A DNA stretch of 64,000 bases from Actinospica robiniae DSM 44927. GTDB taxonomy: Bacteria; Actinomycetota; Actinomycetes; Streptomycetales; Catenulisporaceae. Of the stretch, positions 1-64,000 are shown piece by piece. Under the pieces are notes generated by a model. The model was not told the origin of the DNA, did not search any database, and saw nothing but the letters and a program-made list of their open reading frames with translations. How positions within the stretch are numbered: the first letter of the stretch is position 1; the number at the start of each line of letters is the position of its first letter. The translations under genes and the position numbers were made by a program. The stretch is taken from NCBI RefSeq assembly GCF_000504285.1, contig NZ_KI632511.1:6120154-6184153 (forward strand), given 5' to 3'.

Positions 1-421
1 AGGCCGTGACGTACAGGGCGGCGGTGAACAGCTTCGTTTCGGCGCGGGCGAGGCTGTGGGCCAGTTGCGCGGCCGTGTCGGCCGCCGACTCGAGGGCCGG
101 GTCCACGAGCCTGCCGCGTCCCGCGGACTCGCGCCGTCCGGCCTCCAGGCGGGTGCGGCGGCGGCGCAGCTTCTCGGCCGCGATGCGAGCGGGGACGGGA
201 TCGGCGTGCAGGGCGACGTCCAGCTGTGCCGGGTACCCGGTCAGGGCATCGATCCATCCCGGAAGTACCTCCGCGGGGTAGCCGGTGACCATGAGGGTCG
301 CCGCGTGTGAGCCATCGATGACCAGGGCGCGCGGGAACACTTCCACACCGGCCGGACCGACGCCGGTCGGAATCCGGCCCCAGAGATCGTCCTGTCGTGA
401 CGCCCTCCGACGGGTCAGCAT
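1..421 (-). CDS. VirB4/TraC-type conjugation ATPase, N-terminal part (runs off the left edge)
   Basis: About 140 codons are visible before the gene leaves the window. The ATG at 419-421 overlaps the stop of the PrgI gene, the translationally coupled arrangement seen through the rest of this operon. The visible part reads MLTRRRASRQDDLW, then a segment with VTGYPAEVLPGWIDAL and LDVALHADPVPA, then an Arg- and Ala-rich helix. This resembles the N-terminal domain of VirB4-like ATPases that follow PrgI genes in actinobacterial conjugative elements. The Walker motifs would lie outside the window, so ATPase function is inferred from the N-terminal pattern and gene order. The expected role is powering pilus or channel assembly at the inner face of the membrane. 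Confidence 0.75.
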   Translation of the reverse strand, partial: MLTRRRASRQDDLWGRIPTGVGPAGVEVFPRALVIDGSHAATLMVTGYPAEVLPGWIDALTGYPAQLDVALHADPVPARIAAEKLRRRRTRLEAGRRESAGRGRLVDPALESAADTAAQLAHSLARAETKLFTAALYVTA

Positions 422-1371
422 TCCGTCACCGTCTCGGCTTTGACGGGTCCGAGGACGATCCGTGCCGGGGCTGCCAGACGAGTCGGTGCGACGATCCGGG
501 CGGGATCGCAAGCTGCGGTGATCGCCGCGGTCGCCTCTTCGTCGTCGAGGACGCGGGCGGCGAGACCGCAGGCGTCGAGCAACACGGCGGTCGTCTCCGC
601 CCGGTGCACGGCGGTCGCCTGGGCGTCTGTACCGGATTCGCTGACCGCGATGAGGAACCGGCGGCGCCAGTTCAGCCGATCGTCAGCGAGCTGGCGAAAT
701 TGGTCGGCCTGGGCAGTGGCGAACGTGGCGAGTTGCGGCGAGCCCAGGGTTGCCGCTCTCGCTGCGGCGCGTTCGGCGAACGCATCAAGGCTGACGCGCT
801 CCGCGAGCGCGTAGAGAGCGAAGGGGCCAGTCTGGGCGGCGAGTACCTGGCCGATCGCGGCGAGCTTGGCTCGCGCCTCGTGCGAATCGGTCAAGTGCAG
901 GCACACCGGCTCGGTCTCGATGAGAACCGCGCTCTGGCCGTGGCCGTGGGCGAGTTCGACGACGCCGGCGCCTCCTTCGGTGCTGTGGATGCCCTTGTAG
1001 ATAGCCGCGAGGCGGCTGACGCCGGGCGGCAATGCCGCTCCGGGCGATGCTGCAGCTCGTCGGCGCGGTGATCGTACGTGGGAGAACGCTGCCGCAGCCA
1101 GGCGGTCGGCTGGGACTCCTCCAGGCCGCGCAAGCGCCAGGACCAGGGCGACGACGACCGGCGGCGCCGCGGCGAGAACCACCGCGAGGAGGGACGGTCG
1201 CGTAAAGCCGGCCAGGGCCTGCACTACAGCCCAGGCAGCGGCCAGTCCGATGCCGATGATCGCGCATTGCCGGGCGGTGAAGGGACCGAGGATCTTGTCG
1301 TCGATCTTCAGGTCCGCGGGCACCGGCACCGGAGGCAAGGGCGCTGCGGACTCGGCAGGCAGGGCGCTCAC
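415..1371 (-). CDS. PrgI family conjugation membrane protein
   Basis: A 318-residue protein. The GTG start overlaps the stop of the upstream membrane-protein gene (GTGA), so the two are translationally coupled. After a proline-rich N-terminus comes the PrgI-type core (DLKIDDKILGPFTARQCAI) and two hydrophobic segments at about residues 35-75. A long soluble part follows, containing YKGIHSTEGGAGVVELAHG and LNWRRRFLIAVSESG. PrgI proteins are small membrane partners of VirB4 in Gram-positive type IV secretion. This one carries a C-terminal domain of roughly 230 residues, as is common in actinobacterial integrative elements. The VirB4-type gene directly downstream supports the call. Confidence 0.8.
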   Translation of the reverse strand: MSALPAESAAPLPPVPVPADLKIDDKILGPFTARQCAIIGIGLAAAWAVVQALAGFTRPSLLAVVLAAAPPVVVALVLALARPGGVPADRLAAAAFSHVRSPRRRAAASPGAALPPGVSRLAAIYKGIHSTEGGAGVVELAHGHGQSAVLIETEPVCLHLTDSHEARAKLAAIGQVLAAQTGPFALYALAERVSLDAFAERAAARAATLGSPQLATFATAQADQFRQLADDRLNWRRRFLIAVSESGTDAQATAVHRAETTAVLLDACGLAARVLDDEEATAAITAACDPARIVAPTRLAAPARIVLGPVKAETVTEC

Positions 1372-3353
1372 TGAGCACCTTCTTCCGGAAACACAGGAGG
1401 GATGAAGAGCACGGAATGGTTCTGGCGCGGCGCGCGCTTGGGTGGGGCGGGTTGGAGCGCTCGTACGGCGCGACGGCTGACAATCTCGAGTTGACGGTGC
1501 TGCTCCGGGCGAGGCGGTCTCGCGAGCGGCCGTTCGCCCATCGCGGGCGGGGGCAGATTCGGGGTGCGACGGTCCCGTGGCACGGTGAACAGCGGAACTG
1601 CGCGACCCTTCGGCATCCGGCCAGGGGCGTGCTCGGGCGGCAGGAACGGCATCGGCAAGCGGCTCTGCTCCCAGCCCGGGCCCGATTGCGGCGCTGGTGG
1701 AGCTGATGAGGCCGTTGTTGCAGGGTGAGATGGCCCCCACCACGGCTGCGGCACGCTGTGGCCTCTCGGTGTGGGCCACAGCGCCATCTGGCCCGAAGGA
1801 TGCGACCCGCGTGACGCGCCGTAGCCGCGCCCGCCAAGCGTCGGTAACGCAGCACCTTGCCGCTTCGGTGAGTTGGCGCTGGAGCCGGGCCGCGGTGTGC
1901 GCGCGGCTGACTGAGCATGGCGCCGCTGAGCGGATGCGCCGCCGGGCGTGCGGGGACCGCGCGGCCGATAGGGGGCCGTTCCGAACTTGCCTGCTTGTCC
2001 GCCACCGCCCGGGCCGCCGCCATGGCCGCGACCGTGCCTGCGGAACCTGTCGGCGACGAGCCGTCCCGTGATCGCGCGCGTGGAGGAGGCACCCGGCGTA
2101 CCGATCGTGCAGCCGATGCCCGCGACCGCGGCGGTACGCAGCAGCGAGCCGACGACCGTGCGAGGCGAATGCCCGAGCACCGCGCGCATAACCCATGATG
2201 GAATCTTGAGCATGATCAGGAGCAGTGCGGTACCGACCAGGAAGTCGGTCGCTCCGCTGCGTGTCGGCAGGATCACGAGTGCGCCGTGCGGGTCGCAGAA
2301 GACCTGAATCAGCAGCATGAACGTGAGCGTCTGAAGGATCTGGATCGCCAGCAGCGCGGCGGTGCAGCGCCACCACAAGCGGGCGACGGAGTCGATCCCC
2401 GGCAAAGCGTGGGTCGTGAGCATTAGCGGAGCGAGCGCCGTCAGGATCATCAATCCCGCGATACGCATGACGCATGAGACGAGTACTGCGATCGCTAGAA
2501 CGCAGATCACCAGGGCGAAGATCGCCATGACGATCTGCGTGAGCCCGTCGGGTAGAAAGATCGCGGCGATGATGACCGAGACGAGCTCGTTGCCCAGGCC
2601 GGCGGGGTTGATCGGCTGGTCCCAGAGCGCCTGAGCGAGTGCGGCGGCGAACTGCAGCATCAACCCGATCACGGGAAGCGACAGGTTCGAGGCGAGCATG
2701 CCCACGATCAGGCGCGGCACGATCTGGCTTGCGGTGTACCGCGACTGGACCATGCCGTAGCCGAGGACGAGCAGTCCGCCGAACAGCACGTAGAGGACAT
2801 AGAAGCTGTCCGCGAGTACGGCGTTGGCCTGCCAGAGCTGCGCGATCCGGCCGTCGGTGACGTCTGGTTCGGTCAGCAGCGCAGCGGTGAACAGTCCGAG
2901 GATCGGTGTGAGGGCGGCCTGGGCGAGATTGCCGATCCATGTGTCGATGGCCTGCTCGATCTGGCCGGGGATATCCCACCAGGAAGGGCCGCTGCCAGGT
3001 GGATTGGCCTCGGGCAGAGGCTGAGGTGCGGGACTGTTCGGCGCATGCGGTGTGCAGTTGCCAGGCGTGCCCGGCTTGGGCGGATGAGGGTTCGGCGACG
3101 CACCCGGTTGCGGGCTCGGGGCAGGTTGCGGAGCTGGGCTGTTGTCGATTTCGGGGGCCTGGCATTCTGTAGGGCTGGGGCGCGAAGATGCGCCGCCTAC
3201 GGATGCGGGAGTCGGGATCGGGGCTGGCGTGGATGCCGCGGCTGTTCCGGCGGAGGCGGCCAGGACGAGCGTGAGCGCGACGGTGGTAATGAGGCCGCGC
3301 TTCCCGTCTGTGCGAGCTGGGCCTCGACCGATGTTGCGAATGATCGTCGTCAT
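1368..3353 (-). CDS. VirB6/TrbL-like polytopic conjugation membrane protein
   Basis: A 661-residue protein. The ATG at 3351-3353 was chosen because it overlaps the stop of the upstream small gene (ATGA) and starts a signal-like segment (basic residues, then LITTVALTLVLAASAG). Layout: signal or first membrane segment (about 20-41), proline-rich extracytoplasmic linker (42-125), about six hydrophobic segments (145-390), and a Gly/Pro/Arg-rich soluble tail (395-661). This is the typical shape of VirB6/TrbL-like channel proteins of actinobacterial integrative conjugative elements. It sits between a pilin-like gene and PrgI. No enzymatic motif is visible. The role in the channel is inferred from topology and position. 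Confidence 0.7.
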   Translation of the reverse strand: MTTIIRNIGRGPARTDGKRGLITTVALTLVLAASAGTAAASTPAPIPTPASVGGASSRPSPTECQAPEIDNSPAPQPAPSPQPGASPNPHPPKPGTPGNCTPHAPNSPAPQPLPEANPPGSGPSWWDIPGQIEQAIDTWIGNLAQAALTPILGLFTAALLTEPDVTDGRIAQLWQANAVLADSFYVLYVLFGGLLVLGYGMVQSRYTASQIVPRLIVGMLASNLSLPVIGLMLQFAAALAQALWDQPINPAGLGNELVSVIIAAIFLPDGLTQIVMAIFALVICVLAIAVLVSCVMRIAGLMILTALAPLMLTTHALPGIDSVARLWWRCTAALLAIQILQTLTFMLLIQVFCDPHGALVILPTRSGATDFLVGTALLLIMLKIPSWVMRAVLGHSPRTVVGSLLRTAAVAGIGCTIGTPGASSTRAITGRLVADRFRRHGRGHGGGPGGGGQAGKFGTAPYRPRGPRTPGGASAQRRHAQSAARTPRPGSSANSPKRQGAALPTLGGRGYGASRGSHPSGQMALWPTPRGHSVPQPWWGPSHPATTASSAPPAPQSGPGWEQSRLPMPFLPPEHAPGRMPKGRAVPLFTVPRDRRTPNLPPPAMGERPLARPPRPEQHRQLEIVSRRAVRALQPAPPKRAPRQNHSVLFIPPVFPEEGAQ

Positions 3354-3622
3354 TCGCCCAGTACCTGCTTGAGCAGCCCTACGATCACCGGCGCGAGGAC
3401 GGCGATCGCGTACCCGAACGCCGCCTCCTTGTAGTGCCGGCGAGCCGCGCTCACCTCGCTCGGGTCGCCCGCGGCCATCAGGTGCCGCAGTCCGCCAATG
3501 GTGAGCGAAAGCGTCGCCAGAGCGGCGAGAAACCCGGAGACCAGGTTCGTGACATTGGTGATGACCTGGGAGATCGAGGCGACTGCGAGCGCAGCGCTGG
3601 CAGCGGGCGCGGAACCGGGCAC
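3350..3622 (-). CDS. Small pilin-like (VirB2/TrbC-type) membrane protein
   Basis: A 90-residue protein. The GTG at 3620-3622 is preceded by an AAGGGAG ribosome binding site about 7 bases upstream, which decides this start over longer versions. Two hydrophobic segments (about residues 25-50 and 68-86) flank a short polar loop with AAGDPSEVSAARRHYKEAA. Size and topology match the small two-helix membrane proteins that stand for VirB2/TrbC pilins or pilin-like subunits in Gram-positive conjugation operons. The stop overlaps the start of the VirB6-like gene. Assignment rests on size, topology and gene order. Confidence 0.65.
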   Translation of the reverse strand: MPGSAPAASAALAVASISQVITNVTNLVSGFLAALATLSLTIGGLRHLMAAGDPSEVSAARRHYKEAAFGYAIAVLAPVIVGLLKQVLGE

Positions 3623-3731
3623 GGAGTGGCTCCCTTCCGATGAAGGCCATGGCCTGGAGATTCCTGACAAAGAAGAAGAAGATCGAGGCCGCGCGGAATA
3701 ACACCTGCCGCGGCCGAGCGCGAAAGTGTGA

Positions 3732-4547
3732 TCAGCCGACGTGCCCGTGACGGCGGGCGGCAGCGGGAAACGCACGGCCGAGCGCTCGCGCGACTTTGGC
3801 CTCCGCGGTGCGCAGAGCCCGGGAGGTCTGCATCGGATACCAGCCGCGCTCCGCGCCTAGATCGCGCAGCGTCACCCGCTCGATCCGATGACGGCCGATC
3901 AGATCGGCCTCATCCGGGGTGATCACGTGCTCCGCGACAAGTCGAGCCAGCGCGAGATCCGGGTGGTTCGGCCGAGACGCTCCGCCCTCGTCGGTGCCAG
4001 GCCGCTCGGCGTCGTCCGTGATGACCGCCGAGGAACGGCGACAAGCAGCCGCATACCGGTCGCACACCCGCTGCGCCGCGGCCTGCGCCGGGCGCAGCAC
4101 CTGGTGCACGATCAAGCCGCGTGCCGGGTCCGGAGTGGAGGTAAGCAGCGCCTCGGTGAAGTCCGTCAGCACGGCCACGGCGATCTCCTGCCGCGAGGCG
4201 GCGACGGTGCGGCCCGCGGCCTTGGCGGCGATCTGCGCCAGACGAGGCGCAGCCAGGCCGAGCGCGACCACCTGCCAGTCCTCATCGCGACGCGCCCGCT
4301 CGATCAACACCTCCCACACGGCGTCGAGCTCGGCCGGCGTGCGCGCCGGATCGACCAGGAATTCGAGCAGGCCAGAGACCGGCATGCAGTGAGACGGGGT
4401 AACCGGGACGCCGGGCAGTTCTCCGCGCTCGATCACCGCCTGCGCGGCTCGGCGTACGGCGGCGATCTCAGGGAACGAGGACTCCACGCCGGCGTACGTG
4501 CGCCTCCGGCAGGCAGCGGACGTCTTCGGAGTACGGCAGTTGCTCAT
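3732..4547 (-). CDS. Element-encoded hypothetical protein with a possible C-terminal HTH
   Basis: A 271-residue protein, first gene of the minus-strand conjugation operon. The ATG at 4545-4547 has GGAAGG about 9 bases upstream; a longer version from further upstream is possible but reads as low-complexity. The body is Ala/Arg-rich and helical. The C-terminus (residues about 200-260, with HVITPDEADLIGRHRIERVT, then RDLGAERGW and SRALRTAEAKVARAL) looks like a sigma-region-4-type or winged-helix DNA-binding segment. This kind of protein is common upstream of pilin and VirB6 genes in actinobacterial elements. Its location next to repeated dyads at 4618-4777 suggests a regulatory role, but that is inference. 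Confidence 0.55.
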   Translation of the reverse strand: MSNCRTPKTSAACRRRTYAGVESSFPEIAAVRRAAQAVIERGELPGVPVTPSHCMPVSGLLEFLVDPARTPAELDAVWEVLIERARRDEDWQVVALGLAAPRLAQIAAKAAGRTVAASRQEIAVAVLTDFTEALLTSTPDPARGLIVHQVLRPAQAAAQRVCDRYAAACRRSSAVITDDAERPGTDEGGASRPNHPDLALARLVAEHVITPDEADLIGRHRIERVTLRDLGAERGWYPMQTSRALRTAEAKVARALGRAFPAAARRHGHVG

Positions 4548-4617
4548 CGGTTCAGGCCTTCCTGTCCAGTTCGGGAACCGGATCTTTCGTCCGGCCTGGA
4601 CAGGTATCGCCTTCGCC

Positions 4618-4637
4618 ATGTGCAGATCGCGTGCACC
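4618..4637. repeat. Direct repeat copy 1 with internal dyad, element control region
   Basis: Reads ATGTGCAGATCGCGTGCACC. The first 17-18 bases match copy 2 at 4740-4757 with one change, 122 bases apart. The unit itself contains the inverted pair GTGCA/TGCAC. It lies between divergent genes, upstream of the conjugation operon. A further GTGCACATGC/GCGCATG-like segment is near 4675-4695. These look like operator or iteron-type binding sites; no binding protein can be named. Confidence 0.5.
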
Positions 4638-4739
4638 AGCGCGCCGCACATGGCCGCAAACGCCCCTCACGGCCACGTGCACATGCTGCGCATGAGCCTG
4701 AACGGGGCAGTTGTCTGATGTCGCACCGGAGCACGCTGG

Positions 4740-4757
4740 ATGTGCAGATCGTGTGCA
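4740..4757. repeat. Direct repeat copy 2 of the element control region
   Basis: Reads ATGTGCAGATCGTGTGCA, the second copy of the unit at 4618. The spacing and internal dyad suggest two sites for the same DNA-binding protein. It is only 5 bases from the palindrome at 4762-4777. Confidence 0.5.
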
Positions 4758-4761
4758 ACCG

Positions 4762-4777
4762 GTCACTGCAAAGTGAC
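4762..4777. promoter_or_regulatory. Perfect palindrome GTCACT-GCAA-AGTGAC, candidate operator
   Basis: Two 6-base arms around a 4-base centre in the space between the divergent element genes (3732-4547 minus, 4916-5662 plus). The interval 4548-4915 holds no gene I can support. It carries this palindrome and the two direct repeats, as expected for a control region. Function is inferred. Confidence 0.45.
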
Positions 4778-4915
4778 TTATCTCGGCATCACCCCTACGA
4801 GTGAACCGACGCGGAAATCAGACCCGCGCTGTTACCCCGCCACCCGTTGATCTTCTTCCTTCGCGACTCACGCCGAACACGACGTTCGGCACCGAATCGG
4901 CGGAAGAAGAGCACG

Positions 4916-5662
4916 ATGCACGACACCACGCAGGAACCTGACAGCGGCGACCACCTCGTCCGCCAACCGCAGGCGGACAGTGGCTGCGGACGCACGATGA
5001 TCCGAGTCCAGGTCCCACCCACCGCGCACCGCGAGGCGTTGGTGCCGGACGGAGGAAGCCCCGGCGTCAGCCACAGCGTCTGGCTGCCCCCGGCGAGCGG
5101 CCCGAGCGCACCCGCCTTCAGCGAGACCACACTCCCTGCCTGGACGCTGGCCCGGATTGGGGCACAGTTCCTTACCCAGGGCGTGCGCCTCGGCGTATGC
5201 CACGGCCCCGGTCCCGCGCGCACCGGTCTCGAACCGGCCCCCACCGCCTACGCCCCGGACTGGTTCGCATGGTTCGAACGCTTCGGACCCGACGAAGCAC
5301 CGCCGAGCGTTGACGTCGCGCTCGTCCTCGCGGATGCGATCGAACACGAGCCGCCCATTGAGAGGGGGACCGTCAGCAAGTTCTGGAGGGCTCTGCGCCA
5401 AAGTGTCGGGCCCGGCGGGCTCGTACTCGCCCACACCCGTCAGATCCACAATCTCGACGGCATGCACGACCCCTGCGGCCACCTCGTCACCCAGGCCCAT
5501 GCCGGCCTCTCGTACATCCAGCACCACGTGCTCGTCCATACGCGGCTACTGCGTGAGCCGCTGTCCGCCGCCGACCCCGCCGAGCGCCACCCGCCGCGTT
5601 GCGCCGGTACCGAGCCCGCGCACCGGCAGGTGCACTCGGATCTCCTTGCCTTCCTCGCCTGA
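4916..5662 (+). CDS. Methyltransferase-like partner protein lacking catalytic motifs
   Basis: A 248-residue protein. The ATG at 4916 follows a GGAAGAAGAG ribosome binding site. The N-terminal half is not recognisable. The C-terminal half (residues about 140-225) follows the late part of a Rossmann methyltransferase fold: DVALVLADAIEH, then FWRALRQSVGPGGLVLAHTR, then GHLVTQ and LSYIQHHVLVHTRL. The methylase encoded just downstream has the same pattern (LLKPGGIVAVTARPW, GHLIDLP, GFTPLERCVAL). No SAM-binding DPxxGxGT or catalytic SPPY motif is visible. It may be a non-catalytic partner or specificity factor. The 33-base gap to the methylase suggests a two-gene unit. Confidence 0.55.
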   Translation: MHDTTQEPDSGDHLVRQPQADSGCGRTMIRVQVPPTAHREALVPDGGSPGVSHSVWLPPASGPSAPAFSETTLPAWTLARIGAQFLTQGVRLGVCHGPGPARTGLEPAPTAYAPDWFAWFERFGPDEAPPSVDVALVLADAIEHEPPIERGTVSKFWRALRQSVGPGGLVLAHTRQIHNLDGMHDPCGHLVTQAHAGLSYIQHHVLVHTRLLREPLSAADPAERHPPRCAGTEPAHRQVHSDLLAFLA

Positions 5663-5695
5663 CGCCCTCGCATACGCACGAAAGCGAGCACGACC

Positions 5696-6805
5696 ATGAC
5701 CAGGAATGACGCGCATACCGAACCCGCCATCGAGTGCATCGGACAACAGACGATTCCGGGCCTCGAGCATCTGAACGCAGCACGCCACCGCGTACGTCCG
5801 GCCTCCGTGCTGTGCACCGCCCAATCGCCCTCGCGATCCCAGCGCGTCGGCCGCTACCTGCCCGAGACGATCGCCCATCCAGGCCGGATGCTCCCGGCCA
5901 TCGCCCGGCACATCATCGAGGCGTATACCGAGCCGCACGAGTTGGTGTTCGACCCGATGTGCGGGATCGGCACCACGTTGATCGAGGCGATGCACCTCGG
6001 GCGCAACGCGGTCGGCATCGAATACGAGAAGCAGTGGGTCGGCCTCGCCGAGCGCGGGATCCACCACGCTCGCAACCGAGGTGCCCACGGCGCCGGGTAC
6101 GTCTGGAACGCCGACGCTCGCCAGATCCCGGACGGGCTCCTTGAGGCCGTACGCGGCCGGGTCAGACTTCTGCTGACCTCACCTCCCTACGGCCCGACCT
6201 GCCACGGGCAGGTCAAAGTCCACGGCCGGGCCGGGCACACGGGGGCGATCGCCAAGACCGACGAGCGCTACTCGAGAGATCGGCGCAACCTCGCCCACCG
6301 TCCCGCACGCGAAATGCTCGCCGGGTTCACCGACGTGCTCGCCGCCGCACATCCGCTACTCAAGCCCGGCGGCATCGTCGCGGTCACCGCCAGACCCTGG
6401 CGTCGAAACGGACACCTCATCGACCTGCCGAGCGCCGTCCTGCGCGCCGGCCAAGCAGCAGGCTTCACCCCGCTCGAACGCTGCGTCGCGCTGCTCGGCC
6501 GGTGTGAAGAAGTCAATCCTGGCGCCCGCGACTCGGGCGGCTGCGGATGCATTCCCGTCACTGCCCATGAGCGCCTGATCGCACACGGCTCGTTCTTCCA
6601 ACTCGACGCCGCACGCCGCGCCAATGCCCGCGGTGTACCCCAGTCCCTCATCACTCACGAAGACATCCTGTGCATGGTCAAGGAGGCAAGTTCCAGAAGT
6701 TCACGTCAACTGAAGGGTTCTCAGGTCGAACTTCAGGATACTTCCGGGGCTGCGGCGGGGTCGAGTGCTGAGGTTCGCGGGGATGAACCGGGGAGGGACT
6801 CGTGA
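5696..6805 (+). CDS. DNA N4/N6 methyltransferase with an aberrant C-terminus
   Basis: A 369-residue DNA methylase that modifies exocyclic amino groups, probably cytosine N4 given TSPPY. Visible motifs: HPGRMLPAIARHIIEAYT (motif X-like), DPMCGIGTT (SAM-binding motif I, residues about 86-94), GRNAVGIEYE (motif II), TSPPYG (catalytic motif IV, residues about 161-166) and LLKPGGIVAV (late core strand). After about residue 330 the reading enters the end of the neighbouring recombinase cassette (from 6717), so the last 28 or so residues probably do not belong to the original protein. The orphan methylase, with no restriction gene seen, may protect the element on entry to a new host. Confidence 0.85.
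   Translation: MTRNDAHTEPAIECIGQQTIPGLEHLNAARHRVRPASVLCTAQSPSRSQRVGRYLPETIAHPGRMLPAIARHIIEAYTEPHELVFDPMCGIGTTLIEAMHLGRNAVGIEYEKQWVGLAERGIHHARNRGAHGAGYVWNADARQIPDGLLEAVRGRVRLLLTSPPYGPTCHGQVKVHGRAGHTGAIAKTDERYSRDRRNLAHRPAREMLAGFTDVLAAAHPLLKPGGIVAVTARPWRRNGHLIDLPSAVLRAGQAAGFTPLERCVALLGRCEEVNPGARDSGGCGCIPVTAHERLIAHGSFFQLDAARRANARGVPQSLITHEDILCMVKEASSRSSRQLKGSQVELQDTSGAAAGSSAEVRGDEPGRDS
6717..6733. repeat. Left terminal motif GTTCTCA...GAACTT of the recombinase cassette
   Basis: A 17-base imperfect dyad, GTTCTCAGGTCGAACTT, located exactly at the end of the large recombinase gene and inside the methylase frame. A related 21-base version in opposite orientation is at 9865-9885, beyond the first recombinase gene. 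They could be recombinase core sites. Confidence 0.35.
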
Positions 6806-8408
6806 TCGGATGCCAGCAGGAGTCGGGCGTTGGTCGCGTAGCGCACTGCGGTGCTCTCGGATCCGCCGAACACGGCGAGCAGGTGGGTGGGGTCGGCGCC
6901 GGAGGCGAGGGCTTCTTCCAGGCGCCGGTCTATCCGCAGTCGTTCGAGGTTCGTGTCGGTCGCGCGCAGGTCGATGACGTAGGTCTGGCTGACGGGCCCG
7001 AGCCCGAGCGCGCTTTGCTTGCTCACCAGCAGGTGCGGGTTGGCGGTGCCGGGGTGGCGTCGGTGGCGGTGCTCGAGGTAGTCGAGCAGCACCTGGTGGG
7101 TCAGCGCGTCGAGGGGGCGCTCGATGCCGCCGATCGTGATGCGCCGGGCGGGAAGGTCGAGGTCGTTAAGGCGCAGCGCCCGGGTCTGTCCGGGGCGTGC
7201 GCCGTGGATCGCGGCGAGTGCGAGAAAGAGGCGGGCCTGTGGGCTCGTGCAGGCGGCGATCGCCTGGTCGAGTGTGGCTTGGTCCAGGGGTTGCCAGATG
7301 GGGCGGTTCTCGCTCGGGCCGCGCAGGGCGCGGGTGGGGTTCGCGAAGATGCTGCGGGTGGCCTTCGCCCAGCGAAACAGCGCGCGGAGGCTGGAAAGGA
7401 GCATGCTGCGCTGCTGCCCGGTGGCCCGGTTGTAGACGGCGGTGACATCGCGGGGGTCACCTCGCGCAGGTGGTGGTAGCGGGCGGACCATGCGGTCAGG
7501 GCGGGCAGGATCGCGGTGAGGTAGGTGTAGGCGGTGTGGGGGTGGCGTGCGGGGCTGCGCGGTGTGCCGTAGCGCAGGGTGCGTGCCCAGGCGGTGATGT
7601 CCGCGCCGATCGCGGGGGCGAGGGTGGCGGCCTTGGCCGCGAGCCACATGTCGAAGGTGGTGGGCAGATCGTCGTCGAGTACGTCCATCTGCTCGAGCAG
7701 TTCGAGCACGTGCTCGAGGCCGATGCAGTGCGCTCGTGCAACGGGGCGTGCGGCGCTGGCGCGTACCGTCTCCCCGGCCTGGTGGGTGGCGAGCAGCTCG
7801 GTCAGGGTGCGCTGCATCGCGCGCTGGGAGGCCGGGTTCCATCCCCGGGCTTGGGCGGTGGTGTGGGCCAGGTGCAGGGCCCAGGCGAGGAACGGGTTCT
7901 CCGGTGCCGGGGCGCTGCGCAGGTCGAGGCGCTGGGCGCGGTAGTTGCGCCGGTCGAGCTCGAAGAGTGCGGTCTGGATCCAGCGGGCGGCGGGGCGCGC
8001 GGCCACGGGTGGCGGCGGTTTGCGCGGTCGGCCTTTCTCGCCTCGGCGGCGCGGCGCGGTGCGCGGGCGGGCTGTGCGTTTGGTCATTCCGGCGAGGAAG
8101 AGCTGTTGGTGGCGCACGAGGGGAAGGTGCGGGGCGATCATGACTTTGGCGCGCGCGTCCAGGTGCTGCGCGCCGTCGCGTTCGTGCCGGGCCTGGCACC
8201 AGCACAAGCGGCAGTAGCCGTTCTTGAGCGGCTGCTCGCGCCGGCAGGCACCGCAGCGGCCGATGGGGTGTCGTCGGGCGGGTGCGGTGAAGTTGTAGCA
8301 GCCCAGGCATACCCCGGTGCTGTGGATCAGCCCCCAGGCGTAGCAGGAGACGCAGCTGTCCAAGGTGCCCGAGGGCGGGCCCGGGGTCCCGGGAAGGCCG
8401 CGTGGCAT
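6733..8408 (-). pseudogene. Large tyrosine-recombinase-like protein, frameshifted and with a degenerate active site
   Basis: Restoring one base gives about 558 residues. Reading from ATG 8406-8408 (5 bases after the HTH gene), the N-terminus is cysteine-rich with about four CxxC-type pairs (CVSCYAW, CLGCYNF, CGACRRE, CRLCWCQ), a probable zinc ribbon. Core-binding helices follow up to YHHLREVT. At a run of five C (plus-strand G 7452-7456) the frame breaks. The next frame continues sensibly with DVTAVYNRATGQQRSMLL through to PEVS. A sixth C would restore EVTPRDVTAVYN. The catalytic part has ARPGQTRALRL (first Arg region) and GGSESTAVRYATNA in the tyrosine-box position, but no HxxR box. It is probably a non-catalytic partner, and the frameshift may be real, programmed or a sequencing error. 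Confidence 0.7.
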
Positions 8409-8413
8409 CCGGG

Positions 8414-8758
8414 TCAGGCGATCGGTGGGGGCAGCGAGCGCCCGCCGGTGCGGCGCGGGACGATCGCGAGCGGGGTCGTGCCAGGGCCGCCCATCCCGGC
8501 GGCTGGTGCGAGGTTCGCGGCCTCGGGCCCGGGGGCGACCTTCTCGGGCTCGGGGATGAGCAGTTCGCCGATCTCGCAGCCGAGTACGGCGCAGATCACG
8601 TCGAGTTCCTCGAGTTTGAGGGAGGCGGGCTGGCCGGACCACAGGCCCGACATCTTCCCGGCCGACAGGACCAGGCCGCGCTCGGCGAGGGCGCGCTGGA
8701 GGACCGAGGCCTTCCAGATCTCGCGTTTGGCCGCGGCCATCCGCAGGTTCCACTTCAT
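8414..8758 (-). CDS. Small XRE/Cro-type helix-turn-helix protein
   Basis: A 114-residue protein. Its ATG (8756-8758) follows immediately after the TAG of the upstream recombinase, so translation is coupled. The N-terminal 70 residues form a compact HTH domain (VLQRALAERGLVLSAGKMSG, then LKLEELDVICAVLGCEIGEL), of the type common in Cro/CI-like repressors. The C-terminal 40 residues are Pro/Gly-rich and probably disordered. It lies between two recombinase genes and may regulate the cassette or act as a recombination directionality factor. Function is inferred. Confidence 0.75.
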   Translation of the reverse strand: MKWNLRMAAAKREIWKASVLQRALAERGLVLSAGKMSGLWSGQPASLKLEELDVICAVLGCEIGELLIPEPEKVAPGPEAANLAPAAGMGGPGTTPLAIVPRRTGGRSLPPPIA

Positions 8759-9832
8759 CTACGCCAGCCCCTTGAGTCTCTCGGCCGCGCGTGACTGGCC
8801 GGCCAGCCACGCGTCCTCGATCCGGGTGCGGTGCACGTGAACGTACCGCATGGTCGTGGCCACCCACGAATGCCCGAGAAGTTCCTGTATGGATATCAGA
8901 TCCATGTTGTTGAGGTAGAGCTGGGAGGCGCAGTAGTGCCGCAGCACGTGCGGGGTCAGCCGGCCCGCCCACCCCGGCAGGTACGACGCCGCGGCCTCGG
9001 CCAGGCCCGCGCGCAGCGTCTCGTAGCCCACCCGGCGCGCACTGCCGTCGATATCCCGGCGCTCGGCGGCGAACAACGGCGCACCGGGCCGGGCGTGGTC
9101 ACGGTCCAACTGGCCCCACACGTCCTGGATGTACCAGCGCAGCAGCTCGGCGGCACCGCCGAGCAGCGGGACCATCCGCTCGCGCGGACCGGAGCCGTAG
9201 GAGCCCTTGCCGTAGCGCACGTGCAGCTTGCCGAACCGGCCCAGCTCCCAGCGCACATCGGCGAGATCGAGCCGACAAGTCTCGTTCGCGCGCAGCCCGG
9301 TATCGGCCATCAGCCTCGCCGCGGCATAGGTACGGGCCGCCGGGGCGAACTTGCGGGCCGAGCCGAGCGCCTGGCCCCACCCGGTGAACAACCCCGTCAT
9401 CTCCGCCTCGCTCGGCGGGATGCGCAACCGGGCGTCCTTGCGCCCGCGCGGCCGGTTGAGCTCATCGAGCGGACAGACGGCGACGATGCCGGTCAGCGCG
9501 TGCAACTCGGCCTGATGGCGTAGCTCGAGGAACTCGAAGTACACCGAGAGCGCGGCGGCACGAGCCAGTCGCGTGCCCCCCGCCGCACCGCGCAGCACCT
9601 TCCCGAAGTACACGTCGGCATCCGCCGGCGCCATCTCCCACAACGGCCGGCCGAACCACTCACGCATCAGATCCAGGTGACTGACATCGCCACGGATCGT
9701 CGAGTCGCTCAGGCCCGCCGACGCCCGCGCGAGCACGAACCCGGCCATCAGGTCGACCTCGAACTCCGCCACGGCTTCCGCGGTCGCCACCGGCCGAACG
9801 TCGCGCAGGTCGCGCACGAGCGCAAGCGCCAA
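8759..9832 (-). CDS. Tyrosine-type site-specific recombinase
   Basis: A 357-residue recombinase. The start is a TTG at 9830-9832 with GGGAG a few bases upstream; a GTG slightly downstream is possible. Domains: N-terminal SAM-like core-binding region (about 20-120) and C-terminal catalytic domain (about 150-345). The active-site set is complete: Arg in MADTGLRANETCRLDL, HVLRHYCASQLYL (HxxR), GHSW and the nucleophile Tyr in TTMRYVHVH. The enzyme would cut and rejoin DNA through a 3'-phosphotyrosine. It is the only member of the three-gene cassette with a full active site. Its substrates may be the GTTC/GAAC dyads at the cassette ends. Confidence 0.88.
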   Translation of the reverse strand: MALALVRDLRDVRPVATAEAVAEFEVDLMAGFVLARASAGLSDSTIRGDVSHLDLMREWFGRPLWEMAPADADVYFGKVLRGAAGGTRLARAAALSVYFEFLELRHQAELHALTGIVAVCPLDELNRPRGRKDARLRIPPSEAEMTGLFTGWGQALGSARKFAPAARTYAAARLMADTGLRANETCRLDLADVRWELGRFGKLHVRYGKGSYGSGPRERMVPLLGGAAELLRWYIQDVWGQLDRDHARPGAPLFAAERRDIDGSARRVGYETLRAGLAEAAASYLPGWAGRLTPHVLRHYCASQLYLNNMDLISIQELLGHSWVATTMRYVHVHRTRIEDAWLAGQSRAAERLKGLA

Positions 9833-9864
9833 CTCCGGCTCCCAACCTTCACGCCGAGCACGGA

Positions 9865-9885
9865 AAGTTCATGAAACATGAGAAC
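9865..9885. repeat. Right terminal dyad of the recombinase cassette
   Basis: A near-palindrome of 21 bases, AAGTTCATG-AAA-CATGAGAAC, just upstream of the TTG start of the first recombinase. Read on the minus strand it begins GTTCTCA and ends GAACTT, as does the motif at 6717-6733. It could instead be a promoter operator for the cassette. Confidence 0.35.
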
Positions 9886-9990
9886 TGTGCATCAGTCCCG
9901 AGATTCTGTCAATGCTCTGCAAAGGGAAGGCCCGACCCCCGAAGCCCAGGCCAGCGGCACCAATCCGCACCACACCCAGGAGGAACACCA

Positions 9991-10275
9991 GTGTTGTCGG
10001 ACTCTAACGCAATGAACCACAACACCAGGACCCCCGCCACCGTTCCGGGCCCGCTGGTGGCCGACGCCGGCAGCCTGCCCCCCACCCTCGACATCCTCAC
10101 CGCCGCCAAATGGCTCGGGATCGGCCGCACCACCGCCTACCGCCTGGCCGAGCGCGACGAGTTCCCGACCCCCGTCCTGCGCGTCGGTCGGTGCTACCGC
10201 GTCCCGACCGCCCCGTTGATCGCGCTGCTCGGCATCCGACCTGAGGCAGGGCCCGAAGCCGATCTGGCTGGATGA
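9991..10275 (+). CDS. Excisionase-like helix-turn-helix DNA-binding protein
   Basis: A 94-residue protein. GTG 9991 was chosen because a perfect AGGAGG (9978-9983) lies 7 bases upstream; an internal ATG at 10012 is weaker. The core (residues about 28-85) has LDILTAAKWLGIGRTTAYRL, then RVGRCYRVP. This is the MerR-like winged HTH typical of small excisionases next to integrases of actinobacterial plasmids and integrative elements. It lies 200 bases upstream of the integrase on the same strand. The likely role is bending attachment-site DNA to favour excision. Confidence 0.8.
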   Translation: MLSDSNAMNHNTRTPATVPGPLVADAGSLPPTLDILTAAKWLGIGRTTAYRLAERDEFPTPVLRVGRCYRVPTAPLIALLGIRPEAGPEADLAG

Positions 10276-10477
10276 CCGAGGCGCCGCGTTGGGCCCGTGC
10301 GGCCACGGGCCAAACGCGGGCGCTGAAGAACCTTGACGCCGGGGGTTGATGGCCGGGCGGGGCGGGGCGTGGATGTCGAGCACCGCGGGCGACCAAAGGA
10401 TTCGCAGCCCGCGACCAACGGACACCCTGCCCGGCCCCCTCGCGGGTCGCGGGCAGCACAGACAGGGAGAAACACTG

Positions 10478-12049
10478 ATGGCGGCGAAGCTGAGCGGCAC
10501 TGTGTTCAAGCGCTGCACCTGTACCGGCCTGGTCGAGCAGGACGACGGCACCCGGGTGCGCAAGATGCTCGGCACAGCGTGCCCGAAACTGACCTACAAG
10601 GACGGCCGTTACTCTCGCGATCACGGATCCTGGCGCATCCAGCTCGAGGTTCCGTTCAGTGACCGCGGACCGCGCGCCCACATCCGTGCCGGAGCCGCCA
10701 CCGAGGCCGAGGCGAAAAGCCTGCTCACCACCGTCGCCGAGCTCCTGCGCATCGCGGACGGAAGCGAAACCCCCGACATGCACCGCCGCGAGATCACCGC
10801 GCTGATCAAGAAACGCCTTGCGGCGGGGCAGCGGCTGCCGGATGAGGACGAAGTCCGCAAGCGCCTTCGCATGGGCCAGGACTTGGACGTGCCGATCACC
10901 GTGGAGCAGTACCTGATCGACTGGCTCGCCGGACGCACCGACCTGGCCGGCGGCACGCTGATGGCCTATGAGATGCATATTCGTGTCCACCTCATCCCCC
11001 ACCTCGGACACATCCGGCTTGACCGGCTGAAGGTCAGTCACATCCAGGCGATGCGCGCGGGGATCGAGGAGCGCAACCGACAGATCGAGATCGACAACCA
11101 GCGCCGCGCCGACTACCGCGCCCTCTACGCCGAAGCCAAGGCGTCGGGAGACAAGGCAGCTGCCCGTGCGTTGAAGACGAAACTGGCCGAGCTCGGACGG
11201 CCCCAGCGCACCACCGGCCCGATGACCATCAAGCGCATCCGCGCCACGCTCTCCTCGGCGCTGGCCGACGCGATCCTCCAGCAGTTGATCACCGTCAACC
11301 CGGCCAAGCTCATCCGCCTGCCCGGCAACCGGCACGCGACCAACCTGATCTGGACCGCGCCGCGTGTGGAGGAGTGGCGCAAGACCGGGATGAAGCCGTC
11401 GCGCGTGATGATCTGGACGGTCGAGCAGACCATCGCGTTCCTCCAGGCCTGCCGCGAGCATCGATTCGCGGTGGTCTACCACCTGATGGCGATCACCGGG
11501 ATGCGCCGCGGCGAGGCCGCCGGCCTGCACTGGAGGGATGTGGACCTCGACGGCGGAGAACTCGCGGTGACCTGCCAGCTCGCCCAGATCGGGTGGCGAA
11601 CCGAAATTACCTATCCGAAGACCGGGCACTCGGTGCGCACCATCGCCCTCGAACCCGCCCTCGTCGACCTGTTACGGGCTCACAAGGCCGAGCAGGAGCG
11701 CCGCCGGATCAACGCGAGCGACGGCTGGACCGACACGGGGCTGGTCTTCACCCGCGATGACGGCACCGCCATCCACCCCGCCCAGCTCACGGCAGAGTTC
11801 TACAGGTTGGTCGCCCTTTACGAGCTGCCCCCGGTGCGTCTGCACGACCTTCGCCACGGTACGGCGACCCACGCGTTGACCGCCGGCATCGACGTGAAGC
11901 TCGTCCAGGACCTGCTCGGGCACGCGACCTCGACCTTCACCCGCGACGTCTACACCGGTGTCGCTGACCAGGCCCGTCGTGAAGCCGCCAAGACGCTCAC
12001 GTCAATCTTCACGCGTGCACCCAGCAGTCAAGAGCGCCCGACGTGCTGA
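10478..12049 (+). CDS. int: Tyrosine integrase of the conjugative element
   Basis: A 523-residue integrase. ATG 10478 follows GGGAG at a proper distance. Domains: N-terminal Cys-containing segment and arm-type DNA-binding region (1-70), a long helical insertion (80-270) with the core-binding domain (VPITVEQYLIDWLAGRT), and the catalytic domain (about 310-505). The catalytic residues are all present: Arg in AITGMRRGEAAGLHW, HDLRHGTATHAL (HxxR), LLGHATSTFTRDVYTGV (second His and nucleophile Tyr). With the excisionase upstream this is the expected int-xis unit, here in xis-int order. The attachment site cannot be read directly; the nearest tRNA gene is tRNA-Lys at 14869. Confidence 0.92.
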   Translation: MAAKLSGTVFKRCTCTGLVEQDDGTRVRKMLGTACPKLTYKDGRYSRDHGSWRIQLEVPFSDRGPRAHIRAGAATEAEAKSLLTTVAELLRIADGSETPDMHRREITALIKKRLAAGQRLPDEDEVRKRLRMGQDLDVPITVEQYLIDWLAGRTDLAGGTLMAYEMHIRVHLIPHLGHIRLDRLKVSHIQAMRAGIEERNRQIEIDNQRRADYRALYAEAKASGDKAAARALKTKLAELGRPQRTTGPMTIKRIRATLSSALADAILQQLITVNPAKLIRLPGNRHATNLIWTAPRVEEWRKTGMKPSRVMIWTVEQTIAFLQACREHRFAVVYHLMAITGMRRGEAAGLHWRDVDLDGGELAVTCQLAQIGWRTEITYPKTGHSVRTIALEPALVDLLRAHKAEQERRRINASDGWTDTGLVFTRDDGTAIHPAQLTAEFYRLVALYELPPVRLHDLRHGTATHALTAGIDVKLVQDLLGHATSTFTRDVYTGVADQARREAAKTLTSIFTRAPSSQERPTC

Positions 12050-12162
12050 TCGGAGTTCACGGACGCGACACGCGGGAGCAATCGACCCGGACATGGAACG
12101 CAGCTCACTCCCGCATCGAGAACCAGCCAGCCTTTCACCGGCGCCCTGGTGATGAGATGACC

Positions 12163-12603
12163 TCAGTGTGGGCCGAGGAGCCACCACAACCCTGCGGCTA
12201 TGAAGAAGACGGCCAGGACGGTCAGGCCGCCTGCCTTCGCCAGGACCTCTCTCGGAGGCCGAATGGTCACAAGTCGGTCGGGCTTTTTGGGGCTGTACCG
12301 TACGACGATCTCCTTCTTCTTGTCGTGGGAGTATCCCAGCCGTTCATCGAACCGCACTTCACGACGCTTACCTCCCGCTTCGGCCCAGTACGAGACGACG
12401 GAGATCCATCGGACCGTGTCGCCGTACCGATCGCGACGACCCTCCCTGACAGCTTCGACCCGACCTGTCGCCGTCGCCCCGCGCAGCGCGACGCGGAGAA
12501 TTCTTATCTCGTGAACGGCCGGGCCGAGGATGATCGCGCCCAGGATGATGCCCACGACCGAACCGATATTGGCTGCATCGCCTTCGAAATGCCCAAACAT
12601 CAC
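12163..12603 (-). CDS. DUF3592-like membrane protein
   Basis: A 146-residue protein with GGGAGG 8 bases upstream of GTG 12603 (or ATG 12600). It has an N-terminal membrane segment (about 12-35), an extracytoplasmic beta-rich part (ATATGRVEAVREGRR, then WISVVSYWAEAGGKRREVRF and EIVVRYSPKKPDRL), and a C-terminal membrane segment (about 120-142). This two-helix layout with a beta sandwich is typical of DUF3592 proteins. It is the last gene of a three-gene unit with two WXG-type proteins, where an immunity gene would be expected. The immunity idea is inference. Confidence 0.65.
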   Translation of the reverse strand: MMFGHFEGDAANIGSVVGIILGAIILGPAVHEIRILRVALRGATATGRVEAVREGRRDRYGDTVRWISVVSYWAEAGGKRREVRFDERLGYSHDKKKEIVVRYSPKKPDRLVTIRPPREVLAKAGGLTVLAVFFIAAGLWWLLGPH

Positions 12604-12658
12604 TGCTGAGACCTCCCTGACTCTAGAGAGTGAGAGTGGATTCGGTGGTCATCAGTCC

Positions 12659-13714
12659 TTACTCACCGGACTCAGCAGCCTGGCTGAGAGCTGCTTCCAG
12701 TGCGTCCTCGACTGTCTTGGCGGTGGTCTCCGTTTCGTCGAGGATGCCCTTCGCGTTCAACGCCGTGATGCCGCCACCAGCGATGAACGCCTTGCCCGCT
12801 GGCGTGTCGAGTAGGTCTGCGATCTTGGCGCTCGACATGATTGAGTTCGCGAGCTGCGGGCTGAAGTCTAGAGCCTGCGCGTAGGCTTCGTTCATTGCTC
12901 CCCGCGGGAGAAGAGCATCGACGGCCGCCGGAGCGGCTTCCGCGAGGACACCGAGAAGTCCACCTGCTTCGATATCCTTGAGGACGCCTGCGGCGTCGTC
13001 GGCGGCGGACGGTTGTGGCTCGCCGTTAGCCGCGTTCAGCGTGGTTGCGAAGGCCTCGCCGAACATCGCGGCGAATCCACCACGGATCGACCCCGCCACG
13101 AAGCCTTCGGTGGCTGACCCGGCCACCGAGGCGGCGACCTCACCTGTGAAGCCGATGGCGTCGGACAGCTCGATGGATACGTTTGCGGCCTGGTCTGCAA
13201 GCGTGGCCATCAGATCTGTGACCCACCCGATGACGACCTCTGCTGCATTCTCGGCGATCACGGCGGAAAAGCCGAAGCTGAAGATCAGCGCTATGCCGGC
13301 CATGGCGATGGCGCCAGCGAGCTCTTCGGCCTTGTGTTCGATCTCGGTCTTTACCTCGGACACTTGATCAGCGAACTCGTCGCAGGCTTTGGCCAGTGCC
13401 CGGCAGGCCTGGCTGGTGAGGGGGATGGAGCCGGTCTTGCCGCCGTATTGCTGCCACTTCGCGGCGAAGGCGTCGATGGCTGTGCCGGAGTTGTTAGTTG
13501 TGATGGAGGCCACGAGATTGTTGCAATCGGTACTGATGTCGTCCAGTTCGTCGGCCAGGGCGGTCCAGGCGTCGGCGGCCTGGCGGGCGGCGTCCTGGTT
13601 GCATGCGGGCCACGGGACATGGAACTCGCGGAGGATGCCCCCGACGCCGGAGCCTCCGCTGATAGGAGTGGTGTCGGGTGTGGTTATCCCCCAGCCGCCT
13701 GGGCCGTCGGGCAT
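12659..13714 (-). CDS. WXG/LXG-type secreted protein, possible polymorphic-toxin carrier without a recognisable toxin end
   Basis: A 351-residue protein. ATG 13712-13714 has GGAGG 6 bases upstream. After a Gly/Pro N-terminus, residues 30-130 form a helical WXG100-like domain (ARQAADAWTALADELDDIS, then DAFAAKWQQYGG). A hydrophobic segment follows (about 133-160, AGIALIFSFGFSAV), as in many type VII-secreted polymorphic proteins. The C-terminal 190 residues are Ala-rich and helical and match no nuclease, ADP-ribosyltransferase or deaminase motif that I know. The WXG100-like gene lies just upstream and a membrane protein downstream. It is probably exported by an ESX/type VII system encoded elsewhere. 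Confidence 0.65.
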   Translation of the reverse strand: MPDGPGGWGITTPDTTPISGGSGVGGILREFHVPWPACNQDAARQAADAWTALADELDDISTDCNNLVASITTNNSGTAIDAFAAKWQQYGGKTGSIPLTSQACRALAKACDEFADQVSEVKTEIEHKAEELAGAIAMAGIALIFSFGFSAVIAENAAEVVIGWVTDLMATLADQAANVSIELSDAIGFTGEVAASVAGSATEGFVAGSIRGGFAAMFGEAFATTLNAANGEPQPSAADDAAGVLKDIEAGGLLGVLAEAAPAAVDALLPRGAMNEAYAQALDFSPQLANSIMSSAKIADLLDTPAGKAFIAGGGITALNAKGILDETETTAKTVEDALEAALSQAAESGE

Positions 13715-13753
13715 GATCGCCTCCGTATCTGTGCCGTGAGCGAAGGGCGTGTA

Positions 13754-14083
13754 TTAGAGGGCGTAGGTTCCGCCGTGGCGGAAGCCCTCGGTGATGTCGG
13801 CTTCGGTCTGGCCGTAGCTGGCGGCCATCTTCGTCAGCCCTTGCGACACGCCTTCGAGGTCTTCGGCGATCTTGGTGAGCATGAGCAGGACTTCAGCGGA
13901 GATCTTCTGGTAGCTCGCGGCGAACTGGGTGCCAGGTTTGTCGTCGCCCCAGAAAGATCCGAGGCTCTGAAGCGTTGCGACGGCCGAGTTCATGGAGTCG
14001 ACGAGCACTTGTCCGCTTTCGCCGATCTGCGGCGCGATCGCGAGGAGGTCGTCCACTTCGATCTTGAAGCCGGCCCCGCTCAC
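13754..14083 (-). CDS. WXG100-like small protein (ESX/type VII secretion family)
   Basis: A 109-residue helical protein starting with GTG 14083. It has the WXG100 layout: helix, turn with SFWGDDKPGTQFAASYQ (Trp-x-Gly near the middle) and a second helix (LTKIAEDLEGVSQGLTKM). The end carries YGQTEADITEG, resembling the C-terminal Yxx[DE]-type export signal of type VII substrates (Y-x-x-x-E here, so a loose fit). It is the first gene of the three-gene unit and probably pairs with the larger WXG protein. No ESX core component is in the window. Confidence 0.7.
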   Translation of the reverse strand: MSGAGFKIEVDDLLAIAPQIGESGQVLVDSMNSAVATLQSLGSFWGDDKPGTQFAASYQKISAEVLLMLTKIAEDLEGVSQGLTKMAASYGQTEADITEGFRHGGTYAL

Positions 14084-14868
14084 TGGTGGCTACCGCAGGT
14101 GCTGAGGGTAAGACATGTCATCGCAGGCTCTCCCCTTGCCTGTAGTCGCTTGCTCGCCCACAGTACCGTGCGTCTAGGTACGGATCAATGAATATGTGCA
14201 CTGATACAGCGATGAGGCGCAATTTCTGCGCCGAGCACTCTCGCCCATACCGCGCCGATAAACACATCACATGTGGTATCAGATTCCTATACGGCATCAG
14301 ATGCCACCTACGCACCTGAGCATCCCGTGCGCCTCGCCAGTCAGCAGCACCGAGCATGGGATGGAACAGCTTCCTACTCGCCATCGCAATGATCCACGCG
14401 AGCAGCCGAGGCTCAAGCAGGTCGACCGCGCCCGCGAACTTCGGACGCTTTGGCTCCACGGGATCCCGACGCCTGGCTTCAAGCCGCAGGCCGTGTGACA
14501 CCAACCGATCACAGTGGTGGACGCGACAGCCTCGACACATGACCTGCCCGTCGTGCGCCACTCGGAGTGATGCCAAGTGGAGCGAGACGCTTACCGACCC
14601 TCGGAGCTTCGGCCTCACGCTGATGAGCCACGGCGCTCAGTCGCCGGCCAGTCAGCCTTGGCCAGGCATCCTGCCTATCGAACGTAAGAGTCCCATGGTC
14701 GACATTCGCTGCGTTGCGTTCCCGCAGGTCACCTGGAGTGAAAAATCAACCCCAGGACATGAGGCGCCGTCCCGTTCCCTCTCACTTCCCTCGCGCCTAC
14801 GCCACCGTATCCACATGGTTCTTACATCCGGTGGCGTCTTCTCCGCAGGTCAGCGGGTGTTGCTTGGG
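14084..14868. other. About 0.8 kb without a supportable gene
   Basis: Base composition is lower in GC than both sides (for example ATGAATATGTGCACTGATAC near 14188). Open frames across it have no plausible codon pattern, ribosome site or recognisable product. It separates the WXG unit from tRNA-Lys and may be decayed element DNA, possibly including the attachment junction. No repeat of the tRNA-Lys 3' end was found by eye. Confidence 0.5.
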
Positions 14869-14941
14869 TGGGCCGCGTGGGACTCGAACCCACAACCCAA
14901 GGATTAAAAGTCCTCTACTCTGCCAATTGAGCTAGCGGCCC
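14869..14941 (-). tRNA. tRNA-Lys (anticodon TTT)
   Basis: A cloverleaf can be drawn on the minus strand: acceptor GGGCCGC with GCGGCCC, D arm AGCTCAATTGGCAGAG, anticodon stem GAGGA/TCCTT with loop CTTTTAA (anticodon TTT), T arm GTGGG-TTCGAGT-CCCAC, discriminator A. CCA is not encoded. Its 3' end faces the accessory region to the left, the orientation expected if an element had integrated at the tRNA 3' end. Confidence 0.95.
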
Positions 14942-15164
14942 GGGACAGTCCCGCGGTTGCGGCGGACTGTTCCGCGCCAAGGGTAGCCAACTTCCGGGTC
15001 GAGACTCAACGACGCTTTCCGGCGGGCTCGCGTTACCCGGGTGGCCCCGCTGTGAGCTGCGGCGATGAAATCGTTTTGGCGCCGCGGCGCCCGGTCCCGT
15101 ATGCTTCAGGCGTCCCCGACGGACAGACGTCCAGAGGAGACCGGGCCTCGAACCCCGAGGACTC

Positions 15165-15237
15165 GGCCCCTTCGTCTAGCGGCCTAGGACACCGCCCTTT
15201 CAAGGCGGCGGCGCGGGTTCGAATCCCGTAGGGGCTA
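15165..15237 (+). tRNA. tRNA-Glu (anticodon TTC)
   Basis: Acceptor GGCCCCT pairs with AGGGGCT (one G-T pair). The anticodon loop CTTTCAA contains TTC between CGCC/GGCG stems, and the T arm is GCGGG-TTCGAAT-CCCGT. First of three plus-strand tRNA genes. Confidence 0.95.
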
Positions 15238-15329
15238 CGGCAGGGAGATTGACCAGCACGGCGACGTGCTACGATCTCCTGGTCGGAAACCGGCGGAAAC
15301 GCCGGGGCAAGGCAGAAGCAGTACCTCAA

Positions 15330-15403
15330 GGTCCTGTAGAGCAGTTGGAGTGCTCGCCACCCTGTCAAGGTGGAGGTCGCGGGTTCAAGTCCCGTCAGGA
15401 CCG
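15330..15403 (+). tRNA. tRNA-Asp (anticodon GTC)
   Basis: Acceptor GGTCCTG pairs with CAGGACC. The anticodon loop is CTGTCAA (anticodon GTC), the T arm GCGGG-TTCAAGT-CCCGT, the discriminator G. It lies 92 bases after tRNA-Glu. Confidence 0.95.
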
Positions 15404-15459
15404 CTCGGTACGGACCGGGCGTTGCGTTGACGTCAACGTAGCGCCCGTTTTCGTCCTGA

Positions 15460-15533
15460 GGCCAGGTAGCTCAGTTGGTACGAGCGTCCGCCTGAAAAGC
15501 GGAAGGTCGGCGGTTCGACCCCGCCCCTGGCCA
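15460..15533 (+). tRNA. tRNA-Phe (anticodon GAA)
   Basis: Acceptor GGCCAGG pairs with CCTGGCC. The anticodon loop is CTGAAAA (anticodon GAA), the T arm GGCGG-TTCGACC-CCGCC, the discriminator A. Last of the Glu-Asp-Phe cluster, followed by a terminator. Confidence 0.95.
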
Positions 15534-15543
15534 CAGCATACAG

Positions 15544-15574
15544 AGCCCTCACTCCTCTGAGTGGGGGCTTTTTC
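15544..15574 (+). terminator. Intrinsic terminator of the tRNA cluster
   Basis: An 11-base stem, AGCCCTCACTC with GAGTGGGGGCT (one T-G pair), around a CTCT loop, followed by TTTT. It lies 10 bases after tRNA-Phe. Confidence 0.9.
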
Positions 15575-15750
15575 GTGCAGGTCAGGGGCTAGGTGGTGGG
15601 TCCCTCGGCCGCGCCGGGTCTCCGCCGTGCATCGAGCTGCTTGTGCGCCATCCGGAGTAGGACCCGTTCGGCCACCTGGCCAGGCTCGGCGACCATTAGG
15701 CCGGCCGGGGCCGTCGTGGCGGCTTGCGTGGCACGAGCTCGTTCACGTGC

Positions 15751-15795
15751 CGAGCCCCCGGATGCCCAGCGCCCGGATGCCGAGCGCCCGGATGC
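15751..15795. repeat. Three tandem 15-base repeats (CGAGCGCCCGGATGC)
   Basis: Three back-to-back copies differ by one or two bases (15751, 15766, 15781). They lie in the 325-base gap between the tRNA terminator and the gene at 15899, where I see no other gene. Confidence 0.7.
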
Positions 15796-15898
15796 GGAAG
15801 CTGTGGGCGTGCAGGAACCGAGCGACGGAGCGCCGGGAGTCGCGAGACGACTTCTCACTGATCGCCCGCTGTCGGCGCGGGTGCGTAGGATCCGCGGC

Positions 15899-16570
15899 AT
15901 GGGGGTTACGCGCGTTAGCGTCGGGGACGTCTTCCGCTGGCCGCACGATGACAGGCCGATCCGCGTGCTGGTGTCGGACGACGGCGTGTTCATGTACGAC
16001 GCCTGGTGGCCGCACCTCGACGCTTGGGGGCTGGCGGGGCTTCAGGAGGTGCGGCGGCAGCGCGTCGGCTACTACGTCAGCACTGTCGCGGCGCTGCTGG
16101 AGAAGGCGACGTTTCTGCGCTCGGAGCCGCTGACGGACGCTGAGGTCGCGCTTCATCGGCCTGACTTGCCGTTCTGCCCGGTCCGGTGCGCCGCCGTGGA
16201 TTGGCCGTCGTCGGCTCCGGAGACGCAGGACCAGCTGTTTTCGTCGCTGGAGGCTGCGGGCTGCGCGGATGTCGACCTGGCTGCCACGGTTTCCGTGGCG
16301 AAAATCGTCTTGCTTCCGTTTGGTCCGCAGGGCGGACGGAAGGCGGGCGTGCGGGTGGCGGCTGACGACGGGGTTGCTTTCAGCGCTGGCGAGCTTCTTT
16401 GGAAGGCGGCGGCAGTGCAGGCTTCCTGTCTCGGCTCGGCCATGCCGACGCGCGGCCTTGGTATCTACCGGTCTGGGCTGCAACGTGGTGTTGCGTCCTA
16501 CTACCTGTGGGGCGGCGAGAGCAAGCTGCATGCTGAGATCGCTTCTGTCTCCGGCCGGGGCCCGGATTAG
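15899..16570 (+). CDS. Hypothetical protein, function unknown
   Basis: A 223-residue soluble protein that I do not recognise. The ATG at 15899 begins MGVTRVSVGDVFRWPHDD; a -10-like TAGGAT ends 8 bases before it, so the message may be leaderless. Notable segments are VLVSDDGVFMYDAWWPHLDA, GYYVSTVAALLEKATFLRSE and a C-terminal GVASYYLWGGESKLHAEIAS. No signal peptide, membrane segment or catalytic motif is visible. Longer starts to the left give Arg/Ala-rich sequence crossing the tandem repeats and are unlikely. It stands alone between the tRNA cluster and a DUF4190 gene. Confidence 0.65.
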   Translation: MGVTRVSVGDVFRWPHDDRPIRVLVSDDGVFMYDAWWPHLDAWGLAGLQEVRRQRVGYYVSTVAALLEKATFLRSEPLTDAEVALHRPDLPFCPVRCAAVDWPSSAPETQDQLFSSLEAAGCADVDLAATVSVAKIVLLPFGPQGGRKAGVRVAADDGVAFSAGELLWKAAAVQASCLGSAMPTRGLGIYRSGLQRGVASYYLWGGESKLHAEIASVSGRGPD

Positions 16571-16734
16571 TTGCGGCCACGTTGAGTTCTCGTTGCAGTT
16601 CACGCCGGTAAAGACCTGAATCGGGTGGTGTGGATGCGCGGCTGCCACACTCCGGGGTAGCTGCCGAGGTCGGGGCTCGGTAGTGTTCGGGCGGGGCTGC
16701 CACGTTGGCGGCGCGCTACACACGGAGGGGCACC

Positions 16735-17199
16735 ATGTCCGAGCCTGGGCAGCCGAATTACGGGCCTTACGGCAGCGGCAGCGGCAACAGCAACGGCGGC
16801 TATGGCGGTGAGTTCGGGCAGCCGGTGGCGGACGCGCAGCCGGGGGAGTTCCCGCCGCCTCCGCCGCCGCCGCAGCAGCCGCCGTACGGCACGGGGCAGT
16901 GGCAGTACGGGACGCAGACGGGCTACCAGCAGCCTTACTACGGGTACGGATTTCCCCAGACGCCGGGCACCAACGGGCTGGCGGTCGCGGCGATGGTGTG
17001 CGGGCTCTGCGGGTTCCTCTGCCTGATACCGGGGATCGTGGGCGTGATCCTGGGCGCGGTGAGCTTGCCGCAGATCAAGCGGTCGGGGCAGAGCGGCCGG
17101 GGCATGGCGATCACGGGCATCGTGGCGGGCGCGGTCTGGATCATCGGGTTCGTACTGCTGATCGTCTTGTCGCACACGGGTGGCGACCCGACGTTCTAG
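16735..17199 (+). CDS. DUF4190-type membrane protein
   Basis: A 154-residue protein with a GGAGGGG ribosome site before ATG 16735. The N-terminal 75 residues are Gly/Pro/Gln/Tyr-rich and disordered, including a run of seven prolines. Two membrane helices follow (about 80-105 and 122-147) with GLCGFLCLIPGIVGVILGAV, QIKRSGQSGRGMAITGIVAG. This pattern (hydrophobic hairpin with a GR-G-A linker) is the DUF4190 domain, frequent in actinobacteria. Biological role is unknown in the family. Monocistronic by position. Confidence 0.8.
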   Translation: MSEPGQPNYGPYGSGSGNSNGGYGGEFGQPVADAQPGEFPPPPPPPQQPPYGTGQWQYGTQTGYQQPYYGYGFPQTPGTNGLAVAAMVCGLCGFLCLIPGIVGVILGAVSLPQIKRSGQSGRGMAITGIVAGAVWIIGFVLLIVLSHTGGDPTF

Positions 17200-17308
17200 C
17201 CGCCCGGGCGGACGGACGGGGTCCTAGCGCGAGCGCGAAGGCCAGCGCGGCGCGGCGCGAGGGCCGGTCGGCGACTGGTTCGGCCGGTGGGCGGGGAGCT
17301 CGGCGGGG

Positions 17309-18742
17309 GTGGCGCTTGGCGGCGGCCGGGCGGGGAACGGGCTGAGCGTGGAGGTGCGGGCGCGCACGTGGGCGGGGCGGCGGCGAGTCTGTCGCGCGGG
17401 GGTGGCTGCGGTGCTCGCACTGGCGGCTGGGCTGACGGGCGGGTGCGGCACGCGGTTGCCTGCGAGCGCCTTCACGGGCGCGGCAGGGGACGGGGTCGGC
17501 GGCGGTCCGGCGGGCGCGGGCGTCAGCGGGAGCGCGTTCATCGCCGGGGTCTCCTCGACCGAGATCAAGGTCGGCATGATCGACTCGATCACCAGCCCGG
17601 TCGGTGCTGACGCCTTCTCGGGGCCGGGTTACGGGGCTCAGGCGTACTTCGACGCGCTGAACGCCGCCGGCGGGGTGGGCGGGCGGAAGATCCACGTCTA
17701 CCAGTGCGACGACTCTGGCAGTGGGCTGGGAAACATGCAGTGTGTGCACCAGCTCATCGACTCTGACCAGGTCTTCGCCTTCGCCGGGAACTCGATCTTC
17801 TCCTACTCCGGCGCTTCCTACGTCAGCTCCAAGGACGTGCCGGACATCGGCGGCGAGCCGGTCGATCAGGCTTACGACCAGTATCAGCACCTGTTCTCGA
17901 TCTACGGCTCGTCCTCGCCTCGCGACGGGACGGTCGGGTGGAACGGCGCCCTCTACAGCTCCACGGAGATCTACGCCTACTTCAAGCAGAAGCTCAACGC
18001 CCACGTGGCCGCCGTCGTCGAGTACAACCAGCCCGATTCGCTGCGCTACGGGCAGCTTCAGGCGGCTGGGCTGCGGGCCGAGGGGTACACCGTCGTCACC
18101 GAGCAGCTCGACTTCGCGCTGCCCAACTACGCTGCGGCGGCCGCGGACATGAAGGCGCACGGCGTGCAGATCGTGTTCGACTCGATCGACACTTCCGGCA
18201 ACGGGGCTCTGTGCACGGCGCTCGATCACGCGGGGGTGTCGCTGGTCGCCAAGGTCACCACGCCGCAGAGCTGGGACCAGACCGTCAAGAGCACGTACTC
18301 CGGCGCGCCCAAGTGCCGCAACGTCCTGTATGCGACGTCTGGTGAGCTCAGCTACGAGGACACTCAGTATCCGCAGATCGCCGCGTTCCGAGCCGCGATG
18401 GCCGAATACTTCCCTTCACGCGCGCCTGAGCTGTCGATGTGGGAGCTTGACGGCTGGGCTTCGGCACAATGGCTTACAGACGCCGTGCGCTCCTGCGGGA
18501 CGGACGTGACGCGCGCTTGCGTCGAAGCCTTCATGAACAGCCCGACGCCCTATACCGGGCATGGGCTGCTCACTCCGACCAGCTTCGCGACTCGTCCGCC
18601 TGGGCCGGCGGAGCGGGCGTGCCTCAACGTCGCGCGCTGGCAGGATTCTGCGGACGGCGGGCAGGGCGGCTGGGTGACACAGGTGCCGGACATGGACACG
18701 AACTGCTTCACGACGCCGGTGATCTCGTATTCGGCCGGATAG
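17309..18742 (+). CDS. ABC transporter substrate-binding lipoprotein, branched-chain amino acid (Leu/Ile/Val) type
   Basis: A 477-residue exported solute-binding protein. The start is GTG 17309; GTG 17348 would give a more typical signal peptide. The basic n-region (RARTWAGRRRVCR), hydrophobic core and lipobox LTGGC mark a lipoprotein. The mature part starts with TEIKVGMIDSITSPVG, then YGAQAYFDALNAAGGVGGRK and VYQCDDSG, the normal opening of periplasmic-binding type 1 (LivJ-like) proteins. It converges with a minus-strand permease/ATPase operon ending at 18796, so the three parts form one transporter split over two strands. The true ligand is unknown. Confidence 0.85.
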   Translation: MALGGGRAGNGLSVEVRARTWAGRRRVCRAGVAAVLALAAGLTGGCGTRLPASAFTGAAGDGVGGGPAGAGVSGSAFIAGVSSTEIKVGMIDSITSPVGADAFSGPGYGAQAYFDALNAAGGVGGRKIHVYQCDDSGSGLGNMQCVHQLIDSDQVFAFAGNSIFSYSGASYVSSKDVPDIGGEPVDQAYDQYQHLFSIYGSSSPRDGTVGWNGALYSSTEIYAYFKQKLNAHVAAVVEYNQPDSLRYGQLQAAGLRAEGYTVVTEQLDFALPNYAAAAADMKAHGVQIVFDSIDTSGNGALCTALDHAGVSLVAKVTTPQSWDQTVKSTYSGAPKCRNVLYATSGELSYEDTQYPQIAAFRAAMAEYFPSRAPELSMWELDGWASAQWLTDAVRSCGTDVTRACVEAFMNSPTPYTGHGLLTPTSFATRPPGPAERACLNVARWQDSADGGQGGWVTQVPDMDTNCFTTPVISYSAG

Positions 18743-18746
18743 AAGG

Positions 18747-18777
18747 GGGATGGAACAGACGGCGGGATGGAACAGAC
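18747..18777. repeat. Two direct copies of GGGATGGAACAGAC
   Basis: Copies at 18747-18760 and 18764-18777 (17-base period) sit in the 53-base gap between the convergent binding-protein and ATPase genes. No terminator hairpin is obvious there. Confidence 0.6.
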
Positions 18778-18795
18778 ACGGAGGGATACGAGCGC

Positions 18796-19491
18796 TCAGC
18801 CGCCGTCGGCGGGGAGACGGCGGCCGCGGTCGAGCGGCCAGCTGAAGTCCGTGTGCGCGCGGAGGGCTGGGCTCATCGAAGGTTCGGCCACCAGGATCGC
18901 GCGGCCGTGCTGACGCGCGGTGTCGGCGAGGGCTTCGATGACTCGGTCGGCGAGTCCGGGGGCCAGGGCGTGGGTGGGCTCGTCGATGAGCAGGATCCGG
19001 GCCGGGCCTTGCAGTGCGCACGCCACGGCTAAGAGTTGCCGTTCGCCGCCGGACAGGACGCCGGCGGGGCGGTCGAGGAGGCGGCTCAGTTCGGGGAAAC
19101 GTTCGAGAACGTTGGCCGTTGCCGCACGAGCCCTCGCGGCCCAACCCCCCGCGTCGCGAACGGGGCCAGTCGCGCGGAGGTTGTCCCGTACCGACAAACC
19201 GGGGAAGACGTTGCGGTCGAACGGGACGTAGCGCAGCCCGGCGCGGGCTCTGCGCGCCGCGTGCCAGGCTGACGCGTCTGCTCCCTCGATACGTAGGCGG
19301 CCGCTGCTGCCCGACGCCTCTATGGCCGCGCCTGCGCACCAGTCCAGCAGCGTCGTCTTGCCTGCGCCGTTCGGGCCTACGAGCGCGGAGAGCGTTCCGT
19401 ACGCGATCGCGAGCCCGACGTCGTGCAGCACCTGGATGCCGCCGTAGCGCACGCGGACTCCCTCGCAGAGCAGCGCGCTCGCAACGCTCAT
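18796..19491 (-). CDS. livF: LivF-type ABC transporter ATPase
   Basis: A 231-residue ATP-binding subunit. ATG 19489-19491 overlaps the stop of the permease gene (ATGA). Motifs: VGPNGAGKTTLLDW (Walker A), YVPFDRNVFPGLSVRDNL (Q-loop region, where the usual Gln is replaced), LSGGERQLLAVA (signature), ARILLIDEPTHALAPGLA (Walker B), then VAEPS in the H-loop position, with no His visible there. It follows the LivF pattern (FPGLSVRDNL). No LivG-type second ATPase is present nearby, so it either works as a homodimer or pairs with a distant subunit. Confidence 0.85.
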   Translation of the reverse strand: MSVASALLCEGVRVRYGGIQVLHDVGLAIAYGTLSALVGPNGAGKTTLLDWCAGAAIEASGSSGRLRIEGADASAWHAARRARAGLRYVPFDRNVFPGLSVRDNLRATGPVRDAGGWAARARAATANVLERFPELSRLLDRPAGVLSGGERQLLAVACALQGPARILLIDEPTHALAPGLADRVIEALADTARQHGRAILVAEPSMSPALRAHTDFSWPLDRGRRLPADGG

Positions 19492-21251
19492 GAGGGCACT
19501 GCCACGGCGTCGTGCCGAAACTGCACGCGCAGGGTGGGGCCGAGCAGCGTAGCGACGCCGACGATGATCGCGGACGCGCCGGCCACGTAGCTGTCTGCGA
19601 CGGTGAGCACGACCGCTGCGGCGATCAGCCCGGCGCTGTCGCCGAATCCGACTGCCGCGGCCGCGGCGAACCACAGCAGGCCTTGGGCCGGCTCGAAGGT
19701 CGTAGGGTCGAAGACCTGACTGCCTGCTGCCCACAGGGCACCACCCAACGCCGCGACGGCGCCGGCGCTCGCGAAGACGGCTAGACGTTCTCGGTCGACG
19801 GCCACGCCTGCCGTCCGCGCGGCCGCCTCGCTGTCGCGCAAAGCGGCCAAGCGCAACGCTCCGGGTCCGCGGACCAAGGAGATCAAGATCACCAGCAGCA
19901 CGGCAACCAGCGCCAGCTCAAGGTACAGATATGCCCGGTCGCCGGTGGCGAAGCCGGGCCGTGGCACCGACGTCGGCGTGAACAACGGCTGGTCGAAGAG
20001 GAAGCTGCTCAGCGCGGTCGCGGCTGCGAGCGTCGCCACAGCCCAGTGCAGGCCGCTTTTGCGCAGCACCGGCAGGATGAGCACGACGGCGACTGCGGCC
20101 CCGGCGAACGGCGCGGCGAGCAGGCCCCAGCCGGGCAACCAGCCGGCCGTCAGCGCGCCGATTCCGGCCGACCCGGCCTGTCCGAGCGACAGCAGGCCTG
20201 CCGCGTAGAGCACGCGGAACGACAGCAGCACCATCGCCAAGGCCGGGACGGCCAGCGCCGTCCGCAGGTCGGCCGGCCTGAGCACCCAGCCGGCCAGGCC
20301 GATCAACACCACCAACGCATACGGCGACCAGCCCTGTGTCGGCCGACTTCCCGGCCTCGGGCCTTCCTGCGTCCGCCCGAACGACGGGGTGAGCCAGGCC
20401 GCGACGAGCAGCAGCACCACGAAGAGGTTCGACCGGACCGCGTCGAGCACCGAACCCGCAGCGCCCGCCAGATGTACGCCGATGAGCTCAGACTGGACGA
20501 TCGCGGTGCCGAATGCGGCGAGAATCGCGAGCGGTGCGCTCAAGAGCCGGGCCGCGATGGCGACGCCGAGGGTCTCGAAGATGACGAGCGTGAGCGTCTC
20601 GGGGGCGAAGCGGAGTTGCGGGGCTAGCAGCACGCCGGTGAGCGTCGCCAGGACGGTGCCGATGACCCAGCCGGTCCGGGCGAGCCGGCGGGCGGGCAGT
20701 CCGGCCAGTTCCGCCAGCCTCCGGTCGTCGATCACGGCGCGGATCCGCGGGCCGCCGCGGGAGAACCAGGCCAGTCCGATACCGACCACAAGCACAAGCG
20801 CCAGTTCGATCGGTACGGCCGTGGATACGTCGACTCCGGCCGGGTGCAGCGTGCCGTTCGGCAGCAGGTCCGGCGCGTCGGTGCGGGCTTGTTCGCCCCA
20901 GATCGCGGTGGCCACGCCGACCAAGAGCACCGTGACGCCGAATCCTGCGATCAGTGTTCTGCCGGCGTCCGTCGACCTGATGAGCAGAGGGCCGAAGACG
21001 GCGGCTTCGAGCAGCAGACCCAGCAACGGTGCGAAGACGCCGACCACGAGCAGGCAGGCTATGAGCTTGGGCGCGTGCAGGTCTACCGCCAGCGCCCGGT
21101 TCAGATAGGCGCCGAGCATGCCGATCGCGCCGAAGGCCACGTTGAGCACGCCGGTGACGCGGTAGGTCGCGATCACGCCGAGACCCGACAGGGCTGCGAC
21201 CGCTCCGGTGCCGAGTCCGGCCACGGCCAGGTCGGCGGCCCCGCCGCTCAT
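19488..21251 (-). CDS. Fused LivH-LivM ABC transporter permease
   Basis: A 587-residue integral membrane protein. ATG 21249-21251 overlaps the stop of the upstream small membrane gene. The first half (1-285) is LivH-like: ATYRVTGVLNVAFGAIGMLG, EAAVFGPLL, IWGEQART. The second half (310-570) is LivM-like: VLYAAGLLSLGQAGSAGIGA, LRLAALRDSEAAARTAGV (EAA-type loop), GDSAGLIAAAVV. About 16-18 membrane helices are expected. In most bacteria these halves are separate genes; here a basic linker with ERTQEGPRPGSRP-like composition joins them. It works with the ATPase downstream and the lipoprotein at 17309. Confidence 0.85.
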   Translation of the reverse strand: MSGGAADLAVAGLGTGAVAALSGLGVIATYRVTGVLNVAFGAIGMLGAYLNRALAVDLHAPKLIACLLVVGVFAPLLGLLLEAAVFGPLLIRSTDAGRTLIAGFGVTVLLVGVATAIWGEQARTDAPDLLPNGTLHPAGVDVSTAVPIELALVLVVGIGLAWFSRGGPRIRAVIDDRRLAELAGLPARRLARTGWVIGTVLATLTGVLLAPQLRFAPETLTLVIFETLGVAIAARLLSAPLAILAAFGTAIVQSELIGVHLAGAAGSVLDAVRSNLFVVLLLVAAWLTPSFGRTQEGPRPGSRPTQGWSPYALVVLIGLAGWVLRPADLRTALAVPALAMVLLSFRVLYAAGLLSLGQAGSAGIGALTAGWLPGWGLLAAPFAGAAVAVVLILPVLRKSGLHWAVATLAAATALSSFLFDQPLFTPTSVPRPGFATGDRAYLYLELALVAVLLVILISLVRGPGALRLAALRDSEAAARTAGVAVDRERLAVFASAGAVAALGGALWAAGSQVFDPTTFEPAQGLLWFAAAAAVGFGDSAGLIAAAVVLTVADSYVAGASAIIVGVATLLGPTLRVQFRHDAVAVPS

Positions 21252-21700
21252 CAGCCGGGTCCGGCGGCGGAATCGAGGGAGGCCTGGCACAGCGGGCAGG
21301 GACGAAGCTCGGCCGTCGCGGCTTCCTCGCCGCCGAGTTCCACCGCGTCGGTTCGGCCGTCCAGCAAGGGGCATTCGGTCGCGTGCACGTAGCGGCCGTC
21401 GGGGACGCGGAACAGCACGGCCTCAGCACCCGTAGAACGCCCGCCTACGGCCGATCGTCCGTCCGCGGCTGCGGCGATGGCACGCGACCGCTTGGACGTC
21501 GCCGACGCGGCCGCGGACGGCCGTAGCAGCGCCGCGGCTCCCGCGGCCAGCAGCGCGGCGCCGGGGATCGTGGCCGAGGCGAGATAAGGGATCTGCTGCG
21601 CCACGGTCGGCTGGCCGGAGGCCTGATACCAGCCGAGCACGCACAACAGCACGCCGACGCCGGTCAGCGCGGCAGCGAGGCGTCTCGGCGGACCAATCAT
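21251..21700 (-). CDS. Small membrane protein with a C-terminal cysteine motif, transporter operon
   Basis: A 149-residue protein. ATG 21698-21700 has a strong GGGGAGG ribosome site. Two membrane helices (about 8-28 and 38-60) are followed by an Ala/Ser/Arg linker and a small C-terminal part with DGRYVHATECPLLDGRTDA and LRPCPLCQASL. The Cys/His pattern (H-x3-C ... C-x2-C) could bind a metal. The stop overlaps the permease start, so it is the first gene of the permease-ATPase operon. I do not recognise a named family. It may be an accessory subunit. Confidence 0.7.
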   Translation of the reverse strand: MIGPPRRLAAALTGVGVLLCVLGWYQASGQPTVAQQIPYLASATIPGAALLAAGAAALLRPSAAASATSKRSRAIAAAADGRSAVGGRSTGAEAVLFRVPDGRYVHATECPLLDGRTDAVELGGEEAATAELRPCPLCQASLDSAAGPG

Positions 21701-21853
21701 GGTCAAACCTCCCCAATCGCTCCAGTCAGCGACATGATGATATTTCAGACATCGCGGCGCAGCGAGGCCCCGCGGGACACGGTTTCGTACCTGCGCGCTC
21801 GCGGCCGAGCGGGCCGTGGTCTCGGGACACGTCTCACGCGGGAGAGGCACATC

Positions 21854-22423
21854 ATGAACGGGACATTCTCGGCACGACCGGTTCGCCTCGGCACAGTCCT
21901 CGCCACCCTCGCCGCCCTGACGGCGCTCAGCGTCTCCGCCTGCGGCGGCGGCGCACCGTCCACCGCGAACGGCAACACAAGCAGCAGCACGGAGAGCAAC
22001 GGCTCGGGCGGCTCGAGCCCGGCCGCGCTCCCCGACGCGAGCCCGTTCGACACCCCGTCGGCCACGGCCCTCGTGACGGCGGTGTGGACGAGCTTCTTCT
22101 CGAAGAACACGCCGATCGCGCAGAAGGAGACTCTGCTGGAGAACGGCAGCACGATGTCCGGAGCGGTGCAGGCCTTCGCTTCGAATCCCTTGGTGGGGCA
22201 GACCACCGCGGCTGTGCAGATGGTCGCCTTCCCCACGCCCGACAAGGCCGACGTCACCTACTCGATCTCGCTCAACGGGCGCGTGGCGGAGAGCTCGATG
22301 GCGGGAGTCGCGGTGTACCAGGACGGGAAGTGGCTGGTTTCCGACGTGACGTTGTGCGGTCTGCTGGAGCTCGCGCAGTCCATGGGCGGCAGTGCGGGGG
22401 CGATCCCGGGTTGTGCCGACTGA
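21854..22423 (+). CDS. Secreted lipoprotein of unknown function
   Basis: A 189-residue protein. ATG 21854 follows GGGAGAGG. The signal peptide ends in a lipobox (LSVSAC). A Ser/Asn/Thr/Gly-rich linker of about 40 residues leads to a small alpha-beta domain (SATALVTAVWTSFFSKN, then AVYQDGKWLVSDVTLCGLLE). This fold pattern is like the low-molecular-weight NTF2-type DUF4878 lipoproteins of actinobacteria. It contains a Cys pair (TLCGLL, IPGCAD) that could form a disulfide. Divergent from the transporter operon. Confidence 0.7.
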   Translation: MNGTFSARPVRLGTVLATLAALTALSVSACGGGAPSTANGNTSSSTESNGSGGSSPAALPDASPFDTPSATALVTAVWTSFFSKNTPIAQKETLLENGSTMSGAVQAFASNPLVGQTTAAVQMVAFPTPDKADVTYSISLNGRVAESSMAGVAVYQDGKWLVSDVTLCGLLELAQSMGGSAGAIPGCAD

Positions 22424-22646
22424 CGCCCTGTCATCCGTTCAGGTGGCCGAACGCTTTCCGCCGTTTTCGCGTCGGTGCGGCTCACGGCCTTGACCTCCGG
22501 ATGTGCGCACCTTGATTTCGCACATGCGGGCGCCGGACTCGAAGCGCCCGGCTCGGCGCCTTTGGCAGACTGGAAAATCTGGAATCCGCCCGGCCGTTCG
22601 GCGCGGCGGTCCCGAATGAAGCAGTCTGGGAAGGACGCCACCACCC

Positions 22647-24533
22647 GTGTCTTGGAAGTCCGACACGTCCACGCCCGCCCGCGAGGCCGACTCCGACCCG
22701 CGCGCCTCCGAGTGGCACGTGCCGGGGCCGCGCGGGCCCAGGTTCCCGTCCGCCCCGCAACGTGCCTCGGCCGCGCTGCACGCGGTGTTCGACGAGGCGC
22801 CGGGGGCGGTGGCCGTGGTGGAGGGCCCTGATTACGTGCTCGACTACGCGAATCCGGCCTTCCGCACCGGGTTCGCGGGCGTGGAGGGCGGCGCCGCCGG
22901 CGAGTACGGTCCGGCGCCGCGGCTGCTGACCGGGGTGCCGCTGGCCGAGGCCGTGCCGGCGTTGGCCCGGCTCGGCCTGCTCGACGCCCTGGCCCTGGTG
23001 CACGCGAGCGGCACGGTGTTCACCGCGCCCGAGGTGCGGGTGCCGGAGTTCGGCCCGGCCGGGCGTCCGGCCGTGCTCCGGGTGACCTGCTCGCCGGTGC
23101 GCACCTCGGCCGCGGACCCGATCGAGGGCGTGCTGCTGCACCTGACCGACACCACCGACCAGGCCGCCGAGCTGCGCCGGCTGCAGGGCGCCGAGCGCCG
23201 GCACCGGAACGCGGCGGTGGCCCTGCAGCGGGCTCTGCTGCCGCAGCGGCTGACCCAGCCGGACGACCTGCGCATCGCCGGCTGCTACCTGCCCGCGGCC
23301 GGCGAGAACGACCTCGGCGAGACGCTGCGGCCGGGCGTGACCAGGCCTACGGGCGGCGAGCTGCAGGTCGGCGGGGACTGGTACGACGTGATCCCGCTCG
23401 GCGCCGGGCGCACCGCCTTCGTGATGGGCGACGTGATGGGGCGCGGGGTGCACGCGGCGGCCATCATGGGCCAGCTGCGTGCGGCGGTCCGGGCGTACGC
23501 GGCAGCCAATCTGCCGCCCGGCGAGCTGCTGCTGCACCTCGACCGGCACGCGGCGGAGCTCGAAGGCGTCGCCTACACCGCGGGTTCCGCCCGGGCCGGG
23601 CTGTGCGACCTCGGCGCGCTCGCCTCCTGCGTCTACGCGGTCTACGACCCGGACGACAGGGCCCTGACGTACGCGTCGGCCGGGCACCCGGCGCCGCTGC
23701 TGCGGCGGCCGGACGGGCTGGTGGTCGACCTCGACGCGGCGGTAGGGCCGCCGCTGGGCACCGGCGAGTGGACCTGGCAGGAGGCCAGCGTCGCCGTGCC
23801 GCCGGACTCCTACCTCGCCTTCTACACCGACGGCCTGGTCGAGCGGCGCGGCCTCGACATCGACGAGCAGTTCGCCCGGCTGCGCGAGGTCTTCGGCTAC
23901 GCGCCGCTGGTCGACCCGGAGGAGCCCGCCGGCGGCGCCGGCGACCTCTCCTGGCGGCTGGCCGAGCTCGAGGCGACCCTCAGCGGCAGCGCCGTCACCG
24001 CCGCCGGAGCCGCGGCCCGCCGCGTCGGGCCGGTCGACCATGTCCGGGACGCGCTGCTGACCGGGATGCGGCTGCCGCTGGACCACGCGGACGACGTGGC
24101 GCTGCTGGTGGTGCACGTGCCGGAGTGGCGCGGCGAGCGGGCCGAGCTGTTCCGCTCCGCCGAGGTGGACCTGGTCGGCGGCACCGAGATCGCCGCGCAC
24201 GCCCGGGCCTTCGCCTCCGGCGTGCTGCGCAGCTGGCACCTGGACGAAGACCTCTGCGACACCGGGGTGCTCGCGGTCAGCGAGCTGGTGGCCAACGCGG
24301 CCATCCACGGCCGGCCGCCGGTGCGGCTGCGGCTGCGCCGGACCGACCGCCGGCTGATCGTGGACGTCGGCGACGGAGACGACCACCTGCCCCGGCGACG
24401 GCTGGCCGAGGAGACCGACGAGGATGGGCGCGGCATCGGCATCGTCGCCTCGCTGGCCGCCTCCTGGGGCTCGCGCCAGCTGCCCGAGGGCAAGTCCGTC
24501 TGGTGCGAATTCGGGCTGGGCCGGACGCGCTGA
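22647..24533 (+). CDS. PAS / SpoIIE-type PP2C phosphatase / HATPase regulator
   Basis: A 628-residue cytoplasmic signalling protein, GTG start. Domains: PAS-like sensor (about 45-170, DEAPGAVAVVEGPDYVLDYA), SpoIIE/PP2C phosphatase (about 190-400 plus 470-495; GGDWYDVIPL, GDVMGRGVHAAAIMGQLR, ASAGHPAPLL, FYTDGLVERRG with metal-binding Asp), and a C-terminal GHKL ATPase of the anti-sigma-factor type (510-625; VSELVANAAIHG N-box, GRGIGIVASLA G-box). It thus combines the phosphatase that activates an anti-sigma antagonist with a serine-kinase-like domain. No antagonist or sigma gene is adjacent, so its partner is unknown. Confidence 0.9.
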   Translation: MSWKSDTSTPAREADSDPRASEWHVPGPRGPRFPSAPQRASAALHAVFDEAPGAVAVVEGPDYVLDYANPAFRTGFAGVEGGAAGEYGPAPRLLTGVPLAEAVPALARLGLLDALALVHASGTVFTAPEVRVPEFGPAGRPAVLRVTCSPVRTSAADPIEGVLLHLTDTTDQAAELRRLQGAERRHRNAAVALQRALLPQRLTQPDDLRIAGCYLPAAGENDLGETLRPGVTRPTGGELQVGGDWYDVIPLGAGRTAFVMGDVMGRGVHAAAIMGQLRAAVRAYAAANLPPGELLLHLDRHAAELEGVAYTAGSARAGLCDLGALASCVYAVYDPDDRALTYASAGHPAPLLRRPDGLVVDLDAAVGPPLGTGEWTWQEASVAVPPDSYLAFYTDGLVERRGLDIDEQFARLREVFGYAPLVDPEEPAGGAGDLSWRLAELEATLSGSAVTAAGAAARRVGPVDHVRDALLTGMRLPLDHADDVALLVVHVPEWRGERAELFRSAEVDLVGGTEIAAHARAFASGVLRSWHLDEDLCDTGVLAVSELVANAAIHGRPPVRLRLRRTDRRLIVDVGDGDDHLPRRRLAEETDEDGRGIGIVASLAASWGSRQLPEGKSVWCEFGLGRTR

Positions 24534-24776
24534 CGAGGGGCGGGGCCGGGCGAGGGGACCCGGCGTGAGTCCGGATAAGGCAAAAACCAGATAAAGCGGG
24601 CCTCGCTCGGCGGCAAAGAGCCGGGGCCCAGGTGAGGCGCGCCGTGCGGGCGCGCGCAGGGGCGGGTTCGTTCATCTTCGCCGGGGCCGTGGGGGCGCCC
24701 GGCCCTTGCCTCGACCCGCCTGGCCAGCGCTTCCGTGACCGATTCTTAATCTTCCTGGCGCGAATGTCCCGGGGCC

Positions 24777-24816
24777 GTTCACCCTCAGTTCACCCAGTGA
24801 GGTCCAGTGATTCACC
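24777..24816 (+). promoter_or_regulatory. PHO box (PhoP operator) ahead of pstS
   Basis: Direct repeat units on an 11-base period: GTTCACC at 24777, GTTCACC at 24788, a degenerate unit at 24799, and ATTCACC at 24810. This matches the GTTCACC direct repeats known for PhoP in Streptomyces. It lies in the 371-base space before pstS, where no gene is seen, and indicates phosphate-starvation control. Confidence 0.88.
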
Positions 24817-24904
24817 CCGTCTGCCTACGTTCTGCAGGTCAGCACTTCCAGATAGACCTCCGGCGGTAGACCCCGCCGGTCCCAGGACGAAAGGGACTTC
24901 CGAC

Positions 24905-26029
24905 GTGAAGTTTCAGCGTTATGGCTCCGTGGCCGGTGTAGCGGTGGCTGCGGCTCTTGCGCTCAGCGCGTGTGGTTCGGACAACGGCGCGCCCTCCGGC
25001 TCCAGCTCCACGACCGCGGCCGCCGCCGGCGGCTCCTCGTCGACCGCCGCGACCTGCCCCTCGGGCACGCTGAAGCTGGCCGGCTCGACCGCTCAGCAGA
25101 ACGCGATGTCGCAGTGGACCAAGGACTACCAGGGCCAGTGCACCGGCGTCACCGTCGACTACAACGGCAACGGCTCCGGCGCGGGTGTGACCTCGTTCAT
25201 CCAGAAGCAGGCCGACTTCGCCGGCTCGGACTACTCGCTCAGCTCGGACCAGTCCGGCCAGGTCACCTCGGCCGGCCGCTGCGGCTCCGGCACCGCGATC
25301 GACATCCCGGCCGTGCCCGGCGCCATCGCCGTGGTCTTCAACGTCCCGGGTGTCACCAGCCTGAACCTCTCGGCCAAGACCCTGGCCGGGATCTACAACG
25401 GCACCATCACCAACTGGAACGACGCGGCGATCAAGACCGACAACCCGTCGGTCAGCAACCTGCCGAACCTGAAGATCCAGGCGTTCATGCGCTCGGACAC
25501 GTCCGGCACCTCGTACAACTTCTCGAACTACCTCAACGCGCTCGGCGGCTTCGGCCCGGCGAACAAGCAGTTCCCGTCGAAGACGGCCCAGGGCGTCAAG
25601 GGCTCCTCCGCGGTGGCGGCCAAGGTCCAGTCGACCTCCGGCGGCATCGGCTACGTCGAGTACTCCTACGCGACCCAGGACAAGCTGAGCTACGCCGAGG
25701 TCTCCAACGCCAACGGCGCGTTCGTGCAGCTGACCCAGGACAACGCGGCGAACTTCATCGCCAAGGCGAAGGTCACCCAGAACGGCGCGGACACCACTCT
25801 GGCCTTCGACTACACCTACGCCGCCGCGGACGCCTACCCGGCCACCCTGGTGACCTACGAGATCGCCTGCGGCACCGGCAACGACGCGACCCAGCTGCCG
25901 CTGATCAAGGGCTTCCTGAACTACATCGTCTCGAGCGCGGCCCAGGGCGAGCTGACCGCGGAGGGCTACGTGCCGCTGCCGTCGAGCATCGCCGCGACCG
26001 ACACGACCGCCATCGCCGGCCTGCAGTAG
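24905..26029 (+). CDS. pstS: Phosphate ABC transporter substrate-binding lipoprotein PstS
   Basis: A 374-residue phosphate-binding lipoprotein. GTG 24905 is preceded by AAAGGGA; longer frames to 24632 cross the PHO box and are excluded. Lipobox LSAC follows a short signal peptide, then a Ser/Ala/Gly linker. Phosphate-site segments include LKLAGSTAQQNAM, NGNGSGAGVTSFIQKQADFA, PAVPGAIAVVFNVPG and FMRSDTSGTSYNF. First gene of pstSCAB and very likely the most PhoP-responsive. Four-gene order with short gaps supports one operon. Confidence 0.96.
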   Translation: MKFQRYGSVAGVAVAAALALSACGSDNGAPSGSSSTTAAAAGGSSSTAATCPSGTLKLAGSTAQQNAMSQWTKDYQGQCTGVTVDYNGNGSGAGVTSFIQKQADFAGSDYSLSSDQSGQVTSAGRCGSGTAIDIPAVPGAIAVVFNVPGVTSLNLSAKTLAGIYNGTITNWNDAAIKTDNPSVSNLPNLKIQAFMRSDTSGTSYNFSNYLNALGGFGPANKQFPSKTAQGVKGSSAVAAKVQSTSGGIGYVEYSYATQDKLSYAEVSNANGAFVQLTQDNAANFIAKAKVTQNGADTTLAFDYTYAAADAYPATLVTYEIACGTGNDATQLPLIKGFLNYIVSSAAQGELTAEGYVPLPSSIAATDTTAIAGLQ

Positions 26030-26061
26030 TCCCCGCCCCCAGGTAGGAGCTGGATAAGCCC

Positions 26062-27069
26062 ATGAGCAACGAGCGGCGCAGCGCGGTGGCCGACACCGAC
26101 GAGGTGGCGGTCCGCGACCCCCGGGCCGGATTGGCCGCCAAGGCCGGCATCGGCGACCGGCTGTTCGGCGGCAGCGCGCGCGGCGCCGCCGTGTTCATCC
26201 TGATCCTGATGGCCGCGATCGCCGGATTCCTGATCTTCCAGGCGGTCGAGGCCATCGGCAAGGACAAGGTCGACTTCGTCACCTCCTTCACCTGGGACCC
26301 GGACGGCAACAGCACTCCGAACGGGGTGGCGCAGTTCGGTATCGCCGCCATCGCGTGGGGCACGCTGGTCACCTCGGTGATCGGCGTGCTCCTCGGAGCG
26401 CCGGTGGCGATCGGCGTGGCCCTGTTCATCACCCAGTACGCCCCGCGCCGGCTCGGCGCGGTCTTCGGTTACATCGTCGACCTGCTGGCCGCGGTGCCCA
26501 GCGTGGTCTACGGCCTGTGGGGCCTGCTGGTGCTCGACACGCACATGGCCGGGGTCTCGAAGATCATCCAGGACGTGCTCGGCTGGATCCCGATGTTCAA
26601 GAGCGACGGGACCTACGGCAGCTCGGTCTTCACCGCCGGCGTGGTGCTGGCCATCATGATCCTGCCGATCATCGCCGCGATCGCCCGCGAGATCTACAAG
26701 CAGACCCCGCGCGAGCAGGTCGAGGCCGCGTACGCGCTCGGCGCCACCCGGTGGGAGATGATCCGGCTGGCGGTGCTGCCCTACGGCCGCTCCGGCGTCA
26801 CCTCCGCGGTCATCCTCGGCTTCGGCCGCGCCCTCGGCGAGACCATCGCGGTGGCGATGGTGCTCACCCAGGTGCCCGGCCTGGTCACCCGGATCCTGCA
26901 GCCCGGCGGCAACACCATCGCGGCGAACATCGCGGTGCAGTTCGGCGACGCCTTCACCACCGGGCGCCAGGCGCTGATCGCCTCCGGCCTGGTGCTGTTC
27001 CTGATGACGCTGATCGTGAACTACGCCGCCCGCGTGGTGGTCCGACGCGCCGGAAAGGCCGGTTCCTGA
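26062..27069 (+). CDS. pstC: Phosphate ABC transporter permease PstC
   Basis: A 335-residue inner-membrane permease starting at ATG 26062, 32 bases after pstS. Six membrane helices are preceded by a polar N-terminus of about 45 residues. Typical features: LGAPVAIGVALFITQYAPRR, the EAA-loop EQVEAAYALGATRWEMIRLA and GRALGETIAVAMV. Its stop overlaps the ATG of pstA (TGATG). Confidence 0.95.
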   Translation: MSNERRSAVADTDEVAVRDPRAGLAAKAGIGDRLFGGSARGAAVFILILMAAIAGFLIFQAVEAIGKDKVDFVTSFTWDPDGNSTPNGVAQFGIAAIAWGTLVTSVIGVLLGAPVAIGVALFITQYAPRRLGAVFGYIVDLLAAVPSVVYGLWGLLVLDTHMAGVSKIIQDVLGWIPMFKSDGTYGSSVFTAGVVLAIMILPIIAAIAREIYKQTPREQVEAAYALGATRWEMIRLAVLPYGRSGVTSAVILGFGRALGETIAVAMVLTQVPGLVTRILQPGGNTIAANIAVQFGDAFTTGRQALIASGLVLFLMTLIVNYAARVVVRRAGKAGS

Positions 27070-27947
27070 TGTCCTCCTCCTCGCTGACGCACACCAGCCC
27101 CACCCGCAGGCTCAAGGACAAGGCCGCCTACGTCATCGTCGGGCTGGCCTTCGTGGTGGCCGTCATCCCGCTGATCTCGATCCTGTGGACCGTGATCGTC
27201 AAGGGCGGCAAGGACTTCGACGTCTACTTCCTGTCCCACTCGATGCGCAACGTCTCCGAGTCCGACAGCTACGGCGGCGCGTACCACGCCATCCTCGGCA
27301 CGCTCGAGCAGGTGGGCATCGCGGCGCTGATCACCATCCCGCTCTCCCTGCTCGTGGGCATCTACCTGGTGGAGTACGGCCACGGCCGGCTGAGCCAGGC
27401 GGTGACCTTCTTCGTCGACGTCATGATGGGCCTGCCCTCGATCGTGGCCGGCCTGTTCATCCTGTCGGTGTGGATCCTCGGCGCGGGCTTCCAGGCCTCC
27501 GGCTTCGCCGCCTCGCTGGCCCTGACCATCCTGATGCTGCCGGTGGCCGTCCGCTCCACCGAGGAGATGCTCAAGCTCGTCTCCCCGGCGCTGCGCGAGG
27601 CCTCGTACGCGCTCGGCGTCTCCAAGTGGCGCACCATCACCAAGGTGGTGCTGCCCACCGCGCTGCCCGGGATCGTGACCGGCATGATGCTCGGCGTCGC
27701 GCGCATCATGGGCGAGACCGCCCCGGTGCTGCTGCTCGTCGGGGTCACCCAGTCGATCAACCCGAACCCGTTCTCCGAGCCGCAGGGCTCGCTGCCGCTG
27801 TTCGTCTTCAGCGAATCCCAGAACAGCCTGGCGACCGCGATCAACCGGGGCTGGGCCGCCGCGCTCACCCTGATCATCCTGGTCATGCTGCTGAACCTGA
27901 TCGCCCGTCTGATCGCCTGGTGGAAGGCCCCCGCGGCCTCCCGCTGA
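27069..27947 (+). CDS. pstA: Phosphate ABC transporter permease PstA
   Basis: A 292-residue permease. ATG 27069 overlaps the pstC stop, implying coupled translation. Characteristic segments: [28 protein letters not shown], the EAA loop [18 protein letters not shown], and [15 protein letters not shown]. Six hydrophobic helices are visible. It forms the membrane channel with PstC. Confidence 0.95.
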
Positions 27948-27984
27948 CGTCCGCAAGATCCACCGAGAAAGAAGATTGAGAACC

Positions 27985-28761
27985 ATGGCCAAGCGAATCG
28001 ACGTCTCCGGACTGTCGGCGTACTACGGCTCGGTGCGGGCGATCGAGGACATCAGCCTGACCGTGGAGCCGCGTACGGTGACCGCCTTCATCGGGCCGTC
28101 CGGCTGCGGCAAGTCCACCGTGCTGCGCACCCTCAACCGGATGCACGAGGTCATACCGGGCACCCGGGTCGAGGGCAAGGTGATGCTCGACGACGTGGAC
28201 CTCTACGGCTCGAACATCGACCCGGTCGCGGTGCGGCGCACCATCGGCATGGTCTTCCAGCGGCCCAACCCGTTCCCGACCATGTCCATCTACGAGAACG
28301 TGGCGGCCGGCCTGCGGCTCAACGGGATGCGCGGCAAGGGCGACCTCGACGGCGTGGTGGAGCACTCGCTGCGCGGCGCGAACCTGTGGAACGAGGTCAA
28401 GGACCGGCTGAACAAGCCGGGGATGGGCCTGTCCGGCGGACAGCAGCAGCGGCTGTGCATCGCCCGGGCCATCGCCGTCTCGCCGGACGTGCTGCTGATG
28501 GACGAGCCCTGCTCGGCGCTCGACCCCATCTCCACCCTCGCCATCGAGGACCTGATCGCGCAGCTGAAGAACGAGTACACGATCGTCATCGTGACGCACA
28601 ACATGCAGCAGGCGGCGCGCGTCTCGGACCGCACCGCGTTCTTCAACATCGCCGGGACCGGCGAGCCGGGCAAGCTGATCGAGATCGACGAGACGCCGCG
28701 GATCTTCGCCAACCCGTCGCAGCGCGCCACCGAGGACTACATCACCGGCCGCTTCGGTTAG
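27985..28761 (+). CDS. pstB: Phosphate ABC transporter ATPase PstB
   Basis: A 258-residue ATPase. ATG 27985 gives the usual [16 protein letters not shown] start; the TTG 9 bases upstream is less likely. Motifs: [19 protein letters not shown] (Walker A with the PstB-typical LNRM), [16 protein letters not shown] (Q-loop), [15 protein letters not shown] (signature), [12 protein letters not shown] (Walker B), [13 protein letters not shown] (H-loop). It closes the pst operon and is followed by a strong hairpin. Confidence 0.96.
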
Positions 28762-28788
28762 GCGACCGGGCAGACCGGCCCGAACGAA

Positions 28789-28831
28789 CTGATCCCCGCC
28801 CCCGGCACGCAGCCGGGCAGGCGGGGATCAG
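28789..28831. terminator. Hairpin between convergent pstB and pit
   Basis: A 12-base perfect stem (CTGATCCCCGCC with GGCGGGGATCAG) encloses a second small CCCGGC/GCCGGG stem. It lies in the 81-base space between two convergent genes and can serve both strands. There is no strong T-run on the plus strand. Confidence 0.75.
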
Positions 28832-28842
28832 GCGTTTCGAGG

Positions 28843-29856
28843 TCAGCTGAAGATCGCGTTGGTCGGCCAGTAGAAGATCGCGGCGCAGATCGCCGCGGCC
28901 GGGATGGTCAGGATCCAGGCGAACACGATGCTGCGGGCCACGCCCCAGCGCACCGCGGTCTTCCGCTTGGTCGCGCCGACGCCCATGATCGAGCCGGTGA
29001 TGATGTGGGTCGTGGAGACCGGGGCCGGGTAGACGAACGCGGTGAAGTAGAGCACCAGCGAGGCGACCGTCTCGGCGGCGAAGCCGCGCGGCGGGTCGAG
29101 CTCGATCACCCGGCGGCCCAGCGTGCGCATGACCCGCCAGCCGCCGGACGCGGTACCCGCGGAGATGGACAGGCCGGCCACCCACAGCACCCAGGCCGGC
29201 ACCGGCGAGGAACTGGTGGCGTGACCGCCGGCGATCAGCGCCAGCATGACCACGCCCATGGACTTCTGCGCGTCCTGGATGCCGTGGCCGAGCGCCATGC
29301 CGGCCGCCGAGACGGTCTGCGCCATCCGGAAGCCGCGGGTGACCTTGCGCGGGTGCGCGTGGCGGAAGGCCCAGAGGATCCCGACCATCAGCGCGAAGGC
29401 CAGCAGGAAGCCGACCACCGGGGAGATCAGCATCGGCAGGATGACCTTGTCCCACAGCCCGCCCCAGTGCACGGTCAGGCCCGAGGCCAGGCCCGCGCCC
29501 ACCATGCCGCCGATCAGCGAATGCGTGCTGGAGGAGGGCAGGCCGAAGTACCAGGTGACCAGGTTCCAGGAGATGGCCCCGGCCAGCAGCGAGAAGACGA
29601 TCACCATGCCTTGCGGGCCGTTCGGCGGCGGGCTGATGATGCCGCTGGTCACCGCCTTGGCCACGCCGCCGCCGAGCTGCAGTCCGAGCCAGGCGCCGAA
29701 CAGGTTCATCACCGCGGCCATCAACAGCGCCACCCGCGGAGTGAGCGCGCGGGTGGAGACCGAGGTGGCGATCGCGTTGGCCGAGTCGTGGAAGCCGTTC
29801 GTGTAGGCGAAGCCCAGCGCGACCAAGACGACCAGGATGAGGCCGAAGTTCTGCAC
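28843..29856 (-). CDS. pit: PiT-family low-affinity inorganic phosphate transporter
   Basis: A 337-residue membrane transporter, GTG start at 29854-29856. The duplicated PiT signatures are present: GFHDSANAIATSVSTRALTP near the N-terminus and PAPVSTTHIITGSIMGVGAT near the C-terminus, plus LPSSSTHSLIGGMVGAGLA. About ten membrane helices. It carries metal-phosphate driven by protons. The DUF47 gene lies 6 bases upstream, the standard pair. Its position beside pst places high- and low-affinity phosphate uptake together. Confidence 0.94.
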   Translation of the reverse strand: MQNFGLILVVLVALGFAYTNGFHDSANAIATSVSTRALTPRVALLMAAVMNLFGAWLGLQLGGGVAKAVTSGIISPPPNGPQGMVIVFSLLAGAISWNLVTWYFGLPSSSTHSLIGGMVGAGLASGLTVHWGGLWDKVILPMLISPVVGFLLAFALMVGILWAFRHAHPRKVTRGFRMAQTVSAAGMALGHGIQDAQKSMGVVMLALIAGGHATSSSPVPAWVLWVAGLSISAGTASGGWRVMRTLGRRVIELDPPRGFAAETVASLVLYFTAFVYPAPVSTTHIITGSIMGVGATKRKTAVRWGVARSIVFAWILTIPAAAICAAIFYWPTNAIFS

Positions 29857-29862
29857 GGGAGC

Positions 29863-30483
29863 TCAGGACTCCTTGACCGTGATGGTCTCGACCGTGTTGG
29901 CCACGTGCTCGAAGCCGTCGGCGGCCTGCTCGAGGGTGTCGACGACCTCCTTGAGCTTGAGCACGGTGATCGCGTCGTACTCGCCGGAGAAGAGGTGGGC
30001 CAGCAGCTTGCGGTAGACCTGGTCGGCCTGGTTCTCCAGCCGGTTGACCTCGATCCAGTAGTCCCGCAGGTCCTTCATGGTGCGCAGCCGCGGCATCGCC
30101 TCGGCGGTCAGGTCCGCCGCCCGCACCAGCACGTCGACCTGGTCGGAGACCCCCTGCGGCAGGACGTCGATCTGGTAGAGCGAGACCAGGTCGGCGGCCG
30201 CGTCCATCTCGTCCATCACGTCGTCGAGCAGGCTCGCGAGCATGTAGATGTCCTCGCGGTCGAACGGGGTGATGAAGCTGGAGTTCAGCTGCCGGTAGAT
30301 GGTGTGGGTGATCTCGTCCGAGGCGTGCTCGGCATCGCGCATCCGCTCGGCGATGGCGGTTCTCTCCGCCTTGTCGGCGCCCAGCAGTTCGGTCAGCAGA
30401 CCCGCTCCTACGACGAGGTTGTCCGCCGCCTTGGCGAACAGGTCGTAGAAGCTCGTCTCCTTCGGAGTCAGACGCAGGCGCAC
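29863..30483 (-). CDS. DUF47 PhoU-like protein, Pit accessory
   Basis: A 206-residue helical protein. GTG 30481-30483 follows GGAGAG; longer frames upstream are low-complexity. Sequence features: RLTPKETSFYDLFAKAADNL, RDAEHASDEITHTIYRQLN, FITPFDREDIYMLASLLDD, NRLENQADQVYRKLLAHLF. These are the acidic metal-binding helices of DUF47/PhoU-type proteins. It is co-transcribed with pit (6-base gap) and is expected to control or accompany phosphate transport. Confidence 0.92.
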   Translation of the reverse strand: MRLRLTPKETSFYDLFAKAADNLVVGAGLLTELLGADKAERTAIAERMRDAEHASDEITHTIYRQLNSSFITPFDREDIYMLASLLDDVMDEMDAAADLVSLYQIDVLPQGVSDQVDVLVRAADLTAEAMPRLRTMKDLRDYWIEVNRLENQADQVYRKLLAHLFSGEYDAITVLKLKEVVDTLEQAADGFEHVANTVETITVKES

Positions 30484-30714
30484 AGGGCTCTCCGGGCTTC
30501 GGTGTGGTGCGGACGACGGCCGGGGTCGGTCGAGTCGATCACGGCCGCGGAAGTCCAGTGTTCCATGACCACAAGGATGGTAGCCGCCCCGGGGCGGGCG
30601 CGCCTGCTCAGGCCCGCTCGAGCCGTGACGCTGATCAGCGTCGATGCGCACGGACCGGGCAGGTCCGTGAAGCGGCTCAGCCGACCGGGCGCGGACGGCG
30701 CCGGCCGGTCGTTC

Positions 30715-30933
30715 TCAAGCCTGGACTGTCAAGCCGAGGATGCGGTCGATGTCCTCGCGGGAGAGCGGCTCGTCGCTGCGCTCGGCCGCGATGATCAGTT
30801 CGGCGAACAGCCCGATCTCGTCCAGCGCCACCCGGTCGTGGACCGCACGGTAGCGCGGGCCCGCGGGAGCGGATGCCTGGCGCGCGCCGCGGGGTGCGCG
30901 ATCCGCGCCCGTCGCGGTCGTGTCGGAACGCAC
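30715..30933 (-). CDS. Short conserved actinobacterial protein of unknown function
   Basis: A 72-residue protein. GTG 30931-30933 was chosen for a GAGGAGG ribosome site 8 bases upstream. The conserved-looking part is the C-terminal half: RVALDEIGLFAELIIAAERS, then EPLSREDIDRILGL. Similar 60-75-residue proteins ending in a xxLSxxEIDxxLGV-like motif are familiar from Streptomyces genomes, without assigned function. Read-through frames covering it on the same strand are shadows. Confidence 0.6.
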   Translation of the reverse strand: MRSDTTATGADRAPRGARQASAPAGPRYRAVHDRVALDEIGLFAELIIAAERSDEPLSREDIDRILGLTVQA

Positions 30934-31100
30934 CCGGACCACCTCCTCGCGCCTGTAACCCCTCGGCTGAAAACCCGCCTGCCCACTGCTCCAGGTTAGG
31001 CGCGCCTTAAGCGACCCGCTATGGCCCGGTTGGGCCATCCGGCACCTGGCCCCGATCCGCCGGGGCGTCAGCCGGTCTCGGTCCGAGCGCCGACGGCCCG

Positions 31101-31943
31101 TCAGCCGGCCTGCAGCACGTCGGCGGCGGGCGGGGCGGAGACCTTCACCGGCTTGCCGAGGTCGTAGATGTCGGTGCTCGAGACGATGCTGACCTCGCCC
31201 TTCTGCGGGGCGGGCGCGGGGAAGGCGAAGTGGGCGATGAACCGCAGCACCCGGCCCTCGGCGTCGAGGTAGACGTCGAAGGGCACCGACTGCTTGGTGA
31301 ACGAGCGGCTGGCGGCGGCCAGCGCCGAGTTGAGCGGCGCCGAGGACGCCGCCGCGGCGGCGGCGAGGTCGAGCGTGCCGGTGTAGTGCGCGACCGGGGT
31401 GTCGTAGACCTTGTCCTGGCCGACGTACTTGACCGAGCCGCCGGCCGCGCCCGCGCCGGAGAGCATGGCGAAGGCCAGCACCGGGCTGGTGTAGCCGGCG
31501 CTGATCAGGTCGCCGTCGGCGAGCTTGCTCGCGTCCACCCGCACCCATTTGGCGGTGGAACCGGTCGGCCGCATGTAGAGCGTGGTCGGGGTGACGATCT
31601 CGTCCAGGGTGCCGTGCGCGTTGACCTCCGGCGGCACCACCAGGGTGATCGAGCCGATCTGCTGGACGAAGTCGAACGAGCCGGTGCCGGAGAACTGCTC
31701 GCTCTTGCCGTTCGAGGTCATGGTGACCGAGGTGGCCACGGCGGAGGTGCCGATCCGCATCGAGGCGGTGCCGGCCTGGCGCACCGCGGCGGCCGGGTCG
31801 GCCGCGACGGTGACGGCGGAGCCCGGGCCCGAGCAGGCGGACGCGGCGAGCGCGCACCCGGCGGCCAGGGTGGCGCACCGGGCGCGCATCGTCGTCCGTG
31901 TGCGAGTCCGGCCCGCGCGAGCGCCCTGCACTCCCCGCTTCAC
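31101..31943 (-). CDS. LppX/LprG-like secreted lipoprotein
   Basis: A 280-residue lipoprotein. GTG 31941-31943 is supported by GGAGG 7 bases upstream; ATG 31887-31889 is an alternative start. Basic n-region with several Arg-Thr pairs, hydrophobic stretch and lipobox LAASAC. The mature part is beta-rich with repeated transport-like strands: AVRQAGTASMRIGTSA, GSFDFVQQIGSITLVV, TLYMRPTGSTAKWVRVDASK, PFDVYLDAEGRVLRF. This follows the half-barrel LppX_LprAFG pattern of lipid-binding lipoproteins. Monocistronic. Confidence 0.75.
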   Translation of the reverse strand: MKRGVQGARAGRTRTRTTMRARCATLAAGCALAASACSGPGSAVTVAADPAAAVRQAGTASMRIGTSAVATSVTMTSNGKSEQFSGTGSFDFVQQIGSITLVVPPEVNAHGTLDEIVTPTTLYMRPTGSTAKWVRVDASKLADGDLISAGYTSPVLAFAMLSGAGAAGGSVKYVGQDKVYDTPVAHYTGTLDLAAAAAASSAPLNSALAAASRSFTKQSVPFDVYLDAEGRVLRFIAHFAFPAPAPQKGEVSIVSSTDIYDLGKPVKVSAPPAADVLQAG

Positions 31944-32179
31944 CCTGACACCTCCATTGGCGCCGCTACGGCGCCGTTCTGTCCGGTCGTCGATCGATGC
32001 CGCCCGGCCGGGCGGAGGAATCTGCCGAAACCGGGAGCAACGGGATCGCGAACCCGGCACAATGGCCTCAGCGGATCGCGCCCGGTGACCCCAACGAGCC
32101 GAATGGGTGAGGGTTACGCGGGTACGGATCCGGACGGGGCGCTCGGCACGGGCGTTCGCTGGAAGGAGTGAGGTCTTCG

Positions 32180-33073
32180 ATGCGGGTCTTCGTCGCCGGC
32201 GCAACCGGCGTGCTCGGCACCTCGGCCGTGCGGGCTCTGGTCGCGAGCGGTCACAAGGTCAGCGGGATCGCCCGCGGCGGTCCGAAGAGCGAGGCCCTCG
32301 CGGCGGCCGGGGCCGGTCCGGTGCAGGCGGACCTGTTCGACCCGGCCTCGCTGCGCCAGGCCGTCGCCGGGCACGACGTCGTGGTCAACCTGGCGACCCG
32401 GATCCCGCCGCCGACCAAGGCGGCCCGGGCCGGCGCGTGGCGGGAGAACGACCGGGTGCGCGAGCTCGCCAGCCGGAACCTGGCCGAGGCCGCGGCCGCG
32501 GAGGGCGTGCTGCGCCTGGTCCAGGAGGCGGTGTCGTTCGTCTACGAGGACGGCGGCGCGGAGTGGATCACCGAGGGGCGGGCGGTGCGGCCCAACGCCT
32601 TCTCCGCCTCCTCGATCACGGCCACGGACAACGCCATGGGCTTCGCCGACGCCTACCGGTTCGCCGTGGCGCTGCGCTTCGGCCTGTTCTACGGCGAGGA
32701 TCCGGTCACCCGCTGGACCCTCGAGCGCGTGCGCAAGGGCAAGCCGGTGCTGCTCGGCTCGCCGGACGGGTACATCTCCCCGATCGCGGTGCCGGACGCC
32801 GGAGCGGCCGTGGTGGCCGCGTTGGCCGCGCCGTCAGGGGTCTACAACGTCTCCGGGGCTCCGCTCACCAGGGCCGAGTGGGCCGCGGAACTGGGCCGGG
32901 CCGCCGGCGCCGGCGACGCCCGCTTCTACTCCCCGCTCGCCATGAAGCTGCTCGGCCGCCGGGTGGAGCCGTTCACCCGGTCCCAGCGCATCTGCTCGGA
33001 CGCGTTCTACAACGCCACCGGCTGGCGGGCGAAGACCTCGGTGGCCGACGGGCTCGCGGCCGTCTCGGGCTGA
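32180..33073 (+). CDS. NAD-dependent epimerase/dehydratase family protein (extended SDR)
   Basis: A 297-residue protein. ATG 32180 follows AAGGAG; the GTG at 32168 would sit in the ribosome site. The N-terminal Rossmann motif is RVFVAGATGVLGTSAVRAL (GxTGxxG). The usual YxxxK is not evident (around residues 140-160 reads FSASSITATDNAMGF), so it may be an atypical SDR with binding rather than catalytic function, as in NmrA-like proteins. Later segments: LRFGLFYGEDPVTR, SPIAVPDAGAAVVAAL. Substrate unknown. Confidence 0.8.
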   Translation: MRVFVAGATGVLGTSAVRALVASGHKVSGIARGGPKSEALAAAGAGPVQADLFDPASLRQAVAGHDVVVNLATRIPPPTKAARAGAWRENDRVRELASRNLAEAAAAEGVLRLVQEAVSFVYEDGGAEWITEGRAVRPNAFSASSITATDNAMGFADAYRFAVALRFGLFYGEDPVTRWTLERVRKGKPVLLGSPDGYISPIAVPDAGAAVVAALAAPSGVYNVSGAPLTRAEWAAELGRAAGAGDARFYSPLAMKLLGRRVEPFTRSQRICSDAFYNATGWRAKTSVADGLAAVSG

Positions 33074-33111
33074 GCCGGCAAGGGGACTGACGGCGGCTCA
33101 GCCGTCGGTCC

Positions 33112-34176
33112 TCAGCCGCCGGCCGACGCCGAGGGCGTGGCCAGGCCGGTGGCCACCGGCCACTGCGGCACGGTCGCGTAGGGCCGGACGGCGCCGATGT
33201 AGCTGGGGTTGAACCCCTCGATCGGGTCGAACCGGATCACCGAGCCGGTGTGCGGCGAGTCGATCATCGCGCCGCCGCCCACGTAGATCCCGACGTGCTC
33301 GATGGTGCTCGGATCGCTGGTGTTCGTGGCGAAGAAGACCAGGTCGCCCGGCTGCAGCTGGTCCCTGGGCACGTGCGGGCCGGCGTACCACTGCTCGGCG
33401 GCGACGCGCGGCAGGGTCACCCCGGCGCTCGCGTACGCGGCCTGGGTCAGCCCGGAGCAGTCGAACTCGCCGTTCTCCGCGGCCGTGCCGGTGCCGCCGT
33501 AGAGGTACGGCGTGCCGAGCCGGTCGTAGGCGAACTTGATCGCCTCCACCGCGACCGCGCTGACCGCGACCGTGCCGGTGGGTGCGGCGAAGGCCTTCTC
33601 CAGAGCTTTGATGTTCTTGACGTAGTTCTCGGTCTGCTCGATGTGCGGGATCCCGTCGGCGTCGATCACCGCGCCGGGGCCGGCGTTGTAGGCCGCGAGC
33701 ATGTTCGAGACCGGATCCCCGGGGATCTTCGTCAGCTGCCGGGCCAGCGCGCAGTCGTAGCGGCCGGCCGCGGGGATCTCGTCGGCGGGGTTGTACGGGT
33801 TCTCCTTGCCGTCGCCGTCGTTCGGCGAGGCCCAGGTGGTCCAGGTGCCCGGCTCGAACTGGGTGATGCCCATGGCTCCGGTGGAGGAGACGGCCTTCGG
33901 GTTGAACCCGCTCTCCTGGTAGAACTGCGCGGCCAGCAGCGGCGCGCTCAGGGTGGAGCAGGTGGTGGCGGCCTGCTCGATCAGGCCGACGTACGCGGTG
34001 GGCACGGTGCCGGGCTGCAGCGACTGCTGGACTTGCGCGGTCACCGAGCTGCTCATGCCGAGGGCCACGGCGGTGACGCCGGCCACGATCACGAAGGGCG
34101 TGAGCAGGGCTCCGGCGCCCAGCCAGATCCACTTGTTGCCCAGGCGCAGGGCCCGCGGCGGCGCTGGGCGCAGCAT
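33112..34176 (-). CDS. Bifunctional cell-wall hydrolase: lytic transglycosylase plus NlpC/P60 peptidase
   Basis: A 354-residue membrane-anchored hydrolase. ATG 34174-34176 follows AGGAGGGGGGAG. One N-terminal membrane helix (about 18-42), an SLT domain (about 65-190; FYQESGFNPKAVSSTGAMGI with catalytic Glu, LAAYNAGPGAV) and a C-terminal NlpC/P60 domain (210-345; FDCSGLTQAAYA with catalytic Cys, IEHVGIYVGGGAM with His). This is the VirB1-like architecture that opens the wall for Gram-positive secretion machines. It is divergent from, and adjacent to, the chromosomal T4SS-like operon starting at 34422. Confidence 0.92.
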   Translation of the reverse strand: MLRPAPPRALRLGNKWIWLGAGALLTPFVIVAGVTAVALGMSSSVTAQVQQSLQPGTVPTAYVGLIEQAATTCSTLSAPLLAAQFYQESGFNPKAVSSTGAMGITQFEPGTWTTWASPNDGDGKENPYNPADEIPAAGRYDCALARQLTKIPGDPVSNMLAAYNAGPGAVIDADGIPHIEQTENYVKNIKALEKAFAAPTGTVAVSAVAVEAIKFAYDRLGTPYLYGGTGTAAENGEFDCSGLTQAAYASAGVTLPRVAAEQWYAGPHVPRDQLQPGDLVFFATNTSDPSTIEHVGIYVGGGAMIDSPHTGSVIRFDPIEGFNPSYIGAVRPYATVPQWPVATGLATPSASAGG

Positions 34177-34421
34177 CCGCTCCCCCCTCCTGCCTGGCGC
34201 GTGGTTGGGCGCGGCCTCGACCGGGAAAACAAGTCGGCGCGGGCACAGCACCCGAGTGGCTCTGCGCCCTATGATAAGGGCAGGATGACGCGGCGTCAGC
34301 TGCCGCCTGCACTGCGGAAATCCGCTCCGGCGCCAGGCCGGCGGGGCCCGTCGTGCGAGGTCCCCGCCCGAGGGGCCGGCGGCGGGACGTCCAGGTTCGG
34401 CGAATGCAGATTGGGGGCCAG

Positions 34422-34742
34422 ATGATGGTCATGACGGTCCTGGCCGCGGGCAGCGGTGACATCAACAACATCATCAACGGCATCGCGCCCAACTGGGGGC
34501 CGTTCGGATCGGTGGGTCAGCAGGCCAAGGTGCTGATCGAGGTGATCATGGCCGCGGCCATCCTGATCTGCCTGGGCATCGCCATCTGGGGGGCGGCCAA
34601 ACAGCGCATCGGCGCCACCGCGCTGCGCGACTCCTTCAGCGCCGAGCAGGGAAAAGGCCTGATCATCGCGGGTCTCACCGGCGTGTTCATCATCGGCAGC
34701 CTCAGTACGCTTTTCACCATCGTCTATGGTATGGCGATCTGA
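34422..34742 (+). CDS. Small pilin-like membrane protein, chromosomal T4SS-like operon
   Basis: A 106-residue protein. ATG 34422 (or 34425) follows GGGGG; upstream frames are Arg-rich shadows. Two membrane helices (about 42-64 and 83-104) flank AKQRIGATALRDSFSAEQGK. It has the size and topology of VirB2/TrbC-like subunits, the same as the protein at 3350-3622 of the ICE. It is the first gene of the operon with VirB8-, VirB6- and VirB4-like products. Confidence 0.65.
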   Translation: MMVMTVLAAGSGDINNIINGIAPNWGPFGSVGQQAKVLIEVIMAAAILICLGIAIWGAAKQRIGATALRDSFSAEQGKGLIIAGLTGVFIIGSLSTLFTIVYGMAI

Positions 34743-34854
34743 TCATTGTGGGCCCTGATTCGCTGGCGTGTACGGCGGGTAGACCGCCGTTCGCCGGAGT
34801 GACACTGGTTACTCCATCCACGCAGCACATATTCATTCCCCGCGGCGGCCCCCG

Positions 34855-35751
34855 GTGAGCCGACCGCGCCGCATCGATCGGGGTTCACAGGTGTCAGGCG
34901 AGCCGAGGACTCCGGGACGGCGGCCCGAGGCGGCCGAGCCCGGCGCCGGCACCGGACCCGCCGTGCGAACCCGGATCAAGCTGCCGACCGACCCCTACGC
35001 CGAGGCCACCCCGCGCCGTCCGCGCCGGCGCGCCCCGTTCATCGCGGTCGGCTTCGTGCTCGTCCTGCTCGCGGTGATCGCGATCGTCAACCGCGGCCAC
35101 GGCTCCGGCGCCAAGCCGGCCGCCGCCGCGAGTCCCACCGCCGGGGCCACCGGCGCCCCCTCGGCCTCGGTCACCTCCCCGTACTCGGCCGGCCTGGCCA
35201 CCTCCACCGCGAGCGGCGTGCCGGTCGGCTACCCGCACAGCACCGCCGGCGCCGAAGCCGCCGCGGCGAACTACGTGGTCGCCTTCAACTCGGCCGCCAT
35301 GGTCTCCCCCTCGGCCCGGGACCGGCTCGTCAACGCGATCGCCGATCCGGCCATAGCCTCCAGCCTGCAGGGCCAGTTCGACGCCGCCTACGCGCAGATC
35401 GACACCACCTACGGGCTGACCGGCACGGGTGCCGCCCCGGCCGGGCAGACCTTCGTGGAGCGGGCCGCGCCGGTGGGCGTGAGCGTGGTCAGCACCAGCG
35501 GCAACACCGCCACCGTCTCGGTCTGGACGGTGACCCTGGCCGGGCTCGCCGGCACGAACTCGCAGCACGCCGTCTCCGAGGACTGGGTCACCGTGACCGT
35601 CACGCTCAACTGGACCCACGGCGACTGGAAGTGGTTCTCCTTCCAGTCGGCCGAGGGGCCGGCTCCGCTCGGGGGCTTGCAGACGCCCGCTCCCGGCACG
35701 ACGCTGCAAGCAGCTGTCACCAAGTATGGGGAGCTGCGGTATGGGCGTTAG
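34855..35751 (+). CDS. VirB8/TcpC-like bitopic membrane protein
   Basis: A 298-residue protein. GTG 34855 is the first start; GTG 34891 is possible. N-terminal 60 residues are polar and basic, one membrane helix follows (about 62-80, FIAVGFVLVLLAVIAIV), then a Ser/Ala/Thr linker and an NTF2-like extracytoplasmic domain (about 130-295; GAEAAAANYVVAFNSAAMVS, then VSVWTVTLAGLAG, EDWVTVTVTLNWTHGDWKWF). This matches the layout of VirB8/TcpC-type proteins of Gram-positive type IV systems. Its end overlaps the next gene by 11 bases. Confidence 0.7.
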   Translation: MSRPRRIDRGSQVSGEPRTPGRRPEAAEPGAGTGPAVRTRIKLPTDPYAEATPRRPRRRAPFIAVGFVLVLLAVIAIVNRGHGSGAKPAAAASPTAGATGAPSASVTSPYSAGLATSTASGVPVGYPHSTAGAEAAAANYVVAFNSAAMVSPSARDRLVNAIADPAIASSLQGQFDAAYAQIDTTYGLTGTGAAPAGQTFVERAAPVGVSVVSTSGNTATVSVWTVTLAGLAGTNSQHAVSEDWVTVTVTLNWTHGDWKWFSFQSAEGPAPLGGLQTPAPGTTLQAAVTKYGELRYGR

Positions 35752-37048
35752 CTTCATGGCGAGTGGCGACCCGTGCGCCGCGTTGTTCGGCAGCATGAAA
35801 CAGGCGTGCGAGAACACCAGCAAACTGGTGGACCCGAACGGCGGCGGCGCCGGCGGGGGCACGAGCACCGGCTCGATGCTCACCGACCCGCTCGGGTCGA
35901 TCGGGAAGTCCTGCGCCCAGGCGGCGGCCTGGGTGATCAACCAGGTCTCCGGCGCGGTGAGCGGGACCAGCGGAGTGGACTTCACCAACTCCGGGTTCCT
36001 CAAGCAGTACGCGATCGTCTTCGCCGCCTCCACGATCCTGACCGTGGTGCTCTGGATCCTCGCCGTGATCAAGCGCGCCGTGCGCGGGGACTCCATCGTG
36101 ACCGCGGTGACCGAGGCCACCGGCTTCCTCTGGCTGGCCGTGGGCGCCTCGGCGTTCACCCCGGTGGTGCTCTACGGCATGGTCCGGCTGACCGACTCGG
36201 TCACCGACGCCATCGGCTCGACCACCAGCAGCGGTACGAACAGCTTCCTGAGTTCCTTCGCCAACACCCTGAGCCCGAGCAACGGCTCCGCCTCGAACAT
36301 CGGCGGCGGCCCGATCCTGCTGGTGTTCATCTCGCTGCTCTCGATGATCGCGGCCGCCGTGCTGTGGCTGGAGCTGCTCATCCGGGCCGCGATGCTCTAC
36401 GTCGGCGCGGCCCTGGCCGGCGCGGTCTACGCGGGGCTGGTGGACAAGGACCTGTGGCCGCACGTGCGCCGCTGGGCGGGCATGATGATCGCGGTGGACC
36501 TGGTCAAACCGGTCATCGTGATCGTGCTCGGACTCGCCGCGGCGATCTCCTCGGGCGCCGCGCCGGGCTCGGCGTTCGCCTCCGTCCTGTCCGGCCTCGC
36601 CATCATGGCCCTGTCGATCTTCGCCTCCGGCCTGATCTACCGCTTCGTGCCCAACTTCGGCGACGACATGCTCAAGCTGGCCGGCTCCCGCGGCGGCGAC
36701 GCCCCGGCCCAGGTGGCCCAGGGCGCCCTCGACGGCCCGGCCACGCGGATGCAGCAGGGCATCGCCGCGCACGGCGCCCGCTCCGGCAACCCGGTGGCCG
36801 CCCCCGCGATGGCCGCGCTCGGCGCCGGTGCGGGCCTGGCCGCCCAGGGCCTGCGCGCCTCGGCCCGGCTCGCCCTGCAGCGCCCGGAACCGCAGAACCC
36901 GGCCGGCCTGATCGGCGGAGCCGGCGGTCCCGGCGCCCTGCCGCCGCAGGGCCCGAACCTGCCCCCGGCCGGCGGCGGCCGCGGCGTGGCCGACCCGGCC
37001 CGCACCGCCCCCGGCGCCGGCGCGGACGCGGGCGGCGCGGGTGCGTAA
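35741..37048 (+). CDS. VirB6/TrbL-like polytopic membrane protein, chromosomal T4SS-like operon
   Basis: A 435-residue protein. ATG 35741 has GGGGAG 6 bases upstream, inside the end of the VirB8-like gene. About six to seven membrane helices (90-300) include YAIVFAASTILTVVLWILAV and LLIRAAMLYVGAALAGAVYA, followed by a Gly/Pro/Ala-rich soluble tail (330-435). Same topology as the ICE protein at 1368-3353. The conserved region RRWAGMMIAVDLVKPVIVIV also fits the TrbL/VirB6-like family of actinobacteria. Confidence 0.72.
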   Translation: MGVSFMASGDPCAALFGSMKQACENTSKLVDPNGGGAGGGTSTGSMLTDPLGSIGKSCAQAAAWVINQVSGAVSGTSGVDFTNSGFLKQYAIVFAASTILTVVLWILAVIKRAVRGDSIVTAVTEATGFLWLAVGASAFTPVVLYGMVRLTDSVTDAIGSTTSSGTNSFLSSFANTLSPSNGSASNIGGGPILLVFISLLSMIAAAVLWLELLIRAAMLYVGAALAGAVYAGLVDKDLWPHVRRWAGMMIAVDLVKPVIVIVLGLAAAISSGAAPGSAFASVLSGLAIMALSIFASGLIYRFVPNFGDDMLKLAGSRGGDAPAQVAQGALDGPATRMQQGIAAHGARSGNPVAAPAMAALGAGAGLAAQGLRASARLALQRPEPQNPAGLIGGAGGPGALPPQGPNLPPAGGGRGVADPARTAPGAGADAGGAGA

Positions 37049-37060
37049 GGAGTCGAACGC

Positions 37061-38581
37061 GTGAGTACCGAGGGCTATGAGCGTCGGCGCTCCTTCCTGA
37101 TCGGGAAGGCCAAGCCGAACGCCATCGTCGGGCGCAACCGGGAGACCGGCGAGCTCGCCGTGCTGGCGACCGGCCTGGTGCTGGCCATGGTCAGCGGCTT
37201 CGCGGTGCCGACGCTGCCGCTGAAGATACTGGCCATCCTCGGCTGCCCGGTGCTGGCCGGCGCGGCCGTGTTCGCGCCGTACCGCAAGCGCACCTTCTAC
37301 CGCTGGTTCGAGATCGAACGCTCCTATCGCCGGCTGCTGCGCGGCGGCGGCTCCTACGCCTCGCCCGCGGACGTCGCCGGCACCACGCTGGCCGGGCTCG
37401 AGCTGCCGGTGCCCACTCCGCCCGGGGTGGGCCAGGTGCGCTGGCTCACCGCGCGCTTCGGCCCGGACCCGCTGGCCGTGCTGATGCACCTGGACCGGGG
37501 CACGATCACCTGCACCATCGAGATCGAGGGCCCGGGCGTGGGCTCGCGCGACGCCGAGGACCAGGAGGCGCTGGTCGACCGGTACGGCACGCTGCTGCGC
37601 CACGTGGCCAACGGCGACGGCTTCGTGACGCGGGTTCAGATGCTCGCGCGCACCCTGCCCGCCGACCCGGACGCGCACGCCAAGGACGTGGCCCGGCGCG
37701 GCGATCCGGAGGCCCTGCCGTGGATCCGCGAGTCCTACGCGCAGCTGCTCTCGATGGTCTCCACCTCCAGCGAGCAGCACCGCACCTACCTGACCGCCTG
37801 CATGTCCTACACCCGGGAGCTGGCCGCCGAGGCCCGGGTGATGTCCGGCGGCCACGACCTCGACCACGGCATCTGCGTGGTGATGGTGCGTGAGCTGACC
37901 GACATCTGCGCCCGGCTCGCCGACGCCGACATAAAGGTGCGCCGTCCGCTCGACGTGCCCGCGCTCTCCTCGCTGATCCACTCCATGTTCGATCCGGAGC
38001 ACCCGATCGACCACACCGAGGGCATGGCCGAGCGGGACGCCTGGCCGGCCGAGTTCGACGCCTCGGCCCCGCTGTTCCTGCGCGCCAAGACCCGCGAGTC
38101 GATCAGCCTCGAGCCCTGGTGCCACGCCACCGCCTGGATCCGGGAGTGGCCGCTGACCCCGGTCGCGGTCAACTTCCTGGCGCCGCTGCTGGTGCACACC
38201 CCGGACGTGATCCGCACGGTCGCGGTGACGATGGACCTGGAGCCGACCGAGGTGGCCATCGAGCGGATGCTGACCGAGCGGGTCAACGTGGACGCCGAGG
38301 CGCACCGGCAGGCCAAGCTGGGCCGGGTGGACGACCCGCGGGAGCGGGCCCACTCCAGCCGGGTGGACCTGCGCGGCGAGGACCTCGCCGGCGGCGCGGC
38401 CGGGGTGAACCTGGTCGGCTACCTGACCGTCTCCGCGCGCTCGCCGGAGGCGCTGTCGCGGGACAAGCGCACCATCCGCGCCTCGGCCGGCAAGAGCTTC
38501 CTCAAGCTGGAGTGGTGCGACCGCGAGCAGCACCGCGCGTTCGTCAACACCCTGCCGTTCGCGACCGGAGTCAGGCGCTGA
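37061..38581 (+). CDS. SCO6880-like protein: PrgI-type membrane hairpin plus VirB4 N-terminal-like domain
   Basis: A 506-residue protein, GTG start with AAGGAG 8 bases upstream. Residues 1-75 include two membrane helices (ELAVLATGLVLAMVSGFAV, KILAILGCPVLAGAAVF), as in PrgI. The rest is soluble and resembles the N-terminal, non-ATPase domain of VirB4/TraC (FGPDPLAVLMHLDRGTITC, SLEPWCHATAWIREWPL, NLVGYLTVSARSPEAL). No Walker motif is present; the ATPase is the next gene. Proteins of this kind are annotated as SCO6880 family. It is probably the membrane anchor and platform for the ATPase. Confidence 0.8.
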   Translation: MSTEGYERRRSFLIGKAKPNAIVGRNRETGELAVLATGLVLAMVSGFAVPTLPLKILAILGCPVLAGAAVFAPYRKRTFYRWFEIERSYRRLLRGGGSYASPADVAGTTLAGLELPVPTPPGVGQVRWLTARFGPDPLAVLMHLDRGTITCTIEIEGPGVGSRDAEDQEALVDRYGTLLRHVANGDGFVTRVQMLARTLPADPDAHAKDVARRGDPEALPWIRESYAQLLSMVSTSSEQHRTYLTACMSYTRELAAEARVMSGGHDLDHGICVVMVRELTDICARLADADIKVRRPLDVPALSSLIHSMFDPEHPIDHTEGMAERDAWPAEFDASAPLFLRAKTRESISLEPWCHATAWIREWPLTPVAVNFLAPLLVHTPDVIRTVAVTMDLEPTEVAIERMLTERVNVDAEAHRQAKLGRVDDPRERAHSSRVDLRGEDLAGGAAGVNLVGYLTVSARSPEALSRDKRTIRASAGKSFLKLEWCDREQHRAFVNTLPFATGVRR

Positions 38582-38594
38582 GAAGGAGCTAGCT

Positions 38595-40352
38595 GTGGCC
38601 ACCCGCGGGAACATCGGCGATCTGATCACCGACACCTTCGCGACGGCGCTGTTCGGCCGGCGCGAGACGCAGCGCATCCCGGTGCGCACCTCGACCAACC
38701 AGGCCGAGGCCATCTACCTGCCGACCGCGGCGCCGGGCCTGGGCGACTCCGGGGTGATCATCGGGCGCGAGGTCTACAGCGGCAAGGGCTACGTCTACGA
38801 CCCCTTCCAGCTCTACGGCCAGCAGCTGCCGGCCCCGCACTGGCTGGTGCTCGGCGAGTCCGGCAACGGCAAGTCGGCGCTGGAGAAGACCTACGTGCTG
38901 CGGCAGCTGCGCTTCCGGGACCGCCAGGTGGTGGTGCTCGACGCGCAGGGCGAGGACGGCGTGGGCGAGTGGAACCTGATCGCCCAGGCGCTCGGCGTCC
39001 GGCCGGTGCGCCTCGACCCGCACGCGCGCGGCGGCCAGGGCGTGCGGCTCAACCCGCTGGACCCGGCGATCACCAGCACCGGCCAGCTCGCGCTGCTGCG
39101 CACCATCGTCGAGGTCGCCCTCGCCCGTCCGCTGGACGAGCGCTCCGGCTACGCGCTCAAGGCCGCGCACGCCACGATCCGCGCGGACGCGCTGCGGGCG
39201 GCGGTCCAGCCGATCCTGCACGACGTGGTCGACGCGCTGCGCGAGCCGGTGGTCTCGGCTGCTGAGGAGATGAACATCGAGCTCGACGACCTGCGCGAGT
39301 GGGGCCTGGACGTGGCCCTGGTGCTCGACCGGCTGGTCGACGGCGACCTGGCCGGGATGTTCGACGGGCCGACCACCGACGGCATCGACCTGGACTCGCC
39401 GCTGATCGTCTTCGACCTGTCCACGATCGACCGCAACTCGATCGCCATGCCGATCCTGATGGCCATCGTCGGGGTCTGGCTCGAGCACTCCTGGCTGCGG
39501 CCGGACCGGCGCAAGCGGATCTTCCTGGTGGAAGAGGCCTGGCACATCATCAACGAGCCGTCGGTGGCGCAGCTGTTCCAGCGGCTGCTGAAGTTCGGCC
39601 GGCGGCTCGGCCTGTCCTTCGTCGCGGTGGTCCACCACCTGTCCGACGTGGTGGACGGCGCGGCGGCGAAGGAGGCCTCGGCGATCCTCAAGATGGCCTC
39701 CACCCGCACGATCTACATGCAGAAGTCGGACGAGGCCAGGGCCACCGGGAAGGTGCTCGGCCTGCCGCGGTGGGCGGTGGAGATCATCCCGACGCTCTCG
39801 CCCGGCATCGCGGTCTGGGACGTGAACGGCGACGTGCAGGTGGTCAAGCACATCATCACCGAGCTCGAGAAGCCGCTGGTGTTCACCGACCGCGCGATGA
39901 CGGAGAGCTCGGCCGAGCACAATGAGGGGCTGGGGCGGTTCGAGCACGAGGAGGCCGGCGCGGACGCGTCGAGCCCGCTCGGTCCGCAGTACGCGCCGCC
40001 GCTGGCCGCCGCCGCGCCGGCGCCCGCGATCGAGCCGCTGGTGCCCTCGGCCAGAGCCCTGCCGCCGACGCGGGCCGTGCCAGGCGGAGGCTCGGGGCCG
40101 GCTGCGGTCCCGCCACGGCCGCCCGTGACACCCGTGCAGCCCACCGGCCCGCTGGGCCCGGTAGGCCTGCCCCCGGTGCCCGCGCCGGCCCGGCCCGAGC
40201 CCGCTCCGCTGCCGCCGACGCTCCGTCAGGCCGTCGCGGCGCCGAAGCCGCCCACGGAGGACCCGGACCTGACCGCCTTGGCCGCCGCGGTGTTCGGGCC
40301 GCGCGCGCACACGCCCAGCCACCCCAGGACGCCGCGGCGGCCGGAGAGCTGA
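38595..40352 (+). CDS. VirB4-like secretion ATPase, chromosomal T4SS-like operon
   Basis: A 585-residue ATPase, GTG start with GAAGGAG. Walker A is LVLGESGNGKSALEKTYV (about 100-107) and Walker B is KRIFLVEEAWHIINEP (about 310-325). FGRRLGLSFVAVVHHLSD and SARTIYMQ-type C-terminal motor segments follow (here STRTIYMQKSDEAR). The last 150 residues are Pro/Ala-rich and disordered. It lacks the N-terminal VirB4 domain, which is supplied by the previous gene. No relaxase or FtsK-like coupling ATPase lies nearby. Confidence 0.85.
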   Translation: MATRGNIGDLITDTFATALFGRRETQRIPVRTSTNQAEAIYLPTAAPGLGDSGVIIGREVYSGKGYVYDPFQLYGQQLPAPHWLVLGESGNGKSALEKTYVLRQLRFRDRQVVVLDAQGEDGVGEWNLIAQALGVRPVRLDPHARGGQGVRLNPLDPAITSTGQLALLRTIVEVALARPLDERSGYALKAAHATIRADALRAAVQPILHDVVDALREPVVSAAEEMNIELDDLREWGLDVALVLDRLVDGDLAGMFDGPTTDGIDLDSPLIVFDLSTIDRNSIAMPILMAIVGVWLEHSWLRPDRRKRIFLVEEAWHIINEPSVAQLFQRLLKFGRRLGLSFVAVVHHLSDVVDGAAAKEASAILKMASTRTIYMQKSDEARATGKVLGLPRWAVEIIPTLSPGIAVWDVNGDVQVVKHIITELEKPLVFTDRAMTESSAEHNEGLGRFEHEEAGADASSPLGPQYAPPLAAAAPAPAIEPLVPSARALPPTRAVPGGGSGPAAVPPRPPVTPVQPTGPLGPVGLPPVPAPARPEPAPLPPTLRQAVAAPKPPTEDPDLTALAAAVFGPRAHTPSHPRTPRRPES

Positions 40353-40407
40353 CCGCCGGACTCCGCGCATCGCCCCGGCCCGTTCCCCGGGCCGGGGCGC
40401 GAGTCGT

Positions 40408-40569
40408 TCACCGCGTCATGGCCAGCGGGCTCTCGATCGGGCGGCAGGGCCACACATTGCCGCACAGGCAGTAGTCCGGGCCGTTGGCGATGGCGACGAG
40501 GCCGTGGACGGGGTGCGCCGTCTGGGCCGGCGCGAGCTTCCTGGTGCTCCGCGCGATGGTGCTGTTCAC
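40408..40569 (-). CDS. 53-residue mini-protein with a C-x-C...C motif
   Basis: A small gene with a clear GAGGAGA ribosome site 5 bases before GTG 40567-40569. It starts with a basic segment (NSTIARSTRKLAPAQ), then VHGLVAIANGPDYCLCGNVW and PCRPIESPLAMTR. The pattern C-L-C-G-N-V-W-P-C could bind a metal or be modified. It stands between the convergent T4SS-like operon and the NUDIX gene. No biosynthetic enzymes for a modified peptide are adjacent. I do not recognise a family; the ribosome site and sensible codon use support it being real. Confidence 0.6.
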   Translation of the reverse strand: MNSTIARSTRKLAPAQTAHPVHGLVAIANGPDYCLCGNVWPCRPIESPLAMTR

Positions 40570-40704
40570 CGTGATCTCCTCACTGCGAGGCCGACCGTTC
40601 TCACTCAGTGCAACGAGAGTCCACTGTTCCAGTCACGGTGATATGTGCTGATCATCGGAAAAGCGGATCGGAGGCCGGGGCGCCTCCGATACCTCAGGGA
40701 CCTG

Positions 40705-41679
40705 TCAGGGCTTGAGCTTGTCCACGGCCACCAGGCCGGGAGCCTCGGGGTCCAGCGCGAAGTGCAGCACCCAGGCCCCGCCGGTCGGGATGGACTCGTT
40801 CGCCCACTGATCCGCCGTGGCCGGGTCCCAGGGCTTGCCGTTGAGCGTCGGGCCGTCCTCGAGACGGGTGCTGCCGCCGAAGCCCGGGCCGTGCAGCACG
40901 GCCGCGATCAGCTCGTCGAGCACCGGGCCGTGGGTGCACACGACCACGCCCTCCTGATGCGCCGTCAGATCCCGCAGCCAGCTGACCACGGCGCGCGGCG
41001 CGTGTACGTACGCCTGCTCGGTGAGCGCGGCGTCGATCTCGATCTCCAACGCCCGGAACTCGGCGTACGGCCGGATCGTCGCCACACAGCGCACGGCCGG
41101 GGAGCTGATCACCCGCAGCCGGCCGTAGGCCGAGAGCAGCTCCGCGAGCGTCACGGCCTGCTCCTGCCCATGCGAGGCGAGCGGCCGGAGCAGGTCGTCG
41201 GGATAGTCGGGGCCGCGGTGCTCGGCCTTCCCGTGCCGCTGCAGGATCACCGGGAAGGTGTGCGCCGGACCGCGCAGGAACGCCTCGAGCACGCCGCGGT
41301 CCAGCGGCCTGGTCAGCCGGTCCAGCGCCGCCGCCGGGGCGAGCCAGTCCAGCGCGTCCACCTCGTCGTTCGCCGTGAACTCGACCGCGTCCGCGCTGTG
41401 CCCGGCCCAGAAGCGCACCCGCTTGGGCCGGCCGAGCACCGGATACTCGATGTTCGGCAGCCGCCGGCCCAGCACGACCCGGTGCCCGGTCTCCTCCTGC
41501 ACCTCGCGCAGCGCGGTGACCAGCGCGTGCTCGCCCGGCTCGAACTTGCCCTTGGGCAGCGACCAGTCGTCGTAGCGCTCACGGTGGATCACGGCGATCT
41601 CGGGCCCGTCCGGGCCGTCCCGCCACAGCAGGGCCCCCGCCGCCTTGATCCGCCCGGAGTCGATCATGTTCACCGCCAC
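40705..41679 (-). CDS. NUDIX hydrolase fused to a histidine phosphatase (MutT1-like)
   Basis: A 324-residue two-domain protein, GTG start at 41677-41679. The N-terminal NUDIX domain (10-140) has the full box GKFEPGEHALVTALREVQEE followed by TG. The C-terminal histidine phosphatase domain (about 150-300) has LQRHGKAEHRG (RHG), VISSPAVRCVATIRPY and VVCTHGPVLDELI. This fusion is known in actinobacteria as MutT1-type, cleaning oxidised nucleotides or diadenosine polyphosphates. It ends 6 bases from the CHAD gene and sits beside ppk, so polyphosphate or nucleotide signalling is likely. Confidence 0.92.
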   Translation of the reverse strand: MAVNMIDSGRIKAAGALLWRDGPDGPEIAVIHRERYDDWSLPKGKFEPGEHALVTALREVQEETGHRVVLGRRLPNIEYPVLGRPKRVRFWAGHSADAVEFTANDEVDALDWLAPAAALDRLTRPLDRGVLEAFLRGPAHTFPVILQRHGKAEHRGPDYPDDLLRPLASHGQEQAVTLAELLSAYGRLRVISSPAVRCVATIRPYAEFRALEIEIDAALTEQAYVHAPRAVVSWLRDLTAHQEGVVVCTHGPVLDELIAAVLHGPGFGGSTRLEDGPTLNGKPWDPATADQWANESIPTGGAWVLHFALDPEAPGLVAVDKLKP

Positions 41680-41685
41680 GGTGGA

Positions 41686-42579
41686 TCAGCGTACTTCCTC
41701 GGCGAACCAGGCGCGGTACGACGGTGCCGTGGCTCCGGACCACAGTTCCGGGAAGGTGCGCCGGGACCGGGCGATCTCGGCCCGGCACTCGCCGAGCAGC
41801 CGGCCGAGCACGAAGCCGGTGCTGGTCGCGATCCGCGGGGACTGCGCGGCCCGCAGCACCACCTCGCCGGCCACCGCGGCGTCCTGCTGCATGCCGAGCT
41901 CCTCGGTCAGCCTGGTCAGCTGCGCGGCGAAGGCCTCGGCCGGGATGCCGATCACCGGGACGCACACCTCCGCGGCGTACCTGGCCCGCTTGGCCGAGAT
42001 CCGCAGCCGGTGCCAGGGCTCGTCCTCGCCCGCCGGGTCGACGGCCGCGGCCCGCCGCACCACGTGCGCGAACTCGGCCCGCACCAGCGGCGGCAGCACC
42101 TGCTCGGCCGGCCGGCCCAGCGCGCCCTCGGCCGAGAGCACCGTCTGCGGAGCCAGCGCGATCCGGTCGGCCAGGGCGTGGAAGCCGGGCCCGGCCAGCG
42201 TCGCCAGGGTCGCGTCGTGCGCTGTCGCGTAGTCGCGGCCGAGCATCCGGTCCAGCAGGGTGTGCGCGCGCAGCACGCCGGGGTCCTGGGTGCCGAAGCG
42301 TTCGAGCGCGCCGAGCAGCCGCTCGCGCACCACCTCGATGTCCCGCTCCGGCGCGATCACGTCGGTGAGCGCGGCGATCTGCGCGCTCAGCCCGTCCGCC
42401 CAGGCCTTGTCCAGCACCGGCCGGAAGGTGCGCAGCACCGAGCGGGTGCGCCGGCAGGCCACCCGCACCTTGTGCGCGGCCTCCGGCTTGTCCTGGCGCA
42501 GCCGGGGAAGCTGGGCCAGGAAGGCGTTGCTCTGCTCGGCCAGATAGGCGCGCAGAACCTCGCCGGCAGTCGGATCCAT
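41686..42579 (-). CDS. CHAD domain protein, polyphosphate-associated
   Basis: A 297-residue all-helical protein. ATG 42577-42579 begins MDPTAGEVLRAYLAEQSNAF. The CHAD motifs are conserved His and Arg/Lys surfaces: AAHKVRVACRRTRSVLRTFR in the first half and EPWHRLRISAKRARYAAEVC in the second. CHAD domains bind polyphosphate. It lies between ppk and the NUDIX/phosphatase gene in the same direction, so a role in polyphosphate storage is well supported by family and context. Confidence 0.92.
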   Translation of the reverse strand: MDPTAGEVLRAYLAEQSNAFLAQLPRLRQDKPEAAHKVRVACRRTRSVLRTFRPVLDKAWADGLSAQIAALTDVIAPERDIEVVRERLLGALERFGTQDPGVLRAHTLLDRMLGRDYATAHDATLATLAGPGFHALADRIALAPQTVLSAEGALGRPAEQVLPPLVRAEFAHVVRRAAAVDPAGEDEPWHRLRISAKRARYAAEVCVPVIGIPAEAFAAQLTRLTEELGMQQDAAVAGEVVLRAAQSPRIATSTGFVLGRLLGECRAEIARSRRTFPELWSGATAPSYRAWFAEEVR

Positions 42580-42670
42580 GCCCGTTCTCACCGGCCTCCA
42601 CCCCACCGCGTCCACATGGCAGTCCTCACGTGTCCGGTGCCCGCCGCAGACGCTCGCGCGCGCGGGGCAC

Positions 42671-44818
42671 TCATCCCATCCGGGCCCGCCGTGCGGCGGA
42701 CTGTTGGTTGCGCGCCTCGATCAGCGCCTTCTGCACGTCCCGGGCCGCCACGCCCTCCGGCGGCGTGCGCCGGGTCCACTCGCCGTCCGGGCCCAGGGCC
42801 CAGCACACCGCGTCCTCGGCGAACACGGAGTCGATCAGTTCAATCAGGGTACTGCGGTGGGCGGGGTCGCCGATGCGCACCAGCGCCTCCACCCGGCGGT
42901 CCAGGTTGCGGTGCATCATGTCGGCCGAGCCGATCCAGACCTGGGCCGGCTCCGGCGTGCTGCGCGCCCCGGCCGGGACCGAGACGTCGTCGCCGAACAC
43001 GTACACCCGGGAGTGCTCCAGGAACCGGCCGAGCACACTGCGCACCCTGATGTTCTCGGACAGGCCCGGCACGCCCGGACGCAGCGCGCACATCCCGCGC
43101 ACCACCAGGTCGATCTTCACCCCGGCCTGCGAGGCGGCGTAGAGCGCGTCGATGACGGTCTCGTCCACCAGGGAGTTCATCTTCATCCGGATCCGGGCGG
43201 TGCGGGCCAGCGCCCGCCGTCCGCTCAGCGCCTTCTTGTGCTCGTTCTCGATCTTCTCGATCAGCGACTCGCGCATCCCGTGCGGGGCGGTCATCAGCCG
43301 CCGGTAGCTGGTGGTGCGCGAGTAGCCGGAGAGCCGGTTGAACAGGTGGGTCAGGTCCTCGCCGACCTGCGGGTCGCAGGTGAGCAGGCCGAGGTCCTCG
43401 TACTGCCGCGCGGTCTTCGGGTTGTAGTTGCCGGTGCCGATGTGCGCGTACCGGCGCAGCCGGTTGCCCTCCTGACGCACCACCAGGGAGAGCTTGCAGT
43501 GCGTCTTGAGGCCCATCAGGCCGTAGACGACGTGGCAGCCGGCCTGCTCCAGGGTGCGCGCCCAGGCGATGTTGGCGTGCTCGTCGAACCTGGCCTTGAT
43601 CTCGACCAGGACGAGCACCTCCTTGCCCGCCTCGGCCGCGTCCACCAGGGCGTCCACGATCGGGGAGTCGCCGCTGGTGCGGTAGAGCGTCTGCTTGATC
43701 GCGCGCACGTCCGGATCGGCCGCGGCCTGCTCCAGGAAGGCCTGCACCGACGTGGAGAAGGAGTCGTACGGGTGGTGCAGCAGGATGTCGTGCTGGCGCA
43801 TCGCGGCGAACACGTCGATCCCGGCGCCGGACTCGAACTCGGCCAGGTCCTGGTGCACCGCGGCGGCGAACGGCGGGTACTTCAGCTCCGGCCGGTCCTC
43901 GCCGGCCACCGCGAACAGCCCGGTCAGATCGAGCGGGGCGGGCAGCCGCAGGATCTCGGCCTCGCCGACCGCGAGCTCGCGCACCAGCAGCTCCAGCACG
44001 CCCGGGTCGATGCTCTCCTCGACCTCGAGCCGCACGGCCGGGCCGAACCGGCGACGCATCAGCTCCCGCTCGAGCGTCTCGAGCAGGTTCTGCGAGTCCT
44101 CCCCGTCTATCTCCACGTCCTCGTTCCGGGTCACCCGGAAGGCGTGGCAGCCGAGCACCTCCATCCCGTTGAACAGGTGCGGCAGGTGCGCCGCGATGAC
44201 CTGCTCGAGCGGGACGTAGCGCTGTTCGGCCACCTCGATGAAGCGCGGCAGCAGCGGCGGCACCTTCACCCGGGCGAAGTGCTCGTGCTGGCTGACCGGG
44301 TTGCGCACCTGCACGGCCAGGTTGAGCGAGAGCCCGGAGATGTAGGGGAACGGGTGCGCCGGGTCCACCGCGAGCGGGGTGAGCACCGGGAAGATCCGCT
44401 CCCTGAAGAGCACGTAGAGCTCGTCCTGCTCGGCCTTGGTCAGCCTGGTCCAGTCGACGATCTCTATCCCGTGCTCGGCCAGCTCCGGGCGCAGGTGCTC
44501 CTGGAAGCCGGCGGCGTGCCGGTGCATCAGCTCCTGGGTCGAGGCCCAGATCCGCTGCATCACCTCACGGTGGCTCAGGCCGGACGCGGTGACGCCGGCC
44601 GCCCCGGTGGCTATCCGCCGTTTGAGGCTGGCCACCCGGACCATGAAGAACTCGTCCAGGTTGTTGGCGAAGATCGCGCTGTACTTGGCCCGTTCCAGCA
44701 GCGGCACGCCGCGGTCCTCGGCGAGGTCGAGCACCCGGCTGTTGAACTGCAGCCAGGACGCCTCCCGGTCGAGGAATCGGGACGCGGACGCAGGTGACGG
44801 GTCCACAGGCTGATCCAT
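42671..44818 (-). CDS. ppk: Polyphosphate kinase Ppk1
   Basis: A 715-residue enzyme that makes polyphosphate from ATP. ATG 44816-44818. Features: [20 protein letters not shown] (N domain), [71 protein letters not shown] (the conserved autophosphorylated His in GLKTHCK) and [20 protein letters not shown]. Normal length for the family. It is followed by the CHAD and NUDIX genes. No PHO box was found by eye upstream. Confidence 0.96.
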
Positions 44819-44904
44819 GATCCAACTCTCGCATAGCCGGGTGAACGGAAGGTTGCCTCCGCACGGATTCTTGGTGCTGATCCCCGCCTACCCGCCGACC
44901 GGCC

Positions 44905-45834
44905 TCAGCGCACCCGGTATTCGAGATCGACCGAGCGGGTGCGGAACCCGGCCTGTTCGTAGAGCCGGACCGCGCCGGTGTTGTCGCCGTCCACGTAGAG
45001 CACGACCGTGCGGTAGCCGCGGGCGGTCAGGTAGGCCATCCCGGAGTGCAGCAGAACCCTGCCGAGGCCGAGGCCCTGGGCGGCCGGGGAGACGCCGAGC
45101 ACGTAGACCTCGCCGACCGCGTCCGGGCCGTAGGCGCCGGCCGGGTGGGTCTTGGTCCAGTGGAAGCCGACCAGCTCGCCCCGGCCGTTCGCCCCGATCC
45201 GCTCGGCGAGGAAGAACCCGGCCGGGTCGAACCACGGCTCGGCCTTGCGTTCGGCCAGGTCCTCGGCGGTCCACTGGCCCTGCTCCGGGTGGTGCGCGAA
45301 GGCCGCGGCGTTCAGGGCCAGCCAGGCCTCGTCGTCCTCGCCGGGGCGGAAGGAGCGCAGCGAGATGCCGTCCGGCGCCTTGGGCGAGAGGGTGGTCGGG
45401 GCCCAGCCGGTCAGTTCCAGCAGCCGCAGCTCGCGCGACTCGCGCAGGCCCAGCTTGGCGGCCACCCGGCGGGCGGCGGGGTGCGCGCCGTGCGCCCAGA
45501 ACCGCACCGCTCCGGCGGTCAGCGCGTCCCGGGCCAGCAGCGTGCCGAGGCCGGCTCCGCGCGCCTGCGGGGCGATGACGAGCTCGCAGCCGCGCCCGGC
45601 GGTGGAGCCGTCGTCCCCGGCCTCGTCCGGCGCGCCCAGGTAGGCGTAGCCGAGCACCGCGCCCTTCGCCCCGTGCTCGATCAGGTGCATGGTGCCCGCG
45701 CGTCCGTGCGCCACGGCCAGCCGGGCCTCCTCGGACAGCGGCACGTGTCCGTCCGCACTCGCCGCGGCGGCGACCAGCGCGGCCACCCGCTCCCGATCGG
45801 CCTGGGTCAGGGATCCCGCAGTCTGTTCGCGCAT
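44905..45834 (-). CDS. mshD: Mycothiol synthase MshD (tandem GNAT acetyltransferase)
   Basis: A 309-residue protein, ATG 45832-45834. Two GNAT domains: N-terminal (1-140; LVIAPQARGAGLGTLLARDA) and C-terminal (155-305; SLRSFRPGEDDEAWLALNAA, VYVLGVSPAAQGLGLGRVLL, GAVRLYEQAGFRTRSVDLEY). It acetylates Cys-GlcN-Ins in the final step of mycothiol synthesis. The N-terminal region is truncated in many homologues, here complete. mshA lies 14 kb away in the same window. It neighbours glnR, as I recall for Streptomyces. Confidence 0.93.
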   Translation of the reverse strand: MREQTAGSLTQADRERVAALVAAAASADGHVPLSEEARLAVAHGRAGTMHLIEHGAKGAVLGYAYLGAPDEAGDDGSTAGRGCELVIAPQARGAGLGTLLARDALTAGAVRFWAHGAHPAARRVAAKLGLRESRELRLLELTGWAPTTLSPKAPDGISLRSFRPGEDDEAWLALNAAAFAHHPEQGQWTAEDLAERKAEPWFDPAGFFLAERIGANGRGELVGFHWTKTHPAGAYGPDAVGEVYVLGVSPAAQGLGLGRVLLHSGMAYLTARGYRTVVLYVDGDNTGAVRLYEQAGFRTRSVDLEYRVR

Positions 45835-45875
45835 GACACTTAGACTAGATGTCCTACCGGCGGACGAGCGGATCT

Positions 45876-46586
45876 TCAGACCGCGGCGACGGCCTCGCGC
45901 TCGCTGCGCTTGTCCGGGTTGACGAAGCGGTAGCCGACGTTGCGCACGGTGCCGATCAGCTGCTCGTTGTCGGTGCCGAGCTTGGCCCGCAGCCGCCGCA
46001 CGTGCACGTCCACGGTGCGGGTGCCGCCGAAGTAGTCGTAGCCCCAGACCTCCTGCAGCAGCTGCGCCCGGGTGAAGACCCGGCCGGGGTGCTGGGCGAG
46101 GTACTTGAGCAGTTCGAACTCCTTGAAGGTCAGGTCGAGCACCCGGTTGCGCAGGCGGGCGGTGTAGGTGGCCTCGTCGATCACCAGGTCGCCGTTGCGG
46201 ATCTCCAGCGGCAGGTCCTCGGCGCCCGAGGCGGCGGCCAGCCGGCCCAGCGAGAGCCGGATCCGGGCCTCGAGCTCGGCCGGCCCGGCGGTGTCGAGCA
46301 GGACGTCGTCCACACCCCACTCCGCGGTGACCGCGGCCAGGCCACCCTCAGTGGTGATCAGCAGCATCGGGCAGTCCAGGCCGGTGGTGCGCAGCAGCCG
46401 GCACAGCGAGCGGGTGGCCGGCAGCTCCCGGCGCCCGTCGACCAGCAGGACGTCCGCCGGCGGGGCGTCCATCAGCGCGGACGCCTCGGCGGGGGCGACG
46501 CGGACGGTGTGCAGGAGCAGGCCGAGCGAGGGCAGCACTTCGGTGGAGGGCGCGAGGGCGTTGGTCAACAGGAGCAGCGTGGCCAT
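45876..46586 (-). CDS. glnR: GlnR nitrogen regulator (OmpR-type orphan response regulator)
   Basis: A 236-residue regulator. ATG 46584-46586 begins [20 protein letters not shown], the familiar GlnR opening. The receiver-like domain (1-115) has [20 protein letters not shown] and [16 protein letters not shown] but a degenerate phosphorylation pocket, as in GlnR proteins generally. The C-terminal winged helix (140-225) is standard Omp[47 protein letters not shown]. It controls ammonium assimilation. A terminator-like hairpin precedes it (46639-46680). Confidence 0.93.
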
Positions 46587-46638
46587 GAGGGTGGGGCTCC
46601 TTCCGCCGGGCGGCATGCGGGTTTCGTAACCTGCGCGT

Positions 46639-46680
46639 AAAAAGCAAACAAGGACCCGGGGGCTTCACTGCCCGAGTCCT
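46639..46680 (-). terminator. Terminator-like hairpin in the glnR leader
   Basis: Read on the minus strand: AGGACTCGGG, loop CAGTGAAGCC, CCCGGGTCCT, then tail TGTTTGCTTTTT. The stem is 10 bases with one T-G pair. It ends about 52 bases upstream of the glnR ATG, in the same direction. There is no upstream minus-strand gene needing termination, because moaD points the other way, so attenuation of glnR or an RNA-stability role is possible. Confidence 0.6.
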
Positions 46681-46846
46681 TTACCGGGCAGGATAGCCGA
46701 CATGTCCGCCGGGTGTCTGTAACGAAGAGCACACGATAACGGCGGGAGTGCGTACGTCCGGCCTCATGCGTGGCCGATACTTGAGGGACGCCGGACCATC
46801 CTTGGGGCCCGGCCGATCCACGCGAGCGAGAGAGGCGGTGCCGTCG

Positions 46847-47116
46847 ATGAGCGCGACACTGCGCTTCTGGGCCGCCGCGCGCGAGGCCGCGGGCACGGCC
46901 GAGGAGCCGGCCGACGCGGCCACGCTCGGCGCGGCGCTGGCCGAGGCGGTCGAGCGCCGGGGCGGTGCCGACGGCGGCGGAGCGCCGCTGCTGCGCGTGC
47001 TGGCGCGCTGCTCGCTGCTGGTGGACGGAATACAGGTGGGGCGGGCGGACCCGGGCACGGTCGCGCTGCACGAGGACTCGGTGGTGGAGATCCTGCCGCC
47101 TTTCGCCGGAGGCTGA
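46847..47116 (+). CDS. MoaD/ThiS family sulfur-carrier protein
   Basis: An 89-residue ubiquitin-like protein. ATG 46847 is taken; GTG 46838 is closer to AGAGAGG and is the alternative. It begins with the beta-grasp strand MSATLRFWAAAREAAGTAEE and ends in DSVVEILPPFAGG. The C-terminal Gly-Gly is the thiocarboxylation site of MoaD/ThiS-type carriers. It probably delivers sulfur for molybdopterin or a thiolated product. The next gene begins 3 bases later. Confidence 0.85.
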   Translation: MSATLRFWAAAREAAGTAEEPADAATLGAALAEAVERRGGADGGGAPLLRVLARCSLLVDGIQVGRADPGTVALHEDSVVEILPPFAGG

Positions 47117-47119
47117 GCC

Positions 47120-48484
47120 GTGGGCTACGGACCGCAGGAGCCATACGAGCCGTACGAGTACGGCCAGTACCAGCCCAACCCGTACGAGGGAGGCGGCGAG
47201 GGCTATCCGGAGTACCCGCAGCCCGGCTACCCCCAGCCCGAGTACCAGCCGTACCCGGAGCAGGCGTATCAGGAGCAGCCGTACGCCGAGCAGCCGTACC
47301 AGGATCCCGCGTATCAGGAGGCGTATCCCGCCGACCCGGCCGTCGCGGCGGACCCGCAGTGGGCGATGTCCGGCATGGGCTGGGAGCAGCGCGCCTGGGA
47401 CGAGGCGCGGCTGGGTGTCTCTCCGCTGCAGGAATACGGCCAGGATCAGGGCGGGCGCCAGACGGACTACGAGTCGAACGCTCCCGGCCGGGGCTCGCGC
47501 CGACGGGCTGCCGCGCCCGAGCACGAGCGCGAGTACGACGGGTACGACGAGTACGGCAATTACGACGAGCACGGCGGTTACAACGAATACGGCGGGTACG
47601 CCGAGGAGCCGGGCGCGTCCGAGGTCCCGCAACCGCGTTCAGGTCTGACCGAGCCGGCCGAGTTCGGCCAGCCGACGGTGCGTCAGGCTCCGTCGCCCGC
47701 CGCCGCGTCCGCTCCGGGAGCAGTCCCCGCACCAGGTCGTGGCGCGTTCGGTGCAGCCGGGCTAGGCGCGATATTGGCGCTTGCCGCGCTCGCCTCGGCG
47801 TCCGCGGCGCTGGTGGTGATCGCGTTGGTGCAGCTGGGTGTGGCCTACGGCTGGCAGCTCGCGGCCGGTCTCGGCCGTAACGGCCGGGGGGACCGCCGCT
47901 CGATCGTGCTGACCGCGCTGATCGGCTGGGCCGCGAGCGCCGCGGCCTTCAAGCTGACCGGCAGTCAGCGAGACATCAGTGTGCCGGTCGCGCTCGGCGT
48001 CGGATTCCTGCTGCTGGCAGCCGATCAGACGCTGCGTCAGCGTACCGCGATCGGCGACGGCGAGCGGATCACGGCGCTCGCGGTCTCGGTCGCCGGGGCC
48101 GTATTCGCCGCGCTTCCGGCCGCCTTCGTGCTGGCCGACCGCACGGACAAGGGTCTGACGGCGGCGTGCGCGTCGGCGGCCGCGGTCGGCGTGCTCTGTT
48201 GCGCGCTGCTCGGCCGCGACCCGTTGCGCGGCATCTTGGCGGCGGTCGTCCCGGGAGCGGCGGTCGGCGCCCTGGCGGCCACCTCGTTCTCGGCGACCGG
48301 CGGCCTGAAGGCGGGCGCCTTCGGCGGTGCGGTGGCCGCGCTGGCGGCCGGGGCCGGTTCCGGCGCGCTCGACCGGATGACGGCGGAGGGCGAGCTGCGC
48401 GGCTCGACCCGGATCGTGGCCCAGACGCTGCCGCTCGGCCTCGCCGCGGTGGGGGCGGTCTTCGCCACCGCCGTGTTCCGCTGA
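47120..48484 (+). CDS. Membrane protein with a tyrosine/proline-rich N-terminal tail
   Basis: A 454-residue protein, GTG start directly after the MoaD stop. The first 210 residues are low-complexity and acidic, with many PY, YQE and EY units (PEYPQPGYPQPEYQPYPEQ). After about residue 208 come eight or so membrane helices (LGAILALAALASASAALVVI, LGVGFLLLAADQTLRQ, GVLCCALLGRDPLRGILAAV). No transporter or enzyme signature is visible. Tyrosine-rich tails of this kind occur in actinobacterial membrane proteins. Role unknown. Confidence 0.75.
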   Translation: MGYGPQEPYEPYEYGQYQPNPYEGGGEGYPEYPQPGYPQPEYQPYPEQAYQEQPYAEQPYQDPAYQEAYPADPAVAADPQWAMSGMGWEQRAWDEARLGVSPLQEYGQDQGGRQTDYESNAPGRGSRRRAAAPEHEREYDGYDEYGNYDEHGGYNEYGGYAEEPGASEVPQPRSGLTEPAEFGQPTVRQAPSPAAASAPGAVPAPGRGAFGAAGLGAILALAALASASAALVVIALVQLGVAYGWQLAAGLGRNGRGDRRSIVLTALIGWAASAAAFKLTGSQRDISVPVALGVGFLLLAADQTLRQRTAIGDGERITALAVSVAGAVFAALPAAFVLADRTDKGLTAACASAAAVGVLCCALLGRDPLRGILAAVVPGAAVGALAATSFSATGGLKAGAFGGAVAALAAGAGSGALDRMTAEGELRGSTRIVAQTLPLGLAAVGAVFATAVFR

Positions 48485-48578
48485 GCACGGTCCCGGGAGC
48501 GCGGCCCGATGAGCACGGTTCCGGCTCAGTCCCACGCGATTTGTCCCCTCGAGCGCAGGTACGGTTTACGCTGATCGG

Positions 48579-49403
48579 GTGACTGAGCCTACGGTGCCCA
48601 TGGGTTATCCGGGCGGGGAGCGGCCCGGCCCGAACGAGCGAACCGCCGTGCTGCCGGTACGCCGGCGCAGACGCTGGCGACGCTGGCTGATCGCGCTCGT
48701 CGTGCTGCTCGCGGTGCTGGTCGGGGTGGACCGGATCGGGCTGGCCGTGGCGGAGAACGAGCTCGCCGGCCGGATCCAGACGTCTCAGCATCTGAGCCAG
48801 AAGCCGAGCGTGAGCATCGCCGGCTTCCCCTTCCTGACCCAGGTGGCCCAGCGCCACTTCGACCACGCCACGGTGGACATCCACGACCTGGACGCGAACG
48901 GGCTGACCATCTCCGACCTGCACACCGACCTCTACGGCGTGCACGTGAACGGCGCCTTCAACGGGGCCGAGGTGGACTCGCTCAAGGCGAACGCCGTGAT
49001 CGGCTACAGCGCCATCGGCCAGGCGCTGTCCAAGTACATGACCCTCGACGGCGTGCAACTCGGCACCGCGACCATCACCCCGGCCAGCGGCGACGAGCTC
49101 ACCTTCGCCTTCTCGCCGCCCGCCGGGATCACCTCGCTGATCGGCGGAAACGACCTGATCAAGCTGACCGTGCACGTCTCGCTGGAGAGCCCGAACATCC
49201 TCGAGCTGCGCTCCGGCCAGTTCCCCGGGCTGCTCGCCGATCTCGGGTTCCAGCCGCTGGACGTCAAGTTCGACCTGTCCACGCTGCCGTTCGGGGTGAA
49301 GCTGACCTCGCTGACCTACACCTCGACCGCCGTGCAGGTGCAGGCCGAGGGCAAGAACGTCAACCTCAGCCAGGCCGGCCTGTCCACCAGCTCGGGTGGC
49401 TGA
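48579..49403 (+). CDS. DUF2993 (LmeA-type) membrane-anchored lipid-binding protein
   Basis: A 274-residue protein, GTG start. A basic N-terminus (RRRRRWRRWL) precedes one membrane helix (about 38-55). The outer part follows the DUF2993 pattern: VDRIGLAVAENELAGRIQTS, KPSVSIAGFPFLTQVAQRHF and VDIHDLDANGLTISDLHTDL, a beta-rich lipid-binding fold related to mycobacterial LmeA. It probably binds phospholipids at the outer membrane face. It is alone between a membrane protein and the sulfur locus. Confidence 0.88.
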   Translation: MTEPTVPMGYPGGERPGPNERTAVLPVRRRRRWRRWLIALVVLLAVLVGVDRIGLAVAENELAGRIQTSQHLSQKPSVSIAGFPFLTQVAQRHFDHATVDIHDLDANGLTISDLHTDLYGVHVNGAFNGAEVDSLKANAVIGYSAIGQALSKYMTLDGVQLGTATITPASGDELTFAFSPPAGITSLIGGNDLIKLTVHVSLESPNILELRSGQFPGLLADLGFQPLDVKFDLSTLPFGVKLTSLTYTSTAVQVQAEGKNVNLSQAGLSTSSGG

Positions 49404-49463
49404 GCCGGAACGGCCGCGTTATGTTTCAGATGTGAGACTACCGTCTCATAGAACGAGATGTTC

Positions 49464-49493
49464 GTGACAGCCCGGCTGATCCGTCCCTAGTAT
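49464..49493 (+). promoter_or_regulatory. Promoter of the cysteine leader peptide (leaderless)
   Basis: -35 GTGACA (49464-49469), 18-base spacer, -10 TAGTAT (49488-49493). The ATG of the leader peptide lies only 7 bases after the -10, so transcription and translation would start at nearly the same base. No ribosome site is needed for such leaderless messages, which are common in actinobacteria. Confidence 0.65.
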
Positions 49494-49500
49494 CGAGGCC

Positions 49501-49581
49501 ATGAGGCCTCAGGCAGAGCTCACCAAGCGGCGCGCAGTCGACCTGTGCCGCGTCGCCACCTGCCTGTGTCCCACGGCCTGA
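49501..49581 (+). CDS. 26-residue cysteine-rich leader peptide (putative attenuator)
   Basis: Reads MRPQAELTKRRAVDLCRVAT followed by CLCPTA. It belongs to a recognisable family of actinobacterial leader peptides (LTKRRAVDLCRVA...C) found upstream of sulfur-metabolism genes. Three Cys codons near the end suggest ribosome stalling when cysteine is short, exposing or hiding downstream signals in the 151-base space before the rhodanese gene. Too short for routine gene finding. Regulatory function is known for the family and inferred here. Confidence 0.85.
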   Translation: MRPQAELTKRRAVDLCRVATCLCPTA

Positions 49582-49732
49582 TCTAGGCCGCTTCGCCGCG
49601 CCCGGATATCGGGCAGACGGCCGCTCGAGGCAGATCGGGCCCCACACTCCGAGTATCCGGCAAGCGCAAGCAAAGCCGCGGCCTGTGGCCGTGCCCGCAC
49701 CATTCACTCTTCGTGATCAACAGGAGACTCAT

Positions 49733-50566
49733 ATGAGCCGCAACGACGTCCTGGTCGACGCCGATTGGGTCGAGGCGCACCTCGACGACCCGAAGGTGGC
49801 CGTCGTGGAGGTGGACGAGGACACCAGCGCGTACGAGAAGAACCACATCCGCAACGCCATCCGGATCGACTGGAAGCGCGACCTGCAGGACGCGGTCCGC
49901 CGCGACTTCGTCAACAAGGAGCAGTTCGAGGCGCTCCTGTCCGAGCGCGGCATCGGCAACGACACCACCGTCGTGCTCTACGGCGGCAACAACAACTGGT
50001 TCGCGTCCTACGCCTACTGGTACTTCAAGCTCTACGGCCACCAGGACGTGAAGCTGCTCGACGGCGGCCGCAAGAAGTGGGAGCTCGACTCGCGCGACCT
50101 CGTCGCCGAGGTGCCGAGCCGCGCCGCCACCAGCTACGTCGCCCAGGAGCAGGACGCCACCATCCGCGCGTTCCGCGACGAGGTGGTCGAGGCGATCAAC
50201 GCCAAGAACCTGGTCGACGTGCGCAGCCCCGACGAGTTCTCCGGCAAGCTGCTCGCCCCGGCGCACCTGCCGCAGGAGCAGTCGCAGCGTCCCGGCCACG
50301 TGCCGAGCGCCAAGAACATCCCGTGGTCCAAGGCCGCGAACGACGACGGCACCTTCAAGTCGGACGACGACCTCAAGGCGCTCTACGAGGCCGAGGGCGT
50401 GGACCTGGCCAAGGACACCATCGCCTACTGCCGCATCGGTGAGCGCTCCGCGCACACCTGGTTCGTGCTGCACGAGCTGCTCGGCCAGGCGAACGTGAAG
50501 AACTACGACGGCTCGTGGACCGAGTACGGCTCCCTGGTCGGCGTCCCGATCGAGCTCGGCGCCTGA
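49733..50566 (+). CDS. sseA: Thiosulfate sulfurtransferase (rhodanese), two-domain
   Basis: A 277-residue enzyme. ATG 49733 has CAGGAG. Two rhodanese domains: an inactive N-terminal domain (1-135; VLVDADWVEAHLDDPKVAVV, SERGIGNDTTVVLYGGNNNW) and a catalytic C-terminal domain (150-275) with the active loop TIAYCRIGERSAHTWFVLHE (nucleophile Cys in YCRIGERS). It moves sulfane sulfur from thiosulfate to cyanide or thiols. The DUF1416 gene follows, as in mycobacterial sseA-sseC-type pairs. Probably controlled by the leader peptide upstream. Confidence 0.93.
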   Translation: MSRNDVLVDADWVEAHLDDPKVAVVEVDEDTSAYEKNHIRNAIRIDWKRDLQDAVRRDFVNKEQFEALLSERGIGNDTTVVLYGGNNNWFASYAYWYFKLYGHQDVKLLDGGRKKWELDSRDLVAEVPSRAATSYVAQEQDATIRAFRDEVVEAINAKNLVDVRSPDEFSGKLLAPAHLPQEQSQRPGHVPSAKNIPWSKAANDDGTFKSDDDLKALYEAEGVDLAKDTIAYCRIGERSAHTWFVLHELLGQANVKNYDGSWTEYGSLVGVPIELGA

Positions 50567-50603
50567 GCCCCGCCCGGTCGATCAGCAGAAGGAGAGTACT
50601 GAT

Positions 50604-50894
50604 ATGTGCGGAGCCACCACCGGCGGCCTGTCCCGAGAGGGTATCGACGTGTCCAAGGAAACCGTGATCGAGGGGACGGTGAGCAAGGACGGCGTGCCCG
50701 TGACCGGCTACGTCCGCCTGCTCAACGCCGACGGCGAGTTCACCGCCGAGGTGCCCACCTCCGCCACCGGCGCGTTCCGCTTCTTCGCGGCGCCCGGCAG
50801 CTGGACGCTGCGCGCGCTGGTGCCCGGCGGCAGCGCCGACCGCGCCGTGGTGGCCAGCCAGGGCCAGGTGCACGAGGTCGCGATCGCGGTCTGA
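50604..50894 (+). CDS. DUF1416 protein (SseC-like)
   Basis: A 96-residue protein beginning MCGATTGGLSREGIDVSKET. The conserved early Cys-Gly is a hallmark of this family. The remainder is a small beta sandwich (VIEGTVSKDGVPVTGYVRLL, FRFFAAPGSWTLRALVPGG). It follows the rhodanese by 37 bases and is very likely co-transcribed. Possibly a sulfur-carrier or partner; the family function is not established. Confidence 0.92.
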   Translation: MCGATTGGLSREGIDVSKETVIEGTVSKDGVPVTGYVRLLNADGEFTAEVPTSATGAFRFFAAPGSWTLRALVPGGSADRAVVASQGQVHEVAIAV

Positions 50895-50910
50895 TCCGAC
50901 CCGATCCTTC

Positions 50911-50944
50911 GAAGGCCCCCGGCGATCGCCCGCCGGGGGCCTTC
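50911..50944. terminator. Hairpin between DUF1416 and the convergent DsrE gene
   Basis: A perfect 14-base stem: GAAGGCCCCCGGCG with CGCCGGGGGCCTTC, loop ATCGCC. It is placed 17 bases after the DUF1416 stop. No T-tract follows, typical of high-GC actinobacterial terminators. It can act on both strands. Confidence 0.8.
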
Positions 50945-50982
50945 GGCGTGCCGCTTCGAAGAAGATCGGCTTTGCCGGCGGG

Positions 50983-51348
50983 TCAGTAGACCAGCGCCTG
51001 CGTCCCGTCCTCGAGCACCTCGGCCACGAAGGCCTGCGCGCCGGCGATGCGCACGCCCGGGCGCAGCATCTCCTCGGTGATCTCCCGCCGCGCCGCGCAC
51101 TGCGTGCACAGGGTGATCGTGCCGTTGGCAGCGATGGCCTCCATCAGGTCCGGCAGCGGGGCGGAGTGCGGCAGGTCGAACTCCTCGGCCTTGCCGGGCA
51201 GCGCGAACCACGAGGACTCGCCGGTGAGCCACAGCGAAACCCGCGCCCCGGATGCCGCGCCAACCGCCGCCACGGTGAACGCCTGAGCGCAGCGCTCCGG
51301 CGCATCGGCTCCCGACGTGACCTTGATAACGAGATTCTTGGTCGTCAT
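50983..51348 (-). CDS. DsrE/DsrF-like sulfur-relay family protein
   Basis: A 121-residue protein, ATG 51346-51348. It starts MTTKNLVIKVTSGADAPERC, then a Rossmann-like strand (ASGARVSLWLTGESSWF) and TITLCTQCAARREITEEML, with a Cys-x-x-Cys pair in the position of the DsrE/TusD catalytic Cys. It ends with FVAEVLEDGTQALVY. Family members pass persulfide sulfur. It is convergent with the rhodanese pair and supports a local sulfur-handling function. Confidence 0.85.
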   Translation of the reverse strand: MTTKNLVIKVTSGADAPERCAQAFTVAAVGAASGARVSLWLTGESSWFALPGKAEEFDLPHSAPLPDLMEAIAANGTITLCTQCAARREITEEMLRPGVRIAGAQAFVAEVLEDGTQALVY

Positions 51349-51438
51349 GAGCGTCCACGGTATTAGACTTGACCCGCCGAAACAGACCGGGCCGACCCGC
51401 CCGCCCGGATGGCCGAGACGCCGAGGAGCGCAGCAACG

Positions 51439-51537
51439 ATGGACAACTTCTTCACCGCCCTGCTCGTGGTGATGTTCCTAGCGGTCCTGTGGTTCGCGGG
51501 CTACGTCGTGGTGAAGCTCTTCAAGGGCCAGAGCTGA
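51439..51537 (+). CDS. 32-residue small membrane protein
   Basis: Reads MDNFFTALLVVMFLAVLWFA, then GYVVVKLFKGQS. It is a single membrane helix with a basic end. GAGGAG lies 10 bases upstream of ATG 51439. Its stop is 1 base from the ATG of the nitrobindin-like gene, implying coupling. Too short for most gene callers. Function unknown. Confidence 0.7.
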   Translation: MDNFFTALLVVMFLAVLWFAGYVVVKLFKGQS

Positions 51538-51538
51538 C

Positions 51539-52039
51539 ATGCCGTTCGAGATCCCGCAGGACCTCGACCCGGCGCTCTACCCGCTCTCGTTCCTGATCGG
51601 CGAATGGGCCGGAGTGGGCCTCGGGCAGTACCCGACCATCGAGGACTTCCGGTTCGGACAGGAAGTCAGTTTCAGCTACATCCCGGGCAAGGCCTTCCTC
51701 GACTACGAGTCGAAGTCCTGGCTCATCGACGAGGACGGCGAGAAGATCCGCCCGCTCGCCCGCGAGCACGGCTACTGGCGGCCGCAGGAGGACAAGCAGC
51801 TCGAGGTCGTGCTCGCGCACCCGACCGGCGTCGTCGAGATCTGGGTCGGCCAGGTGGACAGCGGCAAGATCGAGCTGAACACCGACGCCGTCGCGCGCAC
51901 CGCCTCGGCCAAGGAGTACTCGGCCGGCAACCGGCTCTACGGGCTGGTCAAGGGTGATCTGTACTGGACGTTCGACATGGCCGCGATGGGTCACGGCATG
52001 CAGAACCACCTCGCCGCGCAGCTCAAGCGGGTCGCGTAG
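51539..52039 (+). CDS. Nitrobindin / FABP-like heme-binding protein
   Basis: A 166-residue beta-barrel protein. The signature is GEWAGVGLGQYPTIEDFRFG (GxWxGxGxGxYP). Other matching parts: YIPGKAFLDYESKSWLID, EHGYWRP and the C-terminal HGMQNHLAAQLKRVA, whose His is in the heme-ligand region of nitrobindins. Family members bind ferric heme and convert peroxynitrite. It is paired with a tiny membrane protein upstream and Fur downstream, a plausible iron/redox neighbourhood. Confidence 0.88.
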   Translation: MPFEIPQDLDPALYPLSFLIGEWAGVGLGQYPTIEDFRFGQEVSFSYIPGKAFLDYESKSWLIDEDGEKIRPLAREHGYWRPQEDKQLEVVLAHPTGVVEIWVGQVDSGKIELNTDAVARTASAKEYSAGNRLYGLVKGDLYWTFDMAAMGHGMQNHLAAQLKRVA

Positions 52040-52121
52040 GTCCCCGGCCCGGCTCGCCGGGGCCGGCGGCGGGCGGCGGAAGCCGACCGGAGCGGTCCGG
52101 GGCACGGCGTACAGTTGCTCT

Positions 52122-52616
52122 GTGGCGACCACTGGCGGCTCGGCCGCTCCTGTGCCCCCCGACCTGAGTGACCAGCTGCGGGCCAAGGGTTATCGGCTCA
52201 CGCCCGCGCGCCAGCTCGTCCTCGGGGCGGTCGTCGCGCTCGAACACGCCACTCCGGACGCGATCTGCGCCGAGGTGCAGCGCACCGCCAGCTCGGTCAA
52301 CCTCTCCACCGTGTACCGCACGCTCGAGCTGCTCGAGGAGCTCGAGCTGGTCTCGCACACCCACCTCGGCCACGGCGCCCCGATCTACCACGCCGCGCAC
52401 GAGCGCGAGCACCTGCACCTGGTCTGCGGGTCCTGCGGCCGGGTGATCGAGTCCCCGTCGGAGTGCGCCTCGACCATGATCGCCCAGCTGCGCGCGGATT
52501 TCGGCTTCGAGACCGACATCGCGCACTTCGCGCTCTACGGCCGCTGCTCCGAGTGCCGCGCGTCGGCCGACGCGGCGCACCGGGCCGGGAACAACGACCT
52601 CGGCATGGAGGGTTAA
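52122..52616 (+). CDS. Fur family metalloregulator
   Basis: A 164-residue repressor. GTG 52122 follows a -10-like TACAGT (52110-52115) by 6 bases, so a leaderless message is likely. N-terminal winged helix (RAKGYRLTPARQLVLGAVVA, VNLSTVYRTLELLEELELVS). C-terminal metal and dimer domain with HEREHLHLVCGSCGRVIESP and GRCSECRA, giving two CxxC pairs for structural zinc. The HxHLHLVC region is standard. Could be an iron or zinc/peroxide sensor; the metal cannot be told from sequence alone. Confidence 0.9.
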   Translation: MATTGGSAAPVPPDLSDQLRAKGYRLTPARQLVLGAVVALEHATPDAICAEVQRTASSVNLSTVYRTLELLEELELVSHTHLGHGAPIYHAAHEREHLHLVCGSCGRVIESPSECASTMIAQLRADFGFETDIAHFALYGRCSECRASADAAHRAGNNDLGMEG

Positions 52617-52622
52617 CCGGAC

Positions 52623-53621
52623 ATGCGTTCCCCCCTGCTTGATCTGCCCGGCGCCGTGGCGGCCGAGGCCCCTGACGAAGGCGTGGCCGCGCACTACGGC
52701 AACCCCCATGTGGAGCAACGCGAGCTGGTCGCCGGGCGCGGCTTCGTCGACCTGTCGCACCGCGGCGTGCTGCGCATCGGCGGAGCCGATCGGCTCAATC
52801 TGCTGCACTCGCTGACCACGCAGCACCTGAGCGCGCTGGCGCCGCATACGGCCACCGAGACGCTGGTGCTCGACCCCAACGGGCGGATCGAGCACGCGCT
52901 CTACCTCGTCGACGACGGCGAAGCGCTCTGGGCGCACGTCGAGCCGGGCACCGCCGAGCAGGCCGCGGCCTTCCTGACCAAGATGCGGTTCATGCTCGAC
53001 GTCGACCCGGTCGACGTCACCGACGAGTACGCGGTGGTGTTCGAGGCCGGGCCGACGGCGTCGGCCGAGGCCGCGCGGGTGCTCGTGCGCGAGCTGCCCG
53101 ACGGCACCGGACGCGAGCTGTTCCTGCCGCGAGCCGAACTCGCCGAGTACGGCCGTACCCATGGGCATCCGGCGGGCGTCTGGGCCGACGAGGCGCTGCG
53201 GATCGCCGCACACCGGCCGCGGCTCGGGCTCGAGGTCGACCAGCGCACGATTCCGCACGAGCTCGGCTGGCTGGACACCGCGGTGCACCTGAACAAGGGC
53301 TGCTACCGGGGGCAGGAGACGGTCGCGCGCGTGGAGAACCTGGGCCACCCGCCGCGCCGCCTGGTGATGTTGCACCTCGACGGCACCGAGGAGCGTCTGC
53401 CGGCGCATGGAGCGGCCGTCCTGCACGACGGCCGTGAGGTGGGCGCGGTGACGAGCGCGGCCCGCCACTACGAGCTCGGCCCGATCGCGCTGGCCGTCGT
53501 CAAGCGGAACGTGCCGGTAGACGCCGTGCTCGAGGCCGACGGCGTGCCCGCCGGCCAGGAGGTCGTGGTCCCGCCGGACGCCGGCGGCAGCGCCCGGGAC
53601 CGGCTGCGACGCCACGGCTGA
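52623..53621 (+). CDS. ygfZ: YgfZ/GcvT-like folate-binding Fe-S cluster protein
   Basis: A 332-residue protein, 6 bases after fur. The family signature is NKGCYRGQETVARVENLGHP (KGCYxGQE). Other parts: GFVDLSHRGVLRIGGADRLN, LLHSLTTQHLSALAPHTATE. YgfZ proteins use tetrahydrofolate and help with iron-sulfur cluster maturation. Position after Fur fits an iron-related unit. Confidence 0.93.
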   Translation: MRSPLLDLPGAVAAEAPDEGVAAHYGNPHVEQRELVAGRGFVDLSHRGVLRIGGADRLNLLHSLTTQHLSALAPHTATETLVLDPNGRIEHALYLVDDGEALWAHVEPGTAEQAAAFLTKMRFMLDVDPVDVTDEYAVVFEAGPTASAEAARVLVRELPDGTGRELFLPRAELAEYGRTHGHPAGVWADEALRIAAHRPRLGLEVDQRTIPHELGWLDTAVHLNKGCYRGQETVARVENLGHPPRRLVMLHLDGTEERLPAHGAAVLHDGREVGAVTSAARHYELGPIALAVVKRNVPVDAVLEADGVPAGQEVVVPPDAGGSARDRLRRHG

Positions 53622-53782
53622 CCTGCACGGGTGGCAGGTAGGACGAGAGGCGTGCAAATTGCACAGTGCGCTCGTCTTATCGGGTGACAGTCGTCTGTCA
53701 TGGGGCCGCCTGCCCGCGCGACGTGGCACGATGCAGCCATGTCAGGAGTCTGGGAAATCCAGCGGGAAGGCGGCCGGCCGCG

Positions 53783-54310
53783 ATGACGGCTCACACCGAG
53801 CGCAGGCTGGACCGCGTGCTGTCCGCGGATCTCGACCTGCGGCGTCTGACCACGGCCAGGCTGCGCGCCTGCCGGGCCGAGGCGATCGCCGAGGAGGCGG
53901 ACCTGTCCTACCTGCGCCGCCTGTTGCACGGCCGGATCGACATAATCGCGGCGGAGCTGACGGCTCGGGCGGACGGCGACTCGAGCCCGCTGATCGGGCG
54001 GCTGATCGAGATCCTGGCCGACCACAGCACCCCCCGCCAGGTCTCCGCCCGCTACCAGCCGATCGACCGGGCCCGGGCGGGCGAGTACCGCCAGGCCATG
54101 GAGGCCTCGCTGGGCGACCTCGACCTGCCCGATCTGGCCTCCTGCCCCGCCGCCCGGCTGCACGAGGTGGCCGACCGGCTCAGCCGGCACGAGCGGGAGA
54201 TCTCCGCGCTGCGCCGCACGGTGCAGCAGGTCGTCGACGCTTATGCCGCAGAGCTCGCCCGCCGGTACCGTGAAGGTGAGGCGACGGTCGACGAACTGCT
54301 CGCCGAGTGA
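53783..54310 (+). CDS. rsiG: RsiG/AmfC-type anti-sigma factor
   Basis: A 175-residue helical protein. ATG 53783 taken; upstream frames are unlikely. It carries the two c-di-GMP-binding helix motifs of RsiG, E-x3-S-x2-R-x3-Q-x3-D. The second is perfect: EREISALRRTVQQVVD. The first is EADLSYLRRLLHGRID, with His instead of Gln. In Streptomyces RsiG (formerly AmfC) holds the sporulation sigma factor WhiG when bound to c-di-GMP. A coiled-coil hairpin is expected. This is family knowledge applied to a visible motif. Confidence 0.88.
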   Translation: MTAHTERRLDRVLSADLDLRRLTTARLRACRAEAIAEEADLSYLRRLLHGRIDIIAAELTARADGDSSPLIGRLIEILADHSTPRQVSARYQPIDRARAGEYRQAMEASLGDLDLPDLASCPAARLHEVADRLSRHEREISALRRTVQQVVDAYAAELARRYREGEATVDELLAE

Positions 54311-54335
54311 ACCGCGAGCAAGGAGCATCCGCAAG

Positions 54336-55316
54336 ATGGCAGTGATACCCGGGGACAGCGTCGTTCCGGATGAGGCCCAGCCGGTCCTGGTGGAGATCGT
54401 CAGGTCGGGCTTCGTCGAGGGCGTCCACCGCGGCCGCCTGGTCCTGCTGGAGTCGGACGGCACGGTCGCGCTGAGCATCGGCGATCCGCACGCCGTGCTG
54501 CTGCCGCGCTCGTGCAGCAAGCTGATGCAGGCCACCGGAATGCTCGAGGCCGGGCTGGACTTGCACGGCGAACTGCTCGCCATCGCCGCGGGCAGCCACG
54601 CCGGCGCGCCGATCCACATCGAGGCCGTGCGCAAGATCCTGGCCGGCGCCGGGCTCGGCGAGCAGGACCTGCAGACCCCGGCGGCCGCGCCCGGCGACGA
54701 GGAGGCGCTGGCCGAGTTCCACCAGCGCGGCGAGGAACCGGCGCCGATCTACTTCAACTGCTCCGGCAAGCACGCCGCGATGCTGGCCACCTGCGTGGTC
54801 AACGGCTGGCCGACCGACACGTACCTGGACCCGGCGCACCCGCTGCAGCTGGCCTGCCGGGCCGCGATCGAGCGGCTGACCGGCGACCGGATCGGGGCCG
54901 AGGCCGTGGACGGCTGCGGCGCGCCGCTGCTCGGCGTCTCACTGCTAGGCCTCGCCCGGGCCGTGCGGGCGTGCGTGCTCGCCGAGCCGGATACACACGA
55001 GCGTCGGGTGGCCGACGCCATGCGGGCGCACCCCGAGTACGTCGCCGGCGAGCACAAGCTCGACACCCACGCCATGCGGGCGGTGCCCGGACTGCTGGCC
55101 AAGACCGGAGCCGAGGCCGTCTACGTCGCCGCGCTGGCCAACGGCCGGGCCCTGGCCTTCAAGATCGACGACGGCAGCCAGCGCGCTATCGCCCCGGTGC
55201 TGGCCGAGGCGCTGCGCCGGCTCGACGTCCCGGACGCCGACGTGGCCGGCTTCGGCGCCGCGCCGCTGCTCGGCGGCGGGCGCCCGGTAGGGATGCTGCG
55301 GACCGTCTTCGGCTGA
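54336..55316 (+). CDS. L-asparaginase II family (Rhizobium-type)
   Basis: A 326-residue protein, ATG 54336 with AAGGAG. Motifs of the Rhizobium AnsA-type family: LLPRSCSKLMQATGMLEAGL, AIAAGSHAGAPIHIEAVRKI, YFNCSGKHAAMLATCVVNGW, VDGCGAPLLGVSLLGLARA. Conserved Ser-Cys-Ser-Lys and Cys-Ser-Gly-Lys segments support an active enzyme. It converts asparagine to aspartate and ammonia. Lies 25 bases after rsiG. Confidence 0.93.
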   Translation: MAVIPGDSVVPDEAQPVLVEIVRSGFVEGVHRGRLVLLESDGTVALSIGDPHAVLLPRSCSKLMQATGMLEAGLDLHGELLAIAAGSHAGAPIHIEAVRKILAGAGLGEQDLQTPAAAPGDEEALAEFHQRGEEPAPIYFNCSGKHAAMLATCVVNGWPTDTYLDPAHPLQLACRAAIERLTGDRIGAEAVDGCGAPLLGVSLLGLARAVRACVLAEPDTHERRVADAMRAHPEYVAGEHKLDTHAMRAVPGLLAKTGAEAVYVAALANGRALAFKIDDGSQRAIAPVLAEALRRLDVPDADVAGFGAAPLLGGGRPVGMLRTVFG

Positions 55317-55350
55317 GTCTGCTGTTTCGGCGCTACGGCCGCTACGGCGG

Positions 55351-56232
55351 CTACGGCGCGGTGAGCCAGGACTCGATCCCGGCCACCGCGTCGGCCACCA
55401 GCTCGGCCGGTGCGTCGCTCGTCTCCAGCGAGGTGCGGGCCAGGCCGGCCAGCCGCTCGTCGGTGAAGCCCAGGCCGCTGCGGGCCAGCTCGTACTCGCC
55501 GAGCAGCGGGCCGAACAGCGTCGCGTCGTCCGCGCCGAGCGAGCAGCGCACGCCGGCATCGAGCAGGGCGGGCAGCGGGTGCTCTGCGAGCTCGCGGTAG
55601 ACGCCCCGGCTCAGGTTCGAGCTGATCGCGATATCCAGAGACACCCCGCGCGACACCAGCAGTCCCACCACCGTCGGGTCCTCGACCGCTCGTACCCCGT
55701 GAGCCAGCCGGGTCGCGCCGAGAAGGTCGATCGCGTCACGCACGCTCTCCGGGCCGCTCAGCTCCCCGGCATGCGGTGCGAGGGTCAGTCCGGCCTCCCG
55801 CGCGGCGGTGAATGCGGGGGCGAATGGCCCGTTCGGGAACGCCGCTTCGTCGCCCTCGAGGCCGAGCGCGAACACGCCCTGCGCCACATGCCTGACGGCC
55901 AGTCGGGTCAGCTCGCCCGCCAGCTCAGGGCCCTCATGCCGAGGCAGCGCCATGGTCAGCCCGAAGCCGATGCCCCGGCGCCCCGCCTCGTCCAGCCCGG
56001 CCGCGAGTACGAGTTCGAGCACTGCGTCCCAGGTCTCCGGCCCGCCTTGGACGTGCGGCGAGAAATGCGGCTGGAACCAGACCACGCCGTCGGCCGCGGC
56101 GTCCGCGACCGCCCCGCGCACCAGCCGGTCCAGATCCCCCGGCGTCCGCGCGCGCATGGCGCCGGCCAGGTGCAGGTGCAGCTCCGCCTTCGGCAGCCGC
56201 CGCAGGTCCCGGATCCCGGTGACCAGGGCCAC
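55351..56232 (-). CDS. add: Adenosine deaminase family protein, shorter than usual
   Basis: A 293-residue enzyme, GTG start with GGGGAG. The metal and catalytic residues are present: KAELHLHLAGAM (HxH), LAPHAGEL (His-Ala-Gly-Glu), ATRLAHGVRA, SNLSRGVYRELAEHP and SLGADDATLFG (Asp-Asp). Typical enzymes have about 340 residues; here roughly 45 residues are missing between the HxH strand and the next helices (GAMRARTPGDLDRLVRG). HLDG is HLAG, a minor change. It may be a divergent deaminase with another substrate. Confidence 0.82.
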   Translation of the reverse strand: MALVTGIRDLRRLPKAELHLHLAGAMRARTPGDLDRLVRGAVADAAADGVVWFQPHFSPHVQGGPETWDAVLELVLAAGLDEAGRRGIGFGLTMALPRHEGPELAGELTRLAVRHVAQGVFALGLEGDEAAFPNGPFAPAFTAAREAGLTLAPHAGELSGPESVRDAIDLLGATRLAHGVRAVEDPTVVGLLVSRGVSLDIAISSNLSRGVYRELAEHPLPALLDAGVRCSLGADDATLFGPLLGEYELARSGLGFTDERLAGLARTSLETSDAPAELVADAVAGIESWLTAP

Positions 56233-56330
56233 ATCGTCTCCCCGTGCAGTCGTGGTGGTCGTCTCGGCGTCGAACGTATCGGTCGATCATAGAAGCCCGC
56301 GCCGCGCCGTGCGCACCCCCAGCTAGCGCC

Positions 56331-56348
56331 TGCTTGCTTTTGCAAGCA
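56331..56348. promoter_or_regulatory. Perfect dyad TGCTTGC-TTTT-GCAAGCA, candidate operator
   Basis: It lies 22 bases before the GTG of the XRE gene and between it and the divergent deaminase. The strong palindrome in this place is a plausible autoregulatory site for the XRE protein. Confidence 0.6.
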
Positions 56349-56369
56349 CTCCGGGGCACACTGAGGGAC

Positions 56370-56786
56370 GTGACAGACCTGCACCTCGGCCCGGTCCGGC
56401 TCGCGCAGCTGGGCGCCTACATCCGCGAACAGCGGGAGAGCGCCCAGTACTCGCTGCGCCAGCTGGCCTCGGCGGCCGGGGTGTCGAACCCCTACCTCAG
56501 CCAGATCGAGCGCGGGCTGCGCAAGCCCAGCGCCGACGTGCTCCAACAGCTCGCCAGGGCCCTGCAGATCTCCGCGGAGACGATGTACATACGGGCCGGG
56601 CTGCTCGACGGGGAGCAGGACACGCGGGCGGAGCGGGGCGAGGAGGCCGACCGGGCCGCGGCGGGCGGGGTGCTCGCGGCGATCACGGCCGACCCGCACC
56701 TGACCACTCGTCAGAAAAGCGCCCTGCGGGAGATCTATCTCTCCTTCCGCGGGCAGGAAGGCGGCACCACCGATGAACATGAGTGA
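56370..56786 (+). CDS. XRE-family helix-turn-helix regulator (Rv0474-like)
   Basis: A 138-residue regulator, GTG 56370 after TGAGGG. The HTH domain (10-75) reads LGAYIREQRESAQYSLRQLA, SNPYLSQIERGLRKPSADVL. The C-terminal half is helical and ends in ALREIYLSFRGQEGG. Gene order XRE, HbhA-like, DUF2516 matches mycobacterial Rv0474-Rv0475-Rv0476. It overlaps the next gene by 14 bases. Confidence 0.9.
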   Translation: MTDLHLGPVRLAQLGAYIREQRESAQYSLRQLASAAGVSNPYLSQIERGLRKPSADVLQQLARALQISAETMYIRAGLLDGEQDTRAERGEEADRAAAGGVLAAITADPHLTTRQKSALREIYLSFRGQEGGTTDEHE

Positions 56787-57441
56787 CGACATCCGCAAGA
56801 CGCTGACCGACCCCAAGCCGCTCTACGCCCTGGCCGGCGCGGGCGACCTGGCGGCGGAGAAGCTCAAGGACGCGCCGGACCGGCTCAAGGACGCCCCGTC
56901 CAGGCTGGCCGAGGCGGGGGCGGCGCTGAGCAGCTTCGCCAACCGGATCGCCGCGGACGCCCCGGAGCACCTGGCCAAGGTCGGCTCCACGGTCCAGGAC
57001 ACCGTCGGCAAGGCGGCTCGTCCGGACACCGCCGCGCTGCGCGACAAGGCACAGACGGTGGCGCTGCAGCAGGTCGGGCGGCTGCTCGAGGCGGCCGGCC
57101 GGGCCGTGGAGACCTATGACGAGCTCGCCGAGCGCGGCCGGATCGTGGTCGGGCGCTACACCGGCGCCGCCGAGACCGTCCCGGGCGACACGGTCGAGCC
57201 GGCCGTGACGGTCGTGGTCGAGCAGCTGAGCGACGAGGAAGAGCTCCTCGGCGCGGACGACGAAGGCTGGGCGACCCTGCCCGAGGACGAGCCGTTCGAT
57301 CGGCCGGAGAGCGCGGCCGAGGCGGCCGAGGTCTTCCTCGAGGAGGAGGACCCCGCCGCCGAGGAGCCGGCCGCGCCGAAGAAGGCGGCCCGCAAGCGCG
57401 CGTCCGCCCCGAAGAAGCCGCGCTCGCAGAGCGACGAGTAG
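56773..57441 (+). CDS. HbhA-like surface/lipid-associated protein
   Basis: A 222-residue, almost entirely helical protein, ATG 56773 or 56779. The N-terminal half is an amphipathic Ala/Lys/Asp helical stretch (AAEKLKDAPDRLKDAPSRLA); an acidic middle follows, then a Lys/Ala/Pro-rich tail (APKKAARKRASAPKKPR), the hallmark of HbhA. In mycobacteria HbhA binds heparan sulfate and associates with lipid bodies. Tail similarity plus synteny support the call; the N-terminal sequence is divergent. Confidence 0.75.
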   Translation: MNMSDDIRKTLTDPKPLYALAGAGDLAAEKLKDAPDRLKDAPSRLAEAGAALSSFANRIAADAPEHLAKVGSTVQDTVGKAARPDTAALRDKAQTVALQQVGRLLEAAGRAVETYDELAERGRIVVGRYTGAAETVPGDTVEPAVTVVVEQLSDEEELLGADDEGWATLPEDEPFDRPESAAEAAEVFLEEEDPAAEEPAAPKKAARKRASAPKKPRSQSDE

Positions 57442-57607
57442 CCCCGGCGCGAAGACGGCGGACGGGGGCCGTGCGGGCACGGTGGAGCGGGTGCGCGGTC
57501 ACGCCGCGTGCCATGAGCTTCACCGTCGCGCGCCGGGAAGGTAGCTTGGACGGCGGGGCACGGCGCGGGCCGTGCCGCCGCCCCGACCGCGACGGCAAAG
57601 GAAGCCC

Positions 57608-57961
57608 ATGGGCAGCGGACTGATCACCTCGACCTTCTTCAGCGTGCTCAAGCTGCTGCTGCTCGCGCTGACCTGCTTCCAGCTCTTCGCGTTCGTGGAC
57701 GCCGCGATCCGCCCCTCCAGCGCCTACCTGGCGGCGAACAAGCTGACCAAGGTGGCCTGGCTGCTGATCCTGGGCATCGCCGTGGTCTACGACGTCAAGT
57801 GGGGCAGCGTCACCTCGATCCTGACCATCGTCGGCGCCGCGGCCGCGATCATCTACACGGTCGACGTGCGCCCGGCGGTGCGGCAGTACGCCGGATCATC
57901 GCGGGGCAAGAACCGCCAGAAGGACCGGAGCAGCAGCGACGGGCCGTACGGGCCCTGGTAA
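57608..57961 (+). CDS. DUF2516 small membrane protein
   Basis: A 117-residue protein. ATG 57608 after AAAGGAAG. Three membrane helices (about 8-33, 48-64 and 70-87): FFSVLKLLLLALTCFQLFAF, AAIRPSSAYLAANKLTKVAW, VTSILTIVGAAAAIIYTVDV. C-terminus polar. It is the standard DUF2516 neighbour of HbhA-type genes. Function unknown. Confidence 0.9.
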   Translation: MGSGLITSTFFSVLKLLLLALTCFQLFAFVDAAIRPSSAYLAANKLTKVAWLLILGIAVVYDVKWGSVTSILTIVGAAAAIIYTVDVRPAVRQYAGSSRGKNRQKDRSSSDGPYGPW

Positions 57962-58271
57962 GCCGGCCCGAAGAGCCGCGGCGGGAGCAAGGCCGAATCA
58001 AGGCTCTGCGCAGTTCGGGTTTTCACATGATTCTCAACGGCTCTTCACAACCGGCTAAGCCTCAGCTGGCATCGTGGGCATCACCCCCCAAGGTCGGGGC
58101 GAACCGGTTCGCCGGAGAGCCCCGTGATCCGAGGGTGCCCGACCCTCGGAGGTGCTCACGCACCATTTCTGCGGTCTCGGCCGAGCTACCCCCCGCGAGC
58201 TCCGGCCGAGGCCGCAGACCATTTCCCCGCCGTCGCGCCTTCTTGCCGCGGCCGGCCGCTCTCGGCCACGG
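57962..58271. other. 310-base intergenic region with three strong hairpins and no gene
   Basis: The space between convergent genes holds dyads: GGCGAACCGGTTCGCC at 58098-58113, CCGAGGGT-GCCCG-ACCCTCGG at 58129-58149, and a long hairpin at 58168-58218 (about 20 paired bases, one bulge). A TTCACA/TGGCAT promoter-like pair lies around 58045-58070. It is larger than a plain terminator needs and may encode a structured RNA. I could not assign a family. Confidence 0.4.
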
Positions 58272-59063
58272 TCAGCCGCCGGGCCGCAGCGCCTCCCAAC
58301 GCACCGTCAGCTCGCCCAGCCGCCAACGGTTCTCCCGGTCCAGTACCGGCCAGTCGGCCGCGAGCATCCGGGCCGCGCCGATCCAGCGCTGCCGGGCTCC
58401 GAAGGCGCCGAGCGGCGCGCAAGCGGCCCAGACCCGCTCCCAGTCCCGCAGGAACGCGTGCACCGGCTCGCCCGGCACGTTGCGGTGGATCAGCGCTTTA
58501 GGCAGCCGCTGCGCGAAGATCGCCGGACTCTCCAGTGATCCGAGCCGCGCCGCGAAGCTCAGCGTCCGCGGGCCCTCCCGATCCAGCCCTGCCCAGACCG
58601 CGATCCGCCCGTTCTCCGAGCACGTGCCCTCCAACAGCAGCCCGCCCGGCGCCAGCCGTCCGCACAGCCCGGCCCACACCTCGGCCACCGCGTCTTCGCC
58701 GTACTGGCGCAGCACATTGAACGCGCGCAGCAGGATCGGGTCGCGCGGCACCGGCAGCTCGAAGCCGCCCAGCCGGAACTCCAGCCCCGGCCGCCGGTAG
58801 GCCTCGCCCGCGGCCACCCGGGCCGGGTCGATCTCCAGCCCCAGCACGGCCAGGTCCGGTCGGCGCGTCCACAGCCGCTCGGCCCATTCCACCGTCGTCA
58901 CCGGGTACGCGCCGTAACCCAGGTCCACGGCCAGGGCGCCGGTCGGAGCCCGCCACAGCAGCTGCTCATGCGTGCCGAGCAGCCAGCGGTCGACCCTGCG
59001 CAACCGGTTCGGCGCCGTCGTGCCGCGGGTGATGGCGCCCACCGGTCGGGTCCTGGCGGTCAC
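58272..59063 (-). CDS. SAM-dependent methyltransferase-like protein
   Basis: A 263-residue protein, GTG 59061-59063, just after the SDR gene in the same direction. Core: LAVDLGYGAYPVTTVEWAER (motif I), LAVLGLEIDPARVAAGEAYR (motif II), LRAFNVLRQYGEDAVAEVWA and GRLAPGGLLLEGTCSENGRI (late strand). C-terminus AARMLAADWPVLDRENRWRL. Substrate unknown. The motif I Gly pattern is GYGAYP rather than GxGxG. Confidence 0.8.
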   Translation of the reverse strand: MTARTRPVGAITRGTTAPNRLRRVDRWLLGTHEQLLWRAPTGALAVDLGYGAYPVTTVEWAERLWTRRPDLAVLGLEIDPARVAAGEAYRRPGLEFRLGGFELPVPRDPILLRAFNVLRQYGEDAVAEVWAGLCGRLAPGGLLLEGTCSENGRIAVWAGLDREGPRTLSFAARLGSLESPAIFAQRLPKALIHRNVPGEPVHAFLRDWERVWAACAPLGAFGARQRWIGAARMLAADWPVLDRENRWRLGELTVRWEALRPGG

Positions 59064-59070
59064 GAAGCGG

Positions 59071-59817
59071 TCAGTTCCCCTGGACCCGGTGCACCTTGTA
59101 CGAGGCCGCCTGCGCGATCGGCCGCACGACCAGCAGGTCCACGTCCACGTGCGCGGGCCGGGTCACGGCGAAGGCCACGCAGTCCGCGATGTCCTCGGCC
59201 TGCAGCGGCTCGGCCACCCCGGCGTACACCGAATCGGCCCGACCCTGGTCTCCGGAGAAGCGGTTGAGCGAGAACTCCTCGGTCTTGACCATGCCGGGGG
59301 CGATCTCGGTCACCCGGACGGGCTGACCGTTGAGCTCGAGCCGCAGCGTGTCGTTCAGCGCGTGCTGGGCGTGCTTGGCCGCGGTGTAGCCGGAGCCGCC
59401 CTCGTACACGCCGAGACCGGCCACCGAGGTGATGTTCACCACGTGACCCCGTCCGTGCCGCAGCATCGCCGGCAGCAACGCCTGGACCATGCGCACCGAG
59501 CCGAGCACGTTCACCTCGTACATCCAGCGCCAGTCCTCGATCGCGGTCTGCGCCGCCGGCGCGAGTCCGCGCGCCCCGCCCGCGTTGTTGACCAGCACGG
59601 CGCATTCGGGCACGCTCTCGGCGAGTGCCGCGACCGAGGCCTCGTCGGTCACGTCGAGTTCCACCGCGCGCACGCCGGTCTCCGCGGCCAGCTTCTCCAG
59701 CCGGTCCAGCCGCCGGGCCGCGGCCACCACCGCGAAGCCCTCGGCCGCCAGCCGGCGGGCCGTCGCCTCCCCGATCCCGCTGCTCGCCCCGGTCACCACC
59801 GCTACAGGTTGCGTCAT
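59071..59817 (-). CDS. Short-chain dehydrogenase/reductase
   Basis: A 248-residue classical SDR, ATG 59815-59817. Motifs: VVTGASSGIGEATARRLAAE (TGxxxGIG), LVNNAGGARG (NNAG), VVNITSVAGLGVYEGGSGYT with Ser and YTAAK (Tyr-x-x-x-Lys), and a C-terminal substrate region. NADP preference is suggested by AARRLDRLEKL after strand 2. It lies divergently from mshA. Substrate not determinable. Confidence 0.92.
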   Translation of the reverse strand: MTQPVAVVTGASSGIGEATARRLAAEGFAVVAAARRLDRLEKLAAETGVRAVELDVTDEASVAALAESVPECAVLVNNAGGARGLAPAAQTAIEDWRWMYEVNVLGSVRMVQALLPAMLRHGRGHVVNITSVAGLGVYEGGSGYTAAKHAQHALNDTLRLELNGQPVRVTEIAPGMVKTEEFSLNRFSGDQGRADSVYAGVAEPLQAEDIADCVAFAVTRPAHVDVDLLVVRPIAQAASYKVHRVQGN

Positions 59818-59952
59818 GGCGCCATTGTCCCAAACCGCGCGCGCCCCGAGCGCCGGGCTCGCTCCGTCGCACTCCGGGAGGGAATAGGACCGCGGGAACG
59901 GGAGGTTCCACGCTTTGCTTGGAAAGTGCCCAGTCAAGAGGAGTGAGTGATC

Positions 59953-61227
59953 GTGAAGCCCCGCCGGATAGCCATGCTCTCCGTGCACACGTCCCCACTC
60001 GCGCGGCCGGGGACGGGGGACGCCGGCGGCATGAACGTCTACATCGTCGAGCTGTCCAAGCAGCTCGCCGCTCAGGGCACCGAGGTGGAGATCTTCACCC
60101 GGGCTACCAGCGGGGATCTGCCGCCGACCGTGGAGCTCGCCCCCGGCGTACTGGTGCGGCACGTCACGGCCGGGCCGTACGAGGGCCTTTCCAAGGAGGA
60201 CCTGCCCGGCCAGTTGTGCGCGTTCACCTCCGGCGTGCTGCGCACCGAGGCCTTCCACGACCCCGGGCACTACGAGCTGATCCACTCGCACTACTGGCTC
60301 TCCGGCCAGGTCGGCTGGCTGGCCAAGGAGCGCTGGGGCGTGCCGCTCGTGCACTCCATGCACACCCTGGGGAAGGTCAAGAACGGCGCGCTGGCCGGCG
60401 GCGACTCGCCCGAGCCCGCGGCCCGGCTGATCGGCGAGGACCAGGTCGTGGCCGCGGCGGACCGGCTGATCGCCAACACCGCGCAGGAGGCCGAGCAGCT
60501 CGTCGGGCTCTACGGCGCCCCGGTCGACCGCGTGCCGGTGGTCCACCCCGGCGTCAGCCTGGACCGCTTCGCGCCGGGCGACCAGCTCGCCGCCCGGGCC
60601 AACCTCGGCCTGCCGCCGGACGCGCCGCTGCTGATGTTCGCCGGCCGGATCCAGCCGCTCAAGGCCCCCGACGTGCTGCTGCACACCGCGGCCGAACTGC
60701 TGCGGCGCGATCCCGAGCGCTACCGCGACCTGATCGTGGCGGTCGTCGGCGGACCCAGCGGCAGCGGCAAGTCCACCCCGCACCACCTGACCCGGCTCGC
60801 CCGGCGCCTCGGCATCGCCAAGCACGTGCGCTTCATCCCGCCGGTGGACCAGGACCGGCTGGCCGAGTACTTCCGCGCCGCCGACCTGGTCGTGGTGCCC
60901 TCCTACAACGAGTCCTTCGGCCTGGTCGCCATCGAGGCCCAGGCCTGCGGCACCCCCGTGGTCGCGGCCGCGGTGGGCGGCCTGAGCACAGCGGTGCTCG
61001 ACGGCAGCTCCGGCGTGCTCGTGACCGGGCACGACCCGGTGGACTACGCCGCGGCCTGCGCCGCCCTGCTGGAGAACCCGGCCCGGCTGGCCGGCATGGG
61101 CGAACGGGCCCGCGAGCACGCGGCCGACTTCGGCTGGGCGCACACCGCCCGGCGCACCCTCGAGGTCTACTCCGAGGCCATCTCCGAGCGCTGGCTGACG
61201 CACCGCCGCGTAAGCTCTTTGGCGTGA
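59953..61227 (+). CDS. mshA: Mycothiol glycosyltransferase MshA (D-inositol-3-phosphate GlcNAc transferase)
   Basis: A 424-residue GT-B enzyme of family GT4. GTG 59953 is placed about 9 bases after AGAGGAG and starts [20 protein letters not shown]; an earlier GTG at 59947 is too close. Motifs: [64 protein letters not shown] and the nucleotide-sugar site [20 protein letters not shown] (E-x7-E). It starts mycothiol synthesis. Stop overlaps the YbjN gene (GTGA). Confidence 0.95.
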
Positions 61228-61748
61228 CCAAGGACGCGGGATCCGCACGGCGGCAAGCGGCCGACGAGATCGAGCGGGCGCTGCGGGAGGCCGAGGCCGA
61301 GTACGAGCAGCCCGCCGAGGGCCACTACGTCGTCACGCTGCCGGGCACCCGCAAGCTCTCCACGGCCTGCTCGCTGCTGCTCGGCGACCACACCCTCTCG
61401 GTGAACGCGTTCGTGGTGCGCAGCGCCGACGAGAACCAAGAGGCCGTCTACCGCTGGCTGCTGGAGCACAACGCCCGCCTGGCCGGGGTCGCCTTCGCGC
61501 TCGACCGGCTCGGCGACGTCTACCTGGTCGGCCGGGTGCCGCTGGCCTCGGTGACCGCGGCCGAGGTCGACCGGCTGCTCGGCACCGTGCTCGAAGCCGC
61601 CGACGGCAGCTTCAACACCCTGCTCGAGCTGGGCTTCGCCACCTCCATCCGGCGCGAGTGGGCTTGGCGGCTCAAGCGCGGCGAGCCCACCTTCAACCTC
61701 GCCGCGTTCGAGCGGCTGCGCCCCGAGCAGCCGCCGTCCAAGGACTGA
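61224..61748 (+). CDS. YbjN-domain protein
   Basis: A 174-residue protein, GTG 61224 overlapping the mshA stop. YbjN-type core: [74 protein letters not shown]. Probably a small chaperone-like or regulatory protein. Constant neighbour of mshA and gpmA in actinobacteria, in my recollection. Confidence 0.88.
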
Positions 61749-61790
61749 CGCGCCCGCGGACGCCGTGAGCCGCTCGGATAGTCTCTGACC

Positions 61791-62546
61791 ATGGCTGACA
61801 ACTACCGCCTCGTGCTGCTGCGCCACGGCGAGAGCGCGTGGAACGCGAAGAACCTGTTCACCGGCTGGGTGGACGTGGACCTCACCGCCCAGGGCGAGGA
61901 GGAGGCGATCCGCGGCGGCCGGCTGCTCGCGGAGCGCGGCCTGCTGCCCGACGTGCTGCACACCTCGGTGCTGCGCCGGGCCATCCGCACCTCCCAGCTG
62001 GCGCTGAACGAGATCGACCGCCACTGGATCCCCACCTCGCGCAGCTGGCGGCTCAACGAGCGCCACTACGGCGCGCTGCAGGGCAAGGACAAGGCGCAGA
62101 CCCTGGCGGAGTTCGGCGAGGAGCAGTTCATGCTCTGGCGCCGTTCCTACGACGTGCCCCCGCCCCCGCTGCCCGAGGACGACGAGTACTCGCAGTTCCA
62201 CGACCCGCGCTACGCCGTGCTCCCGGGCGAGGTGCGCCCGCGCACCGAGTGCCTCGCCGACGTGGTCGACCGGATGCTGCCCTACTGGTACGACGCGCTG
62301 GTGCCCGACCTGCGGGCCCACCGCACCGTCCTGGTCGCCGCCCACGGCAACTCGCTGCGCGCCCTGGTCAAGCACCTCGACGGCATCTCCGACGCGGACA
62401 TTGCCGGCCTGAACATCCCCACCGGCATCCCGCTCTACTACGAGCTCGACGCCGACCTGCGCCCGGTCGTCCCCGGCGGCGAGTACCTCGACCCGGCCGC
62501 CGCGGCCGAGGCCATCGAGGCGGTCAAGAACCAGGGCAAGAAGTAG
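61791..62546 (+). CDS. gpmA: 2,3-bisphosphoglycerate-dependent phosphoglycerate mutase
   Basis: A 251-residue glycolytic enzyme. ATG 61791, 6 bases after a -10-like TAGTCT (61779-61784), suggests a leaderless message. Motifs: [20 protein letters not shown] (phospho-His in RHGES), [58 protein letters not shown]. Standard length. Confidence 0.95.
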
Positions 62547-62568
62547 CTCGCAGACCCGCACCACGCGC

Positions 62569-62600
62569 GACGCCCCGCCGGACGAATCCGGCGGGGCGTC
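62569..62600. terminator. Hairpin between convergent gpmA and phoU
   Basis: A perfect 14-base stem GACGCCCCGCCGGA with TCCGGCGGGGCGTC and a CGAA tetraloop. It lies 22 bases after the gpmA stop. No T-tract, and it is usable from both directions. Confidence 0.85.
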
Positions 62601-62650
62601 TCCCGTTCTCCCTGTGCTGTGCTGCCACCGTCCGGGCCGCCCCGGACGGC

Positions 62651-63289
62651 CTAGTATTCGCCGGTGACCAGGAAGACCATGCGGCGCGCGACGGAGACGG
62701 CGTGGTCGGCGAAGCGCTCGTAGTAGCGCCCGACCAGGGTCACGTCGATCGCGGTCTCCACCGGGTACGGGGTGCCCTCGTGCAGGAGCGCGCTGAACAG
62801 GGCCCGGTGCAGCCGGTCCATCGCGTCGTCCTCGCTCTCGAGCAGGCGGGCCGCCTCGACGTCGCGGCCGTCGATGATGTCGCCGGTCTTGCGGGCCAGC
62901 TCCTCGCCGATCCGGCCCATCTCGGCCACGGTCTCGCGCAGCTCCTCCGGGATGGCGATCTCCGGGTAGCGCAGCCGGGCCACCTTGGCCACGTGCCGGG
63001 CCAGGTCGCCCATGCGCTCGAGGTCGGCGCTCATCCGCAGCGAGGTGATGATGGTGCGCAGGTCGCCGGCCACGGGCTGCTGCCGGGCCAGCAGGTCAAG
63101 GGCGCGTGCGTCGAGCGCCTTCTGTAGGCCGTCCACCGCGTCGTCGGCAGCGATGACCTTCTCGGCCAACTGCAGGTCGGCGTTCATCAGAGCCTCGGTG
63201 GCCTCGTTCAGCGCGAGGGCCACCAGGCCGGTCATCTCGATCAGCGTGGCGCCGATCGAGTCGAGCTCTTCGTGGTAGACGTCGCGCAT
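62651..63289 (-). CDS. phoU: PhoU phosphate-signalling protein
   Basis: A 212-residue helical protein, ATG 63287-63289 with AGGAGTGATCC. Two PhoU repeats: RDVYHEELDSIGATLIEMTG, LARQQPVAGDLRTIITSLRM (conserved region) and MGDLARHVAKVARLRYPEI, DVTLVGRYYERFADHAVSVA. Connects the Pst transporter with the sensor kinase. Divergent from the kinase gene. Confidence 0.95.
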   Translation of the reverse strand: MRDVYHEELDSIGATLIEMTGLVALALNEATEALMNADLQLAEKVIAADDAVDGLQKALDARALDLLARQQPVAGDLRTIITSLRMSADLERMGDLARHVAKVARLRYPEIAIPEELRETVAEMGRIGEELARKTGDIIDGRDVEAARLLESEDDAMDRLHRALFSALLHEGTPYPVETAIDVTLVGRYYERFADHAVSVARRMVFLVTGEY

Positions 63290-63361
63290 GGATCACTCCT
63301 GAAGGGATGGAACGGGGACTAGCCGATACGGTACGGGGTCAGTTGTTCGCCAGGCCACGCC

Positions 63362-63395
63362 GATGGATGAATCAAACGCAACCCACACGTGAATT
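63362..63395 (-). promoter_or_regulatory. Tentative PHO-box-like repeats upstream of phoU
   Basis: On the minus strand, ATTCACG, GGTTGCG and ATTCATC are spaced 11 bases apart, a weak match to the PhoP repeat GTTCACC. Position (phoU/phoR divergent space) suits it, but the match is poor and needs a scoring matrix. Confidence 0.25.
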
Positions 63396-63465
63396 CTCGG
63401 CGACGGAAGGCGTTGGTGGCCCTCGAGCCTTCGAAACGCCTGGTTTGGCCGCTTACTCTGATCGT

Positions 63466-64000
63466 GTGCACATATTCGTCGCCTCCGCCTTTCACGTCGC
63501 GGCGGCCTCGGCCTCCGCGCTGATAGCGCTGGTGGTGGGGCTCGCGGCGGGCCTGGCGTTCCGCTGGAGCGAGCGTGACCGGTCGCGGCTCGAGTCGCAG
63601 CCGGAGCCGCTCGTGCCGCCCGGCGTCGCGGCGGTGCTCCAGGTGCTGCGCTCCTCGGCGGTGCTGCTCGACCCGAGCGACGCCGTGGTCAAGGCCTCGC
63701 CGGCCGCGCACGCGATGGGCCTGGTGCGCGGCCAGCGGCTGGTGCCCGAGGAGCTGACCGGGATCGCCCGGCAGGTCCGCCGGGACGGCGAGATACGCCA
63801 GGTCGAACTGGAGCTGCAGCGCGGCCCGCTGGGCCAGGACACGCTCGCGGTGTCCGTGCGGGTCGCCCCGCTCGGTGCCCAGCTGGTCCTGGTGCTGGTC
63901 GAGGACCGCACCGAGGCCCGCCGGGTGGACGCGGTGCGCCGCGACTTCGTGGCCAACGTCAGCCACGAGCTCAAGACCCCGGTCGGCGCGCTCTCGCTGC
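63466..64000 (+). CDS. phoR: PhoR/SenX3-type sensor histidine kinase, N-terminal part (runs off the right edge)
   Basis: About 178 codons are visible. GTG 63466 starts VHIFVASAFHVAAASASALI, a single membrane helix (residues about 10-35) with a very short outer part. A PAS-like domain follows (VLLDPSDAVVKASPAAHAMG, VELELQRGPLGQDTLAVSV). The last visible residues are the phospho-acceptor helix, RRDFVANVSHELKTPVGALS, containing the catalytic His. The ATPase domain is outside the window. Divergent from phoU, as in Streptomyces and mycobacteria; a PhoP gene probably follows. Confidence 0.93.
   Translation, partial: MHIFVASAFHVAAASASALIALVVGLAAGLAFRWSERDRSRLESQPEPLVPPGVAAVLQVLRSSAVLLDPSDAVVKASPAAHAMGLVRGQRLVPEELTGIARQVRRDGEIRQVELELQRGPLGQDTLAVSVRVAPLGAQLVLVLVEDRTEARRVDAVRRDFVANVSHELKTPVGALSL

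What the first reader, a model, noticed from the sequence alone, without database searches (positions are those of the whole stretch)
12163..14083. Type VII secretion-like trio carried between an ICE integrase and tRNA-Lys
A WXG100-like protein with a loose Yxx[DE]-like end, a larger WXG-domain protein with a membrane segment and an unassignable C-terminus, and a DUF3592 membrane protein in the immunity position form one unit. It looks like cargo of the ICE and a polymorphic-toxin delivery set whose toxin part is unknown or lost.
Basis: partly seen in the sequence, partly recalled or inferred. Interest (0 to 1): 0.6.

Follow-up and report, generated by a model that had tools for sequence, protein, structure and literature searches.

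The report
Mobile-element toxin cassette of unknown tip
A piece of DNA that can move between bacteria carries, right beside its landing site, a three-gene set that looks built to export a toxin from the bacterium and to protect its carrier; the delivery part belongs to a known kind, but the toxic end is short and unlike anything found.

Summary
The three genes are real and form one leftward unit: a 109-aa WXG100 protein, a 351-aa WXG100_2 (PF25547) protein and a 146-aa protein with two membrane segments (weakly DUF3592-like). They are cargo: a 48-bp exact repeat of the tRNA-Lys 3' half brackets a 90.7-kb conjugative element, and the trio sits between its integrase and one end. The host chromosome has its own type VII core genes.

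61 loci (60 Streptomyces) share the delivery part; 57 usable ones have 12 kinds of C-terminus, and 51 of 52 downstream genes fall with their C-terminus. Known pairs appear (RNase A/CdiI_2, NS_2 nuclease/SUKH, glutamine deamidase/Imm35). The layout, down to the place beside an attachment site, matches published mycobacterial prophage 'PEST' cassettes; here it rides on an ICE in another actinomycete.

What is odd: beyond the shared part only 86 predicted-helical residues remain (12 aligned relatives: 190-223), with no convincing relative found, and the immunity slot holds a membrane protein (1 of 52 relatives has any hydrophobic segment). Best guess: a short envelope-acting toxin with a membrane immunity protein; a lost toxin tip is a serious rival. 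A glycine-zipper idea failed its control. New variant of a known kind.

The parts
13754..14083 (-). 109-aa WXG100-type small partner (targeting factor), W45-G-D-D, export motif Y90xxxE94
   Evidence: PF06013 E 5e-5 (sub-threshold); partner-family match E 2e-10; alignment
12659..13714 (-). 351-aa polymorphic-toxin-like protein: WXG100_2 residues 33-160, hydrophobic stretch 129-162, Ala/Gly-rich linker to about 265, unique helical tip about 266-351
   Evidence: PF25547 8.7e-17; alignments; model (N-terminal hairpin high confidence, rest low); EsxA-like fold
12659..12919 (-). DNA coding the unique C-terminal tip (residues about 266-351 and stop) of the 351-aa protein
   Evidence: not alignable to relatives; two weak matches only in 396 phylum genomes for residues 181-351; coding-type GC by codon position
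12163..12603 (-). 146-aa DUF3592-like protein with two hydrophobic segments, in the immunity position
   Evidence: PF12158 E 0.0025, sub-threshold; hydropathy; model (low confidence)
10346..12049 (+). tyrosine integrase of the element
   Evidence: PF00589 4.3e-22, PF14659 1.9e-6
9871..10275 (+). excisionase-like HTH gene
   Evidence: PF12728 1.1e-5; TIGR01764 4e-4, both below cut-off
14863..14910 (.). attachment-site core at the trio's end of the element (48 bp, 3' half of tRNA-Lys); identical copy at genome 6044299-6044346
14867..14941 (-). intact tRNA-Lys(ttt), integration target

Best explanation
The trio is a type VII (ESX) polymorphic toxin-immunity cassette carried as cargo at the end of a 90.7-kb tRNA-Lys-integrated conjugative element, the ICE counterpart of the prophage 'PEST' cassettes of mycobacteria. 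The 109-aa protein pairs with the WXG100_2 hairpin of the 351-aa protein, and its YxxxE tail hands the pair to the host's own chromosomal ESX machine. The 351-aa protein carries a short helical tip in place of the enzymes of its relatives; I think it most likely acts on the envelope or membrane of a neighbouring cell, and the DUF3592-like membrane protein protects the carrier. Shown by sequence: gene order, homology, modularity in relatives, element borders, presence of host machine genes. Inferred: pairing, export, toxicity, membrane target, immunity.
For: WXG100_2 over cut-off. Partner gene homologous, found beside 40 of 61 relatives by a simple pattern. 12 C-terminal clusters in 57 loci; downstream cluster matches C-terminus in 51 of 52 against at most 27 in 2000 shuffles (loci are related strains, so not independent). 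Of 10 tips scanned, four are recognised toxins: RNAse_A_bac, Endonuclea_NS_2, Gln_amidase, EndoU; CdiI_2, SUKH-1 and Imm35 lie downstream of the first three. Host EccC 945/864 bits, EccB, EccE, mycosin-like protease. 48-bp att repeat and conjugation-type genes. Two hydrophobic segments in the immunity-slot protein against 1 of 52 relatives with any. Published parallel: three-gene WXG100-PT-Imm cassette, leftward and immediately adjacent to attR in McProf (PMC8191103, PMC10654092; passages).
Against: No toxin family in the last 86 residues; the tip is under half the length of relatives' (86 against 190-223); glycine-zipper motif not above chance (P 0.20) and shared by 43 of 48 relatives; DUF3592 hit sub-threshold and no paper of the library holds DUF3592 with immunity; the two other DUF3592 hits of the genome are not near any listed WXG100 hit. 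Tip model low confidence. Stretches around relatives of the element's integrase show no such trio.
Confidence: 0.55

Rival explanations
1. The toxin module has been lost. The 351-aa protein is a delivery chassis that ends in a leftover or filler tail, and the DUF3592-like gene is an unrelated or left-behind neighbour.
For: Tip is 86 aa where 12 aligned relatives have 190-223; no family match; residues 181-351 give only two weak hits in 396 phylum genomes (E 4e-4, about 21 bits); model mostly under pLDDT 50.
Against: Open frame with coding-type codon positions right to the stop (GC 0.65/0.49/0.73); no remnant of the compared toxins in six frames of 12050-14866 at E 0.01; downstream gene open, 55 bp on, with a good ribosome site.
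Confidence: 0.3
2. Not a weapon: an ESX-exported helper, channel or PPE-like protein that serves the element's own upkeep or transfer.
For: N-terminal fold also resembles PPE proteins (Z 8.5-9.6 over 145-156 residues, which for helical models may be only a common arrangement); no toxin domain; located within the element.
Against: Closest relatives by sequence are toxins with matching immunity genes; stretches around six relatives of the integrase hold no match to the trio at E 0.01, so transfer does not seem to need it generally.
Confidence: 0.12
3. The trio is chromosomal and merely lies beside an integration site.
For: A chromosomal WXG100-like/mycosin-like gene group lies about 0.5 kb beyond the other end of the element.
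Against: The trio lies inside the 48-bp repeats, the tRNA is intact on its far side, and its GC (0.636) is below element (0.673) and flanks (0.709-0.717). An empty site in a sister strain was not found.
Confidence: 0.03

Closest known systems
PEST cassettes (phage-encoded ESX-secreted toxins) of Mycobacterium abscessus/chelonae prophages (PMC10654092, PMC8191103; passages only)
   Same: Three genes WXG100 - polymorphic toxin - immunity; in McProf leftward and immediately adjacent to attR; N-terminal WXG100-like part, modular C-terminus; plasmids with two PESTs that lack an informed toxin domain did not transform efficiently without imm
   Different: Carrier is an ICE with conjugation-type genes, host is not a mycobacterium, immunity slot is a two-segment membrane protein; sequence relation to PEST1-3 not tested
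WXG100_2 polymorphic toxin sets of Streptomyces (61 loci, 60 titled Streptomyces)
   Same: Homologous N-terminus (36-43% identity over 127-149 residues for the eleven best), partner gene with WGDD and [YH]xxx[DE], immunity-type gene downstream
   Different: Tips of 190-223 aa in 12 aligned relatives with downstream proteins that lack membrane segments (51 of 52); the window's tip is 86 aa with a membrane protein
EsxF-EsxE-CpnT-IFT of M. tuberculosis (PMC8092274; passages; named only, no sequence fetched)
   Same: Small Esx partners, helical N-terminal export part, YxxxE motif needed for export, C-terminal toxin, adjacent immunity gene
   Different: One small partner, not two; the motif sits on the small partner here; no TNT family among Pfam hits
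Membrane-depolarising T7SSb toxins TelE, EsxX, TspA (PMC10434224, PMC12744356; passages)
   Same: Helical tip of no known enzyme family; membrane immunity protein for TspA
   Different: TelE and EsxX have an LXG rather than WXG100_2 N-terminus; no glycine zipper above chance here

Membership tests
Type VII polymorphic toxin / PEST-like cassette | Three co-directional genes: small WXG100, large WXG100-N protein, small downstream gene | tested here: met
Type VII polymorphic toxin / PEST-like cassette | Same N-terminus joined to different C-termini in relatives, each with its own downstream gene | tested here: met
   12 C-terminal clusters in 57 loci; 51 of 52 downstream genes match
Type VII polymorphic toxin / PEST-like cassette | YxxxD/E export motif on the pair | tested here: met
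   Y90xxxE94 in the small partner; [YH]xxx[DE] in 12 of 12 aligned
Type VII polymorphic toxin / PEST-like cassette | A C-terminal toxin domain | tested here: inconclusive
   no Pfam/NCBIfam toxin family in residues 266-351; the fold search hardly covers this part
Type VII polymorphic toxin / PEST-like cassette | Downstream protein neutralises the toxin | not testable with these tools
   needs expression
Type VII polymorphic toxin / PEST-like cassette | Secretion by an ESX system | not testable with these tools
   host core genes present; export not shown
PEST in the strict sense | Carried by a prophage | tested here: not met
   VirB4-, VirD4- and Replic_Relax-type genes; 10 large ORFs of the element scanned against PHROGs gave no head, tail or packaging family; the rest of the element's ORFs were not scanned
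PEST in the strict sense | N-terminal homology to PEST1, 2 or 3 | not tested
   those sequences were not compared; the 351-aa protein has no match in 50,697 phage records even at E 10
ICE | Direct repeats of a tRNA end, integrase, excisionase, conjugation ATPases | tested here: met
   48-bp repeat, 90,717 bp; PF00589, HTH_17 sub-threshold; P-loop_TraG 2.4e-14, TrwB_AAD_bind 1.7e-7, Replic_Relax 1e-36; a MOB relaxase was not identified and transfer not shown
LXG (T7SSb) toxin | PF04740 LXG domain | tested here: not met
   not among hits up to E 1
Glycine-zipper membrane toxin | GxxxGxxxG in the toxic tip above chance | tested here: not met
   one motif at 204-212, in the linker; P 0.20 in shuffles of residues 126-351; present in 43 of 48 relatives
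DUF3592 | PF12158 over its cut-off | tested here: not met
   18.9 against 25.3 bits

The most novel reading that the evidence does not exclude
A conjugative element borrows its host's type VII secretion machine to deploy a new, very short (about 86 residue) helical toxin that acts on the envelope of neighbours, with a DUF3592-type membrane protein as a new class of immunity factor; together with the BREX-type defence genes on the same element it would be an element armed against both rival cells and phages, and the pair may penalise cells that lose or lack it.
Probability: 0.25. Interest if true: 0.6.

Novelty: new variant of a known kind. Interest (0 to 1): 0.42.

Why it matters
Type VII toxin cassettes beside an attachment site were described for mycobacterial prophages (PMC10654092, passage: 1,063 unique prophages with them, all but one in the M. 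abscessus-chelonae complex). The same layout on an ICE in another actinomycete suggests that this slot suits different mobile elements and that they depend on a machine of the host. If the tip is toxic, it adds a toxin-immunity pair of a type not seen among the 12 clusters of relatives. The survey here (12 tip clusters, four recognised toxin families among 10 tips scanned) also shows how widely this delivery part is used in Streptomyces.

Tried and rejected
Glycine zipper as the toxin mechanism: GxxxGxxxG occurs once (204-212) but lies in the linker, is not above shuffles (P 0.20) and occurs in 43 of 48 relatives. Rejected.

Frameshift or decayed known toxin: six-frame pieces of 12050-14866 against the proteins, partners and downstream genes of 61 loci gave only the two expected matches at E 0.01. 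A weak similarity of residues 268-349 to the N-terminal part of relatives (E 0.07-0.3) was judged chance.

Known defence or phage family for the trio: PADLOC one hit at E 0.058, PHROGs none. No match of the 351-aa protein in plasmids or phages, none confirmed by the first genome-contig scan, none in solved structures by sequence up to E 1.

Trio as a regular part of this ICE type: six integrase relatives (42-64% identity) in four genomes of the family (5 of 215 genomes match at E 1e-120, own included). Stretches of 3.7-13 kb around them hold no match to the trio at E 0.01. One stretch has only about 2 kb downstream of the integrase and others stop at contig ends, so this is a partial test.

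DUF3592 as a general WXG neighbour: two other weak DUF3592 hits in the genome, not near the listed WXG100 hits.

Empty site in relatives: the left-flank WXG100-like gene has 42-43% relatives in two congeners, but no tRNA in the stretches fetched; one contig ends about 1 kb past the gene, so no empty site was shown.

Fold search: the N-terminal part fits EsxA-like hairpins (TMt 0.82 but E 0.29; Z 11.0, rmsd 1.4-2.0 over 81-90 residues). The tool warns that Z under about 13 is common for helical models; the sequence families carry this point, not Z. The tip was barely tested; absence of a match there says nothing.

A 166-aa ORF at 14118-14618 lies between the trio and the attachment site; weak codon-position signal, no Pfam family; not counted as part.

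Limits of the counts: the upstream-partner count (40 of 61) is a lower bound, as several ORFs were called too long or begin at a contig end. Four of 61 loci with ORFs under 300 aa were left out of the clustering; five of the remaining 57 had no downstream gene called. The one cluster with two downstream types is the ~1,430-aa group. Clusters are single-linkage at E 1e-5.

Paper searches that gave little: one search listed ten papers by its other term only; two searches gave none.

Full report
WHAT IS THERE. The window lies at 6,120,154-6,184,153 of a 9.9-Mb single-contig genome, in the same order as Streptomyces but in another family (family and genus labels; relatives of that large genus are named). 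Three ORFs run leftward: 14083-13754 (109 aa), 13714-12659 (351 aa), 12603-12163 (146 aa), with gaps of 39 and 55 bp. All have coding-type codon positions. Genes 2 and 3 have clear ribosome sites; gene 1 does not.

FAMILIES. The 351-aa protein has WXG100_2 (PF25547, 8.7e-17, 61.9 bits against 27) at 33-160. The 109-aa protein is a sub-threshold WXG100 hit (23.9 against 27.3), the 146-aa protein a sub-threshold DUF3592 hit (18.9 against 25.3). In the small protein the motif is Y90-x-x-x-E94; the same columns are [YH] and [DE] in 12 of 12 aligned partners. Neither protein has a literal W-x-G at the turn: it reads W45-G-D-D in the small one and W87-Q-Q-Y in the large one.

IT IS ELEMENT CARGO. 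Window 14863-14910, the 3' half of an intact tRNA-Lys, recurs exactly (48 bp) at genome 6,044,299-6,044,346, same orientation, 90,717 bp away, where no tRNA gene is found. About 80 bp next to the core are also similar: the BLAST match is 89% over about 124 bp. Between the copies lie VirB4-like (P-loop_TraG 2.4e-14), VirD4-like (TrwB_AAD_bind 1.7e-7, TraG-D_C 1.6e-6), Replic_Relax (1e-36), T2SSE and T2SSF genes, an excisionase-like HTH gene and the integrase. Ten large ORFs of the element gave no head, tail or packaging family in PHROGs. GC is 0.673 for the element, 0.636 for the trio and 0.709-0.717 outside. Between the trio and the end of the element there is only a doubtful 166-aa ORF without a family. 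The element also carries BREX-type defence genes: of 8 ORFs scanned, five hit PglW (684 bits, first 653 residues only), BrxC/PglY (1313), PglZ (760), BrxD (670) and BrxHI (1054).

THE HOST HAS THE MACHINE. EccC (TIGR03924 945 bits, TIGR03925 864 bits), EccB (PF05108), EccE (PF11203, TIGR03923) and a subtilase that hits the mycosin model below its cut-off (189.5 against 278.75 bits) lie together at about 5.108-5.117 Mb. EccD was not identified among the five ORFs scanned there.

RELATIVES. In 391 genomes of the order, 69 (own included) match the 351-aa protein at E 1e-10; in 394 of the class, 7 (own included) at E 1e-12. The 109-aa and 146-aa proteins match only themselves in 293 genomes at E 1e-10 and 1e-6, limits that are strict for such short proteins. 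With an alignment as query, 61 loci came from the named collection, 60 titled Streptomyces and one 'Actinobacteria bacterium OK074'. In 40 of 61 a WGDD-type small partner was found directly upstream by a simple pattern, a lower bound. 57 had an ORF of 300 aa or more. Their last 150 residues fall into 12 clusters; the 52 called downstream genes fall into 13, and 51 of 52 belong to the majority cluster of their C-terminus, against at most 27 in 2000 shuffles; without the four one-member clusters it is 47 of 48. Many loci are related strains, so these counts are not independent events. Of 10 tips scanned, four hit toxin families: RNAse_A_bac 6e-26, Endonuclea_NS_2 3.7e-15, Gln_amidase 1.7e-17, EndoU 7.5e-17. 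Of 10 downstream proteins, three hit immunity families, CdiI_2, SMI1_KNR4/SUKH and Imm35, behind the first three of these tips.

WHAT IS DIFFERENT HERE. The shared part ends near residue 265 of the window's protein. 86 residues remain, where the 12 aligned relatives have 190-223. Residues 181-351 gave only two weak matches in 396 genomes of the phylum (E 4e-4). The whole protein is acidic (47 D/E, 15 K/R). AlphaFold gives a confident WXG hairpin and only helices after it, mostly low confidence, the last helix 318-349 at about 62-79 over most of its length. The hairpin fits solved EsxA-type structures (TMt 0.82 but E 0.29; Z 11.0). The 146-aa protein has hydrophobic segments at both ends, modelled as helix-strands-helix at low confidence; only 1 of 52 relatives' downstream genes has any such segment.

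MECHANISM. By analogy with CpnT (PMC8092274, passages: export needs YxxxE and the small Esx pair; toxin C-terminus; immunity next door) the small protein should bind the WXG hairpin and present the motif to the host ESX machine. The target is inferred: no enzyme family, short helical tip, membrane protein in the immunity slot. A passage of PMC12744356, cut at its start, says that immunity to such toxins is in almost all cases by polytopic membrane proteins; TelE and EsxX in the cytoplasm are met by DUF5085 proteins, soluble in the case of EsxX. The specific glycine-zipper version failed. The lost-tip rival is alive because nothing positive identifies the tip as toxic. Against it: the frame is clean to the stop and no remnant is visible.

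CLOSEST KNOWN. Mycobacterial prophages carry three-gene PEST cassettes: WXG100, polymorphic toxin, immunity, with 15, 16 and 35 sequence types (PMC10654092, passages). In McProf the cassette is leftward and immediately adjacent to attR (PMC8191103, passages). For two PESTs without an informed toxin domain, plasmids lacking the immunity gene did not transform M. smegmatis efficiently, a direct precedent for an unrecognised tip being toxic. The window's set has the same order and the same place, but on an ICE outside mycobacteria. Searches for print on this combination: 'integrative and conjugative element' with type VII secretion, toxin, immunity and cargo gave three papers that by title concern other matters; 'WXG100' with 'integrative and conjugative' and 'actinomycete' gave none. 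The library holds open-licence papers only. One Streptomyces set of this family also lies near the end of an IMG/VR contig (L172), so other carriers exist in this family too. An LXG alarmone synthetase of Amycolatopsis with a targeting gene before it and a likely immunity gene after it (PMC12691689, passages) shows the same three-part plan in another actinomycete.

VERDICT. Observation confirmed; interpretation supported. A new variant of a known kind, with a tip and a putative immunity protein that are worth one expression experiment.

Noticed in passing
outside the window, genome 6076040-6094715 (L065, L066): The same element carries BREX-type phage-defence genes: PglW, BrxC/PglY (1313 bits), PglZ, BrxD and BrxHI hits in PADLOC.
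   Followed up: partly
outside the window, genome 6040408-6043786 (L064): About 0.5 kb past the far core copy lies a chromosomal leftward group: 162-aa ORF, 478-aa WXG100-like protein (sub-threshold) and a mycosin-like S8 protease (243 of 278.75 bits). The element thus landed between tRNA-Lys and another type VII-linked gene group; relatives of the 478-aa gene exist in two congeners (42-43%).
   Followed up: partly
window 14787-14862: About 80 bp beside the 48-bp core are also similar at both ends of the element, as if it carries flank captured from a related tRNA-Lys locus.
   Followed up: partly
window 8414-9832: A second tyrosine recombinase (PF00589 1e-23) with a HTH_26 gene directly behind it, inside the element; a much weaker recombinase-like ORF at 6733-8310.
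   Followed up: no
window 5696-12049; L162, L163: A DNA methylase gene (PF01555 1.2e-15) precedes excisionase and integrase here; similar-looking ORFs lie upstream of two related integrases in other genomes of the family, perhaps a conserved module (the latter by eye).
   Followed up: partly
L075, L089 2705-4384, L090 2587-4281: A relaxase (PF03432 1.3e-8 in L075) lies upstream of the toxin set in L075; homologues of it in 2 of 61 Streptomyces loci hint at mobile carriers there as well.
   Followed up: partly
L172 (IMGVR_UViG_2515154100_000002): A Streptomyces toxin set of this family (same DNA as L095/L076) lies near the end of a predicted viral contig.
   Followed up: partly
L112, L113, L115, L117, L124, L130, L140: Versions of about 1,420-1,510 aa join the same N-terminus to a long middle part that ends in a motif reminiscent of RHS proteins (recalled, not searched).
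   Followed up: no
window 15165-15534: Three further tRNA genes (Glu, Asp, Phe) follow tRNA-Lys on the other strand, outside the element.
   Followed up: no
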